Shown here in pieces: positions 1 through 64,000 of a stretch of DNA of 64,000 bases. The stretch spans positions 246,076 to 310,075 of the forward strand of contig BCJJ01000019.1 in NCBI GenBank assembly GCA_039545355.1, in the 5' to 3' direction. The position numbers and the translations under genes were made by a program. Position 1 is the first letter of the stretch; each line of letters opens with the position of its first letter. The DNA is from Trichosporon coremiiforme. Its lineage: Eukaryota; Basidiomycota; Tremellomycetes; Trichosporonales; Trichosporonaceae. A model generated the notes under the pieces. The model worked only from the letters and a program-made list of their open reading frames with translations. It was not told the origin of the DNA and did no database searches.

Positions 1-2715
1 CTCTCGGGAAGGATGTAACGCAGCGTAGTTCTCATTGAGGCCATTCACCCCACGACGCCAGGCCATTGACGGCGTCCCGGAGCACATGAAGCGCACCGCA
101 GAAAGCCTGAGTCAAGTCCTGCCCCTGGCAGGACACTCGTGTGCGGCTGGGCGTAAGGACCAGGCGGAGGAGGCGGGCCAGGCGGGCCCGCTTGCGCCTG
201 GCCCCGCTTGGTAGTTCGCTGACACCAAGCCGCTGACGAGTGCCGAGGTCGAGGCGGCACCGTGGCCAACTTGCACTTGCGCGACTTGAATGCGGGGCGG
301 GGGTTGCGCAGTGTATGTTTTAGAAGTGAATTCTGCACTAAAATCCGCACAAGATGTGTTCGGGCGCTCGCTGGCGTCTTTCGCGCCTCTTGTGGGCTGG
401 ACCCGCACGCCACGCCCCTGCCGCTCGCTCACGTTAGCCTGATACGTCTGTCATGTCCTCTGCGTGGCATGCCTGAGTGTGCGATTAGAAACGGACGGTT
501 GTTACTCGACAGCTGCTATTTGCGCGGAGCGGGATGCAACGCTGCAGGTCATGCGCACAGCTAAGCACATCTCCCGCGCTCACTGCCGTACGCCATGTAC
601 GTCAGCCACATGCATGCTGTGCAGTGCGGCATGCTCGCCTCAATACCTGCATTTGTGTCATGAGTGACTTCGAGAAGGCGCGGTAGAGCGGGTGACCCGT
701 TAGTTCCTGTGGATGTAAAACTACCATTTCCATCAACGATACCTACCAACCATTGTTCAAACCAACTTTTATCCTTAAATAATGTTCCACATGCGGACTG
801 TGCTCCGGACATCTGAAAAGGCATCTGAACAGGCTATCTGGGGGACATCTGGGGGCAATCTGGGAGGGGGGGCGGGCGAGATCGAACTCCGGCAGAGCAT
901 CTGCTGCGCTTTGCGTTGCATTCGCGCCTCTATGGCGGTAACGATCTCGAGAACTCCATTCTTGCGCCGCTTGCGCCGCTGCATTTTCCTCCTCCTAGTA
1001 TTATGAGGGCACCGCAGCACAGGAAGCTTCCTTGGGAGACTGATCAGTCCAAATAGACCTGTTTCTAGAATCACTGACGGGCCCTGCGGGTCACTGGACC
1101 TGGTGGCAGCGCTTTGGACGCCTACGACCAGTTCCAGAGCACAACCCGTCAGAGCTTGGGGCTTGGTCAGCTTGGTTTCATCGTGTGCTCGTGCTGAACA
1201 TGTGTCGACTAGCTACGTTTAGCTGCTTAAGCCAGCTAGCGTGATCGTGGGTGATCATGAGTGATCTTGAGTGATCGTGGTGGTCGGTCAAGGAGGATCC
1301 CAAAGCGCTTGGTACGCTAGTCGAACGGCCATACACCCCTCCACGTCGGGTCTTACACATTACCGCACTCACGCCTTAGCCCGGAAAGCATAAAGGGCAC
1401 CGGGGCGCTGTCACATACTAAGGCAGGCGATGATGGTCTGGCGCCCGCCCCGGCGCTCTCGCGGGATAAGGTTTGCCAGCCGGAGGCGAATCTTAGAGCG
1501 GTCTAAGCTGCTTTAGCCTGCGACTATGTGCAGCCTTCCATCACCTCCTGCCTCTTAGGTACACTTAGGCAATGCTAAGTAAACGCCTAGCCTGTGTCGG
1601 ACAGATAGATCTAGCGTCTCGCCCCCTTCCATCCTCTCGTCAGCGCCCAGTACGTCAGAGACTGCTAAGGGCCCCAAGCGGCGTTCCAGTCGGCTCTCGT
1701 CGCCTGCTGCGTGCCGAACGCTAACCGTCGTTGCCCGCTGCTGTGCGCGACATCCCAGGTCGCCGCAACCGTCCCAGTGCCCCACATGGCTCGTGTGGCA
1801 CGTAGTGCATCGACGCAGCTTAACCCAGCTGTTTTCTGACCGGGTGACGGCACCAGCGCCGGCTCCAACAGCTGCGCATGACAGCATGTGCCACGTCCGG
1901 CCCCCAGAATTGCCCTAGAGTTTTGCACATGAGTACATGGGTTGGTGATGGGTAACAGACTGCTCACCCCTGCTCAGCCGGTTGCGGATGGGTGTGCCCG
2001 TTCCCCACCGGTCCCCACGTCCAAAGGTCGATGCCGTTCGGGTTTGTAAGGGCTCGGCAGAGGTGTGCACGGTGTATGCAGACCGTGCGTTCGTCATGAG
2101 ACGCCCTCTGCTCGCTGTGCGTGAGTTCCATGAGGCACGCTCGCATCGGGGCATGTCAGGCGAGCACTGATGAAAATAGATGGGCACCGGTGCAGCGCGG
2201 TGGACCACCTAGTGGTACACTGTTGTCAGGTCGGTGGCGGGAGACGAATCGCAAAAGTGAAATCAACTAGCGATGGAACACATCCCTCCATCGCTGGCCT
2301 GCTCTTTTCTACGCGATAATCGCCAGCTCCATGGCTCCAACAACACCAGCTCAGCCCTGCTCGCCGACGGGCTTTGGTAACAAGCTTGCTCCGTTCTCCA
2401 TATCGCCTACTCGCTACGGGAGACCCTACAGAGGAAACCGCGAACAGCAAGTTCGTTCTGAGTCACTGGGACGCACGGTTGAGCATTCCAGACTTGTAAA
2501 TTACAAGTGGCCTAGTAACTTGGCCAGGTATGGGGCCTTGCACCGAGCTACTACCTGCAGTGGAGCGTTTAACGCCTAAGCGCTCCACTCATCTGGTATT
2601 TGGAATATACGCCTTGGGAAGCTTAAGTCCATGGAAGGTTGAGGGTGGCCAAAGCTGGCTAGCAGCGACCACCTGCCTGCGAACACGTTCGGTTCAGCTC
2701 GCTCTTCGCTGAACA
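1..2715. other. No supportable gene
   Basis: Only short, mutually overlapping open frames without recognisable domains or paired splice signals are visible. A 10-bp tandem repeat lies at 1241-1280. I see no RNA gene here. The stretch may hold the promoter of something beyond the left edge or the 3' flank of the minus-strand gene ending at 2716. Confidence 0.5.
1241..1280. repeat. Tandem 10-bp repeat, 4 copies
   Basis: Four consecutive decamers of the form GTGATCnTGn fill exactly 40 bases. The copies differ at one to three positions. The repeat lies in non-coding sequence and its function is unknown. Confidence 0.8.
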
Positions 2716-3800
2716 TCACAGGTGCCAAAACCAGACCGGTCCGTTGGGCGAGTATAGCTCCTTTGCGGCATCCGTCCACGTCTGTAGTGGTTAGCGCCCA
2801 CACTGACGTCGAGAACGGAAACAGGCTAACCCCTCGCTTACACCAGATGCGGCATACTCTACTCACACCAAAGAAACCACGCTTGCTGCCTCTTCCGCCC
2901 ACCTGGACACCTTCCATACGCCACCTGTCCTCGCCCCCGTATCGAATGATGATCGTCCATCTAACCTGAGGAGGATCGTCAGGAGTGACCCGAGCGACGC
3001 CCCTAATGAACCCTCTTTGCGCCATGTGGCCCGACAACCTCTGCTCGGAGTGGAAGTACAGGGCCGGGCATAGACTTGAGGTCTCCAGCGACGTCTCTAT
3101 TCGAGGCAGGGTCACATCCTCCCCCTCTACTGCGGAGCAGGCGGTGTCTGCGTCTTCGGGGCCCTTGTCGACGATCGCGTACAGGTTGATCAGGTCCCCG
3201 ATAGCCTCACCGTACGTCGTCAGGTCCAGGCGTGGTAGCGACGACTCCATTGCGAGCATGCCGGGGTGGTTGAGTCGCAACCAGTCAGCGTAACTGAGAT
3301 AGGTTAGCGACTAGTGTATCCAAACACTCCAAACCGAAGCCTGACTCGGGTTCCGGTGCCTGTTCAAACGTTCGCTGACCGTGTGCATCCTTCAGTTCCG
3401 CCTCCTTGATCCGCAGCAAGCATGGGTGGATGTAGGGGTTCCAATGAGGCCAAACGGGCTTTGCATTGAAACGCCATGCTCGTGAGACTGGCTCGAGATG
3501 GACACCGGCATTTCATTATGATTGTCGGGTACCTTCATTAAGAGAGCCTGTCTGCCACGCCTCGTCGCGTTTGTAGACTGCTATGCACGCATGGATCCCA
3601 GAGTGCGCTCCCACGACACTGCCTCATGAACCTTGGCCACTTCATGTCTATACTTTCCTCCGTATACTCCCAACGCACTCTCCGCTCTGAACCAATTCAA
3701 ACATTCAGCAGAACTCACTCGAGATAGGCATAAGTGCCTGCCCACGGGCCTGCGACGCCGGCCCAGTCCCAGACCTGATCGTCCGGGAGGTCGCTGGGCC
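2716..3800 (-). CDS. Uncharacterised F-box-like family protein (5' end unresolved)
   Basis: A spliced reading is convincing at the 3' end. The exon 3328-about 3470 (ending ESGFGLD) joins across a 34-nt intron with a GCTAAC branch site to exon 2877-3293 (starting YADWLRLNHPGM), then across a second intron ending CACTACAG to the last exon 2716-2781. The joined C-terminus reads FFGTWTDAAKELYSPNGPVW and then FWHL before TGA. A further likely exon ends at 3719 and encodes DWAGVAGPWAGTYAYL; its link to the next exon is not resolved. The DWAGV...GTYAYL and GxFGTWTD...GPxWFWH pattern resembles the C-terminal region of F-box proteins I recall from tremellomycete yeasts; that is memory-based. No F-box itself was found, so the first exons are missing from this model. 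Function unknown, perhaps an SCF substrate adaptor. Confidence 0.45.
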
Positions 3801-4011
3801 GCGTATGATTTAGGAAACCTTGAGATCTTACAGCAGACAACCCAGTTCCAATGGGGGGTGGAGTGCGCAACCACGTTGAACCTTCATCTTCTAGGTCGAG
3901 AACGTCGACGGCGTTGAGTACTTGAATGGAGCTTGTCAGTTTAAACTCATGGGGATGACGACGAGGACACGAAAAGGGAGGGGGACTGTGTCGCGGGATA
4001 CCTCATGTGTG

Positions 4012-4042
4012 CCTCAGTTCCTCAGTTCCTCAGTTCCTCAGT
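4012..4042. repeat. Tandem 8-bp repeat, almost 4 copies
   Basis: The unit CCTCAGTT is repeated perfectly three times and then seven bases of a fourth copy follow. It lies in non-coding DNA just beyond the stop codon of the doubtful minus-strand locus. Confidence 0.85.
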
Positions 4043-4113
4043 CGTGCCTCCAGTGTTCCTCAACTCGGCAACCAAAAAGCCAACCCCGGAAGGAGAAGAA
4101 CGCCGAGCAACCA

Positions 4114-4860
4114 TCACACTACTAAGTGGCCGGATGCCGAAGTGGACCTGTCCAGGGTCGAACACTTCTCGGGGAGCATCATGAGGTGCACAACAGCATC
4201 GTGACCGAGCTCGCTCATCGCCACAAGGCACTCGTCGCTAGCTTCATGCGGAGCAAACAGGTGAACGAAGCGACCATCGCGAGGGCCAGTCTGGAACACC
4301 AACCCGAGTGTGTACTCCACTGTGGCAGTGTCGTGTCGTGTGCCCTGTACTGGCCGTGTTCCCGGCCCTCATCGTGATCCTCGAAACGAGGACGCAGGCG
4401 CGGCCGTGGCGACGGTCACGAAAGCAACAGACGTGCACAACAGTGATCAGCGATGCGGCAGACGGGCATCAATGACCCAAGGGCATCGATAAGACACACG
4501 CCGGAAGCGGATGGTTGTGTTGCCAACCTAAAGTGCGTTGTGCTTGTCCGGGCCCCAGAAGTTTTCCTCGGCCGCCGAGAATACTGGATCCCCTGTCATG
4601 TGGAGCGTTGGGGTGTTCTCGGAGAAAATGAGGGCAGTCTCTGTGGATCATTGAGCTCCTGAAACCCGCGTGGGCTGGGGGCAGGATAGGCTGCTCCCTG
4701 CTCGCGTGCTGTGGTCCGCACCGAACATGTTCTGCGTGGAGAGAACAGCCACAGACCCAGCTCGCCACTCCCAGTGCTTCCAGTGCGATGACACCAATGG
4801 AGGCTGGATCGCCTACAGCAGCGAGTCAGTACCGCAAAGACGCTACTCATCGTAACAGTC
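4114..4860 (-). CDS. Possible multi-exon coding locus, unrecognised
   Basis: Three stretches in different minus-strand frames look protein-like. One begins AIQPPLVSSHWKHWEWRAG at about 4820, after an intron-like GTACTGAC...CTGTAG. One reads TALIFSENTPTLHMTGDPVF at about 4640. The last, running to a TGA at 4114, includes VEYTLGLVFQTGPRDGRF. I could not find splice sites that join the second and third in frame, so this may be a decayed gene or chance. No family is recognised. Treat this as a pointer, not as a gene model. Confidence 0.25.
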
Positions 4861-5208
4861 CCTTGACAGCGTCTCGCTTATGAGTTGCCAAGACCTCGGG
4901 ATCACTAGTACCGTGTCCTCCTCGGAGATGAGTCATGCCCACGATACTGACGAGCGCGCCAGCATCACCCCGACCTTGGATCATTTAGTCTTGTAAGAGC
5001 TCTTGGGAGGGGCCATAACCCGGTTTACGCCAGTAGCTGCCACCTTCGCCCGACAGTCTTTGAGCAGCCGAGCAGTGAGGACCATTGACGGAAGGCGGGA
5101 CAGGACAGCATTGCACCTGCCCCATGCGGATCCTTCACCCAAAGTCGCCCAGAATGTCTGGGAAATGGGCAGACACTCGAGCACCACCACGCAGGACTGA
5201 TTGCAGAG

Positions 5209-6771
5209 TCACGACGAGATGAAGTATCCGTCGCCCTCAAACAGCCCCAAGCGACGTCCGCGAACCTGTCTCAGACGGCACCTCGCGTATCCTCTTCGCG
5301 TTCTGTCGGCCCATGCCTGCTTGAAGCTCATGGCAGCGCCCTCCCAAGAGGCAGCCAGAGCCTTAGCCACATCATCCCAGTTCTTCTCGGTTCAGCCTAC
5401 ACACGGTGATGGCACCCCCGCAAAGCGACCGGCGGTCGCTATCCTTCCTTCCCTTCCCTTCCTTTCTCGAGATTCTCGGAGTCCTCGTCGTCGAGCAGTA
5501 CTCACTCATAACAGTGCTCAGAGCATTGAGCAATCCCCACTCAACTCTCCCCTGGGGAGTGAACGGTCCCCAATCATTCCGGCTCTTGAAGTTCCTCGCC
5601 GAGTAGCAAGTTTCCCGCATGAGGCCCCGATGATTTCTGAGCACCTTGCGATACACCCCGATGCGGCCGTGATCGTCGTCGAGTTCCGTTGTCATGAGGC
5701 AGTGCAGCCTCGACAGGCCGGGATGCAGCCCATTCTTGCGACGGAGGTTGTGCCCGCCTTCGATCCGGCTGGTCTGGGTGTGCAGGTACAGGTGCCTCAG
5801 GGCTTTGCCGTAGAGAAGGCGCGTCAGGAGGGGTGCATTGTGTGTTCGACCGGCGAAGAAGGCGAATGGGCCTTCGGACTCGGGATCGGCGTCTGCAGGA
5901 AGGTCGAGGTAGATACTGATCAAGGTGTTGGCGATACGATCCACGTCGGGTTCCTGCTGTGAGCTCTTCATCCGGAAACGGCGGTCAAGAGAGCGAGCGA
6001 AGCAATGGGGTGCCGTGCATGTCGATGGCTCAAAGAATTATGATATGTGCGGGAGGGAAGGTGAAGGGGTGAAGGAAGACACTCACAAGCTCGCCGTATC
6101 TTTCCTCGCTTCGTCTCAGCGCACGCTGTACCCATGCCCTGTCCTGGACCTCATGCTTCCAGTCCGCCGCTCTCGGAGCAGGGAAGGCTGCCGCATTGCG
6201 CGGATCGTCATACGAAGAAAGGAAGAGATCCCTCCACAATGCGGTGGACTGTCGTTAGCCTGCCCACATCTGGTCTACCAGAGTGCAGAGGTCTGCGCCC
6301 TTAGAAGATCGATGAGCGGAGTAGAATACGGGGTAAAACAACTCTGGCGCAGGAACCAGCTGCCAGTGGAGGAGATAGATGTACTGCCAGTCACCCTAGA
6401 AGGTGGCCCGCGCAGCCAAGGAGCTAGTGTAGATCGTGGGCAGCGCGAATAGGTGACCAGTGTAGCCCGAAATTCGGTGGAGACGTAAGGCCGTGAGTTT
6501 AGGAACGGGAAAGCTCACCTCTTCGATGAGTTCGCACAGGTCTCGACATGTTCTCGCCAGTGCGGCCATGGACGCCGGGTCCGCGTTCCCGCTCTCGACC
6601 AGAATTTGATGCAAGACCTGCCTTTGTCAGCTTGACCGTAACCTGGGCCGGGGCACAGACCTCTGTTGGCATGTTCAAAAGCGGCGAGCCCGCTGAAGCC
6701 GTCCGGCTCTTCGCTGCAACCGAGGGGCCAGCAGCTGGTAGCTCGATTGCTTGCTCATTCGCGACCTGCAT
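5209..6771 (-). CDS. F-box protein
   Basis: Five exons: 6661-6771, 6519-6617, 6087-6248, about 5513-5953 and 5209-5382, giving roughly 328 residues. The F-box spans the first junction: LLNMPTEVLHQILVES, then ADPASMAALARTCRDLCELI. This is followed by LWRDLFLSSYDDPR, the segment that commonly trails an F-box. F-box proteins recruit substrates to SCF (Skp1-Cullin-F-box) ubiquitin ligases. The remainder shows no recognised substrate-binding repeat. Introns 1-3 have clear CTGAC/CTAAC branch sites. The last intron is uncertain: a GTTATG donor at 5512 keeps the frame, while the better-looking GTGAGT at 5505 does not with the acceptor I chose (before 5382). The start is the ATG at 6771. A long plus-strand open frame at 5201-5962 is only its antisense shadow. 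Confidence 0.65.
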
Positions 6772-7483
6772 CTTACTGATCTTGTTCCCGGAGAGAGTCT
6801 GAGAAGGTCGAATAGCGGACGTTTATGACTGAGTGTTCGACAGCAGCCGCAAGAGCTTCGTCGGTGGTTATCGGCGATGGAGGTCGGTGTGCATGTGACA
6901 TCATCTGATCACGATCACGAAATGCTCCCATCCTCACCACTGTAACAACGCTGCGTCGGATTGGCGTTCATTACAGCTCATACATTCAGATATCCACTGC
7001 TAGACTACTGTGGCTTCCATCCCACGAAGCGCAGGGGTGGTCGCAACGACATAAGCTAACTACTGATTCGGATACTTGTCGCCGCGGCCAACAATGGCGA
7101 GCGAACCACAAGAGCCACGACTATACTCGTATGTTTCGTTTTGTTATTTTCTTCTTTCTTTGACATGTAGTGTTTGCGCAAACAGGTTGTGGACGTATGC
7201 TGGTTGTTGATGATTGGGTGACTCGGTGCGTACAACGTCTGCAAGAAGACGTGGAAATGCTAGAAACGAAGAGGGAAGGACGTATTTGCTGGGTTTGTTG
7301 GCCAGTGTCGATAGGACACCGCCCGCGATATGGCTTGTTGTTGTATTCTTGATTTATATTGCTCTATGGCGAGATGGCGAGGTTGACAAAATACACTGTT
7401 GGGTTGGGTTGTGGTCGGATGTTGATTGATGATTGTTCGACGTCCGTGATGGATGATTAATGAGCTTGGTGGAGGATCGAGGT
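6772..7483. other. Intergenic, F-box gene to CAF40
   Basis: No gene seen. It holds the upstream region of the F-box gene and the 3' flank of CAF40, including T-rich sequence around 7130-7160. Confidence 0.6.
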
Positions 7484-8662
7484 TTACTCGGAGCGCTCGT
7501 TCAGGTTCACGAGCAAAGTCTGCAGGCATCTCTTGGTGACGAGGTCACCCTTGAGGAGCCCGGCGAAGGTGCCGTCGCGAAGGGGCTCGGGGAGACACGC
7601 GCGGAGAGCCTCGCGCGCACGGGGGTTGTCGCTCATGCGCAGGTAGCACCTGACGACGTGCTTGAGAAGACGGACAGCCTGCGTCTCCACGAGCGCCGAC
7701 ACCATGTTAGAGAGAACGGCGCCAACAGCGTAGAATCGCTCGTACGTCTGGCAGATGTACTGCAGACCCAAGTCGTCGAGGAGAATCTTCTGGACAATGA
7801 AGATCGCGACCGTCTTGGACAGCTCGGACCCCGTCTCCATGATGCGGAGACAAAGAGGAATGATCTCGGTCGACAGCAGGAAATTGATGACGTCCGAGTT
7901 GTCGTTCTGCTTGACCAGCGCGCCAATGACGCCGAGAGAAGTGAGACGCAGGTACTCGAAGGGTCTCGTCTTGGACGTCGTGTTGAGGAACGGGTAAAGG
8001 AAGAGCGGAATGTGAGCGTTGAGGAACAAGCTGCGCGTCTCCGAGTGGCTCGCGACGCACTGAAGAAGCGCGAGGGCGTTGCAGACGCGATTTGATGCGT
8101 GCGCCGTCAGGATGGGGGGCGAGAGCGATGGGTAAACATTGACGATCTCGAGGAGCAGACTGCTCATAATGCCGAATCCGCCCCAGAGCACGAGAGCCAG
8201 GTCCTCATACATCTCGCGCTTCTTGCTTAACTCGAGCAAGGCCGTCTCGCGCGACTCGGGGTCGAGCAACTCGGTGATGAGATGGTAAATCTTCTCCTCC
8301 TCGCTTCCCGCGGGAGGAGGGTTGCCGTTGGGCAGCAACAGGAGCTTGCCGGTGCCGGGCGCGGGCGTGTTGCCACCTCCAGGAACACCAGGAGGGGGCG
8401 GGAAGTTGGCCTGCGAGGAGGGGGGCGGGTTGGACGGGGCGGGAGGGTTGTTGAGGTGCTGAGCAAGATTGTCGAGCAGCAAGGGAGGGCCGGGGGCGCC
8501 GGCGCCGCCGTTGCCACCTCCGCTCTGGTTGCTAAGCTGGCTTGAGCTCAGCTGGCCGGCACCGAGCTGGCTCGATCCAAGCTGGTTGTTCCCCATCTGG
8601 GAGGAGCGCGATGCCATGTCGCCTTGTCCGCCTTGCGGACCGAAGGCGCGACTGCCGTACAT
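7484..8662 (-). CDS. CAF40: CCR4-NOT complex subunit CAF40/RCD1 (CNOT9)
   Basis: A single uninterrupted 392-residue frame. After a disordered Gln/Ser/Pro/Gly-rich N-terminus of about 125 residues comes the strongly conserved Rcd1 armadillo-repeat domain, with hallmarks [40 protein letters not shown] and [15 protein letters not shown], ending [17 protein letters not shown]9 is a scaffold of the CCR4-NOT deadenylase that contacts NOT1 and RNA-binding regulators and promotes mRNA decay and translational repression in the cytoplasm. Length fits fungal homologues with an extended low-complexity N-terminus. It is intronless, which is unusual in this window. Start is the ATG at 8662, which opens the Gly/Gln-rich leader. 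Confidence 0.95.
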
Positions 8663-9201
8663 TATCCCAGGAATCGCCCCTGGAGGGCTTCGGAGTTCAG
8701 TGTCGGGATGCGAGGGAGAGAGGGTGGTAGGCGCGGTCAGTGGCCGTGGAACGATACGAGCCCAGCCGAATAGGTGGACAAGAGTACCGCTGGTTACGTC
8801 GATTTGTGTGGATGAATACGATTAGATGAGGCCGATGGATCTGACGACACTGCTTCAGAGACGCACGCGCAGTCGAGCGAGGCCAACGCACTAAGGAGCG
8901 CGCCTAAGGTGTGCGGTGACTCTACAATCTAACGCCGCAGTGTGGCACTTGATGCCCATACCTCGCCGACCCTGAGGGCACCTCTCGATGGTTTCGGTTT
9001 CAATCATAGCGGAACCTCATCACTCATCGTCAATACACAACCGCGGCTGGACTACAACGCGCATGCACCGTGTGTGCGCTAATGGTACTGGCATTCTTAC
9101 AAGGCGAGAATGTACAAACGATGGAAATAGGTCTCTTTTCGGTATGAACAACAGGATGGAATCGATGGACGCAGTACATGCCTATCCCTCAGTCGAGGCT
9201 C
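8663..9201. other. Intergenic, CAF40 promoter side
   Basis: No gene seen. It contains the upstream region of CAF40 and the 3' flank of the eIF4E-like gene on the same strand. Confidence 0.6.
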
Positions 9202-11082
9202 TCAGCTAGCCGCGTTCCCGAATCGACCACGCATGGCGCCCAGAGGACCGGCGAATGGGTTGCTGCTCCCGGAGTTGGTGCCGGGGCCGGAGCTGGTGCG
9301 ACGCAGGGGCAGACTGCTCGATACACCGCGAGGCACAGGGGACGGTAGCGGTATGGACGCGTTTATCATGACGGGCGACCCGTTGACCGGCGTGCTAGGC
9401 AGACGATTGTTGCGCGGGCGGGGGCTGTCAGTTGGTAAGCTGGCGATGGAGGCCGACCGAGTGTTGGGCATGATGCGGAGCAGCTTGCTGTCGTTGATGT
9501 TGTCTCCCGGCTTGTTTGACTGATGTCAGCTAACTCACGGTCTGATGCTGCTTACATTAAACTCCAGCGAAATACCTTCCAGTTCACGGGGCTCGACAGC
9601 CATGGCCGAAATGATCCGGTTGGCGAGAGCATTCAAGGCAAGATAGTCGTCACGACCGCGAGTCCAGACCTGAATACGGTCCATCCTGGGGCGCGCTGAT
9701 ACGACGATCCCGCACACACTGTTCATGGGGTCCAGGATCTGGCCGACGAGAGCCATGCAAAGATTCGACCAGATGGAGTCGATGAGAGACTGCTGGCCAC
9801 GCACGAGCATCACCCACTTGCCGCCGTTCTTGTTGGCCGGGTCCTCCCAAAGCGGCTTGATGCCGTCCTTGAACAAGTGGTAGTTTGCGCCCTTGCCGAG
9901 GCCGCTCGGGAGGCGAATATTGTTCATGTGACGTGCGAAGCCTTCGATAGTGTCGAACGTGCCCACGTGGAGGAGAGAAGCCTCCCAGGGGTTAAGCAAG
10001 TCAGCCCTCTTCTTGGCGGGGTCGGGCGTGTAAGTCTTCGAATCGTAGTAAAGCGTCCTGGCGTCAGTCTGGACCCAATGTTCAACTCACCAAGGGTGGG
10101 CCAGAGGGTGCTGACCAGCGGCGAGAGCAGCCGCGGCACGCTTCTCGGTCTCCTTAGAAACTTCGCTCTTGCCCGGCGTTGATGACTGCACGACGATATC
10201 GGGAACCACCGAGTCTCTGCATGGAGGCGGCGTCGAGGGCGTTGGCATGCCAGGGCGTCCCATTCCCAAGGCACGAACCGTGCGGTGGACGTCTGGCTTC
10301 CCCTGATTGTCCTCGACTTGCGCGTCGTCCTTGGACCCCTTGTTCTCGTTCTCCTCAGTGTCATTGCTGTCGGCGGCTTCCGTGGCAGCTGCTGACAGCT
10401 CAGCCTGCCGTTCACTCTTATCAGTGGCCCTGGCGTCGTCGATAGCCTTCTGCGATGCAGTGGCGGGAATGCCGGCAGCCGGCTCTGTCGTCTTAGGCGG
10501 TGCAGGACACTCGACATTGCTCGAGACAGCGTGGCTCTGTGGCTGAGACTCATTCTGCTTAGTATCCTGGGCAGGTTTCGTCGTCTCAGACTTCTCAGTG
10601 GACGACTTCTGCACCTGACCTTCCTTCTTCGCTCTGGTCCCGTCAGGGGAGAGATTGGCACGAGCGACGGCACTCGCTGGAAGCTTGAGGCGCGAGCCAA
10701 CGACAGGGGCAGGCGCAGCGATTGGAACGTTGGTGGTGATCGTCGTGATCTCGCTGAGGGCGGGTTTCTGATGCTCTTTCTCCTTCTTCTCCTCGTCCTT
10801 CGCGTCCTTCTCCTTCTCGGCTCTCTCGTTCTCCTTGGGCCCGAGGCGGTCGCTGAGTTGCTTCAGGCTCGGGAGGCGCGCCAGGTTCGCCCGCGACGTG
10901 GACGTACTACGTGTAGTGCTTGTTATCAGCCCTCTGGACTAGCATTAGGAGAATCGGCTGTCGAACATGACTCACCGGTTGAACGTTGCGGAAGATATCG
11001 CCATCTTGAGGGCCGTAGTCTTGACCTTAGTGCTGGTCGCCCTGGCCGCAGTCGATGCAGTGGTCGCTAGATCGCTGCTCAT
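9202..11082 (-). CDS. eIF4E-family cap-binding protein with very long N-terminal extension
   Basis: Four exons: 10976-11082, 10091-10918, 9556-10057 and 9202-9519; 1755 nt, 584 residues. The eIF4E fold occupies about residues 305-480: HPLAHPWTLYYDS spans intron 2, then WEASLLHVGTFDTIEGFA, PLWEDPANKNGGKWVML and IQVWTRG. The Trp-Glu of PLWED and the Trp of QVW correspond to known m7G-cap contacts. eIF4E binds the 5' cap and recruits eIF4G or repressors. The usual protein is about 200-250 residues; here roughly 300 disordered residues precede the fold (Ser/Thr-rich, then Lys/Glu-rich, then acidic) and about 100 Ser/Pro/Arg-rich residues follow it. The divergence suggests a class II (4EHP-like) or regulatory paralogue rather than the housekeeping factor; that is inference. 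All splice phases agree. Confidence 0.88.
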
Positions 11083-12174
11083 AGCTCCATCAGCAGTTGA
11101 GAGAGCGAGAGGAAAGTGGTGGTCTAGCTGAGGAAGTGAGTAACTGCAAACAAGTGCTGGTGAACGGTCGTGAGTGACAAGCTGCCGGCCGCAAGGTCTC
11201 AATGTTGATCGATCACGCCCCTTGACAATCTAGCGTGACGCCACCCGGTTGCTGAACCCACCAGCCGCCAGGTCTGCTGAACAGGGAAGCTGAAACGTAC
11301 CTGTGAGCTAGAGCTAGACGGCTACGAGTTGAGACGCGCCGCGCGACTGCTCAGTTCTCTGTGATCGCCGTAAGTGACAGGGCGACAGAGAGGAGTAGGT
11401 ACGAGAGATGGGTGTCTGATGGAGACATCGTCAGGACGAGAGCTTCGCCCATTCCGCAATTCTTTGTGCGGCAACACAATGGTCTGTGCCCAAGGAACGA
11501 TTGCTGGTCAGAGCGGAAAGGTGAGGCGTAGGTATATGGGGCGTACGGGGCGTAGGGGGCGTCGCTGTCGCGTGTGTGAGGTTGAGTTCTCGCGCTCTGC
11601 GCCTCCACCCACACCGAGATGGTGTGCTTGTGCGCTCTTGTTGGCAGCTGATAGTGCTAGACGCGGTGCCGTACGCCGGCAAGCTCGATAGTCTCGAGTG
11701 TTAATGCTTGGCTCAATTGCAATTCAACGTCACCGTCCCGATCGCTCGGCGTGTTGCGTGCAGCCGCGTCGGAGTGGCGTGCAGCCAGTGTTTGGTTCTC
11801 ATTGACGGCGAGCAAACGTGCATAGGGTTTCTTCCGCATGCTTGTCACTTTGTCACTGCGCACAACCGTGTGCGCCGTGTTCTGGTGCAGGAATACAGAC
11901 CACCGGCCTAGCCGTCAGGCAGCTGACAAGGAGAGGGACTTCAAACGTTCGAAAGATGAGCACCTGAAACACCTGAAACACGTTACTTGGTCGCCCTTAT
12001 GCAACGCGTCGTGACGTAAGTAAGCTCAAGTAAGGAACAACATGCTCCTTTCTACCGAACCTTACTACTCCCAGCTACCATGTCCACGTACCCACGTACC
12101 GCGCGCATGGAGTGCGTACGTTATGATTACAGCGATCGTCGATCTTACATCTTTATAATACACATCACCGCTCA
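11083..12174. other. Intergenic, eIF4E-like gene to SDR
   Basis: About 1.1 kb with no supportable gene. It includes the upstream region of the eIF4E-like gene and the 3' flank of the SDR gene, with an AT-rich run near 12145-12165 that may be a poly(A) region for the SDR transcript. Confidence 0.55.
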
Positions 12175-13445
12175 TCACTTGCGAAGACCGTACTTCTCCC
12201 GCGCGTTCGGCTCAACGTACAGGTATCCGGCAGGGGTGTAATTGAGCAGGGTGCCCATCTTGTACTGCCACGGCAGCCACAGCTTCGACGCAGGCGGGGT
12301 GTTCAAGGACGAGAACCAGCTGAAAGGAGGGTAGGGGATGGTCGGACTGGGGTTGGGTGGCAGGGCGAGCTGCTGGATGATGGTGTCAACAACAGTCTCT
12401 TGCTTCAACAACAGTTTCTCGCCCCAAGTGGCATCGACGCCGTTGTGGACTTCGCAGTTGCCACCAGTTTGCGAAATCGCCGTCTTGGTACGGAAGTCGT
12501 TGTCGATCGTGCCCGGAAGGAGAGCTGACGTCAGTCCAACCATCCCACCAAAGTTGACTCACAGAAGAAGCGAACGCCCATTCCCTCGCACTCAGCGCGG
12601 GCAGCTTCGACTGCCGCCAGTGCCGCGCCCTTAGTGGCCGAGTAGATGCAACGGGAAGGCGCCGCAATTGAGGCAGCGACAGAAGAGAGGTGATGGACAG
12701 CGGGGGACTTGGACGAGGAAGCGAGGAGAGGAAGCTGCGACGTTAGCCACCACGAGCCATTCTACCAGCTCACGAATGTAGCGAGAGCGAGGACGGTGCC
12801 GACGAAGTTAATGTCGGAAGCAGCGCGTGCCTCGATCGCGAGCTGGTCGAGTCCCTCGACAGTCGGGATGTCCGATGGGGGAAGGTCTCCAATCTCGGAC
12901 TTTGGGATTAATCGTGGCTTGGTGGACTTGTCGTTTGGGTCAGCAACGAGCTCGACACCGGCCAACTTGAGAAGTGTACGGGTGGAGGGGACACCGGCTA
13001 GAATGTGAAGTGTGTCGAAGCCGTCCCAGGCTATCCAGTCAGCGTCCGGACGAAGCGCGTTCCTTACCATTGACAACCTCGTCGCGGACCTTGACCAGGT
13101 CAGCGGCCCTGGTGACGTCGGCTGGAACGGTGACAATTCGAGCCGGGTTGAGGCCTTGAGCGACGCATTCGTCCCGAACCTTGGCAAGAACATCTGCCCG
13201 GCGAGCGACGAGGCAGCTATTCGCTTTGTCAGATCGCGTTCTGCATGGGACACCGAAGGCACCTACATCTTAGCGCCTCGCTTTGCGTAAACGAGCGCAA
13301 GTTCCTTGCCAATTCCGGACGAGGCGCCGAGAAGCACCACCCGTTCCTCACTGGGAGGAAGCAGCTGTTCACGGGTAGGTCCTCGGCGTGCACGGAGCAG
13401 TCTGAAAAGGAGGGGCAGAGCGAGAGCGACGTAGATTGCGCGCAT
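12175..13445 (-). CDS. Membrane-anchored short-chain dehydrogenase/reductase
   Basis: Five exons: 13267-13445, 13068-13216, 12774-13030, 12563-12734 and 12175-12524; 368 residues, phases consistent. A hydrophobic N-terminal segment (YVALALPLLFRLL) looks like a membrane anchor. The Rossmann cofactor loop GASSGIGKELA follows, and intron 1 splices to give AKICLVARRADVLAKV. Further on come HILAGV (a divergent NNAG position), the catalytic YSATK motif and PGTIDNDF. It is a classical SDR using NAD(P)H, resembling the DHRS7/11-beta-HSD-like group of ER or lipid-droplet enzymes. The substrate cannot be inferred. The C-terminus has an extra 70 or so Pro/Trp-rich residues. Acceptor GAATAG of intron 1 was chosen because it alone preserves the SDR motif. 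Confidence 0.88.
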
Positions 13446-15071
13446 GGATGAAGAATGTGTAGATGGGAGAATGAGATGTGAATGCTATCCGGTTGGCCAA
13501 TTTGAGTTTGCCGGCTGGTCATCCCGCAATACCGGGCCGGTCGAACCCACAACAGGAGCCTTGGTATTCACCATCGAAGCTCCCCTTCGGATGCATTAGT
13601 GCCCCCATGGGTCCTCCATTCGCTGACCGGCCCGTTGCAAACGAACGGCTCTCGTGCTCCAGTGGTATAGCGCATCGGGCGATGGAGCATGGCATGGAGT
13701 CAGTGCAATGGTACTATCAGGAGGAAGGCGTTTAGTGTTTGGCGGTTCAACGAGCGCTTGAGCGACTTCGGTGTGCAACCGGACAAGGTTTGTTCCACCG
13801 CGCGCGCAGGAAAGCCCAAATTACGAGACGAGAAGCACTCGCGTAGTACAACGAGATGTACCCATCTTCAGCTTGTCAGCTAGCAGCTCGCGGTAAGAAA
13901 AACTGAGTCATGATGCTTCCGAACGGATCTTTGTGCGACAAAGTGCTTGCGGAAGACAGGGCCATTGCCTGGACGGGCGCGGAACGTCTCACAAAGCACC
14001 CCGAAGCTTGTTTTGGGAACGAGGCCAGTGGCCTGAGGGCAAAAGTCTGTTTTGGAAGCACGCCACCCAACGCACAGCGTAGACAGGCCAACCACATCGA
14101 TGACTATGCTCAACTTCAAGCGTCCAGCTCCACCGCAGAAGCACAGACTGCGTAAGCAGGTGGAGTGAAGAAGGACCTGAGACTGAACTTTTGCTACTGT
14201 GATTGAGGATGCAAGACAAGTAAACCAAAAGATGGAGGACACAGATCTCGTTCCGGGAACGCTGTGCATGGGCGGGTTAGTACGGGCTAGGCGGGCTGGC
14301 GGGTGAGCGATCGTTCCAGCGGCACCGCGTTCAGGTCCAGGGGTAAGGACTTGAGGAAGGTCGAAGGCGAAGAACGGACGGAACGAAGTGAGCGGAGGGT
14401 TCACTCGAAAGGTGACTTGGGGGCGGAAGCAACCAGCACGCCGACCCGCAGGCATGACAGGAGCGCCCATGGCCAGAGGCGACAGGCTGTTGGTACGTCG
14501 TGGTCAGGCGGTCAGGGGCCTGGTCAGGGGTCAGACGATGGGACTGTGACACGCAAAACGCGATGAACGCAGCCCGCCAGAGGGGGGCGCACCAGGACAC
14601 CCAGCACACCCAGGATGCACCCAGGACTCAGACATGCAGAATGCAGAATGTGTTGTACAACTTAGTTGACACATAGACGGGTTTCCATTTCACGGTAATG
14701 AGGACCTACATTACCTCATTACTGTCCATATCAAACACGTCTCCTGCGCTATAGTCTCAACACTACACTGCTTCAACTCACCCGCGCATCCGACATCCAA
14801 GACACCTCTGCTGTCGTTCGCTGCCTTTCTCAATCTCCACAACTTCCCTCACACTCTCCATCACCCTTCTCTCACCTCTTCGTCTGACCAACCCCCTTCA
14901 GCAGTCGCCATCGACGTCTCCGGCCTCGCTCCAACGGACTACACCACCTGCGTTGCGCTTCCCCTCGCCTGCCGACGGCGCTTCTCTCCCACCAATACAG
15001 CGGATCACCTTCCTTCTCTCCATTGTTGAATCAGTCACGCCTACGTGCCCTCCTACGCGGCACCTGCTGCT
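13446..15071. other. Intergenic, SDR to RGD1 (divergent promoters)
   Basis: About 1.6 kb between two head-to-head genes with no supportable gene. It contains an inverted repeat at 14695-14722 and a long pyrimidine-rich stretch from about 14770 to 14900, typical of a fungal core promoter or 5' UTR for the downstream RhoGAP gene. Confidence 0.6.
14695..14722. repeat. Inverted repeat with 9-bp arms
   Basis: GTAATGAGG and CCTCATTAC flank a 10-base spacer. It sits about 350 bases upstream of the RGD1 start codon and could be a dimeric protein-binding site; no factor can be named. Confidence 0.7.
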
Positions 15072-17520
15072 ATGGAGGCCTACAACTATTCGGAGTCTCC
15101 GCGCGACCTCAACTCTCCGCCTGATCCCTCGGAGAACGGATACTCCTTTGCACGCAACAACAGATCTCACTGTGAGTGCACGCGATGGATCGATTCGTAC
15201 GACAACGCTAACACGCGGTCCAGATTCTTCACAGCACTCCTCGCATCCCTCCGGGGCGTCCACGATCATGAACACTGGGTCCGCCTCGCAGTCGACGACT
15301 GCAGTGAGCACAGTCTCCAGTGATGCCCCGTCCTCAACCACAACAGCGAACGCGTTTGCTAACCGGAACGGACGACGCATGTCCTCCAGCTCGGCCAGCC
15401 GTTTAGAGAATAAAGACGCGGACGGGCCCGTAGGCTTCGATGAGGGCATTCTCCGAGGGCTGTGTGACATGGATGTGAGTGCGATGCTGTGGGTGCCGAG
15501 ATGCTGTGCTAACGAATTCAGTGTGCTCTTCCTCTACTCGGAGACAGGATAAAGCAGTCCGTTGCATCTTGCAAGGTAAGGCAGTGTGACGCCGTACGCC
15601 ACCCGATCGGCTAACATAGCAGCAAATCTCTGGCTTCTTTCGTCAACGGTCCGACGTGGAAGAGAAGTACGCTCGAGGATTGAGTGACATGGCGAGACAG
15701 GCAAATGAAGTTTACAGTAAGATGGACTGCAAGGCGGGGTGAGTCGAGCGGCAAAGGTGCCGATTGATGGACATCCAGCTGACAACTCGTGCAGTTCGTT
15801 TGTCCAGTCCTACCAGCAATCGCTTCGTATGCAAGAGCAGCTCGCGCAGAATAGGCTTCGGTTCGCCCAGCGGCTCGGAGAGATGAGCGAGGAGCTTGCG
15901 TCGCTCGCGAGGGAAGGCGAAAAGCAACGTAAGGTCCACAAGGATAACGGCGCGCGTTTCCAAGGCATACTTCATGAGTCCGAAACGGTCATGGACAAGG
16001 CCAAAGCGCGGTTCGATGCGACAGCCGAGGAGCTCGAGCGTATCCTAGTAGCCAAAGAGGGAGAGAGCTACCGCGACGCGGGTATGCGCAATGCCAATGC
16101 TGCCAACCACACAGCTGGCAACGGTACCGGCGCGAATAAGAACCGTATCGGCAAAGCCATGACCAAGGGCTTGTTCAAGGGCAAGAACCCCGCACAGATG
16201 CAACGCCACGAAGACGACGTCCGACAACGCATGGCCGGTGCAAGCGAGGCGTTCCGCAAGGCGGTTCTGGAGAGCCAAGCGCTGCGCCAGGAGTATTTCA
16301 ACTTCCAGTTGCCCAAGATTGTTCGGGTGAGTAAACTGATGAAGTGAGAGGGAAGCGAGCGTCGTGCTGACCATCTTGCAGCTTCTCAAGGACTGTGCCG
16401 ATGAACTCGACCTCGGAATCCAGTACCACCTGACTCGCTATGCCTTCATGTACGAGTCGACTGTGGTCGGAGAGGGGTCCATTCTTTGCCCGCCTACACC
16501 CGACGACGGAATGAGTCTGAAGCAAGTGTTCGAGAGCATCGACAACCGCAGCGATTTCAAGTCGTACATGCAGAACTACGCTGTCGCCCGTAACATCCCG
16601 AAGGGACCTCGCAGAGAGGGGCCGTACGATGAGAACTTCGTGAGTCGTCCCTACTATGCCGTCACGAAGCTAACGACAGAATCCGACGTTACCGCCGCAC
16701 GTGCAGGCGTCTACGTCGTCGGCTGGTGGACCCGTCATCTCCGGTCCTACCAACGTCCAGACTAATCCCGTTCCACCGCCGAACGGCAGCGCCGTTGCTG
16801 TGACATCACCACCACAGAACGACTACTACTCCAGCAGCTCCATCCCGGCATCAACTGGAGCGACGTTTGGAGTTGATCTCGGCGATCAACTGCAGCGCGA
16901 CGGAACGGAGGTGCCGAAAGTGGTCAAAAAATGCGCGGAGGCGATCGAGGCATACGGTCTCGAGTCCATGGGAATCTACCGTCTGTCCGGTACAACTAGC
17001 AAGGTGCAGGCGCTCAAGAATGCCCTTGATAAGGACATCGATAGCGTTGATGTTTTGGACGAGCAGTGGACCTCGGACATCAACGTTGTGTCTGGCGCGC
17101 TCAAGCTGTGGTTCCGGGAGTTGCCGGAACCGCTGCTTACGTACGGACTCTACCATGGCTTTATCGAGGCTGCCAGGTACGACAACGACCGTTTACGTCA
17201 CATCCGACTGCACGAGCAGGTGAACGAGCTGCCAGACCCCAACTACGCGACTCTGAAGTACTTCATGGGTCACCTGGACCGCATCCGTCGCAAGGAAGGC
17301 GTCAACCAGATGTCGGCTTCTAATCTCTCGATCGTGTTCGGCCCGACGCTGCTCGGCGCCCCACCAGAGGAGGGAGGGCTGAACCTGGAGCACATGAATT
17401 TCCAGTGCAAGGTGAGTTTGAGCTCAGCGTCCGCTACGGTCTCAGCTGACACGACAGGCAATTGAGACCATTCTGGAAAAGTACCAGGAGATTTTCGTCG
17501 AGGAGGAGGAAGAGGCATGA
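15072..17520 (+). CDS. RGD1: F-BAR and RhoGAP domain protein (Rgd1-like)
   Basis: Eight exons: 15072-15171, 15224-15474, 15522-15575, 15623-15738, 15795-16326, 16382-16639, 16680-17411 and 17458-17520; 701 residues, all phases consistent. The F-BAR domain (about 110-400) includes CALPLLGDRIKQ, ISGFFRQRSDVEEKYARGL and KAGSFVQSYQQ, a membrane-curvature coiled coil. The RhoGAP domain (about 498-690) carries the arginine finger in GIYRLSG and the helices LWFRELPEPLLTY and MSASNLSIVFGPTLL. In yeast Rgd1 inactivates Rho3/Rho4 at sites of polarised growth and cytokinesis, which is the expected role here. The ATG at 15072 is the first in frame; the open frame before it lacks one. The C-terminus is acidic. 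Confidence 0.93.
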
Positions 17521-17894
17521 GCTGGTGCCGGCGCCGGAATGTAGTTCTAGGAGCGAGAAGACGCCAAAGACGATGCTGGCATGCGCATTACACAACATTA
17601 TAAGTCTCGTATTCAGGAGAACGAAGAAGAGGGTACGAAGCGGAGCGGGGTAGCTGCGGATAGAAGGTTAGGTAGTACGCTGTAGTGTACCGTATGGTCT
17701 CCATACCATGACATTAAAATGGTTAACCGTTTCGTGTACACTTCAGACGCAGCTGAAGATGCAGAGAAAGACAGCGCTCGAACAGCGACAGAGAGCTTAG
17801 AGGCCCAAGACCTTGATGCAGTTCAACCTTTTGCGAAACATTCATGCTGCTTTTTGCTACGGACTAGCACCTATGTTGCTTTGCGAAGATCTGC
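17521..17894. other. Convergent spacer, RGD1 and COX6B
   Basis: A 374-base 3'-to-3' spacer. No gene or RNA seen; it should hold both polyadenylation regions. Confidence 0.6.
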
Positions 17895-18751
17895 TTAAGG
17901 CTCAACCGAAGCGGGGAAGGTGCCGTTCTCGAGCTGCTCGTCCCACTTGCCGGTCCACTCGTCTGTCGATGTCAGCTCCTTGACCGATCTGCGTCTAGCT
18001 CGACCATGATACTCACTGGGACAGAGGGCCTGGTAGGCGCGCTTGAACTGCTGGCAAGGCTGGAAGTCCTCGCCCTTGGCGTTGACGCACTTGTGGAAGT
18101 CAACGAAGTTTTGCTATCGGTCAGCGACGACGCCGAGGAACAGTCGGGTTGGTTGGAATGGTGGACGCGGACCGGTGACGTCGGATCATTCGGAAGAGCG
18201 CGAAATGCCTCCCTCCGTCCGATCACCGAAAAGTCTGTCCGTGTCCCAGCCATGTCCATCCCAACCGGCAGCAGGACTCACCCAGCTGTGCATGTGTACA
18301 GATCGAGTAGCGCAAGTGTGTAGTGAGCGTTATGTGAGTTCGCGATCGATGAAAAGTCGAGGTCAGCTATCGATTCTCAGGCGCAGAGTTGCTCCGCATC
18401 TCACCAGTGCTTGGTCTGGTTCTGGTTGGGGAACCGGGCGCTGAACGTTAGCTGCGTCCTACTCAACACGGCTGATAACTCACTCGAAGCCAGCAGTCTG
18501 CAGCTGGTCGGGCGTCAGCAGCTTGCTTGTCGCGATAGCGGAGTCGATTGCGTCCTCCGACAATGCGGGTGTCGATCCTTCCAATCATATTCCTCCGGTT
18601 GTCAGTCTAAACTCACGGTGTAGGTCCTGCGAAACGTTAGCTTTCGACTTTTGCTGGTAGCCCTGGTGCATGCACGGCATGCCTGCCTCGCCGGCGGACC
18701 ACACGCGCGCTGCGAGCGCTGCGCGAGCTGAACTCACTTCTCCTCGGACAT
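17895..18751 (-). CDS. COX12: Cytochrome c oxidase subunit VIb (Cox12), seven exons including a 4-nt microexon
   Basis: Exons: 18738-18751 (14 nt), 18617-18626 (10), 18484-18503 (20), 18405-18440 (36), 18282-18285 (4), 18017-18113 (97) and 17895-17962 (68). The sum is 249 nt, 82 residues plus stop, the normal size for the family. The spliced protein contains LQTAGFDARFPNQNQTKHCW, QNFVDFHKCVNAKGEDFQPC and EWTGKWDEQLENGTFP. COX6B is a peripheral intermembrane-space subunit of complex IV held by twin disulfides; CX9C and CX10C spacing is present only if the CTGG microexon is included. Every boundary has GT-AG signals. Exon 3 uses the acceptor after CTGACGCCCGACCAG; other acceptors would add residues absent from the family. 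It is head-to-head with CIA2, 271 bases apart. Confidence 0.9.
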
Positions 18752-19022
18752 GGTGGTGAGTGGTGTAGTGGGAGAAAGCAAGAGCTCATTCGGGGTTAGC
18801 TCGGGGCTTTCCGGGCGCACCGTGGCGGATGCCTGGTCATTGGCTGCAACCGCAGGCACAGGCTCCCATCTGTTTGCTCCCGTCCCTCGACCTGAGACAG
18901 GCAACCAGAGTCGACCTCCACCTGAGTCATCCATATCCCGTCCGAACTTCTGTAGTCTTCGCCGCTCGACTTTTGACATTAATAACTCACACGACTGAAC
19001 ACTAGCAAGAACAAGCAGCATT

Positions 19023-19679
19023 ATGCCAAGAGAACTGGACAACGCCGCACCGGAAATCTATGCCACCGCTGGCACCGGCCGCGAGGAGGGCCTGTGGGCT
19101 GACGCATTCGAGGACCCCCTCCAGCCCTCCGACGAGGAGAGAGAGGAGATTGACTCGCAGGAAGTCTTCGGTTCGTACTGCTTGTGTCCCAATTCGCGCG
19201 TGGCTGACAACAGACCTGATTCGTTCCGTCACTGACCCCGAGCACCCCGTGTCGCTCGAGCAGCTCCGCGTCGTGTCTCCTGAGGATGTCCATGTGCGCG
19301 GCAACCGTGTGCTCGTGTATCTGACTCCGACGATCCCGCATTGCTCCATGAGCACATTGATCGGTGAGTGCAGTGACTACATCAGGTCCACATCATCTGC
19401 TGCATGCTTGTCTGTGGGTTTTTGCTTACATCAGGCCTCTCACTCCGCGTGCGTCTGCTCCGCGCCCTGCCGTCCCGTTATCGCGTCGACCTCCGCATCA
19501 AGGAGGGCACGCATCAGTCTGAGCACGCTGTCAACAAGCAGCTGAACGACAAGGAGCGCGTACAGGCTGCTCTCGAGAACAGGCACCTGCTCCAGGTCGT
19601 TGAGGGCTGTCTCGCCACCGCCGGCCGCCGCGGTGCGACTGGGTGCGACGCCGACGACCACACCGGCCACAACCACTAG
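19023..19679 (+). CDS. CIA2: Cytosolic Fe-S assembly factor CIA2 (MIP18/FAM96 family)
   Basis: Three exons: 19023-19170, 19214-19363 and 19435-19679; 180 residues. After an acidic N-terminus comes the DUF59 core: [37 protein letters not shown] and [20 protein letters not shown], then [13 protein letters not shown]. The Cys of PHCSM is the conserved reactive cysteine of the family. CIA2 forms the CIA targeting complex with CIA1 and MMS19 and delivers [4Fe-4S] clusters to cytosolic and nuclear enzymes. Intron 1 uses an unusual GTTCGT donor; it is the only choice that yields the conserved Asp of DLIRSV in frame. The tail after the core is Gly/Asp/His-rich. Confidence 0.93.
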
Positions 19680-19808
19680 TTTCGCTTCGTAGCCCTCTGT
19701 AGCCCTGTTGTACCACTATGCACTGTCCTCTACGTCATTGAGCTGAAAAGTGGTGTATTAATACATCGATACTTCTTTCCCCGATGCTGCAAGCTAGATA
19801 CGCCCTGC

Positions 19809-20876
19809 TCAGTTCTTGCCGTCCTTGCCCTGGAGGACCTTGTCGTCGGTGACGTCGAGAAGGAGGGAGCCAGAGTCGAGCATGAGCTTGTTCGGGCTCT
19901 GCTGGAGGACGTTGGCAATTTCGCGGGCGGCCTCGAGGCGGCGGAGCTCGAGGAAGCCCTTGTTGTTCTGGACGGCCTTGCCGATGAGCTCGGCACCCTT
20001 GGCCTCTCCCTGCGCGCGAACGATGATCGACTGCTTCTCCTGGATAGCCTGGTCGACCTGGAACGCGGCACGCTGGGCGACCTGCTGAGCAACCTGCTTC
20101 GCCTCGACGGCGTGCGTGAACTCAGGCGAGAACGCGACGTGCGTGATCGATACGTCGTCGAGAATGAGATTGAAGCGCCGCGCGCGAACAGTGAGGTTGT
20201 CACGGACAAGACGCGAGACCATCTCACGCTGCGTGATCAGCTGAGAGGCGTTGAACTGGGCAACGACAGACTTCAGGATCTCGTTCACAATCGAAGGCAG
20301 AACGCGCTCGTCGTAGTCGGTGCCGAGAGTGCGGTAGCTGAGGTCAGAAACTGTCGTATTCCGACTGCTTACATGGTGGGGAGCTGCTTCTGGTCAGGTC
20401 GCGAGAGCACACGGCAGGTAATGTTGACCTGTTCGTTAGCTCGCCAGTTGATCATCAGAGACCCTTACCATCTGCAGATCCTTGGTGCCCGTAAGAGAGC
20501 CGATGTTTCTCGGCTTGGCACGCACATCGTAGTCGATCGGGGTCTCAACCCAAGGGATCTGGTTTTGTCAGCTCATTCTTCGGACGGCCGCTACCTTGAA
20601 ATGAGTACCCTCTCCGTAGATCTTGTCCTGAATACCACCGAGCCTGGAGTAGAGAATAGCGCGGTGACCACCGTCGACGTTGTAGATCGAGGCGTTGACA
20701 GCGAGACCGCCAAGTACGAGGGCCATCAGGAGACCGCCGCCCGTCGCGGCTCCCTGCCCGTTACCGCCGCCGCGGCCGCGGCCGCCGCCACCGCCGCCGG
20801 CACGCGACGCCTGCTGACGGGCGCGGTTCAGCTGCTGAGCAAGTCGCGAGAAAGCCTCTCCTGGTGAGCGGTTCAT
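19809..20876 (-). CDS. PHB2: Prohibitin-2
   Basis: Four exons: 20595-20876, 20469-20558, 20373-20428 and 19809-20337; 318 residues. An N-terminal helix is followed by a Gly/Arg-rich stretch of about 20 residues and a hydrophobic anchor ([15 protein letters not shown]). The SPFH domain then reads [49 protein letters not shown] and [20 protein letters not shown], with a long C-terminal coiled coil. Prohibitin-2 assembles with PHB1 into ring complexes of the mitochondrial inner membrane that stabilise respiratory subunits and control m-AAA protease. Start is the ATG at 20876; the upstream in-frame ATG would add an untypical leader. It is tail-to-tail with CIA2, 129 bases apart. Confidence 0.95.
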
Positions 20877-21906
20877 GGTCGAATAGTTGGTGGAAGTGGT
20901 GTGAAAAACCAAGGTGACGACACTGACGAAAGTGCTGGACGATGTCGTTCGTCGCTCGGCGATCTCATGAAACCACGTGATTCACCGAGCCTGAGCTCTG
21001 ACGTAGGCTGGCCGGCAGGACTACTTCTCCACTCTATGAATGCGTCTGTCCGTGCATGATGCATGCATGCATGTCTGTTACCTCGTTCTTGTTGATGTCC
21101 CATATCATGCTTTGCACGTCGTCCGGCAAAATGACCCCTGGTCACCAGACCAGAGTGCACAACGGTTGTATTCCGAATCCGAGCTCCGTTCGAAGTCGGT
21201 GTAGCATTCGGAAGGCCGTGGTTGTCGGTGGCTATCGACTGTGCGCGATAGTTATGCACGCGACTTACGCTGGATGCAATGACTACCTATCTTCATCACA
21301 CTGCGGTGACTGGCTCTTGCTGTCATGCTGTCCTTATCTGGGCATCGACCAAGTCACTTACAAAATCTGTGGGCCACTGAGGTCGCGGACAGCGATTTGC
21401 GCGTAGTTCCCGGGGTTGGCTCTGTCAATGAGCAGATTGTGTCGGTCTTAGAGCACCCTGTGGTGGCATGCAACTCTTGGCTCCTTGATCTTTGAGTCCC
21501 AGCTCCAAAAAGGAGGAATGTCTGAGGACGAGTTCTCCAGATCTCAAGCTCGTCACAGAGTCCGGGTTGCCTACGCTTGCCGCTAAGGAGTCGTATATCG
21601 GGGAGGTTCTCGTGATGCGCAAACAAGGGGTCCAATCCCTGATCTACTGTGAGACCACCATGCCCAGCCAGAACCAGGCTGCCCAGACAATGGGACACGT
21701 CACAGAGGGGGCGCAACTAGTTGCCTCGCAATGCGCATCGGACTTGCGCCCTGTACGCTGACTTGAGACAAAGACACACACTGGGGGACCGCTAGGGAGA
21801 CGCTATGCGATTGACCTCTCTACACCACCCAGTTCACTAACTCGTCTCTCTCGAGCATTCTTGCCTTGCATGCTGCACCCATTTCGAAAAAGGAAGACAC
21901 TGTCAG
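20877..21906. other. Intergenic, PHB2 promoter to tRNA
   Basis: About 1 kb with no supportable coding gene. A short ATGC microsatellite lies at about 21059-21072. The right end abuts the 3' end of the tRNA-Leu gene. Confidence 0.6.
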
Positions 21907-21998
21907 TGACGTGAGTGGGATTCGAACCCACGCCCGAAGAACGCCGTAGATAACCCTGTACCTAAAGACGCCGCCTTAGACCGCTCGGCCATCACGCC
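21907..21998 (-). tRNA. tRNA-Leu, anticodon UAG, with a 14-nt intron
   Basis: On the minus strand GGCGTGA at the 5' end pairs with TCACGTC at the 3' end (one G-U), followed by discriminator A. The D arm is GCCGAGCGGTCTAAGGC, typical of type II tRNA-Leu. The anticodon loop reads TTTAGG then, after an intron at 21947-21960, C. The T arm is a perfect GTGGG TTCGAAT CCCAC. Intron placement one base 3' of the anticodon is canonical for eukaryotic nuclear tRNA introns and restores the 3' side of the anticodon stem (GGCGT). The internal A and B boxes are intact, so it is probably functional. The variable arm is short for a tRNA-Leu and could be folded slightly differently. Confidence 0.85.
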
Positions 21999-22079
21999 CA
22001 AAAGAGAGGAGTCCTCAAGATTGAGCTCGGAGGCGAGGCGAGCCTGCCAGTCCATAAAGGAGAAGCGAGAACTCCTTTA

Positions 22080-22248
22080 TGTTGGAAATCACGTGATTTC
22101 TTGCCTGCCACGTCGTCACCGCCTTATTGTATATAGACGGCCTCCTGGCCATTTTATGCATTCACCTCCCAACCAATTGATCAGTCCCGTCTAGGTCGTG
22201 CTGCCAGTAACCTCGTTACTCGCGCATCAAGCGACCCGGACTTCAACA
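22080..22248. mobile_element. Solo LTR 1 (169 bp), tRNA-proximal
   Basis: Begins TGTTGGAAATCACGTGAT and ends TTCAACA, so its ends form a short inverted repeat of the TG...CA type. It is flanked by CCTTTA on both sides (22074-22079 and 22249-22254), consistent with a target-site duplication of five or six bases. It shares its start, a TATATA element, the block ACGGCCTCCTGGCCATT and TTGATCAGT-like sequence with the neighbouring LTR. No internal retroelement coding sequence remains. It starts 81 bases upstream of the 5' end of the tRNA-Leu gene, the target zone favoured by Ty1- and Ty3-like elements. Confidence 0.75.
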
Positions 22249-22254
22249 CCTTTA

Positions 22255-22485
22255 TGTTGGAAATCACGTGATCTCTCATCAGTCACCCCGGTGCCCAATC
22301 CGTCACTCCAGGTTGTTCTCAGTGTCTCCGACACCTTCCAACAGTCTGCAGCTAGTCTCATTGCCTGTAGATATATAAACGGCCTCCTGGCCATTCTTAT
22401 GCAACCACATCTCAACTGATCAGTTCATCTAGCCGTGCTACAAGCAACATCGTTGCCTGGACATCCAGCGCTCTAGATTCCTACA
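22255..22485. mobile_element. Solo LTR 2 (231 bp), tandem to LTR 1
   Basis: Same orientation as LTR 1; begins with the identical 18 bases TGTTGGAAATCACGTGAT and ends TTCCTACA, followed again by CCTTTA (22486-22491). It contains about 60 bases after position 22275 that LTR 1 lacks, then the shared TATATA, ACGGCCTCCTGGCCATT and TGATCAGT blocks. Either two insertions occurred at the same site or a full element collapsed; the intervening CCTTTA argues for separate or nested insertions. Confidence 0.75.
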
Positions 22486-22491
22486 CCTTTA

Positions 22492-22975
22492 GGCACGGTC
22501 CAGGACGCAACGACAATCGCGCCCGATTCAGGGATGGGCCAGGTCCGGCTATCCGGGAGCCATCTACCACAGGCGCTTGCGCACGGGCTCGTCTCGCCGG
22601 CTGGCGCGGCTGGCGGAAGTGGGATCTGTCGTGGATCGCGTCTCGTGTCCTTGCAAGTGTTCTCTTCCTTCCGCTCCCTCCATTCACCATCCCACTCACC
22701 GTATACCCCACACCGACACTGCGACGCGTAATGAGCGCTAGGCGTCGCTAAATTACCATGCGCCGAGCTAGGGTGAGTCGACTTCCCCCTCAGTCTCAAG
22801 CCCGCTAGCGCACACGCCAAAACTGCACAACGCATTGTCACCATGTGTGTACATGCTCTCGGTGCTCGGCGACCGATGACTTGCAAGCGCGGAAGGACTA
22901 TCGCACTTTAAATTGCGAAATCGCAATCGCTGACCGAAGCCGTCTCCCACTTCTCAAACTCCATCACCCAAGAAG
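22492..22975. other. Intergenic, LTR pair to GUP1
   Basis: 484 bases, no gene seen; should contain the GUP1 promoter and 5' UTR. Confidence 0.6.
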
Positions 22976-24747
22976 ATGATGCCGACGCACAACGACAAGT
23001 CGGGCGCGAGCCCGACCGCTGTCCACCAACGCTCTCAGCCGCACAAGGCAAACATTATTGACTTCACGATCACCGTCCCGGGCTGCGAACGCAAGTCAAC
23101 GGATGAGCTGCCGAAGCCGCGATGGTGGACTCCCGAGTTCTACTTCTACTACGTTATCTTCTTGATCGTCGTTCCGATTATGATTTACATTCCCATTCGA
23201 CTGAGTAGCTGTAGGTCGGCGAAGAGAGCTCACTTATTGACGTGCAGACCAGAATCCGAACTACTTGTCCTACGCCTATCTTCTTTCCCCGGGCTGGCTG
23301 TACGGCCGACGGGTCGATGTCAGTGACGTCCAGTTCAGGACGTTTCGCAGCAATATTAGCACCTTGTCGCTGCTGGCATTCGGATACCTGGTACCTTCGC
23401 ATCTTCTTTGTCGTCTGGGATACACCTCGGCGCCCGCTCGCGCGATATTTATCTCGGTTTTCGCCGTCGGCATGCTCTTTGGCCTGCACGGTTGGAGCGT
23501 TCTCAAGATTCTTGCTATTTTGACGGTTAACTACTTTGCTGCGAAAGCTAAGAAGCCCGCGGCGCTAGAGAAGCTGTGGCCAGGCGTGGTCATCTGCGCG
23601 AACATGGGTCTGCTCCTGCTCAGCCGAAAGTACGACGGTTACCGTTTCAGCCTACTCCACGACAGTCTTGGCGCCCTCGACTCGATGGATGGCATGCTCT
23701 CGTGGGAGGTCAGCTTCAACTTCTCCGTGCTTCGCATCGTCTCTTTCGCCCTTGATTACCACTGGCGCAGCGTCCCGCCGGCAACACCACCGACTGTTTA
23801 CCGCGACCGCGTTAAGCCCTCGCACCCCGAGGAGGAGTACAACTTCCTCTACTACGTCGCCTACATTCTTTATCCCCCGACCTACATCGCTGGTCCCATC
23901 ATGACCTTCAACGACTTCATACGGCAACTGCGGCACCCAGTCGAGATCACGCCTAGGGAGCGGGTCTCGTATCTCGTCCGCTTTGCTGGCTGCATGCTCA
24001 CCCTCGAATCCATCCTTCACACCATGTACGTGACGGCTATGCAGAAAACGCAGGCGTGGCAGGGCGCGTCCGCTGCCGACCTGTCCATGATCGGCTTCTG
24101 GAACCTCGTCATCGTGTGGCTCAAGGTGAGTACAGTTAGAAGGTTCTGCATGGTAGCTGACAACCCAGCTTCTTATCCCGTGGCGCTTCTTCCGTCTCTG
24201 GGCGCTCTTGGACGGCGTGGACCCGCCCGAGAACATGGTGCGCTGCGTCGCGAACAACTATTCAACGCTCGGCTTTTGGCGTTCATGGCACCGCTCATAC
24301 AACCTCTGGACGGTCCGGTATATCTACGTCCCGCTGGGTGGCGCGAAGCGGGTGTTCCTTTCCACAGTACTCGTGTTCACCTTCGTCGCGCTGTGGCACG
24401 ACCTCTCATGGCAGCTGCTTGCGTGGGGATGGCTCGTTGCCGGCTTCGTGATTCCTGAGCTTGTTGGTCGTGCCCTCATCCCGGCTTCCAAGTACGGCCA
24501 GGAGTGGTGGTACCGGCACGTGGCCGCGTTCGGCGGCGCGCTCAACGTCCTCCTCATGATGACGGCGAACCTGGTCGGCTTCGTGCTCGGTCTCGACGGC
24601 GTTAAGTACCTCATCAGCACACTGCTAGGAACCGGGTCGGGCATTCTGACGTTGCTGTTCAGCATCGCCTGTCTCTTTATCGCCGTGCAGGTCATGTTTG
24701 AATACCGTGAGGAGGAGGCGCGCAAGGGCATTGACCGCCGGTGCTAA
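22976..24747 (+). CDS. GUP1: GUP1-type MBOAT O-acyltransferase
   Basis: Three exons: 22976-23210, 23248-24125 and 24169-24747; 563 residues. The N-terminus carries PRWWTPEFYFYYVIFLIVVP, a signature of Gup1, followed by many membrane spans. MBOAT motifs are present: LLIPWRFFRLWALLDGVDPP, FWRSWHRSYNLW and the invariant histidine in FVALWHDLSW. Gup1 remodels GPI-anchor lipids in the ER (adding a long-chain acyl group to lyso-PI) and affects wall integrity and glycerol phenotypes. Introns follow the local pattern. The start is the first of two adjacent ATGs (22976 and 22979). It converges on PRM1 with only 109 bases between the stop codons. Confidence 0.94.
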
Positions 24748-24856
24748 GCATTTATACAGAACTATACCCCATAGATTTTCTTCACACTTTCTGAGAATAC
24801 ATTGCATGTACATACATCACCGGATAAACTAAGGACACAAGAAGCACACGTGTTCG

Positions 24857-27008
24857 CTAGGTGCTATAGCTACAGAGCTCGAGGCGGTCGCTGGAGTCAC
24901 TGGCGCCCGCCCCGCCCTTCTCCTGCGTGTCCATGTCATGGAAAGAGCCTTCGTTCGATGGCGGTCCACGTGTTGGCGGGCCTGTGTCGAAGGACGATTC
25001 TTCGGGAGTGGCCCGGGGCGCCCGCCGGCGTTCCCACCCCTCCTTCAGTCCAGAATGCCAGACAACGACGGCGAGACCAATGAGCACCAGAGCGCCATAC
25101 ACACCAAGCAAGATGGCGTACATCACCCTCTCAGTCGCGAGGGCGCTCTCGAAACGGTCGATGAGCTGGCCAAGAGCGCCCCCGTCGTCCCCGTTTGGCG
25201 CTCCAACGGCCGCAGCAGCGACAGGAGATGCCAGCTCCTCCATCGCGTCGGGCGAAAGCATGAGCACATCATCGGGGACTAGGGACAGATTGACAGCCAC
25301 GTGCTCCGAAACCCAAGTTAGGCCCTTCTCGAGAGCGGCAACCTTGTCGCCAAGAACGCAGCGCAGAAACTCCTGCATGGGATCATGCAGGAACGTGTTG
25401 TTGAGCGCCTTGGTGAGGAAGCTCTCGATGTCCGCGTAGAACTCGACGACCGTCTCGTTCAATTGCAGCGCTGTCGTATTGATCCAATGCCCAAACATCC
25501 GGTTGTTGATGTCATCCTCCACGGCGGCCAGGGCTTTGTTGAGGCCGGCCGCGTACTCCCTCGACGCGTTCAGATAGGCTCCGTTCAGCTTATCCACCAG
25601 CTGCTGTGATGAGGCGGCCACAAACGAGTTTGCGTCGGACCGCGCTTGCCGCTCCAGCGCGTGCAGGGCCATCGTCTGAGCTTGAATCACGATGAGGCCG
25701 ATCACCGACATGAAGAGCAGAGCGAGGCAGGTCGGGTGTGCGAGGTATGATACTGGGGCGTCAGTTTCTACGAGCAATCCTACGCACCAAACCAGCGAAG
25801 ATTGTTACGTGTCTGGGGCTTCAGGTTCCAGCGGTCGAGGAGAGACTGCAGACGCTGCTCCATCATCGGATGCTCGACAATGGCGACAACCGTCCAAGGG
25901 TCGCGGACACCGCTATTGCCAATGACCTCGACGCTTGCCTTTAGCGCATTCCACTCCATCCATTGCCAGAAGGCGAGAACTATGAAACCAAAAACGACAA
26001 CCAAGAAGAGGGCGACGACGCCTGCGATTCCGAGTTTGTAGAGCGCCTTAGCCGTGTCATCGATGACGGAAGTGTCGAGGTGGCCGCACAGTTCACCCTG
26101 GAGGGCCGTGCTGTCCGTGCTGTCCTTGGCACCAAGCTGCTGCAGTGATGGTGGTGGGAAGATCGAGTCATTCAGGTCGTTCGCAATCTCCCAACGCGTT
26201 TCGTTGATCTCCTTCCTCAGCTTGTCAAATGGAACCGCGATGAAGGTACCCGTCACGTTCCGGAAGTCATCCAAGGCTGGCAACGAGGCGTTGAAGTCGC
26301 GCAAACTGTTTTGCATGGACGAAGGTAGTAGCTTCTCCTCAAGGTCGTCCAAAGAAGGAAGCTCTGGAATCTTGATATTGACGAGAGGTAGGTTCTCAGC
26401 TATCTTAGTAAGCCCCTGAATTGCGGATTGAATTCCACCGCTTATGGTGCCGATTCCCTCCTTGACCTGCGGAGTTGTCAGTAGTCGTAAGCGCTGTTGA
26501 GCTGTTGATTCTCGCTCACCAGGTCGATCGCCCCTACGATGATGGCCATGGCGGTATGCACCACCAACTGAATCGTACACAACAGCAAGCTGCGGTACAT
26601 GTCGATGATGAAGCCGATGACCTTCTCGATGATCGTGAGGCAGATCATGAGGACTTCACCTGCTGCCATCACGGTCGCTCTCGTCGCCCGAAGAACCTCC
26701 ATGTTTGTATGCATGGCCAGGTAACGGGGAAGAGCCTGTAGGCTCCCCGCTCCGTTAGCTATCCCGTTGCAGGCCACCGTCACTTTGTCCTTCAGGGTTG
26801 CTGCCAGTTTCTCCGTACTATTTAGGGTTGCGATCAGGTGGACGACAGTAAAGATGAGAGGGAGCAGTGCAGGAGAGATGGCGGTGAGCAGCATGCGAGG
26901 CCCCAGGCCAAGGAAGGGATGTAAACCATCTGCGTTTGCTGTCTGTGAGGATGAGTCACTGAACAGGAGGTAGGACCCCGGTGGGCTGCGGTGAGAGCTT
27001 TCGCTCAT
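24857..27008 (-). CDS. PRM1: Plasma membrane fusion protein PRM1
   Basis: Three exons: 26520-27008, 25788-26466 and 24857-25752; 687 residues, phases consistent. Several hydrophobic segments are separated by long extracellular-type loops with N-glycosylation sequons (for example NETVVE, NSTEK): LLTAISPALLPLIFTVVHLI near the N-terminus, IIEKVIGFIIDMYRSLLLCT, VVALFLVVVFGFIVLAFW and YAILLGVYGALVLIGLAVVV. The order and loop pattern match Prm1, which acts at mating-cell contacts to promote lipid mixing. The C-terminal tail is Gly/Ser/Asp-rich and cytosolic by prediction. Intron 1 is 53 nt with donor GTGAGC and reading through it would hit a stop. In mating-competent fungi expression is pheromone-induced; no such element was checked here. 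Identification rests on recalled family features, so somewhat less certain than its neighbours. Confidence 0.85.
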
Positions 27009-27387
27009 GGCGATATCTGTGTTGAGAAGGGTCAGTGGCAAGAACCATCTCCATCAACGGCGTCGTTAAGTGTCTTTCGAGTTCGCACCCCAGCTGATGC
27101 ATGCTGTGCATGCTGTGTTCGCGTTCCAATCTCGTCGAAACCATTGTCGGACGGTTCAGCGGACAATAGTGAAAGAAAACAAGCATAGACAAAGTAGAAT
27201 GAATACAAAACGAAGGGCGTGGCTGATCTTGAAACCCGAGGCGGATCGCCTTTGACCGGTGCCACAAATCGTATTTCCGCCACGTGGTCTGACGCACCTC
27301 AAGCTCGTCAGCGTCGACGCGCGTTCACTGACGTTGATACAGCCGAGTCACTGAACCGACGACTGCTTGATAACAACATCGTCGACC

Positions 27388-28296
27388 ATGGCCCTTTTCA
27401 CGGCCCCTCCCGCGCCCGTCGCGGCGCCCACCAGCGCTCTGATTCAACAGTAAGCTCGCTTCTGTAGGCACTTTGCTAATGTCAGCTCGTTCAACCCGTA
27501 CGAGGACAACGGAGGTTCAATCCTGGCCATTGCCGGCGCCGACTTCAGTGTGATCGCAGGCGACACTAGGCAGTCCCAGGGATACAACATTCAGACTCGT
27601 TATGCCAAGAAGGTGTTCCAGCTGTGAGTAGGGGAGACGGCAGCCCACATCCAATGTACTGTAAGCTGATTTAGTAGCACGGACAAGGTCGTTCTTGCGA
27701 CGAACGGCTTCGCAGCTGACGGCAACAACTTCTACAAGCGCGTGAAGCAGCGGCTGGAGTGGTACGAGGCGAACCATCACAAGCAGATGTCGATTAAGTC
27801 GATTGCACGCATGATCCAGACGATGCTGTACGGACGCCGATTCTTCCCGTACTACGTGTACAACATTCTCGGCGGTATTGAGGAGGATGGCACCGGTGCT
27901 GTGTACTCGTTCGACCCCGTCGGTTCGTATGAGCGTGAGGCTTGCCGTGCTGCTGGAGCCGCGCAGAGTCTGATCCAGCCCTTCCTCGACAACCAGATCT
28001 ACTTCCGCAACCAGACATTCCCGCCTGACGTTCCCCGCCCCGTCCCCGGCAACCTCCCCCTCGGCACCGTGATCGCCATCGTTCTTGACTCGTTCACGAG
28101 CGCCACGGAACGTCACATCGAGGTCGGAGATAGCCTCGAAATGTACATCGTCATGAACAAGGGCAGGAAGACGGACGACCTCCTCGGTGGAGAGTTCAAG
28201 CTTCCTGATGGAGTTGAGATCAACGAGGTCCCGCCCCTCGGAGATGGAAGGGGAGAGCGCACCTTCCTCCTCGTTGCTCCTCTGAAGCGCGACTAG
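27388..28296 (+). CDS. PRE7: 20S proteasome subunit beta-6 (PSMB1/Pre7)
   Basis: Three exons: 27388-27449, 27486-27623 and 27678-28296; 272 residues. The spliced protein has a 20-residue Ala/Pro-rich leader, then HSFNPYEDNGGSILAIAGAD, AGDTRQSQGYNIQTRYAKKV and MLYGRRFFPYYVYNILGGI. This matches beta-6, one of the non-catalytic beta subunits: the residue that would be the catalytic Thr1 is absent (NGGSILA). It is a structural member of the inner rings of the 20S core in nucleus and cytosol. The introns are 36 and 54 nt. It is divergent from PRM1 with 379 bases between start codons. Confidence 0.95.
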
Positions 28297-28418
28297 ACGG
28301 CAAGAAGCAGTAATGTACAGAGCAGAATGCATGTAATGATATATCTACAAGAAATCTAGTGTCACCTTCCCCTTCCTACCATGTGACCTGACGCCGCATG
28401 GGATATCGATATCGATCC

Positions 28419-28922
28419 TCAAAGACGCTGTCGAGGAAGTACTTGGCGTTGAACATCTGTTGCCCTGTGCGCCTCCTCTACTGTTCCCAGCTGAACAGCC
28501 CACATTGACTCATTGGCCCATGGGCTTGGTGGCAGTTTCGTGATGCCTGCGAGCTGCACGACAAACTCCTTGAACATGGCGACAATCTCTGTTGGCGCGA
28601 CCTTAGCCGGCAGGCCCTGGAGCAGCACCCTCTTGCCTGCACTGCTGATAGCCCAACGTTTTGTGATGCGATCGAAAGAGCGTCGGTCCTCCTCAGCTGT
28701 CTGCATTGAACCAGTATACCGTGCGGCGGCAGACTTGAATGAGCACTCGAGCAACAGCCCTGCCCACTCTGTCGCTGAGTATGGTGTAAGGGTCACGAAT
28801 GGCTCTGTGTCCTGTTCGTCCCAGGTGTGCAGCTGCGCAAACGGAAGATAGCTCAGGAGTGTGTGGTGTGCGTGTTTAGCTGCTTGCGGGTTTGGAAGTG
28901 AGATGTGGTACTGCATCGTCAT
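28419..28922 (-). CDS. RRM-like RNA-binding protein, suspected C-terminal frameshift
   Basis: The frame beginning at the ATG at 28922 encodes 167 residues including KRVLLQGLPAKVAPTEIVAM and SMWAVQLGTVEEAHRAT, which resemble beta1-alpha1 and beta3-alpha2 of an RRM fold. Immediately after EEAHRAT the frame degenerates (DVQRQVLPRQRL, stop at 28419). The next frame continues with QQMFNAKYFLDSVFEDRYRY and stops at about 28375, which is what the rest of alpha2-beta4 should look like. No intron of reasonable length can join them. So either a one-base indel in the genome or an assembly error breaks the gene near 28455. The family is not named; mitochondrial or nuclear role unknown. Confidence 0.45.
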   Translation of the reverse strand: MTMQYHISLPNPQAAKHAHHTLLSYLPFAQLHTWDEQDTEPFVTLTPYSATEWAGLLLECSFKSAAARYTGSMQTAEEDRRSFDRITKRWAISSAGKRVLLQGLPAKVAPTEIVAMFKEFVVQLAGITKLPPSPWANESMWAVQLGTVEEAHRATDVQRQVLPRQRL

Positions 28923-28999
28923 TGAGGCTGCTCATGGTGTGCCGAGAGAGTAAGCTGTGACTGGAGTAAGCTCTAGCATACAAGCCTTCGTGGTAGCTG

Positions 29000-29255
29000 G
29001 GTGGAGAACTCTCTGTGACCCAGGTTTACTCTTGAGTCAATAGCGTTCACATCTAAGCATGCGCGGCGCACGTCTCGCAGCTGCGCGAACAGCGGCACAT
29101 CCAGCAGGATGTGCAGCAGCATCTCGAGCTGGCTGTCTAGTTGTCAGCTAACGCAAAGTGAATGCTCACTCTTCAGGTCCCGGAATGTGTAGCTAAGCTT
29201 GCCCTTGTGGGTGAGCTGATGCGGAATCCCGCCGCTGGAGCACTGCCAGTGTCCC
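29000..29255 (-). CDS. Orphan exon pair, uncharacterised
   Basis: A stretch starting about 29255 reads HWQCSSGGIPHQLTHKGKLS and then YTFRDLK, with donor GTGAGC at 29169. The intron has branch GCTGAC and ends AACTAG. The next exon from 29136 reads NSQLEMLLHILLDVPLFAQL and then RDVRRACLDVNAIDS. The splice phase is right and codon use looks coding. No upstream start is visible (a TGA lies just before), and no link to the RRM-like gene downstream could be made. It may be a gene remnant or a missed internal part of a larger gene. Confidence 0.3.
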
Positions 29256-30064
29256 CCTCATGTTCTTTGAGCTAATAAGATAGTTAGAGCACACCTGATA
29301 TTTATTTTGACCGTGAATCACTCGAGACCCGACGTCCAGATCCGATGGCTCTCGCGTTATCTCTGACGGCCGTGGGAGATTTCACAGCTTTCACACAACG
29401 CACCGTGGGAGAGTTCACATCGGAGGATTTATCTGGCCCTCAGCCTTGCTCAGATGACCCAGACCATCGGTTAGTCACCGCCTGCCCTTCCTGGTTCGGA
29501 TCCCAGCGCTGCGCCGAGCAGGACCTGACACCGTCGCCGCTGCCTGACGCTGACACGCCGAACGGGCAAGTTTCGGGCGACCCCTACGTCAGAACCCAGG
29601 ACCATCCCCAGAGGTATAGCCAGTGTGACGGCACCAAAGCGGCGACGTCGTGGGACCCGAATTACGCTCCGTCGTTATGCTTCTTCTTTCGTTTCGCCGA
29701 GCGCCCCTACGTCGGCATGACCTGTGACATGCAACACTCCACCCGTTGTAACACACAATTGACCTTGGGCGTGATGCAACGAGGGGAACTCGAGAGCAGG
29801 CTCACTCTGCGATCGCGCAATCGCATCAGCCCCAGATAGCGCCGGGGCCAGGTCCTGATCCAGCTAGCTCCAGATCCTTTATCACCAACATCCATGTGAG
29901 TCACCTACGCATTGGCGCGAAGCGCGTGAATCGCCGAACCAGAGGCGGATGGACCGGTCTGCAGGAACCCGTTGGCGTATCCAGTATCGAGACCATGGAC
30001 AAGGTGTGGCGTGGATCTGCGTTGGTGCCATCACTAGCGGCGGAGCAATGACTATCGACGACCC

Positions 30065-30091
30065 GTGCTTGACAGCCAGGCTGCCAAGCAC
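30065..30091. repeat. 27-base near-perfect palindrome
   Basis: GTGCTTG and CAAGCAC enclose CAGCC-A-GGCTG, with one A/C mismatch per arm. It could form a 12-bp hairpin with a single-base centre, or be a binding site. It lies in non-coding DNA. Confidence 0.75.
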
Positions 30092-32124
30092 GCTATACGC
30101 CGGCACGGGCCGTACCGGAGTACGCCGCGTGCCACATGTTCGCCGTGGACCGCGTGCTCATCAGAAAGCCGCACCAGCGGCGGTGTCGGAGTATCCACCG
30201 GTCCATCATGATTCATGGGGCCTTCCAGCCGATCCAGCTTCAGCCACACAGCCCGTGGTCCGAGCGGCACGCCGAGTCGCGTCGCGGCACGGCGCTAGGC
30301 TGCAACGGCGGCATCCCTGACTCTGCTCGACGGCAGCACGACATGCCCGCTCCCTCCCGCCATCCCACGATGAGATCATTACACTTTGCGCAAAGCTCAT
30401 GGGGCATTGGGATTGCGTGTTGGCAACGCTGTGTCGTTCCGCGCGAGCCCTTGAGCCGCTACTCCGCACCGATGCCGCCCGAGGCGTCATCACCGAGACG
30501 GAAACTCCAATCACGACTGCAGAAGGATACAAGGGTCATTAGGGTGTGGCGCTACGCACTTGAGCAATGCGCCGTGCCCAATGTACGTGTCCGAATAGAA
30601 CTAAGTTATTCTCTTCTGAGAGCCGCGGTGCGCAACTTATTTCACAAGTGCGAAAGTGTATCGGCAACAATCGGCGCGGTAGCTGCCGGCCCGAGGCGGC
30701 ACTGCACGAGGACGTGCGTCATAGTCATATGTCATGCGTGCCACTTCTATGCTGGGTGTTGTTGCCAGGTGTGCGATCGCGATCGTGTCAGAAGCCCTAG
30801 GTCAGGATGATTGCAGGCACTGCATTCTGTCCCAGTGCCTGCTGTGTGCCGCCTGTTCCTGGGGATGCCTCAGGCACGTCCTTTACGTCACTGGAGAGCG
30901 CACTGGTTGCACAAGGGTAAGATGGGGTGTGCCATGTCAGCTGGACCATGGACTGGTTTTGAATTGCCCAGGTTTGGAATGTCGCTGACACGCCGCTAGT
31001 ACGGGCCCGGCGGGTCTTGCTATGCGTCATGAATTTATGTTTGTGCTCTTATGCCGGTTTTCGCAGCCGTCACGATCTCCTGTACGACGCCCATTCATAC
31101 AGTCGAAGATTAACCCCACGCCCTGTGTGTGCTGAGGATCAAGCTTCGACACAGGTTCATGCACTCACGAGGAGTGCCGCTCAGGCTCGCTGCAAGAGAT
31201 ACCCAACAGTTGCGGTGACATGGCGACAAAACTGCAGCGAGGGCGTTCCCACGAACAGACTTTATTCTCACCCCTCGAACGCCGCACCCTGCTTCCCCAT
31301 CCCCGTTGACCCCTCCGTACCGCCCGGCAGTACCTCCGGGCAACGTTTGTTATCCTCCTTGAGCCTCTCCGCGGCGCTCTGTCACGTTGAGACAGGGTTA
31401 TTGCCACCATGCATATTTCATTCCGACGCCGGCGCGTGGCGGCTGCTCACAAATGAGTGTGGGGAGGCTTAGTACGGCTCGAAGAAGCGTCTGGGCCATG
31501 TGGTGGGGCAAGAGGATCACATCTATGGAACCTGTACAAGGATGCTAAGACGCTTAGACACTTTTCACGATCGCAACGACCTTTCACTACTGCTGAACTA
31601 CTGCGATCGACAGAGGCTGCGCTAACTGCGTCACCCTTCTGGAAGCGGAAGAGGATGATATTACTAGGAGGCGTCGAGGCGTCTGTCTTTCCATGGCAAT
31701 ACAATCAGGAAGTGTTGATACAGGGTGAAATTGAGATTCATTATAGTACTCCGATCGGATTATATTTTGTTTGAGCTGTACCAACAAAGACGAGATCGGA
31801 GGACAGGTCGGGGCAGGCGCAGCGGACCGAGACGAGACAAGATCGGGGCCAAGATTGGGGAGGCGGGGTCCAAGGGGAATGATTCAAGGGGGAGGAATGT
31901 CACCTCTGTAGGACGATCGTCACAGGCGTTGCAGCCAGTGCAATTAGATGACGTCGTAGGGTATGCTGAAGGCGATCCGTTAGGAAGGAAGACGAGGACA
32001 CAAGTACAGGAATGTGCGTGTCGCGAGCCGCATATCGTATGGCGTCCATTAGAAACCGACAGGTATGCCGATATGTCATTCCTGACTGAGAATTGTGATT
32101 GATTTTTCGAGATTTTCGTGGATC

Positions 32125-32145
32125 CGCGAAATTGCCTATTTCGCG
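32125..32145. repeat. Inverted repeat, 8-bp arms
   Basis: CGCGAAAT and ATTTCGCG are separated by TGCCT. It lies 85-105 bases beyond the stop codon of the minus-strand transcription-factor gene. Confidence 0.8.
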
Positions 32146-32189
32146 ATGGCCGAAGGTATCAGGTCGCAGGAGAACCGGGTGGCTACCCG

Positions 32190-32211
32190 ACAGCCGAGGT
32201 TCCTCGGCTGT
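32190..32211. terminator. Tight hairpin just past the transcription-factor stop codon
   Basis: ACAGCCGAGG and CCTCGGCTGT are perfectly complementary with only TT between them, a 10-bp GC-rich stem. It is 19 bases downstream of the minus-strand stop codon, so it would fold in the 3' UTR of that mRNA. A role in 3'-end formation or mRNA stability is inference; the structure is plain in the sequence. Confidence 0.5.
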
Positions 32212-32229
32212 TGATATTACCCCAATACC

Positions 32230-34537
32230 TCAAGCCGCACGTTGAGGATCGGTCACGGTAGGAATGGGCTGGAAAGGCGTAGTGAATGGCACGGAACGGC
32301 GATGGGGAAGCTGAACCTGAACCGACATGAGAGGCTGTTGCAGGCCCTCCGATGAGCGGCGAGACGAAGCAGCCGAGCTGTTACCCTCATCATTGGCGCC
32401 TGTCACGAAGGTGGCACGCTTTTGGGTATCCTGAGTAAGCGTCTGGCTGGCTTGGCGCTTGTACGTGGGGCGCTCCGGAGCCAGGTGCGAGTGTGGCAGT
32501 TTCGACGGCGCCCGGATGCCATCGTATCCTGGCGTTGGCGTGCCGAATGAAGGCATGCGTTCAGGAGCCAGAGTCTGCTCAAGCGAGGTGCACATGAGCA
32601 GAGGGTTCGCCGACGGGCGGTTCAACCTGGACGAGGCGAACGAAGGGTTTGTCAACTCCCTAGGCGCCAAGCCACTGGACTTGGGGCCGAGGTGCATGCT
32701 GAAGGACGCGTGACGTTGCTGAATGTGGTCCTTCCACTTGAGCATAGCATCGTCGTCAACCGGCATGGGGCGGTTGTTCGACTGAGGATGGGGTAGAGCC
32801 TGGCCGTCCTTGATCTGAGGGAAGGACGACATGGTGGCAGTGGCGGTAGTAGGCGTGGTCAGGTCAGGCATGGAGTTGGACTTGCTCAGGCCACGGGGAG
32901 TTTCCACAGTCACGAACTGCTCGCCGTCATTGATCCTGTCGGGAGTAGCGAGAGCCATGGGGTCGAGGAAGAGCTTCCAGAAGTCGTTCCCACTCTGTTG
33001 GCGACTAAAAGTCGGAGGCGCCTCGCTGGGCAGGGAGCTGTTGCGATGGGGGGAGTGAAACTGGAAGTCGTTCATGGCAGCGGGGTCGACGTTGAACTGC
33101 TGATCGTCGAGCTTCAGCTGGTCAAACGAGTTCGCCCAGACGGCAGAGGTACTGGAGGGACGCCTCCCGTGTTTCTTCTCCTTAGGGTCAGAGACACTGG
33201 CATTCGAAGACAGGTCATCATCATCCACAGCCGAGGAGTTGAAGGAATTCTTCCACTGAATGCCAGAGTTGTCTGTGAACGAGCTTGACACTGAAGCTTG
33301 GTCAAACGACTGGGGCTCCTGGAAGGCATTTCCGCAGTAGCCGTTCAACTGCAGGTCGAGACCGGCCCCAGAGTTGGCGGCATTGATCATCCAACCGCCG
33401 CTGGAGCCTGCTGTACTGCCAAGAGCAGCATCGTCGGAAGACCCAGTCGGACTTGTTGAATTCGTCAACGCAGGAGTGAGTTCGATACCAGTCTGGGTGG
33501 GCGACTGCTGTATCTGGGCCATGGCAGATGCGTGCGAGAATTGCTGAGCGGCTGCCATCTTTGCCTCCCAGGTGGCCGAAGTTATGCTAGGCACTGGTTG
33601 GGGTCCGGACGGTGGGGAGTGGCTAACGACATTCGTTTGCGCGGTCGCCATTGTGCAAGCGGCAGAGCGTGCCTTCTGGGGTTTGGCGTAGGTGCACTGG
33701 ATTGACCGATGGGCACATCGGGCTGCAGGTCATTAGCGACAATTACCCGGGGTCATAACGTCATTAACTTACCGCAAGGTTCCGCGAAATCGCAGCGGAC
33801 CTTCGAGTGGTTGCACTGATCGCAGGCACGCTTCTTAACAGGGATCTCGTACCCCATGTTGCCTTGCATGGCCATGACACCACCTGGTCCAACGTTGTAG
33901 AGCTGGTTCTCCTGTCCGGGAACTCCCTGCATAGGCATGCCATACGGCATGAATGCAAGAGACGGGTCGAGGAGACCGTCCTTCCCGTCTGGTATTCCAC
34001 CAGCAGGGCCGAAGGCCATGGCGGTTGGGTTCAGGTCCATGCGGGGGATCCAGGCGTTGTTGTTCTGCTGCAGTAGTGGGTGGTTGGGGTACATGCGCTG
34101 GGCCTGATACGGGGTCGGCTCAGGTTGACTCAGCCGCTGCGCTGAAACACCGGCAATGCCGGGGACCATTCCAGCCATTGGCGGCGGCTGTACGGCCATG
34201 GATGGTCGACCACCTCCGACGGACGACGCCGAGGCGGCGCTCGATTTGCGCCGCGACTTCTTCTCGTTCTTGTCGGGCTGTTGCCCATTGGGCTTCGGGT
34301 GGGCTTTGTTCACATGCCGTGACAGGAGATCGCTTCGAGCGAAGCGGAGCGGACACTCCTTGCAGGCGTACGGCCTATCACCTGTGTGGGCGCGCAGGTG
34401 GCGACCGACATGCTGAGGCCGCGTAAAGGTGGCTGAGCACAGCTGAAATACTGTCAGTGCATGCTCAGTTAGCGCTCCACGTGCAGTCCGTGTGGACGTG
34501 CACCGTTACTCACTGGACACTTATGATCTCCACCCAT
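32230..34537 (-). CDS. Transcription factor with two C2H2 fingers and a Zn(II)2Cys6 cluster
   Basis: Three exons: 34514-34537 (24 nt), 33773-34442 and 32230-33722; 2187 nt, 728 residues. Exon 1 (MGGDHKCP) splices to LCSATFTRPQHVGRHLRAH, making finger 1 (C-x2-C-x12-H-x3-H). Finger 2 is ACKECPLRFARSDLLSRHV...H. At about residues 215-250 a complete fungal binuclear cluster spans intron 2: CDQCNHSKVRCDFAEPC joins ARCAHRSIQC. The spacing C-x2-C-x6-C-x5-C-x2-C-x6-C is exact. Between the modules and after them the protein is Pro/Gln/Ser-rich and disordered, as expected for activation regions. It is a nuclear sequence-specific regulator by inference; targets unknown. The first exon supplies the first Cys ligand, so skipping it would destroy finger 1. 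Confidence 0.88.
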
Positions 34538-37500
34538 GGTGTACGTGGAAATAGGTTTGGACGGTAGCCGCCTGGACTTATGCAGGCTGTGCGTTCAGCC
34601 GACTAGCCGGATGGGTAAGGGGTAGTCACTCTGCAGATGACGGAGTGACCCAGGCTGAGACTAGTGTCGATGGGACAGTGCTTTTGATTTGGACGCGAGG
34701 TACCTGGCAGGACGGGTACAGCGTTCGATTGGGTGGCAATGGTAGTGCGGCCGTAGTCGAGAAGTTCGAGAGTTTGGTCGTCGGTATCAGCGGGGAAACG
34801 AGCAATGAGGTTGCGATAACAGGTGAAGCTCGAGTGGTGGCGAAGAGTTATTCGGTAGCGGGCGTGGATGGTGGGTGATGCTAACGTAGGAAATGAAGAA
34901 CGATGCAGTTCCAGATTGGCACGGGAAAGGAAGCGTACTAAAGAGTTGCAGCGTCCCCGCGAGTTGACACAGTGCAAAGCGCTCTGCAGGTGCGCAGCCC
35001 AGGTGTCGAGTTGTAATGCCTCTGCTGTTAGATCAACAGCCTGGGGGGTAAGGGCTGAACGCAGCAGACGGATGGGCACGCAGACCGGCAGGGCAGAGGT
35101 GTAGAGCCTGGAGGGACGGCACGGAGACGCGAGGGAGGCTTCGAGATGTTATGCTCCTGGGATCCTGGGCCCGATCCACTGGTCGCTTGAGGTCCCGCGC
35201 TCGCACGCACGATACGGTGCAGTGCTGGGAGGAGGTTGAGGTGTGATGCAGGTTTCGCGCACGGCGTGCGGCCTACTTGACCTGTGCTGCGGTCACGAGA
35301 CGAGAAGACAGTGCGACGAGAGCTGTTTGTGGTAACTTGTAATCGACCCAGGCTGTTCCTTGGTCACAAGTGCTATGACGTATGACGTAGTGCCGGGGTG
35401 CGTCAAGGGCATGGGGAGGGGAGAGCCCTGGGAGTCCCTACCTCTCCGTCCCTGGGCTAAAGATGCTGAGGGCTAAATCCCTATCTCTAATCAGAGTCCT
35501 TCGCCCTCCAGCCGTTCCTTGCGGTCTATGCCGTGTTACGGAGCACAAGCCAGATGCCAGGCAGACAAACCGCCAGGACGCGTCGAAAGTCCAGTCCTGG
35601 CCGCTAGGCGGGATGTCCAGACTCGCACCTCGAGGGTTGCTCAGGCGAGATGGGCGAATCGCTGCAGGGCCCAGTTCCGGGTCCAGGTACTCGGCGGTTC
35701 TTCCGGACCAGCCCGTTTGTTATTTCTTCCCCCGAGTCAACTCAAATGGTGACTCTCCCGAGAAGCGCATGAGCCTTGAGGTGCGTCAGCCAAGCAGCTC
35801 TGCAGTCGGCAGTGCGCGGAAAGTGACGCTGCCTGAGACAGGATCGAGGCGCGTCCCGGGGCGGATAGAGGAGGGGCGCAGGCGTTACTACCCAGGGTGC
35901 GGCTGGCACGGCCGCAACGCGATCCGAGCATACTCAAGTGGCTCCAAGTTTCCACTGCTCGTCGTTGGACACAGCGCGGAGTACCGGCGCTGCGGACTGG
36001 GTGTTGTCGCGTGTTTCTGACACGGGGCAGCCGGCAGGAACTCCAAGCGGCGTGAGAACGGTGTGTCGCGGCTGGTTAGATAACGCTTCGTTATCTTTGT
36101 GCCGTTGTATTGTTCGTGAAAGCTGGCTGTGCAAACAGTGGCCTGTATGTTTCAAGCCAGGGTATGCCTGCTTGGCGCAGGGCAGTGGGGCTGAAAAAGG
36201 CGTCGCATACAGTGCAGGCCGTAGACGTTCGGTGACGGTCAGCAGACGTCTTGGGACGAGACGAGGGCGAAGAGGTTGATAGGCGTGGCGCTCAGGAGTC
36301 GGACGAATCCTGCGCTCTTCTTTTTACGCGTCTGTGGTCCCACGATATATATTCTAGAATGGCTGCCGCAGTCGCCTCTACGAAACAAACAAACCGAGCA
36401 AGAACCGAGAACTACGCCTGCATATACATTATCCGTCAGAAGCGAGCTAAGAGCTGTGGCGCGGCGTGGACCGCACTCTTGACATCAAGGGCCACTCGTC
36501 TGCGGCAGAGGATGAAAAAAGCGAGCCCAGACGCCAGGTCACGGCGGGCCAGACCGCATCGCCTTACCAGTTTGGTGTGAGCATATAGCTTGCTTGCCGG
36601 AGGGGTAGCCTGCGGTGTGGAAGTGCAGAGCGTGAAAAGGGCGCACGGCGTAGTAGTGACGATACAGAGGAATGCAAGCTTGACAGCACTTCTCCTCGCT
36701 TACAACTAGCCTCTTCGGTTGGACCATGTTTCCCCGCTTCAGGACATCCGGATGATCAGATGCTCTTATCTGGATTCTCTCTTCGGCAAGGCGCAGCGGC
36801 TCGGAGGAGAACCTGAAGGGCACGAAGAACAGCTGGTCGACTGGGGTACTAATGACAATAAGCAGAGCGTCCCGAGGGATAGCATACCATCGCGTACCAA
36901 CGCCGCAAAACCAGGAGCCCAGCTCCCTTCTGTCCGGGAGCCCCAGATCTGGTGGGCAACCTTGGTTGAGAATCAGTAAGGGGCAGTGTCAGACTTACGT
37001 TGTAGGGGATCGGAACATGTCAGCTCGAGGACAAAAGTCATCACACGTCCGCAACCATGCAAAGGCCCTCACATGCAGCTGACGATGTTAAATGTCCGCA
37101 TGCTGTCACTCCTCGGTCGTACGCTGTTCACATGATTTCAGAAAATCGCGCTGCCGATTTGATTTGCATTTGAACGGCTCGCTCGGTTGCGGTTGTCTTC
37201 GTTTGCGTATATCGTGTGCCTACGACTGCTGCTGCACTTGCCGGCTTGCCGCTGCCTCTCGAAGGCTCGGCCCGGCGCGATAGGCCGTCGGACTGGCAAA
37301 CAAAGTTCAGGTTGAGGTACCGCATACCTCGTGATGTCAATTTCCCATTTTTCTCGCTTGACAGTGCATTGGCACTTTCAAGAGTCGCAAGTCGACACGC
37401 GTCAGGCTTGACATCCGACCGCAAGCCACTTGATCGTATGACTTTGGTGAGCCCGAGTGCGAGGAGTCGACTGGCACAACTTCTCCTAAGACCAGAATCC

Positions 37501-39901
37501 AGAGGTCCGCGCTCCCCTCAACGTTGACGAGCTGGATTACGACCAGAACTTGCAGCACATGTCTATGAATGGATCACGAGCTACGGCGCCCTGAATGGGC
37601 ATTCATACATGCTCGCCGAGTGGGGCAGCCCTCGATACGTTGCATAGCGGCGGAAGTGCCCGTGGGAGGTGCGCAGGCAGAAGTGCTCGGCGTCTTGTGA
37701 GTCTGTCCGCAACCTGAGCGCCTGAAGGAGACAACATAAAGCAAAGAGGGCTCCCCCTTCGTCCCGTTGCGCAGGGCTGGGAGCATGCCATTCGAGACCT
37801 TTCCAGGATGGCCTGTGCATCCGTTACACCCAAGGGACACACTAAAGGATGGGTCGGCAGAACGCTGCGCAGATGTGTGTGCGTGCAAGAATGCAAGCAC
37901 GCGGCTGCTATGCGCTAAGCCCAGGTGACGATGAATCGGCAATATACCAGAAGAAAACCAATCGATTGAACCTTCTGACGCTGACATTTGCAGAAGATGA
38001 GCGCCCGTGCCGGGGGCCGACCCGCGCTCCTTCGTCCTGGATCACTCTGTGGGCGTGTGCACAGCTGGGCTAACCTCAGAGTGTGTTTCCACGCAGAAGA
38101 ACCAGAGTCGCATGAACTAGAACGCATCATATATCCGCGTTTAACAAGATTAGAAGGGGCAGGGAGCTGGGAGAGTGGGGACGTGGGGTAGCATTCTTTA
38201 ATCAGGAGTTTCTCAGGTTATGAGGCTCCGAGGAATGAAAATAGCCCGCGTCGGTGCGGGGAAGTGGGGTGCGCTGTAATCTGGCGCTTTGATCTGGCCA
38301 CCTGGCTTCTGCATTTCGTTCGTCGGATCATCGGTATTCTAACAACCAACGATCAACGACGCGTCAGATACGTTCATTCTGCCTAAACCATTGATCATTG
38401 ACGCCATTGACCTTGTTTGATGTCTCTGTCCGCTCTACGGCTGTGGCTGCATTACTGATGACAATTAATTCATTTGAGGGACTACTCCAGGCCGCCGCAC
38501 TGGGTGTCAGCAGAGCACTTGGCGAAGTGGGTCAGTACACCACGAGTACACAGCGACGCAACGCAATGCACCAGTCACCGTGCCTCTTCAATCCCATCTT
38601 TCGACCTTGACATGCGGGTTCCCCAAAGCGTTGTAGGGCGTGGGCAAGAGGAGGAATAAATGGACCTACTGCAGGGATTCTGCAACACAAGTTGGCTGCG
38701 CCCACCTAGTACTCAGTAGGCACATGAAGAGGGACAGAGCGCACGAAATCCAAGTGGCAGATTGACGTCAGTAGGCTTTGCGCAAGGCGACCTCTGTCCG
38801 CCCATCCTCTCCGCTGGCATGTGATAAGACGGCGTCCCTGGCCGTGATGCCGGCGATGGCCGATGCCCGCGATGCCCGCGCATAACCTGCCTGACGCCCA
38901 GCTCGCTGGCCGAGAAAGCTTAATGACGTCAAAAGGGCTCGCTGCCTTCTGACCGGGCGCCCTAGGGCTCAGGAACCCTAGCGCGCCTGTTGTTGCCACC
39001 CCTTACCATGCATCGCAAGGCTCGCTACCCTACAGCTGAGACATCACCTGGACAAGTTGTATTACATCATCCTACACACTCTTCTAATTCAGTAATGACT
39101 TAATTGTGGGCTAATCCCCCTCAAACGGTCTAGCCCTTTTAAAGGCCGTTGCCTATTTGACATCCAAAATGTCTTAGCTCGCGGCACAAAGCACATCCGC
39201 AAGGTCCGCGACTCGCTCGAGTAACCCCATTCCTCGTTCGGAGTATCCGCGTTCCTGCAGGCGGCTGCAGGTGCCGTCTCTTCCACTGTGCTACACGCAG
39301 GCATGGGCATGAACATGCGCTGATTCCACGACCCCCGTTTTGCCCATGTGCCCAATTCTGATCCATCACTTCTGTCACTTAATTGATCGCGTCAGTTGGA
39401 CACGAAGCGCCACATGGCGACCGTCGTCAACATTGCGAAACCACCTAGAGGAGCATGTCTGAGGCTGTCCACCTTCTCTTTAAGTCTCGAGCGCGGTACG
39501 CTACTGTCCTCTACGCAGCTCTTTCCGCACAAATCAAGCCAACAGCACCATTTCTAATCATTATTTGCATTTTTTTTCGTCGTTTGTTTCGTTATTTTCG
39601 TAAGAATCCTGTCTCTCTAGGCTGATCACTATTCGAAATCACAGCCATGCGGGCCTCACAGGACACATTGATGGGAGGTAGGGATCCAGGACTGAGATAC
39701 AATGTCGCGTCATTGGGAGAAAACCAGAAGTCTGGAGAATGGGCATTGAATTCCAGCCGACGGTGGAACGGCGAGGACTTGTGACCAGTAGACCTGCTCG
39801 GACCTAAAAGTTGCCTCGCATCAGGCAGAAGGGTTTATCCTCCGATCGACGTCGGAAGAAGACCCGAAGATTCTGAGCAGCAGAAAAGAATAACGACCGC
39901 C
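34538..39901. other. 5.4-kb gene desert
   Basis: Open frames are short and overlapping, with no recognised domains. There are no transposase, reverse transcriptase, rRNA or tRNA signatures. An AT-rich stretch with T8 and TTTCGT motifs lies at about 39540-39605, near the 3' end of the TFIIB gene. It may contain the long promoter of the transcription-factor gene, a non-coding RNA, or decayed sequence. Confidence 0.5.
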
Positions 39902-41499
39902 CTACACAACGATGACCTCAGGGGTGTCAGGCTTCGAGTCGCCCTTCGCATCCTCCTTCTTCGACGTCTCGTTTCCGTTTGAATCGCCGTTGGCAGTCGT
40001 GCCGCTCTTCAGCTTGGATCCGTTCTCCTTCGCCTCGTCCTTTGCCTTCTTGTCCTTGTCAGCCATGGGCTGGCTAGGCGTAGCCGACCTTGATGACTTC
40101 TCCTTGGCCTTCCCCAGAGACGCCAGGTTGCGGTAGCCGTCGGGGTACTGGGTCTTCTGTTACTGTTAGAAACGTTTCGTGAACGTCGACAAGGTCAGCA
40201 CTACTCACCCACTCCGGTCGAATAACCTTGTCCACGTCTTCGGCAATCTTCTTCGTAATCCTTTGCCCTGTCAGACGGATTCCTAGATATGGCTGGCCAA
40301 CTAGCACACTCACAACTTAATCGTCGACTCCGAAACTCCAGCGACATTTGAGATTTCCTTCGGGGTGCTAGAGTTCTCAAAGAGGATGCAGGTGAAGAAG
40401 AGAACGCCCGCAGCGATTGAGAGCGGACTGCGGCCATCGATGCATGATTTCTTCACAGCCGTCACTGCGATGTGCTTCGAGGCGTTGAAGATCGTGTTAC
40501 CCAAGTCCAGGTAGTTGCAGAAACGTCCAAGCATTCCCTCAGTCGACTCGCTGGCACTGCTGAAACCTTGAGGCTGAGAAATACCGCGACGCTGCTGCTC
40601 CGCCATAACGACCATTCGCAGCTCGTTGAACACCTTCCCTAGATCGGCTTTCGGAACCTTGACAGCCTTGCCGACCTCGCGGAACGAACGGGCCGCTCCA
40701 GCAGCGCGACATGCGAAGAGCACGCACGCCGCGATGATAGTGTCCGGGTGCTTGCCCTTGGACACGCTTTGCTCGTCACCGATGACATAGGCGTGCTGAG
40801 CGCGCTCGGCGATGGAGCGAGGCAATTGCATCGAGTCACAGACCTCATTGATGCGAGAGAAAGCCGCCTGAAGTTGTGCGGGAGTAGAACGAGTACCAGA
40901 CGCGGTCGCTGTGGCCTGCTGATTCGCTCGGTTCTGAGCGCGCTGTAGGTCACGCGACATGCCAGTACGTCCATCACGCCCTGAGATACTCGTCTCGAGA
41001 GGAGCATGTCCCAACAAAGGGTTGCTTGGACCTCCGACGCGGGAGGGGTCGTCACCGCCTTCATCACCAGCAAAGGTCTGTCATCAGCTTTTGTTCTGTC
41101 TCGATTGCTGAACACATACACGCCCTGCGCCGTCAGTTATCTGCTTCTCGACCATGGGTACTTACACTCGCTGCGAGTATCAACAATGCGGTCGCCCAAG
41201 ATAGTACCACAGTCACCACAGACCTGAAGGTTAGCAGGGAAGGGAAGACCGCCGACACTCACAAGATCGCCGTGGCTGTACTCCTCGATAATGTTCGGAG
41301 GATCGGTGCGGCAGTTAGGGCATAGGTGTCGTACCGCCAAATCCGGAACGATGGGCTGACCGTACTTGCCCTGGCAAATGAGACGAGTGTGCGCAAATCA
41401 CATGAGTGCGGGATGAGAGTGAGAGTTACGTCAGCACATCAGCAACTAGGAAGGCGGAACACATACCACGGGCGCCTTGGGCCCAGCTACTCCGTTCAT
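39902..41499 (-). CDS. SUA7: General transcription factor TFIIB with a 5-nt microexon
   Basis: Seven exons: 41467-41499, 41263-41370, 41166-41223, 41120-41124 (5 nt), 40314-41077, 40209-40260 and 39902-40156; 1275 nt, 424 residues. The zinc ribbon (about residues 25-53) uses HLCPNC and VCGDC. The reader segment DTRSEWRTFAGDEGGDDPSR is whole only when the microexon GGCGT is included. Two cyclin folds follow (for example SIAERAQHAYVIGDEQSVSK, TIIAACVLFACRAAGAARSF and CIDGRSPLSIAAGVLFFTCI). TFIIB bridges TBP at the promoter and RNA polymerase II. The C-terminus extends about 55 residues into a Lys/Asp/Glu-rich tail ending TPEVIVV, longer than the yeast protein. The microexon introns are 41 and 42 nt with CTGAC/CTGAT branch sites. 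Confidence 0.92.
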
Positions 41500-42651
41500 T
41501 ATCGATGATTTAGGACTGTGCACCAAAAAGGAGGCGACGGTGCAAGGTAAAGTGGTGTCGCTTCAACGTCTCTGTCGAAGGGGGAAAGGCAGAGCAGATA
41601 TAATCGGGTGGCAAGGCGCAAGGTATGTCAGCACAAAGCTCTCTTGGATCTTGTTATCTCCTCCACACGCAATCCCTTCGCGCATTCTCCGGCAATTTTT
41701 GCATAGCAATAGCGTCACCATGCGTTTTGGCTGTGATGCATGATTGGATTGATGCCAGGAGGGCAAAGAAATGGACAATGGGTCCAGAACCCCAACTGAC
41801 ACTCACCCGAGCCAAGTCTGCCTAGACAGACAAAAGCTGATCTCCCTTGCAGCGTCACTCGCGAATAATCGTCGTGTGAAACACTAGGCAGTCAGCGCAG
41901 ACCTGGTTGGAAGATCGCCGAGTTTTGTACGGTGCGAGATGAATGAGGTGAAGGCGAGTGTACCTCGACATTGGGCCTCGCGACTTGAACGGGTGACTGA
42001 CAGTTGCTCGTCGGCACCAAAAGGTTCGGTGGCGGTAGTTTAAAGACGCGGCCCCTTTAAGTTGTGAGCTGCTCACACGTGTTGGGTGGCCAGGGCAAAA
42101 CATGAGATCGTGTCTGCAAATTAGGGTCCGTCGGCCTCACCTTGGATTCTCTCCTCCTTCCTCCAGTTTACTGATCGCGATACTGACGGGTGTGGACACC
42201 ATCCTGTACGTTGGCAACTGTCACCTTCCTCTCCGGCGAAGGGAAACGTACTGTTCCGACCGCTAACAGTAGCCTACGATCTCAAACACTTCACAAGCCG
42301 AAAAGGGGTTCGTTTCGGGATAAGGAATTCGATCACTGCGCGTCCGCAACAACAATATCAATCCGTCACACTCACTTGTCCGCCGCCAGCCTCATCCAGA
42401 AGCGTCATTTACTGGGCAACATAAGACGGTCAACGCTCTTCATCGTGTCTACGAAATAGTGAACTACCGGCCCGTTTAACTTCGCTTGACTCGTTAAAGC
42501 CACGAGTGCCCCACACAAGTGAGTATATCATGTACATTCAACCGCCGACCGCAGCTCACGCGGTCCACCCTCGCACCTGCTAACAGTTGCAGAAGAATTT
42601 ACTGTTACCGTTATCTCTTTCTCATCAATATCCCCTTAGCCTGCGCTCAAG
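41500..42651. other. Divergent promoter region, TFIIB and EAF3
   Basis: About 1.15 kb between two start codons. No gene seen; open frames are short. Confidence 0.6.
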
Positions 42652-43972
42652 ATGGCCGCCGGCGACAGCCAGAACCCCAACCACCAACCGAACCAGTTCA
42701 CCACCGACGAGTATGTCCTTGCATACCACGGTCCCCTTCTTTACGAAGCTCGCGTGAGTACTACCAAAACGAATCTTGAATTCCACACTACGATTCTAAA
42801 GTGTTTGGGCTGCCAAATGTTGCGCCGTGCGGACTGGATGCTGACATATACCTCTGCCCATCTGTATTTTTTCCTATTTTCGGATTTTTACGCCCAGATC
42901 CTTCTCGCCGAGAACTGGAACGAATCAAACACACTTTTGGGGACGACTGGACCCCATTACTTCATTCATTACAAGGGATGGAAGCAGACGTGAGTGTGGA
43001 TTAAGTGTAGTGGTCGCCGTCGATCCGTGCACGGGGAGTCATTCGGTTGATCATGGGCTGACTAACTCTTAGGTGGGATGAGTGGGTGCCCGAGATGCGG
43101 TTGCTCAAGTTGAACGAGGCCGGCTTCGCTAAGCGTCGTGCGCTTCTTGAGGCGCAGACCAAGAAGAACCGGCCTGTGGCGGCAGCAGCTGCCGAAGCTA
43201 TGGCCCCGCTCAACAAGGGCAAGGATGCGAAGGGAAAGAAGGGCGAGAGCAGCAGGAAACGTACGCGTGACGCTGGTTTGGACACGGTGAGTTTGAGGGA
43301 CAACGGCTGTTGCTAATACTGTCAGGAGGCTGAGTTCCTGAAGCGTCCCGAGGTGAAGATCGTTATTCCTCAGGTGCTCAAGCTCCAGCTTGTCGACGAT
43401 TGGGAGAATGTCACCAAGAACAATCAACTGGTTACCCTTCCTCGCAAGCCGAACGTTCGCAATCTTCTCGACGAGTACAGGGCGTATGTTCAGTCTACCA
43501 AGAAGGAGCGCTCCCCGTAAGTGATGTGTTGGCTTCCTTGCTAATGGCAGACGGTCAACTGCCCTTTTGGACGAGATCATTGCTGGCATAAATCTCTACT
43601 TCGACAAGGCTCTGGGCAACAACCTGCTGTATCGCTTTGAACGTGCCCAATATGTCGAGCAGAAGAGGTCAGCGGGGGACCGGCCCATGAGCGAGATCTA
43701 CGGTGCTGAGCACCTGCTGCGTTTGTTTGGTGAGGGCATTGGTAGTCAATCATTTACTGACGTCAGTCAACTTTGGACCTTTCATTGCCTATACCAACAT
43801 CGACACCGAGTCTCTCAATATTTTGCGCGAGTACATCAACGACATTATGAAGTGAGTTTAGGTGAACCGGCGGTTGCTGACGGACAGGTGGATGATTAAG
43901 GAGCAGAAGCGTCTGTTTGTCAAGGAGTACGAGACGACTACTACTCAGTATCAGAATCTCTCGAGGACATAG
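42652..43972 (+). CDS. EAF3: EAF3/MRG15 chromodomain and MRG protein
   Basis: Seven exons: 42652-42753, 42898-42989, 43073-43286, 43326-43516, 43551-43729, 43767-43851 and 43888-43972; 948 nt, 315 residues. The chromo-barrel domain (about 20-90) includes LAYHGPLLYEARILLAENWN, HYFIHYKGWKQTWDEWVPEM. A Lys-rich linker follows, then the MRG domain (about 135-310) with LKLQLVDDWENVTKNNQLVT, ALLDEIIAGINLYFDKALGN, LYRFERAQY and LLRLFVNFGPFIAYTNIDTE. Eaf3 binds H3K36-methylated nucleosomes and serves both the NuA4 acetyltransferase and Rpd3S deacetylase complexes. Introns of 34-39 nt make this one of the most compactly split genes in the window. Confidence 0.95.
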
Positions 43973-44275
43973 CCCTGATGTTGTTATATCCAGCTCTCTG
44001 CATACTGAATACAAGCAAGTTCCGATGAGCTCCGCTTGGCCGGCCGCAATTCGCCCGCATTTCTCGTAATCTTAGAGCCTCTACTACTTTCACCATTTGT
44101 TATTAGACTTGGGCGCTTGCTCTGGATGTCACTCTATAGGATGTTATGTGTTCAACAACTGATTGCATTGTATGAGCCCTAAACCACGCCTGGGGTGGAG
44201 TTTTTAAAGGATGAAGGAAACAAAGGTGAATACTGATGATGCGAAGTGGTCTAGAGTTGGCTTATGATGGGTCGA

Positions 44276-44956
44276 TCACGAGGTCTTCCACAACAGGATG
44301 GCGATCTGGCCGATGTAGAAGTAGATGAAGTTCTTCGTCTCTGCACTGTTAGCTTTGTCGTGCAAGTCCAACCGTCGTCATCGGTGCCAACGATAAGAGG
44401 AACGCCCAGATCTGGACGTCCGCCCCCTGTCGCACAGTAAGAGGAGCACACTCACCATGAGTGACGAAAGATCCGAAGCTGGGAGCGAGATCAGCACCGA
44501 CGCAAGGCAAAGGAGGCGAAGGACACGTACTGCTTTCCAACGACACAGTGCCAGGTTGTGTTGTACAACCTGTCGAATTCCTTCTTGATGTACATCGCGA
44601 CGTCCTTCTCGACAGCATACTTCTCGAGCGCAGTGACGGCCATCTGGGTAGCGGTCTCCTGCATCTCCTCCGACACTGTGTCGTCAGCTATATTCCGTCT
44701 GTCTGAACCGCCATAAGGAGGAAGCTTCAAGCTCGTGACATAGCCCTAATATTCCCCAGTAGCTGCGAGCACGCAGACTTCAGCAACGCTAGCAATGGCA
44801 AGTGAGCCGCTCGGCAACGAGCTTCGGAGCAGATACACGCCTGCACTTCTCGCCACCTGTTCACGCCCTAAACAATTCTGTGCACGTCCACTACTCACTG
44901 TCCACGCTCTTGATCACGGCCTTGACATCCGCAGTCTTTTCCGAGGGGGCGGACAT
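44276..44956 (-). CDS. DYN2: Dynein light chain LC8 type
   Basis: Four exons: 44899-44956, 44531-44675, 44456-44478 (23 nt) and 44276-44340; 291 nt, 96 residues. The spliced protein reads IKSVDMSEEMQETATQMAV, YIKKEFDRLYNTTWHCVVGK, HFGSFVTHETKNFIYFYIGQ and IAILLWKTS, a textbook LC8. LC8 is a dimerisation hub for the dynein motor and many other partners (nuclear pore, peroxisome and signalling proteins). It is a few residues longer than animal LC8 at the N-terminus. The 23-nt exon encodes FGSFVTH, part of the beta-strand that binds partner peptides. Confidence 0.94.
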
Positions 44957-47481
44957 GGTTGCTGGCTGTTGCTGGCTGTTGCTGCCTGATCGATGGCCGG
45001 GTCGTTCGGTGTCGTGGGAGGCGGCGAAACCGGCGGGATGGGATTTCTCAACTCGAGCGGAGAGAAGAGAGTGGGAGAGGATCAAAGAGATGCTGCGACT
45101 GAGACCGAGTGTGCACACCCTTGCTTGTTGTTGCCGTGTTCGTCGAGGACGCACGCTCAGATAGGCGGCGGTCAAGGCGTCTTGTCTTTACACGCTACGC
45201 GTGCGTGCCTGGTTGGGGTACGCGGAGGTCGGCGCGTCTCCGTTGACGGCGTCAGTCACGTGCTTAGGACAATCTGTCCCCAAGCGAACCTCTGGCGAGA
45301 CCGTGCATGGCGCTGCCGAGCGCCGAGCGCGTCGAGAGCGGTGCCGTCGAGGTACAGCAACGTTTTTTGCACGAGTCTGGGGACCGTCTCGTGCATCGAG
45401 GGTCCGAATTGTGCAGTCCATCTCAACTGGGTTGAAAGTCGACGGCATAACGAGTGAACCTGTTGATCTCTCCAAAGGCTTTTCCTAGTAGTTTAAATCC
45501 AGATGTGCAACTCTTTGACGTGCGATGAGTGGCATTGAACGGTCGGACTGGGAAAGCTCCAGGCTGCTCAAGATCGAGGTATGCGTTCCTTAGTATCCCA
45601 AATGCGGAACCTTCCCACAGGCTGACATTGTTGGGATGAGACGAGCAGTTACCAGGTGATCGAAATAAGGTTGCCGTGACGCGCCCCAAAGCGTAGCAAT
45701 CAGCGGAGCTGGAGCACGCAGAGCGGTCTTGACTCGCGCGCGCCGGGCATCGCGTATCATAGCCGGCGTTGAACAGAGATGCGCCTTTCACAGATCGGCG
45801 ATTGCACAATGGGCCGCCGTCAGCATGTCCTGGATCAGAAGCTCCGCCACCTTGCGAGCACCACAATGTGCATGCATCGCTGCGATAATGTGATAACAGG
45901 TGTCTCGTGACCGCGCCGAGGAGTAACCGGTGCCCCTGGCGCTTCCTTTAAAACGAGGCAGTGCAAAAAGTGCGAAGGATTGTGTAGGAGCTACGCCACT
46001 TTGAATTAGACCCGTGGTCCATGCCGTTGACCATGGGACAAGACTTACCGGCGGCACCAGGCTCAGAGGTTGAACCAAGCCACATGAGAGATCGGGTGAA
46101 TCGGATGCCATTGATGCTTGCCTTTGCCTGAGGCGCGTGAGGCACCTATTGGCGACATGAGGGGCGGAGGGGCAATCGCGGAGGCAGCGGAGCCACGGAG
46201 GGCCCATGCATAGGGGGTCGGCTTAGAGACGAAGGACGACACGTAAAGTGGGTTTTGAGAGTGTGAGGATGTGTGTGGTCCCAACCAGTGAATGCAACAC
46301 GACCTGGGTGTGAAGAAAGAGGAACCCGTAGCTTAAGACCAGACGTCGCAGCAAGCGGATGCCGTACGGCGCTGGTTCCTCAGTGGCCAGAGTGCTCTGT
46401 TTTCAAGACTTGATAACGCTGAGTTAGCTGTCCACACCAGGCGCTGGGTGCCATGATCTAGAACTCATAGAAGTGCAGATGGACATGTTCTCTAAGCATC
46501 TTGCGGCCGTCCAAACTGTCTTACGAAGGCAAAGGTGACGACCCATCTCGGCCAAGAGAGTACAATCCAAGACAATTCTTGCTCGGCACGCGGCACGGGT
46601 GGTGCGAGAACCCCGGACGAGGGGCCCAAGCGAGCGCCATCGGAGAGTTAAGGGGCACGGTGCTCTGTTCGTGACACCCTCGTCACATCACTCGTGACGG
46701 ATTGATGGTCACCTAGCATTCATAAGACGGCAGACGACAGTCGGAGATGTATGCAGACCCATCGTCATTCTCCCTAACACATCCCTTGACCGTTAATCGC
46801 ACAGGTTGTGGGGCCATCCTCTGCCAAGTCGGGGCCAAAAACGCAGCAACTCCGTCGACCTATCAAAGCCTCAACCTTGTTATCGTCACTCATCGGAAAG
46901 TGATCCCGCATACACGGCGATCGGTTCCATCGCCCCTTGCCTTTTGTCCCGCCCAGTACCGCAGTACCGCATCTCATTCTCTCGTCAACATCGCCACCCG
47001 AGCAACGTCGCGCTTTCACATCGCCTCCAGACGCTTCGGAAACGCGGACCCCTTGTTGCTTCCACCATCCGCAGTGCATTCAGTGCATCACCACCGTTTA
47101 TTGTTTGTTGGAGCCACAGGGCGACGTGAATACGGTACGTGACACTTTCGGCTCAGGCTCTCCTTGGCACGTTGCTGGCGCACCTGACAGAATGCTTTGC
47201 GTTGATCTGTCTCTGGGCACGTTCCCTGATCTAAACACAGTCATCTGATCACCCCGCTGCTTCCTTCCAGTCGTGTAGGCCACGTCTGTCGTGCTACATG
47301 CTCACGCCCGATCGCACCACAGATACAAAGATAGCGGCGGTCGCTTACCTCTCACAGCTCAACTATTCTTAACCCCCGAACAACCTTCTTCGTCTTCCCC
47401 CATCCCCGGTTGCGCGTTTCGTCGGGCTCCCCCAATCAACCTCTTCCCACGAGCAGCAACTGCTCAACCTCGCTCTTGGAC
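44957..47481. other. Divergent promoter region, DYN2 and KHA1
   Basis: About 2.5 kb without a supportable gene. The part near 46740-47480 is pyrimidine-rich on the plus strand and probably includes a long 5' UTR of the antiporter mRNA. Confidence 0.5.
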
Positions 47482-50384
47482 ATGTCCGAGCTACTCCACC
47501 ACATAGTGCTTAAGGGGCGCGACATCTCTGTGAGCTCGCTAACTCGTCCACTGCTTTCCACGTATGCTGACACCGGTGCCAGTCCAATGTGATCAACGGT
47601 GACAACCCGGTCAAGTTTGACCCTTCAAACGTAGGTCCAAGCTCCAGATAAGTCGCTGACCGTGCTCAGCCCATCACGCTCTTCATCGTCCAGCTCTTTA
47701 TCATCATCACCTTCACGCAAGGCCTCGGATGGTGCTTCAAATGGATCCAGCAGCCGAAGGTCATCGCCGAGGTCATTGGAGGTATCCTCCTCGGTCCGAC
47801 TGCCTTTGGTCGCATTCCGGGCTTCACAGAGAACATCTTCCCGAAACAGTCGATCTCGTATCTGAACCTGGTCTCGACAGTCGGCCTCGTGCTGTTCCTG
47901 TTCGTCGTCGGTCTCGAAGTCGACCCCGCCGTCATGAAGCGTAACGGACGCAACTCGGCGCTGATCTCGATCGCCGGAATGATCATCCCTTTCGGTCTCG
48001 GTGCCGCCGTCGCTGTCCCCATCTATCACAACTTCACGGACCAATCTAACGAATTCGGTCACTTCGTGCTCTTCATTTGTGTGTCGATGTCGATCACCGC
48101 CTTCCCTGTGCTCTGTCGTATCCTGACGGCCACGAAGCTTCTCGACACTCAGGTTGGAGTTATCGTCCTCGCCGCTGGCGTCGGAAACGATGTCGTAGGC
48201 TGGGTTCTCCTGGCCCTGACTCTCGCGCTCACGACCGCCGGAAGCGGTGTCAACGCCGTGTACATCCTCCTCTGCGCTGTCGGGTGGTCGATCATCCTTC
48301 TCTGGCCCATTCGCAAGGCTTACTACTGGATCGTTCGCCGCAGTGGCTCCCTGGAGAACGGCCCGACCCCCATGATCATGACCATCACGCTTCTGATCGT
48401 GTTCGCATCGGCCTTTGTCACGAGCATCATCGGTGTGCACCCCATTTTCGGTGGCTTCCTCGCTGGTCTGATCATTCCCCATGAGGGTGGTTTCGCGATT
48501 GCTATCACAGAGCGCATCGATGATCTGGTTACCATGCTCTTCCTTCCCATCTACTTCGTGTTGTCCGGTCTCAACACCAACCTGGCGGCGCTCGACACAG
48601 GCAAGATTTGGGGCTATATCATCCTCCTCACGGTCATTGGATTTGTCGGCAAGTTCTTCGGCTGCGCCGGCGTTGCCAAGCTCTGCGGTTACACCTGGCG
48701 CGAGTCCGGAGCCATCGGCATGCTCATGTCTTGTAAAGGTCTTGTTGAGCTAATCGTGCTCAACGTTGGTCTGCAAGTCGGTATCATCAACGAGCAGCTG
48801 TTCTCGATGCTCGTTCTCGTTGCTGTGTTCCTCACGGTTATTACGACCCCGGGTACCCTCGCCATCTACCCCAAGCGCTACCATGAGAGGCTGAGCGCGA
48901 AGCCGAAGAACAATGCTGAGGGAGGACCGAATGGCGACAGGGCTCGCAACCAGGCTTCCAGGAACGCCTTTCTCCGCTCGTCTGGCGGTGCGGCAGGTGG
49001 TCGCGAATACACCTCGCGTCTCCTGGTCGTCCTTCAGCGTATTGAACACCTTGCTGCCACTATGTTCATTACGCAGATGCTCGAGCCTGTCACCAATACC
49101 ATGAACCCCGGTGTCGTGGCTCAGATTGCCGCGACACCGGCCAAGTCTGACAGCCAAGAGAGCGACATCACTGAGGGTAAGGGTCAGCTGTCTCGGACCA
49201 CGTCGCACGGTGACGGAAGTCTTCCTCCGCCGCCGCCTATGGCCATCGCCGACGCGCGCGAGGCTGTTCACATCGATGCCCTCAAGCTTATTGAACTCAC
49301 CGGCCGTACGTTCTCCGTCATGCAGTCTGCCGAGAAAGATCAACTACTGCTCTCCGACGACGCTCTGCAGCTCTTCCGTCAATTCGGCCGACTCCGCGGA
49401 ATCGATGTTGAACCCCATATCTCCGTTATTGGCCAGGAAGGGTACTCGAACGCTGTGGCTGATTACACCGAGGAGCTGGGCTCCGAACTTGTCATAATTC
49501 CCTGGACGGTTCCGAACGTCAGCAATAATGCGTTGGTCGCTACAGCCGCTGACGGAGCTTCGATCGCTTCTCCCTCCAGCGCCGCACCCCCGACTCCTTT
49601 CGATGGCATCTTTGCCGCTGATGGCTCGCCGATGTACACGCACTTCATCCGCAATGTGTTCACGAGGTGTCACGCCGATGTTGCCGTCTTTATCGACCGT
49701 GGTTTCGGAGGTGCTGCTGCCACTTTCACTCCTGGGTTCGGCCAGCACATCTTCTTCCCCTTCTTCGGCGGCCCCGACGACCGCCTTGCCCTCCGCCTCG
49801 TCATCCAATTCTGTCACCACGCCAATGTCACTGCCACCATCGTTAGGGTTCACCACGGTGACCTGGAGGAATCCGACGCCGAAACTGTGGACATGAAGGA
49901 CAAGAACATCTCGGAGGAAGTGAAGGCACACCAGGCTGCGCTCTTGAGCAACCAGCTCACCGTTGGTGGAGCGAAGCTCGACGAGCAGAGCCGCACCGTG
50001 TCCGGTACGGCCGACAACATTGCGTGGGAGTACTACACCACGACCGATGGTGCTATCGCCGACGATGCCCTTCCTCGCATCAACTTTGTTGAGCGCTCGT
50101 CTTCGCATCCCCTGAGGGAGGCGGTCCGTACCGCCGAGACTGACCTGGCTATGTCCAAGGACCAACCCATGTGGCGACCTCTCCTGGTTGTCGTCGGTCG
50201 CGGCCGTCGCCGTGCCATGCTGAGTCATGAGCGCGAGCTGTCAGAGATTCTTGCTGAGCGCGGCCAGAATCCCACTGTCGGAGCCGAGCTCCGCAAGACG
50301 GTGGGCGACCCGGCCACTGCTCTCATCTTGGCTAGTGGCAAGACCAATCAGGCTTCGTACCTCGTCTGTGAGGCTGGTCAATGA
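47482..50384 (+). CDS. KHA1: KHA1-type K+/H+ antiporter (CPA2 family)
   Basis: Three exons: 47482-47529, 47583-47630 and 47670-50384; 936 residues. The short first two exons encode MSELLHHIVLKGRDIS and SNVINGDNPVKFDPSN. The transporter domain (about 35-420) has twelve or so hydrophobic helices, with VIAEVIGGILLGPTAFGRIP, LNLVSTVGLVLFLFVVGLEV and the ion-site region AAGVGNDVVGWVLLAL typical of CPA2 exchangers. The hydrophilic C-terminal half (about 510 residues) is longer than the membrane domain and resembles nucleotide-binding-like folds seen in Kha1 tails. In yeast Kha1 sits in the Golgi and adjusts organellar K+ and pH. Long antisense frames across this gene are shadows. Confidence 0.92.
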
Positions 50385-51295
50385 TCAAGCCTGCATTCCA
50401 TCACTCAGTATCGTTGTATCATTACATTAGACTCGGATCAGTTGGAATCTCTGTACTTCGTATGAAGGAATTTTGTTGAACGATCGCAAGCTACGCCCCC
50501 GATTGGTGGCGTATGTGCGATAGCTCATTGGCATCGGAGTGTCCGCTCAAGGTATGCATTGAGCAAATTACTTCAGATTCGGGGAAGCTCAGTGGACGGG
50601 TGGGGCGGGCTTCCATAAGATAGCCATGAGAGGCAGAGACACCCCGACTCACTGCAACAAGGACGTTGGAATCCGACACTCAGCTGTCTCTGTCATCGAT
50701 GGGTCCTTACTCGATGAGGTGATCCGCCATCAAGCTTGCCCGCAGCAAGATCCTCGCGATCCTTTGGACTAAAGCATTTGCAGGCAACGATCCGCGTTTT
50801 GGGAAGCGCAAATCCTACTTACAGTCCAAAGAACTTGACTGCATGCGTTACTGGTGGCGGAAATAGCCCTCTTTGCATGCATACAACCAAGGAACGCGCG
50901 GTGCGCGCGGTGCCCACTGGCCCTCACTGAACCTTTGAGTGGCAAACGACATTGCGGTGCAGGGAAGGCTGTATCTGCCTCCGCACGTACGTCCCACACG
51001 ACTCGGGCAAGTGGCCCGAGTCATCAGCGATCACGTATCATCATTCTCCATCCTTCCTCCATCGCCATCACTCGTTCTTTCTCGTCGCCTCGCACACTGT
51101 ATCAACAGCGCTACATCGGGGGCCCACCTAGGCCGTTCTTTATTCCAACGGGGTGGCCATTGTCGACACCTGAGACAGCCTCATCAAGTCGACCCGGCCC
51201 ACCCACTTCACCCTGTAACTGCTCAAGTTTCATCTTTCGCCGATACAGTTACGACTCACTTTCCTTCCTCCTCATTCTCTCGATCCCACCAGGCC
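50385..51295. other. Intergenic, KHA1 to RING gene
   Basis: About 0.9 kb without a gene. It includes the KHA1 3' flank and the promoter of the RING-finger gene. Confidence 0.6.
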
Positions 51296-53786
51296 ATGGG
51301 TGCCTCCCAGTCTCAACCCAGTCGAGGTCAAGAACCACCCGAGGACCCTCCTCGACGCGTCGGTTTGCGTCGTCGTATATCTAGCTTCATCCGGCGGGAT
51401 GAGGCTGACCGAGCCAAGCGCGAGCGTTCCAATTCATATCAGAGTACCCCTGCCCGACCGGGACCGAAGAGGAGACGTGTAGGAGGAGCTGATGATGACG
51501 GGAGCATGGACGATGAGCCCGCCTTTGACGGCCCCTACCTGTACGGTCAAGACGCAGGAGAACAGTCACAACCGAGTCAACGCCTTAACGCCTTCCTCGA
51601 TCAGTCTGCTTCTGCTGGATCTTCCCGTCCGTCTCCGTCAACCGCCGCTCCCCATCTCCAGTCGGAATTTTCAGAAGAGCCCCCTCGTTCGCCTACAGAT
51701 GAAATACTCAGTGATCGGTTGCGCACTATATCGACCATCCGCGACGCGCTGGGTCCCGAATGGCGGCCTCAACCAGCATCATCGTACCCTGGCAGTGGTT
51801 TGTTCTCTCGGCTAAGGCATCGACGGGAAATGCAGCAGCAAGCAGAGAGTAGAAATCACTTAGCCCCGCCACCCCCCACACCTCCCTTGTCCACGAGCTC
51901 AACGCCGAGCGCAGTCTCCACTGCTGCATCCTCAACACGGTCGGCAGCACCGGCGGGCCGTGGCCTTTCACATCGTCTGAGCGCGATCATGGGCTTCGCA
52001 ACTCCCTCAAGTAGTGAAGATCTCACCGAATCTACCGAGCCTCAGGAAAGCACGGTGCCCAGCGCCGCTCAGCCTGCTCCTCCAACTGAGGAATCAGAGT
52101 CTACTCGCATTCCCGTTGGTGCTGTGTTGGTCATCCAGGGCCTAGCACAAACCCACGCGAACGTTGATGCGTCTGGACGTCCTGAACGTCATGTCGATGT
52201 TCCCTCTCTGGACCAGCAAGCCCGCATGATTGGGAACCTTTTGACGTAAGTGGCTTCTCTGTTAACCTGCTGACTTTCAAGTGTTGCTGCCGCTGCAACT
52301 GCGACAACTCTTCTGTCACCCGAGAGTCTTCCTCAACAACCTTCGCGATCCACCGCTCAGAATGCAATGCACACCATCATCGACCGCCTTAGGCCTCAAC
52401 GCAATCGTGCAGCTCCGACAGTCGAGTCTGCATTGGGAGACTACCTTCGAACAGTGTTACGCGACAATCGCCGGTTTGCTGAAGCTGCCTCCGGTGATGC
52501 ACCGACCGGGAATAACGTACCTGCGGAGTTCCAACAGTTCCTTCAAACACTTCAGGAGGACCTGATCCAGGCCGTCCGAGCTTATGCTGTTGTTCCAGAG
52601 GAACAGGTGGAGACTGCAGAGGATGTGATTGCAGCGGATGCAGCCCCGACCACCTCGCCCGCGGTTCCCGAACCTGAACCTAAACCTGAATCTGAAGCCT
52701 CAGACGCTGAAGATAACGGCGAAGCTACTTCAGACTCAAGTCCTTCAAATCGGCCTGACCCACCGATTCCTACGTTCCACCACCAAGCCGGCCAGATCCA
52801 GCCCGACTCGGCGGAACGATCTCTGGGAGTGTCGGGAGGAACCGACGGATTACCGCGTCGCCTCAACTTCTTCCGTGCCCATCTGTTCCCCACGGTCCAC
52901 AGCAATGACCAGCAGGACCAGGAAGAGGAAGACGCAGTCGTACCTTCCATCTTCGTTGGTGTCAGGTCCATTAGCCATGGCCCTGGCATGACTACGGAGG
53001 ATCTGGTCGGTCACCCCAGCTTCCCCTTCTTAGATGGGCAGGTTCCCTCTGTCTCTGAGATGATGGACGAGGAGACGCCGCAGTTCGACCGGGATCTGGA
53101 GCGCGAGACTTCCCAGGCAGTCCCCGTGAGCCCAACCATGAGTGGCGAGCGTCGCACGTTGCGCGAACGCGTCCTCGACCGCTTCACCGCTCGCCGAGAG
53201 ACCCGTACGCCTGCTCCTCTGAACACCTATCTCATCTACGTCATTGGTGGCAACTATCCTCAGTCACACCCAGTCCTCGCCATCCCAGCTCTCATCAGCG
53301 GTGGACCGCTCAGTGATGAGGACCTCCAGCTGGTCTCGGAGCTCCTAGGCCCTGCCAAGCCGCCTACCGCAACTGCCGAAGAGATTGAGCGGTCTGGCTT
53401 GCAGGTCGTCCACGGTTCTGAACTTCCTGCCCTCGTCAGTGGCTGCAAAGTCCTCGACGCAAGTGCTGAGAGATGTATGGTGGGTTAACGTTGCCCCGGA
53501 GTTCCTACTGACCTTCAGATCTGCCTCAGCGACTATGAAGCCGAAGACGACTGCCGAGTGCTGAAGTGCCGACATGCATTCCACAAGGAGTGTGTCGACC
53601 ATTGGCTCAGCGCCGGTCGCAACTCATGCCCTTCATGCCGTACCGAGGGTAAGCTCCTGCAACATCTCATTCAAGACGTCACTGACAGTCGCAGCCGTCG
53701 AGAAGACTGCCTCGCCGCCTTCCACTGAAGATGCGACTTCAACTACTACAGCAACTCCCTCAACCTCAACCTCAACCTCCACATAG
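51296..53786 (+). CDS. RING-H2 E3 ubiquitin ligase, probably N-myristoylated
   Basis: Four exons: 51296-52245, 52282-53479, 53519-53648 and 53695-53786; 2370 nt, 789 residues. The protein begins MGASQS, fitting the N-myristoylation consensus (Gly2, Ser6). About 700 residues of Pro/Ser/Glu-rich, mostly disordered sequence follow. The RING-H2 (about 715-757) spans intron 2: C-M then ICLSDYEAEDDCRVLKCRHA, FHKECVDHWLSAG and CPSCR. The tail is a Thr/Ser repeat. Such proteins transfer ubiquitin from an E2 to membrane-proximal substrates. Just before the RING, LIYVIGGNYPQSHPVLAIPA and LPALVSG look conserved, as in fungal RING proteins with a similar pre-RING block. Specific function unknown. Confidence 0.88.
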
Positions 53787-53979
53787 CACATCACACCATC
53801 TGTCCATTGCCGTTATTCTCCCCATTGTAGCATTTCCCCCTTTTCTCGCGAAGCCTTGACTCGATCGAACTCTCGGAACATCGGCCTATGCATGTTATAC
53901 ATCGTCATTCACTATATGTGTGAAAATTGAGTTTTGCGATTTGTTTGTTTGTAGTTTTATCTAATTAATGACCCCAAAT

Positions 53980-54964
53980 CTAGTTGGCGCTGGGGACGGG
54001 AACACCAGCGGCCTTGTAGTACTTGGCGACATCGACACCGTGGTACGGGTGGTTGACGAAGTTGAACCTGGTGGTCAGCTGTCGCTCTTGAAAAGATAGA
54101 AAGCTTGACGCGTCTGAACGCGTCGGGCGGTCGATCATCCGCTGAGCCAGTCGTCCCAGTGGCGCCCAACTTGTGGGGAACTGGCTTCCACTCACCAAGG
54201 GATAGCCTGAATCTTGAAGACGGAGTAGGTCGAGTTACGGGCAGCGACACCCTGGAGGTACGGGGTGAGATCGCTCTCACCGTAGAGAGGAAGACCCTGC
54301 TTGGCGCGCTTGGTCATCTCCTCCATGTCCATCTCCTGCTCGCGCTCGTTCTCCTTGAAGCCGAGGAAACGCTCTGTGCGGTTAGCCGTGAACTAGACTG
54401 GGATTGGCAGAAAGGAGAGATGGAAACAGCCAGCGAACGAGCGTACTCAGGTCGATCGGGAGCTCAGCATAGACAGACACCCCGGCCCCTGATATACCCA
54501 GTGGATACGGTATTCAGCCGGCATGCTCTTGTCTCCTTGGACGCTGATTCCACCTCAACTCCGATAATGCTGGCGAACGTGCCCGAGGTGCGCGCGCTTG
54601 ATTTCGCGACCACCGCTCAATGACCGCGGTCTCGTCCAGTGCGCGCGCGTTCTGTGCTGGCTCCATATGTCCGATTCCCATCTCGTTGCTGCTTGTCGAA
54701 CTCACGCGTAGAGCTCTGGTAGGCGAGGAGGAAGCCGCCAACGAAGCCGACGACGGTGGCGAGCCGTCCGGCGTTCCGGAGGCTGTATCCGGCCGACTTG
54801 GAAGGGTCGATCCGCTCCCAGAAGTTGAGCGCGGCAGGCGCGGCAAAGGTCGCACCGCCCCAGACGGCGTAGTCCACGGGTCGCATGTAGCTGATCACGC
54901 GCTTCACGTGCGGGTCGGCATCGATCAGGGGGTACGGGGTGTTGAGCGGCTTGGGGTACGACAT
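53980..54964 (-). CDS. Complex I 21-kDa accessory subunit (NUXM-like)
   Basis: Three exons: 54706-54964, 54196-54373 and 53980-54067; 525 nt, 174 residues. The N-terminal domain has YPLIDADPHVKRVISYMRPV, and two short membrane segments (GGATFAAPAALNFWE and LATVVGFVGGFLLAYQ). Exon 2 gives QRFLGFKENEREQEMDMEEM, and the C-terminus FNFVNHPYHGVDVAKYYKAA. This two-part architecture is that of the fungal NADH:ubiquinone oxidoreductase 21-kDa subunit of the inner membrane. Its presence shows the organism has a proton-pumping complex I. It converges with the RING gene (193-base spacer) and diverges from the prefoldin-like gene. Confidence 0.88.
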
Positions 54965-55418
54965 GGCGGCGCTGGTGTGGTGTGGGATGCACTACTCGTT
55001 CAACTCAGCTGGCAGCGACTTCAGACCTCCGCGCCTGAGCCAGCGACGGAGCGACCATTGCAGGCTTGCTGACTGGGTCGGGCTTTCGGCATTAGGCTGA
55101 GTGGCGCCGGCTTCCTATTACAATTCAGCCCTAATCGGTATTTTCGAGGGATATTAGAACATTCCCCTAGCACATTACAGCATGCACGCGAGCTGGAATG
55201 CATGGAGAACCACTATCTAATCAAGTGACGCAACCCGCTCGGCGCCGACTCTTGCCACTCGCTCCGCTGAAATTCTTGTCTGCAGGCCACCAACAGCGTA
55301 GGCGGCCGGGCATACTTAGCGCAGGTCGCATCGAGACTCCTCGCGCACTAGAACGACGCAAACTCCCTATATCGACGACCCCTGCATCTTCACTCTCCCT
55401 GTTCTTTCCCCTTCCTCT
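54965..55418. promoter_or_regulatory. Bidirectional promoter region
   Basis: 454 bases between the start codons of the complex I subunit gene and the prefoldin-like gene. No coding sequence seen; individual elements were not resolved. Confidence 0.5.
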
Positions 55419-55965
55419 ATGTCCTCAGCAGCCTATAACGCTCACCTCCGGCAATTGCGGCCGGCCCTCCAGGCGGCCAAGGAGGCCGTCGCCGCTATGG
55501 ACAACGATATCCTCGAGTAGTGAGCAATTGTCGGGATGGTTATGGCGAAGCTGACGGCCAGTGAGCAAGTCTTCAACGGTCTAAAGCGGCTAGCGGGCGT
55601 CTCGGGTGAAGGCGCCAGCGAATTCGGGGCTGGGATCTGGGTCGATACTGCAGTGTGAGTACCGCACACTGTTTTAACTGTCTCCCAAAAGACGGGACGC
55701 TTCAGCTCGCCGTGTCAGGACCTCAGCTGACGCCAGACCATCAACGGCCACTGTCACCCTCGACCTCGGTCTCGACATTCATCTTCCCCTCTCTAACGCA
55801 GACGCCCGGGACTACGCCGCTAAGCGAGTAGAGGTGCTCAAGAAGAAGCGTGCCGTGCTCGTTGGCCGGGAAGAGCGGATCCAGTGGGAGATCGAGCAGT
55901 TCGAAGGCGCTGTCAAAGAGGCAATGGCGCGCGAATCAGGTCAGCAGCAGCAGCAAGCTGCCTGA
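55419..55965 (+). CDS. Prefoldin alpha-like protein, UXT type
   Basis: Three exons: 55419-55519, 55562-55654 and 55737-55965; 423 nt, 140 residues. The domain structure is helix-hairpin-helix: an N-terminal coiled coil (HLRQLRPALQAAKEAVAAMD), a central beta-hairpin region with GIWVDTAVP and TVTLDLGLDIHLPLSNADAR, and a C-terminal coiled coil (KRVEVLKKKRAVLVGREERI). The order V-D-T...V-x-L-x-L-G...A fits UXT-like prefoldins, components of R2TP/prefoldin-like complexes that help assemble RNA polymerases and PIKK kinases. The first donor could be GTAGTG rather than GTGAGC, changing one residue (Tyr to Asp). The C-terminus ends in a Gln run. Confidence 0.75.
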
Positions 55966-56719
55966 GCCCAGACGGTGTAATGGATAGAGCAGTGTAAATA
56001 CACTATCATGTATCAATAGACTATACAGACCGTGGAGTTGGAGTGTCCACAGTGTCCACCGTGGAGGGGCGACTGTGTTCAAGAGGCGGGTAAAGGTCTC
56101 TCTGAAGTAGGGAGGAGGCGCATGAGACCCAATCCCGGTTGCAGCTTTCACCGTTGGCGACTGACGGAGTCGAGGTTCTTTCATTCACATTGCTCTTTCG
56201 ACCTGCGCGAGAGCGTGTAGATCTGGTTGCCTTAGGCTAAGAATGTCGCGCGCAATGTCCAACCGGCCGTGGAGAATGTGCTAGCTGAGTTGCACGAGAT
56301 AACCACGCGGTCGCACCACCTCTGGTTCTCGCGCGTACCAGGCTCTGCACATGAGTAGCAAGGGCCAAGCCGTGCTCGTATGGATCCCGACGTCGGGGTG
56401 TCTCCTACCTGCATGCGTGCAGGCACTCGCAGCGCTGACGAAGCAGCCCATAACGATCGCACTAGGGTGATAGCCTGTACAGCCGAAACAGCCTATACAC
56501 CGGTTCCTGACTGGCTGGGCCGAGATGCCAGCGCCAGCCGTCGGTAATTACAGGCATGACGTACGGTCGGAGCTCGGAGTCCGCCATGGGCCCACCGTCT
56601 CACAGCTGGGTTATGTGATTGACGCGGGGCTCTGACCTTCCCCGGCTGTCTAAACGTAACCACGTAGATACTGAACGCTCCACTGCACACTCACTCACTC
56701 ACTCACTCACTAAATCACA
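55966..56719. other. Intergenic, prefoldin-like gene to SDR
   Basis: About 750 bases without a gene. A CACT microsatellite lies just upstream of the SDR start codon. Confidence 0.6.
56688..56710. repeat. CACT microsatellite in the 5' UTR
   Basis: Nearly six perfect CACT units end 9 bases before the SDR start codon. Length variation here would alter leader length. Confidence 0.85.
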
Positions 56720-57882
56720 ATGGTCATCGACAAGAACGATAAGTCGGCCGGCGAGACCGAGCTCATCTCCCAGGTCCAGGGCGGCAAGCTCAAGGTGGAC
56801 AATCTGTTCAACGTCGACGGATGGGTCGCTGTTGGTGCGTCACTGGGTCATGAAGAGTGCTAACGGTAGTAACTGGCGGTGGTACAGGCCTCGGCCTCGT
56901 CGCCGCTGCTACGCTCGCCGAGAACGGAGCCCGTGTGTACATTTCGGGGCGCCGCGGGGACGTGCTTAAGGACGCGGTCGAGCACGGCAAGCCGAGCTCG
57001 GGCAAGGGAGAGATCATCGCCGTCGAAGCGGACTGTTCGACCAAGGATGGAATCCAGAGTGCGTCGTTTTCGCCCGACTCCCGGAGCACAGCGACTAATC
57101 CTCGCAGAGCTTGTCAAGGCCGTCTCCGCCAAGGAGAAGCAGCTGAACGTCCTGATCAACAACCATGGTGTTTCGATGCCGAAGCCGAACATCAACGTGG
57201 AGCAGACCCCGGAGGCACTCTCGAAAGAGATGTTCGAGAACGAGGAGATGGACCGCTTCCTGAAGACGTACCAGATCAACACGGCGTCCTACTACTTCAC
57301 GGCATGGGCATTCCTCCCCCTCCTCTCTGCTTCTAAAGAGCAATGGGGTGAAGCCGGAAACATCCTCAACATTGCCAGTATGAGTGGTATCACGTACACG
57401 AGCCAGAAGGGGCAGTTCAACTACAACGCGAGCAAGTGGGTTACTGGAACTCCTCTATCATTCCGCAGAGAGAGGGCAAAGGAGTACCGATTACAAATGC
57501 TAACGCCCAAGGGCTGCGACCATCTCGTTGACAAACCAGCTCGCGTGCGAGTTTGCCCGCCGCGACCTCGGCGTGCGCGTCAACGCCATCTGCCCCGGAT
57601 ACTTCCCCTCTGTACGTTCCCACTGACGTCGCCAGCGAAGCAGTCACGTGTGGCATGAGAGTGACACCAGCTGACGGAAAGGGTATGACCAGGTTCACGA
57701 CTGACTCGAACGACGCAGGCGAGCGCGAGTACTTCCGCAAGGACATGGGCACGCCGCTCGCACGCGCTGGCCAGGCGCAGGACCACGCGCAGGCTGTGCT
57801 CGCCGCCGTGTGCAACCGCTTCATGACGGGATGCCACCTCATCGTCGATGGCGGGTGGCTGCTCGAACAGAGCATGGACTAA
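56720..57882 (+). CDS. Short-chain dehydrogenase/reductase
   Basis: Five exons: 56720-56834, 56870-57058, 57108-57435, 57512-57611 and 57682-57882; 933 nt, 310 residues, phases consistent. Cofactor loop TGGGTGLGLVAA, VLINNHG (the NNAG motif with His for Ala), IASMSG and the catalytic YNASK (split by intron 3), then VRVNAICPGYFPS and a terminal LIVDGGWL, all as in classical SDRs of the 3-oxoacyl-ACP reductase/gluconate dehydrogenase type. It probably uses NADP(H) or NAD(H) in the cytosol. The substrate cannot be read from sequence. It converges with the kinase gene. Confidence 0.92.
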
Positions 57883-58310
57883 ACCTCTGACCGGCGCTAA
57901 GAAGACAACATCCGAGGGCCGAGATAAGAAGAGACCAGAAGCAAAATAGAACGAGGTGACGCGAATGTCGTGATCAAAAGCATGCATGTCATAGTTGGCA
58001 ATGGGAATCGGGGATGTGGGGAACTGATGACCGGGCGGTATGACAGGGAGAACGGGCTACAGGGTATGTCTGATCGTGTCATCGTCCGTCAGTGTCGTGT
58101 CGTATGAATCGTTGATTGTCCGATCGCGTCAAGATTCATCAGATGCCGTGTGCGTGAAGGGGAATGCGTGTGTGACGGGGGAGGGGGGATAGGGAGAATG
58201 GGGTCGTTTCCGCGAGGCCGTACTTCGTCTCCGTTCGTTACTACCATTTTGTTACTGCCTCGTCAATCGCCTCGTCCCCCTGCATGTCGTGACATGATAG
58301 AGAAAGAAGC
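57883..58310. other. Convergent spacer, SDR and kinase
   Basis: 428 bases without a gene; both 3' UTRs expected. Confidence 0.6.
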
Positions 58311-60557
58311 CTATGGGTCGGGCTCGAGCTGCTGCGCGGGGAACGACGTGCACAAAAAATTGTACACGACCGATTTGCACTTGGTGTGGATCAGTGCGTG
58401 GCAGTCGTTGCACTGCAGGTAGTTGAGGCCGAGCTTCTTCGCGCATACTTTGCACTTGTTTCGACTGCTGGATGAGGAGTAGAACAGGTTTGCCCAGTTC
58501 GGCGACGCCGAGATCAGCGTCGACGGGATGCGCTTCGTGCCTTGTAACACGGCTGCCATCGTCGTCGAGCTCTTGGCCGATATCGTGAACTTGTGCTGAA
58601 TCAAGTCGCGCGCAGGCATGGTAGGGGACCTCGGCGTGTTGGTCTCCTTGGCAGATTGCCGGCGCTGCAGAGGTGCGAGCGACTGTTGCAGTTGCAGGGG
58701 CTGGGGAAACTGGGGAAACTCGGGAGACTCGGGAGACTGCGGTGTACCAGGGGAAGGAAGATCGGTGACTATGGACTGGGGACTGTGAGGCACTTGGATG
58801 GGAGCCGGGCGGGGAGATCGGAGGGGGGCAGGTGAAGGCCGAAGGGGGCGAGTGTTGTCAGCGGGCGGACTAGCGGGTGTCGGGGGAGTAGCGATGGGCT
58901 CGGCCACGCCTCTAATGGTGAAAGACGAGCACGTCTCCTCGGGTGGTGACGGAGGGTAAGCGCATGGCATTGTAACGTCGACAGGTGAAGACACAGTCGT
59001 CAACGCCGTCGCTGCAGCTGTTCCAGCCGACACCGGGCTGTCGAGCAGGCCCTGACGAGCCGTCTCCTCGCTCGCAGTGTGACTCTCGGCGTGCACGTAT
59101 TCATGATTGCTCGACCTCACGGACGGCGACGAGCTCCGTGTTCGAGTCTGTGCGTCGAGCCATTCTTGAGTGACCGTTCTCCTCCGGGTCTTTCGCCGGT
59201 GGATGGCGCCGTCGCCCTCGATGCGGACGTGCTTGTTCGCGATGGTCTGGATCTGCTTCTGCTCGCGCTGGCGCCCTCTTCGGGGCTCCTCATCTTCGCC
59301 AGAGTCTGAGGAGGAGTCCGAAAATCCGCCGACCTCCATCTCAACCTCCTTCTTGGCCCGCTCAGAGGAGCCCTCCTCGTCAAAAATCGGCATCGCCCGA
59401 CGCTTGCCCTTCCTGATTTGCCGCGGCGATGTCGGTGATATCGGTTGTTCGACGGCCATCGGCTCATCACTGCCGTCCATCCTTGACACGCACGAAGCGT
59501 ACATTGTCTCCAGGCGGTGCAGAACCTCGGTCACCACAGGCCTGTCCGCAGCAGTAAAGCTCAAACAGTGCAATGCCAAATCGAAGAACTCGAGCGGGCA
59601 ACCGGTGTCCAGCTGTTTCAGCAACTCATTGCGGTCCGGCACGAAGACTGGCGGCCTCTTCTTGGTCTCGGGATGGTAGATCTTGGAGCTGATCAGGATG
59701 CGCGTGCACAGTTCCAGGAAGATGATTCCCATCGAGTAGATGTCAGTCGGCAAGTCGAAGTCTTCGCCCATGATGATCTCAGGAGACATGTAGCCCTGGG
59801 CGATGTTAGCGTAACCGCGAGTGACAACTTACGTCTGTTCCGCAGTAGGTCATGTGTCTCATCTCGTCAACATTTCTTGACGCAATACGTGCAAAGCCGA
59901 AGTCAGTCACCTTCAGGGACCCGTTCTCTGTCAACAACAGGTTCTCGCCCTTAAGGTCGCGGTGCAGACAGTTGCGCGAATGCAGGTAGGCAAGTGCCTT
60001 TGTGAGGTCCAAGCAATACTTTAGCCGGAGGTGCCATGGGAATGGTTTGTCCTTCGCGCGGATTAGAGCTCGGAGGTTTCCGCCGTCCACGTACTCGGAG
60101 CAAATGCTGAGGTTAGTTTTTCAGGTACGGGCGGCTATGTGTTGTTGATCGATCGACTCACAAGACTCGCCCGTTGGCCCCAGGTTCCTTGCACAGTCCG
60201 AGGAACAGGACGATGTTTGGGTGGCGACACTCTCGCATGATCCTCCACTCGCGCTCAAAGTACTTGCGAACCTACCTGTCAGTGTTGCCGCCGACGTACA
60301 CTCACATCGTACTGTGTCGAGGAGTGGATCTCCTTGATGGCTATGTCGATGCCAAGGTACTGACCTAGGGTACGTAAGCCACTGCGCCTTGCCGCCATAA
60401 TGAGCGGAGCAACTGTAAACCTACCTCTGTAGACAGAGCCGAAGCTGCCGCCCCCAATCCTTGGTCCCCAAACAATGTCCTCGAACTACGCTCGTTAGTA
60501 GTTGGTCTTCCTTTGTCGTTCGTTGGGTCCACTTACCGGGACGATGTCGAAATCCAT
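58311..60557 (-). CDS. TKL-like protein kinase with C-terminal C1 zinc domain
   Basis: Six exons: 60537-60557 (21 nt), 60425-60485, 60306-60364, 60162-60271, 59833-60106 and 58311-59795; 2010 nt, 669 residues. The kinase domain lies at about 8-285: glycine loop GGGSFGSVYRG, the lysine in DIAIKEIH, HRDLKGENLLL, DFGFAR and GYMSPEI. All catalytic residues are present. A long disordered region rich in Ser/Pro/Glu follows. The C-terminus (about 575-660) has a C1-like zinc module: HKFTISAKSS..., then KCKVCAKKLGLNYLQCNDCH and IHTKCK. The layout, kinase first and C1 last, resembles fungal tyrosine-kinase-like kinases. It could respond to lipid at membranes. Start is the ATG at 60557; the 21-nt first exon encodes MDFDIVP. 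Confidence 0.9.
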
Positions 60558-61634
60558 CTAATCGACAAGGCACTAGGCCGGAAAGATGAAACCAAACACG
60601 GTAGTGGGTGATCGTTACTGGTGGCGTGTCCTGGGGAAAAGTTCTGGCTGTGAACCAAACGCGGAGGTCCGAGCGGGTTGGTTGTGGTGTGTTCGGAAGG
60701 CGCAGTCGTCGGTAATCAAGTTGCGGTGGCGACGGTGTAAGCAGCAAGCAAAAGGGGAAAAGGTAAAAGAGAGCGAGCCTGTTTGCGTGTGCAGGTTAAG
60801 TACAGCGTGAGACTATGTGTGTAGTGCTCGTCGAATTGAGTGGAGCAGTGTAAGTGACACGAGGTGGCGAGGTAACGCCGTTCGCATTAATTAGTGGGCT
60901 GGCTGGATGAGTCAGAGGGGTTTCATAGGGTTGACCCTTTGGACGTTCATTTCCTTCTGATCCGTCTTCGCGATGCGTCTGCGTCCGCGAAGCAGGGGGT
61001 TGAAGAGCGACAAAGGGGCTGCGTGCGGTAGAGGATGAGCGGCTGAAGTGCTGATAAGATTGAGTGCGATGCTCGTGAGGAGTTGCAAACCGGAAACACA
61101 TAAACAGCAGCAGGAGCTGCTGCCCGTGCTACCCAGGTACGGTGACGTCATTCTAAGTGTCTGGGCAGCGTCTGGCTGAGAGTCTGGCTGACAGTTCTGC
61201 GCCAGATCCTGGCGTCCTGGCGAGCACTGCCCAGACTCGACAATCACGCATAAGACATTAAATTCCCGTCACGGCGCGGCCTCGTGACAGTCATGGGAGT
61301 CATGCTCAGTCATACCCTTACTTAAGCTTCGACCCTAGTACACGGCCACCTTCTGGGTTACCTTTATCTCGGGATGCCTTGTGCTTCTGACGTTGCTCTT
61401 TGCTCTCACATTAACACTTGCATTCCAACACACTACCGTGCCAACATGCATACTTCGACGCATCACACGCATATTTCTCTCTTCGTCGGTACATAGCGGC
61501 ACCACACGCACGGTTCGTCCGTGACTAGACCTCGGGGCCACCAGAGTACCCGATCGACTGTTCAATTCCTCTCCGTCATCCAGTCGCCTAACGTGCATTA
61601 CCCAACTCCAACCCTCCTCAGAGCGATACGTACC
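60558..61634. promoter_or_regulatory. Divergent promoter region, kinase and DOPA-dioxygenase-like gene
   Basis: About 1.08 kb between start codons with no coding signal. Confidence 0.5.
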
Positions 61635-62373
61635 ATGGCCGACCGCTTTGCATCCCTTAAGCCGTACTTCCCCAAGCTCGGGTCGCCGCAGACCTCAAAC
61701 CCCGACAAGACGGAGCTGTCCTACGAGCCCTCTTTTGAAAGTGACGGCAAGAGCGTGTACAACCCCCCGCGCGAGGGGCGCTCGCACCACTACAACGCGC
61801 TGTACAAGGGCGAGAAGCCCTGGTGGGACTTCCACGTTTACCATCTTCTGAGTTTGTCGCCAAGGCATACTTTGTCAACACCCACTGCTAGGCTGCGCCA
61901 GATCCGTTCCGCCGGAAACCTCGGATGCGGCCTCCACCTGGGCAGATGCGGGCCTCCACACAGATTATATTTGTTGACAGCTTAGCCCCTTAACCTGAAC
62001 CACGTCTAGTACGCGCAGGAGCTGTACGAGGCCGTGCGCCGCGAGTTCCCAGAGCTGAAGCTGCGTGTGTACCGCGTAAGTCTACCTCATGTATGCTCAG
62101 ACTGACGCCAGTTCTTCGACAAGGCTCTTGGTCCCCACCCGATCCCCGTGTTCGAGGTGAACGTGTTCAACCCTCTGCAGCTCGGCGCGCTCATGTCGTG
62201 GTTTGTCCAGAACCGTGGGCCGTGCTCTGTCTTCATCCACCCGAATACGGGCGATGACGTAAAGGATCACAAGGCCAACGGCACCTGGCTCGGCCGAGAA
62301 AGTGCCGCTCGACGTCGACCTGGTCCGCGCCGTGGACGCGATCCAGGCTGAGAAGAAGAAGGATGGCCAGTAG
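61635..62373 (+). pseudogene. DOPA 4,5-dioxygenase-like gene, apparently damaged
   Basis: The N-terminal part reads SHHYNALYKGEKPWWDFHVY and the later part YAQELYEAVRREFPELKLRV, FFDKALGPHPIPVFEVNVF, LMSWFVQNRGPCSVFIHPNT and GDDVKDHKANGTWLG, which matches the DOPA 4,5-dioxygenase family (small, non-haem iron enzymes with conserved His in HVY and HPNTGD). Two lesions are visible. The frame breaks at about 62294, where one extra C separates GTWLG from EKVPLDVDLVRAVDAIQAEK in the next frame (stop at 62373; the unshifted frame stops at 62351). Between WDFHVY and YAQELYEA no donor gives an in-frame join: a possible AYFVNTHC ends in TAG. So it is either a decaying pseudogene or affected by sequence errors. 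Confidence 0.6.
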
Positions 62374-62622
62374 TTTCTTAGGCTGTAGCAAATGCATGAC
62401 AACTGTAGCTTAGGTTGTTTTCCAGTTTAGCAGGAATTATTGACGATTAGGTCTTAATCAGAGCGACAAGTATGTGATACAGTTGGCGAAGAAATATGTA
62501 CAACTGGCCGTAGGTGGCGCTGATTAACTGGGAAACTTTAGGATTAGAACAATTCACGGTCATTTCGGCTGTTCTTCAGGCGTTCTCACGGTCTCGGAGG
62601 CTGGTCACGGTGACCAGGGGCT

Positions 62623-64000
62623 TTACATCGAGGCCATCGAGTTGAGCAGGCCTGCGCGCGAGGCGCCCGACTCATGCCCGTGCCCTTGTCCATCGGCGTC
62701 CTGGACAGACGCGATCAGCTGCTGGTTCATCTCGCCACCGGCGCCCATGACGCCGAGGTTCATGGGAACAAAGACGACTGTAGTGTCAGCTCGAGTTTCA
62801 ATGCAGAATTAGCTCTATGTGACGAGCTCGCTGGCGTGACGAGCGCCGCAGAGATGTCGGCGCCACATGCCGCGGCACGGTGAGACAGATCCCCCGTCAC
62901 TAGCACCGGAGCAGACTTACCCTTGCTTCCGCTCGTGCGGGCCATGGCCTGGAGCGCCTCGAGCTGGCGGATCTGCATAGCGGCGGGAGAGGCGAGAATG
63001 TCGGCGGCTGAGCGTTAGCTTGCACGTGTACGGTCGACCCCTTGTAGCTTACCCTGGCGCATGAGCTTGGCGGCGTCAACCTCGGCGCGCGCGGCGATGA
63101 CCTTGGACTCTCCAATACGCTTCTGCGTAGCGGCAGACGAGAGCGACTGCTGCAGCTCGACAGAGAAGTTGATGTCCTTGAGGAGGATGGACTCGATGCT
63201 AACGCCCCACTTCTCGGCCGTCGTCTCGATGATCTCGGCAACTTCCTGCGCAAGGCCCTCACGGTCCGAAATGACGGACTGCAGAACGCGACCACCGACA
63301 ACCTGGCGCAGGGTCGTCTGCGCGCGCTCGACCAGCGCCATGGTAAGGTTGTTAATGCCGAAGGCGGCGCGGTAAGGCGAGACGATGTGCCACGAGATGA
63401 CAGAGTCGACGATGACGGAAACGTTGTCCTTCGTCTGCACAGTCTGAGGTGGCACGGTCGTGAGCTGGATTTTGACATCGACCATGCGAATGTCCTCCGA
63501 GCAGACGTTGACCTGCACGAGACCGGGGTCGACCGACTTGTAGAACTGACCTGAGATGTTAGCCAAGATGGGCGGAATTGAACTCACCGAAGCGGGAGAT
63601 CAGGCCGACAGAGCCCTGCTTCACCTCCTTGTACGGGTTCGGCAGAGGGCAACAGGGGAACTGGCCGAGCTGAGAGTGTCAGTGTATGGTTGAAGCTGGG
63701 CTGTCGTCCTGCCAGCGCAGTGTTCTCCATGGTGGCCACAGCACCGAAGAAGACTGCCCCGCAACAGCATTACGGCCCTCGGCCGCACGGCTGTCGCGGC
63801 CGTGTGTACGGCCAGGTTGCACTCACCGCTCCAATGCAAGCACCAATACCGGTCATCATAGATCCGTAGAAGCCGTGAGTGACAGTTCCAGAACCGAGAT
63901 CTGCGGTGTCAGATAACATCCATTTGTTTTCCCGCAATGCTCACCCTGGGCGTAGGACGGCTGCATGTCGGCCTTGCGAAGGGGCTGGACGGTCTGCTTG
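62623..64000 (-). CDS. Stomatin-family (SPFH) membrane protein, 5' end beyond the window
   Basis: Exons read so far: 62623-62777, 62921-63007, 63053-63550, 63588-63669, 63827-63900 and 63945-64000 (cut by the window edge). Protein blocks: TVQPLRKADMQPSYAQ, DLGSGTVTHGFYGSMMTGIG, PCCPLPNPYKEVKQGSVGLI, FGQFYKSVDPGLVQVNVCSE, DNVSVIVDSVISWHIVSPYR, ERAQTTLRQVVGGRVLQSVI and LAQEVAEIIETTAEKWGVSI, ending GLLNSMASM. The CCPLPNPY block, a re-entrant hydrophobic loop with adjacent cysteines, and the SPFH core identify a stomatin/slipin. Such proteins oligomerise at membranes and regulate channels and transporters. The splice phases checked are consistent. N-terminus not seen. Confidence 0.9.

Follow-up and report, generated by a model that had tools for sequence, protein, structure and literature searches.

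Short fungal introns are generally regarded as being recognised by intron definition. For microexons, work on PRP-40 in C. elegans argues in favour of intron definition. Exons of 1–4 nt have already been published in plants, human and Fusarium. The human MPC1 gene has a constitutive 4-nt microexon with major branchpoints mapped to −68 and −64; the authors of that work suggest that a distal pyrimidine-rich region helps to overcome the closeness of the splice sites (PMC9929638). In plants, it is the intron downstream of a microexon that is more often the first to be removed (PMC8831610). The 4-nt exon CTGG of the COX6B gene presented here joins this known kind.

The window, i.e. the whole 64-kb stretch of DNA that was analysed (G000:C19:246076-310075), belongs to a genome of 42.04 Mb that is assembled into 134 contigs. 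Approximately 90% of the window is alignable to contig C18, and the aligned portion is about 81% identical. The genome is doubled at this place: positions 1–64000 of the window and approximately 272000–337000 of G000:C18 are collinear homeologs, as in hybrid genomes. COX6B runs from 18751 to 17895 on the minus strand, and its best gene model comprises seven coding exons of 14, 10, 20, 36, 4, 97 and 68 nt. Together they make a coding sequence of 249 nt including the stop, which agrees with the total given in the earlier note, and a protein of 82 residues. Exon 1 (18738–18751) begins with the ATG and is the same in the homeolog. Exon 2 (18617–18626) has only 10 nt and shifts the frame if skipped, while exon 3 (18484–18503) could also start 6 nt later, at 18497, in a 14-nt form that gives a coding sequence of 243 nt; the sequence fits either. 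Exon 4 (18405–18440) ends at 18405 with TG, the first bases of the Cys27 codon, and exon 6 (18017–18113) opens at 18113 with the codons CAA AAC. Exon 7 (17895–17962) contains the stop codon. The first 84 coding nucleotides are spread over five exons, amongst which exon 2 is a second microexon.

The tetranucleotide itself is present on the minus strand at 18282–18285, between an upstream CACAG and a downstream GTGAGT, exactly as had been observed. It is internal, not longer than 15 nt and flanked by a GT-AG intron on each side (intron 4, 18286–18404, 119 nt, from the join enumeration and the gene model; intron 5, 18114–18281, 168 nt, or 181 nt in the homeolog), and can accordingly be called a microexon. 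In the spliced 82-residue translation CTGG completes Cys27 and supplies Trp28, as proposed, and the reading expected across it is AAGCACTG-CTGG-CAAAAC. The claim that joining exon 4 directly to exon 6 breaks the frame also holds, since amongst all one-intron joins with GT/GC-AG introns none is both in frame and open, either in the window copy or in the homeolog. When the exon 4 donor and the exon 6 acceptor are fixed and two introns are allowed, 11 models are in frame and open in the window and 10 in the homeolog. In both copies CTGG is the sole model that yields HCWQN, and also the sole one with a consensus donor. The remaining models use GC or weak GT donors and lead to different residues or inserts; longer exons of 13 and 16 nt in the window and of 16 nt in the homeolog, which start from the CTGG acceptor, give Cys-Trp too, via GC donors and with extra residues. 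The remark in the earlier note that exons of this size are close to the limit for exon definition was overstated, considering that 1-nt exons have been published.

With the CTGG exon, the protein matches the Pfam COX6B family (PF02297) with 85.7 bits, against a cut-off of 26, and its best PDB matches are Cox12/COX6B chains. Without CTGG, the 91-residue reading matches no Pfam family at E 0.001, and neither does an 81-residue part of it. Cysteines are found at positions 27, 37, 48 and 59, which is the CX9C and CX10C spacing that had been announced. Based on this spacing and on the Pfam cut-off, the gene is assigned to COX6B/Cox12, a predicted subunit of cytochrome c oxidase. The motif Cys-Trp-Gln-Asn is indeed restored by CTGG. 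Its description as invariant in the family was too strong, as the five PDB alignments listed (four of them to near-identical Cox12 chains) show C-F-Q-S for 8c8q_J and C-W-Q-S for the others. Taken together, the frame, the homeolog and the Pfam match support the interpretation of CTGG as a coding exon of 4 nt in COX6B.

In the C18 copy of the gene, all seven exon lengths, the microexon and the splice-site dinucleotides are unchanged. The two coding sequences differ at 5 of 249 positions, all of them third codon positions, and the two 82-residue proteins are therefore identical. A search of the genome with the Pfam COX6B family gave four places, namely the window copy, the C18 copy and a pair on C3 and C26. 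The latter reads as the assembly factor COA6 (the C3 copy was also compared with PDB), and hence no COX6B lacking the microexon was found in the genome. In this homeologous pair (L001 on C3, L002 on C26), Cys-Trp is encoded within a single uninterrupted exon. The exact pattern from the exon 4 donor through the microexon donor occurs at just two places in the genome, in the window and in its homeolog. Since only two copies of COX6B were found and both carry CTGG, the exon looks obligatory. It is required for the reading frame and is conserved in the one other copy; conservation of the exon, the splice sites and the AG-free zones is here that between two homeologs of one genome. No relatives were found in the prokaryote and viral contig collections.

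These data bear on the possibility that the gene has decayed, was mis-assembled or uses another junction, with CTGG being a mere coincidence. The enumeration covered GT/GC-AG introns, which leaves some room for a different junction of the AT-AC type. Such a coincidence would however have to coexist with seven exons and an identical protein kept in both homeologs, and no third COX6B copy that could take over was found in the 42.04-Mb genome. Moreover, a search of both strands of the 64 kb for YAG-CTGG-GTRAGT gives a single hit, compared with none in 100 dinucleotide shuffles. We therefore find this explanation hardly credible.

The frame also determines what would follow from mis-splicing. If exon 5 is skipped, all residues beyond Cys27 are replaced in a 91-residue product; if intron 4 is retained, the reading stops after 27 residues in both copies, and retention of intron 5 ends it early as well. 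The microexon could thus be regulated, skipping or retention giving frame-shifted or truncated products that tune the amount of COX6B. Loss of frame upon skipping is, however, expected for any exon whose length is not divisible by three, and as the skipped form has no early stop, its decay is not obvious. Regulation of this type seems improbable to us, and we read CTGG as a constitutive exon in what follows.

Intron 4 differs from the other introns of the gene in the position of its branch motif. In both copies, those other introns (five of six) have a nearest CTRAY whose A is 7–11 nt before the intron end. This includes intron 5, which has a proximal branch motif despite an AG-free end of 93 nt before its acceptor AG (18116–18208; 103 nt in the homeolog), and the motif is likewise proximal next to the 10-nt exon 2, which weighs against the distal-branch reading proposed below. 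Intron 4 contains a single CTRAY, the candidate distal branch site CTGAC at 18362–18366, the A of which (18363) is 77 nt from the intron end (76 nt in the homeolog). There is no AG between this motif and the acceptor, the AG-free stretch spanning 79 nt (18288–18366; 78 nt in the homeolog). Amongst AGs in general, those preceded by at least 75 AG-free nt make up 0.8% on the minus strand of the window and 1.0% in the homeologous stretch. The 16 nt around CTGAC, CTGACCTCGACTTTTC, are identical in both copies and occur once in the window; beyond them, the tail of intron 4 has 71% identity over 65 columns between window and homeolog. The sequence, its frame, its conservation and these AG-free stretches are all seen directly.

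From them we infer the use of the distal branch site, an order of intron removal and constitutive inclusion. CTGG is probably a real, constitutive 4-nt exon, made possible by a distal branch site and an AG-free zone and by the successive removal of its introns. Two faces of the spliceosome could not easily share four nucleotides. The start of intron 4 would be ordinary, with its donor approximately 40 nt from the consensus branch motif CTGAC. A branch site some 77 nt upstream of the acceptor, together with the AG desert, would free the first step of intron 4 splicing from contact with the acceptor, and the first AG encountered after the desert would be the correct one. The distant branch site would also hold U2 clear of U1 at GTGAGT, which lies 4 nt past the acceptor, so that a collision between U2 and U1 could be avoided. 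The introns would be removed one by one and, by likeness to plants, the downstream intron 5 would more often be the first to go; intron 4 would then be removed next to an ordinary 101-nt exon.

In order to judge how unusual intron 4 is, it was compared with control introns, which were drawn heuristically from conserved frames elsewhere in the aligned stretches. Both control sets were filtered by frame, donor and flank, and the first left out introns with an identity above 0.88. In this first set, none of 35 introns has an AG-free tail of at least 60 nt in both copies, and where the intron measures 85 nt or more (16 introns, 32 copies), no copy is AG-free over the last 80 nt. After enlargement by 20 kb, none of 46 introns reaches 78 AG-free nt in both copies. 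The Fisher values for the AG test (0.003 and 0.009) are not to be trusted as they stand, because the test was picked after intron 4 had been seen. Several long controls also seem to be mis-drawn so that they include exon sequence; this inflates their AG counts, to the benefit of the distal-branch case. One of the 46 controls is similar to intron 4 of COX6B: this predicted minus-strand intron (41371–41466 in the window) has AG-free tails of 73 and 74 nt in its two homeologous copies, and no microexon is known beside it.

This control is relevant to another explanation, according to which CTGG is real and its splicing ordinary, from a proximal non-consensus branch site (e.g. CTCGAY), the AG-free stretches being a product of composition and of the shared ancestry of the copies. 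Both copies of intron 4 contain a weak CTCGAY motif whose A is 17 nt away from the acceptor; amongst the control introns, however, 74 of 92 intron copies have their nearest CTRAY no further than 20 nt away. Shuffling of the intron tails gave P values of 0.04 and 0.12 for intron 4, i.e. weakly unusual for its composition, and of 0.02 and 0.01 for intron 5. Composition therefore accounts for part of the AG depletion, and as the control above indicates, a comparable stretch can be found elsewhere. This explanation is less easily reconciled with the fact that CTGAC and the bases after it have stayed the same in the two copies, whereas the tail behind them has diverged. All considered, ordinary splicing from a proximal site appears rather unlikely, and the distal branch site remains our preferred reading.

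Intron 5 has features of its own. Its first 131 nt (18151–18281) show 92% identity between window and homeolog, and its longest identical run is 58 nt, compared with at most 46 nt in long controls. The best identity over 100 nt is 0.94; amongst the 21 control introns that measure 110 nt or more, two have 0.95–0.96. A long hairpin is predicted in this intron, with a z of −2.1 to −2.2 in the window copy and −0.7 in the homeolog, and 2 of 48 consensus pairs, derived from two sequences, are changed on both sides. Given the weak z of the homeolog, a conserved hairpin was rejected as the main mechanism. A known RNA in intron 5 was also rejected, since Rfam has no match in 16000–20500 up to E 5; at gathering scores, the sole Rfam match in the whole window is a tRNA. 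A 92-nt tRNA gene is located on the minus strand at 21907–21998, where window and homeolog share 93% identity, and by its length it probably contains an intron. Finally, an origin of introns 4 and 5 from repeats, mobile elements or introner-like elements was rejected, as each of them matches only itself and its homeolog in the 42-Mb genome.

No description of a COX6B microexon was found in the open-licence literature among the matches listed by title or start of abstract, and the matches listed in the same way for fungal microexons include no COX6B case. Ordinary gene prediction could easily break a gene of the respiratory chain over one 4-nt exon. If the distal branch site is used, this compact fungal gene would be a simple system in which to study an exon smaller than the spliceosome footprint, and it would be a second 4-nt exon, after that of human MPC1, with such a layout. 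More tentatively, exons below that footprint may need a 3′ splice site decoupled by a remote branch site and an AG-free zone, and fungi and animals may have arrived at this solution independently, both at a 4-nt exon in a nuclear gene of a mitochondrial protein; we consider this generalisation possible rather than probable. Should it be true, AG deserts next to exon pairs that cannot be joined could reveal fungal microexons that have been missed.

When compared with known systems, the COX6B exon shares features with several of them. The neural microexons that depend on the eMIC domain of Srrm also have a long AG exclusion zone before the acceptor and strong branch sites, but they belong to bilaterian neurons, are alternatively spliced and have a UGC near the acceptor (PMC8797185). 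A UGC motif is not conserved near the CTGG acceptor, which reads ATGCACAG in the window and ACGTACAG in the homeolog. The microexon of Xlr2 from Trichoderma virens is, like CTGG, a coding one from a fungus, and differs in that it is described as switching a transcription factor from one isoform to another (PMC11121469). Small microexons of plants are constitutive and coding; they complete conserved motifs and escape annotation, all of which resembles the present case, although the plant examples (1 nt in APC11 and VPS55, 4 nt in rice) have broad support from RNA-seq and RT-PCR (PMC8831610). The exon of Fusarium CYP621A is fungal too and was likewise deduced from a phase gap between exons within a conserved motif, with an acceptor and a donor conserved across orthologs; it differs in having 1 nt, in belonging to a P450 gene of Ascomycota and in being supported by SRA reads (PMC12940212). 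Human MPC1 has in common with COX6B a 4-nt exon, a length that is not a multiple of three, and a nuclear gene for a mitochondrial protein. Both also have far-upstream branchpoints, mapped at −68 and −64 in MPC1 and predicted at −77 and −76 for the COX6B candidate, with the difference that the flanking introns are long in the human gene and short in the fungal one (PMC9929638).
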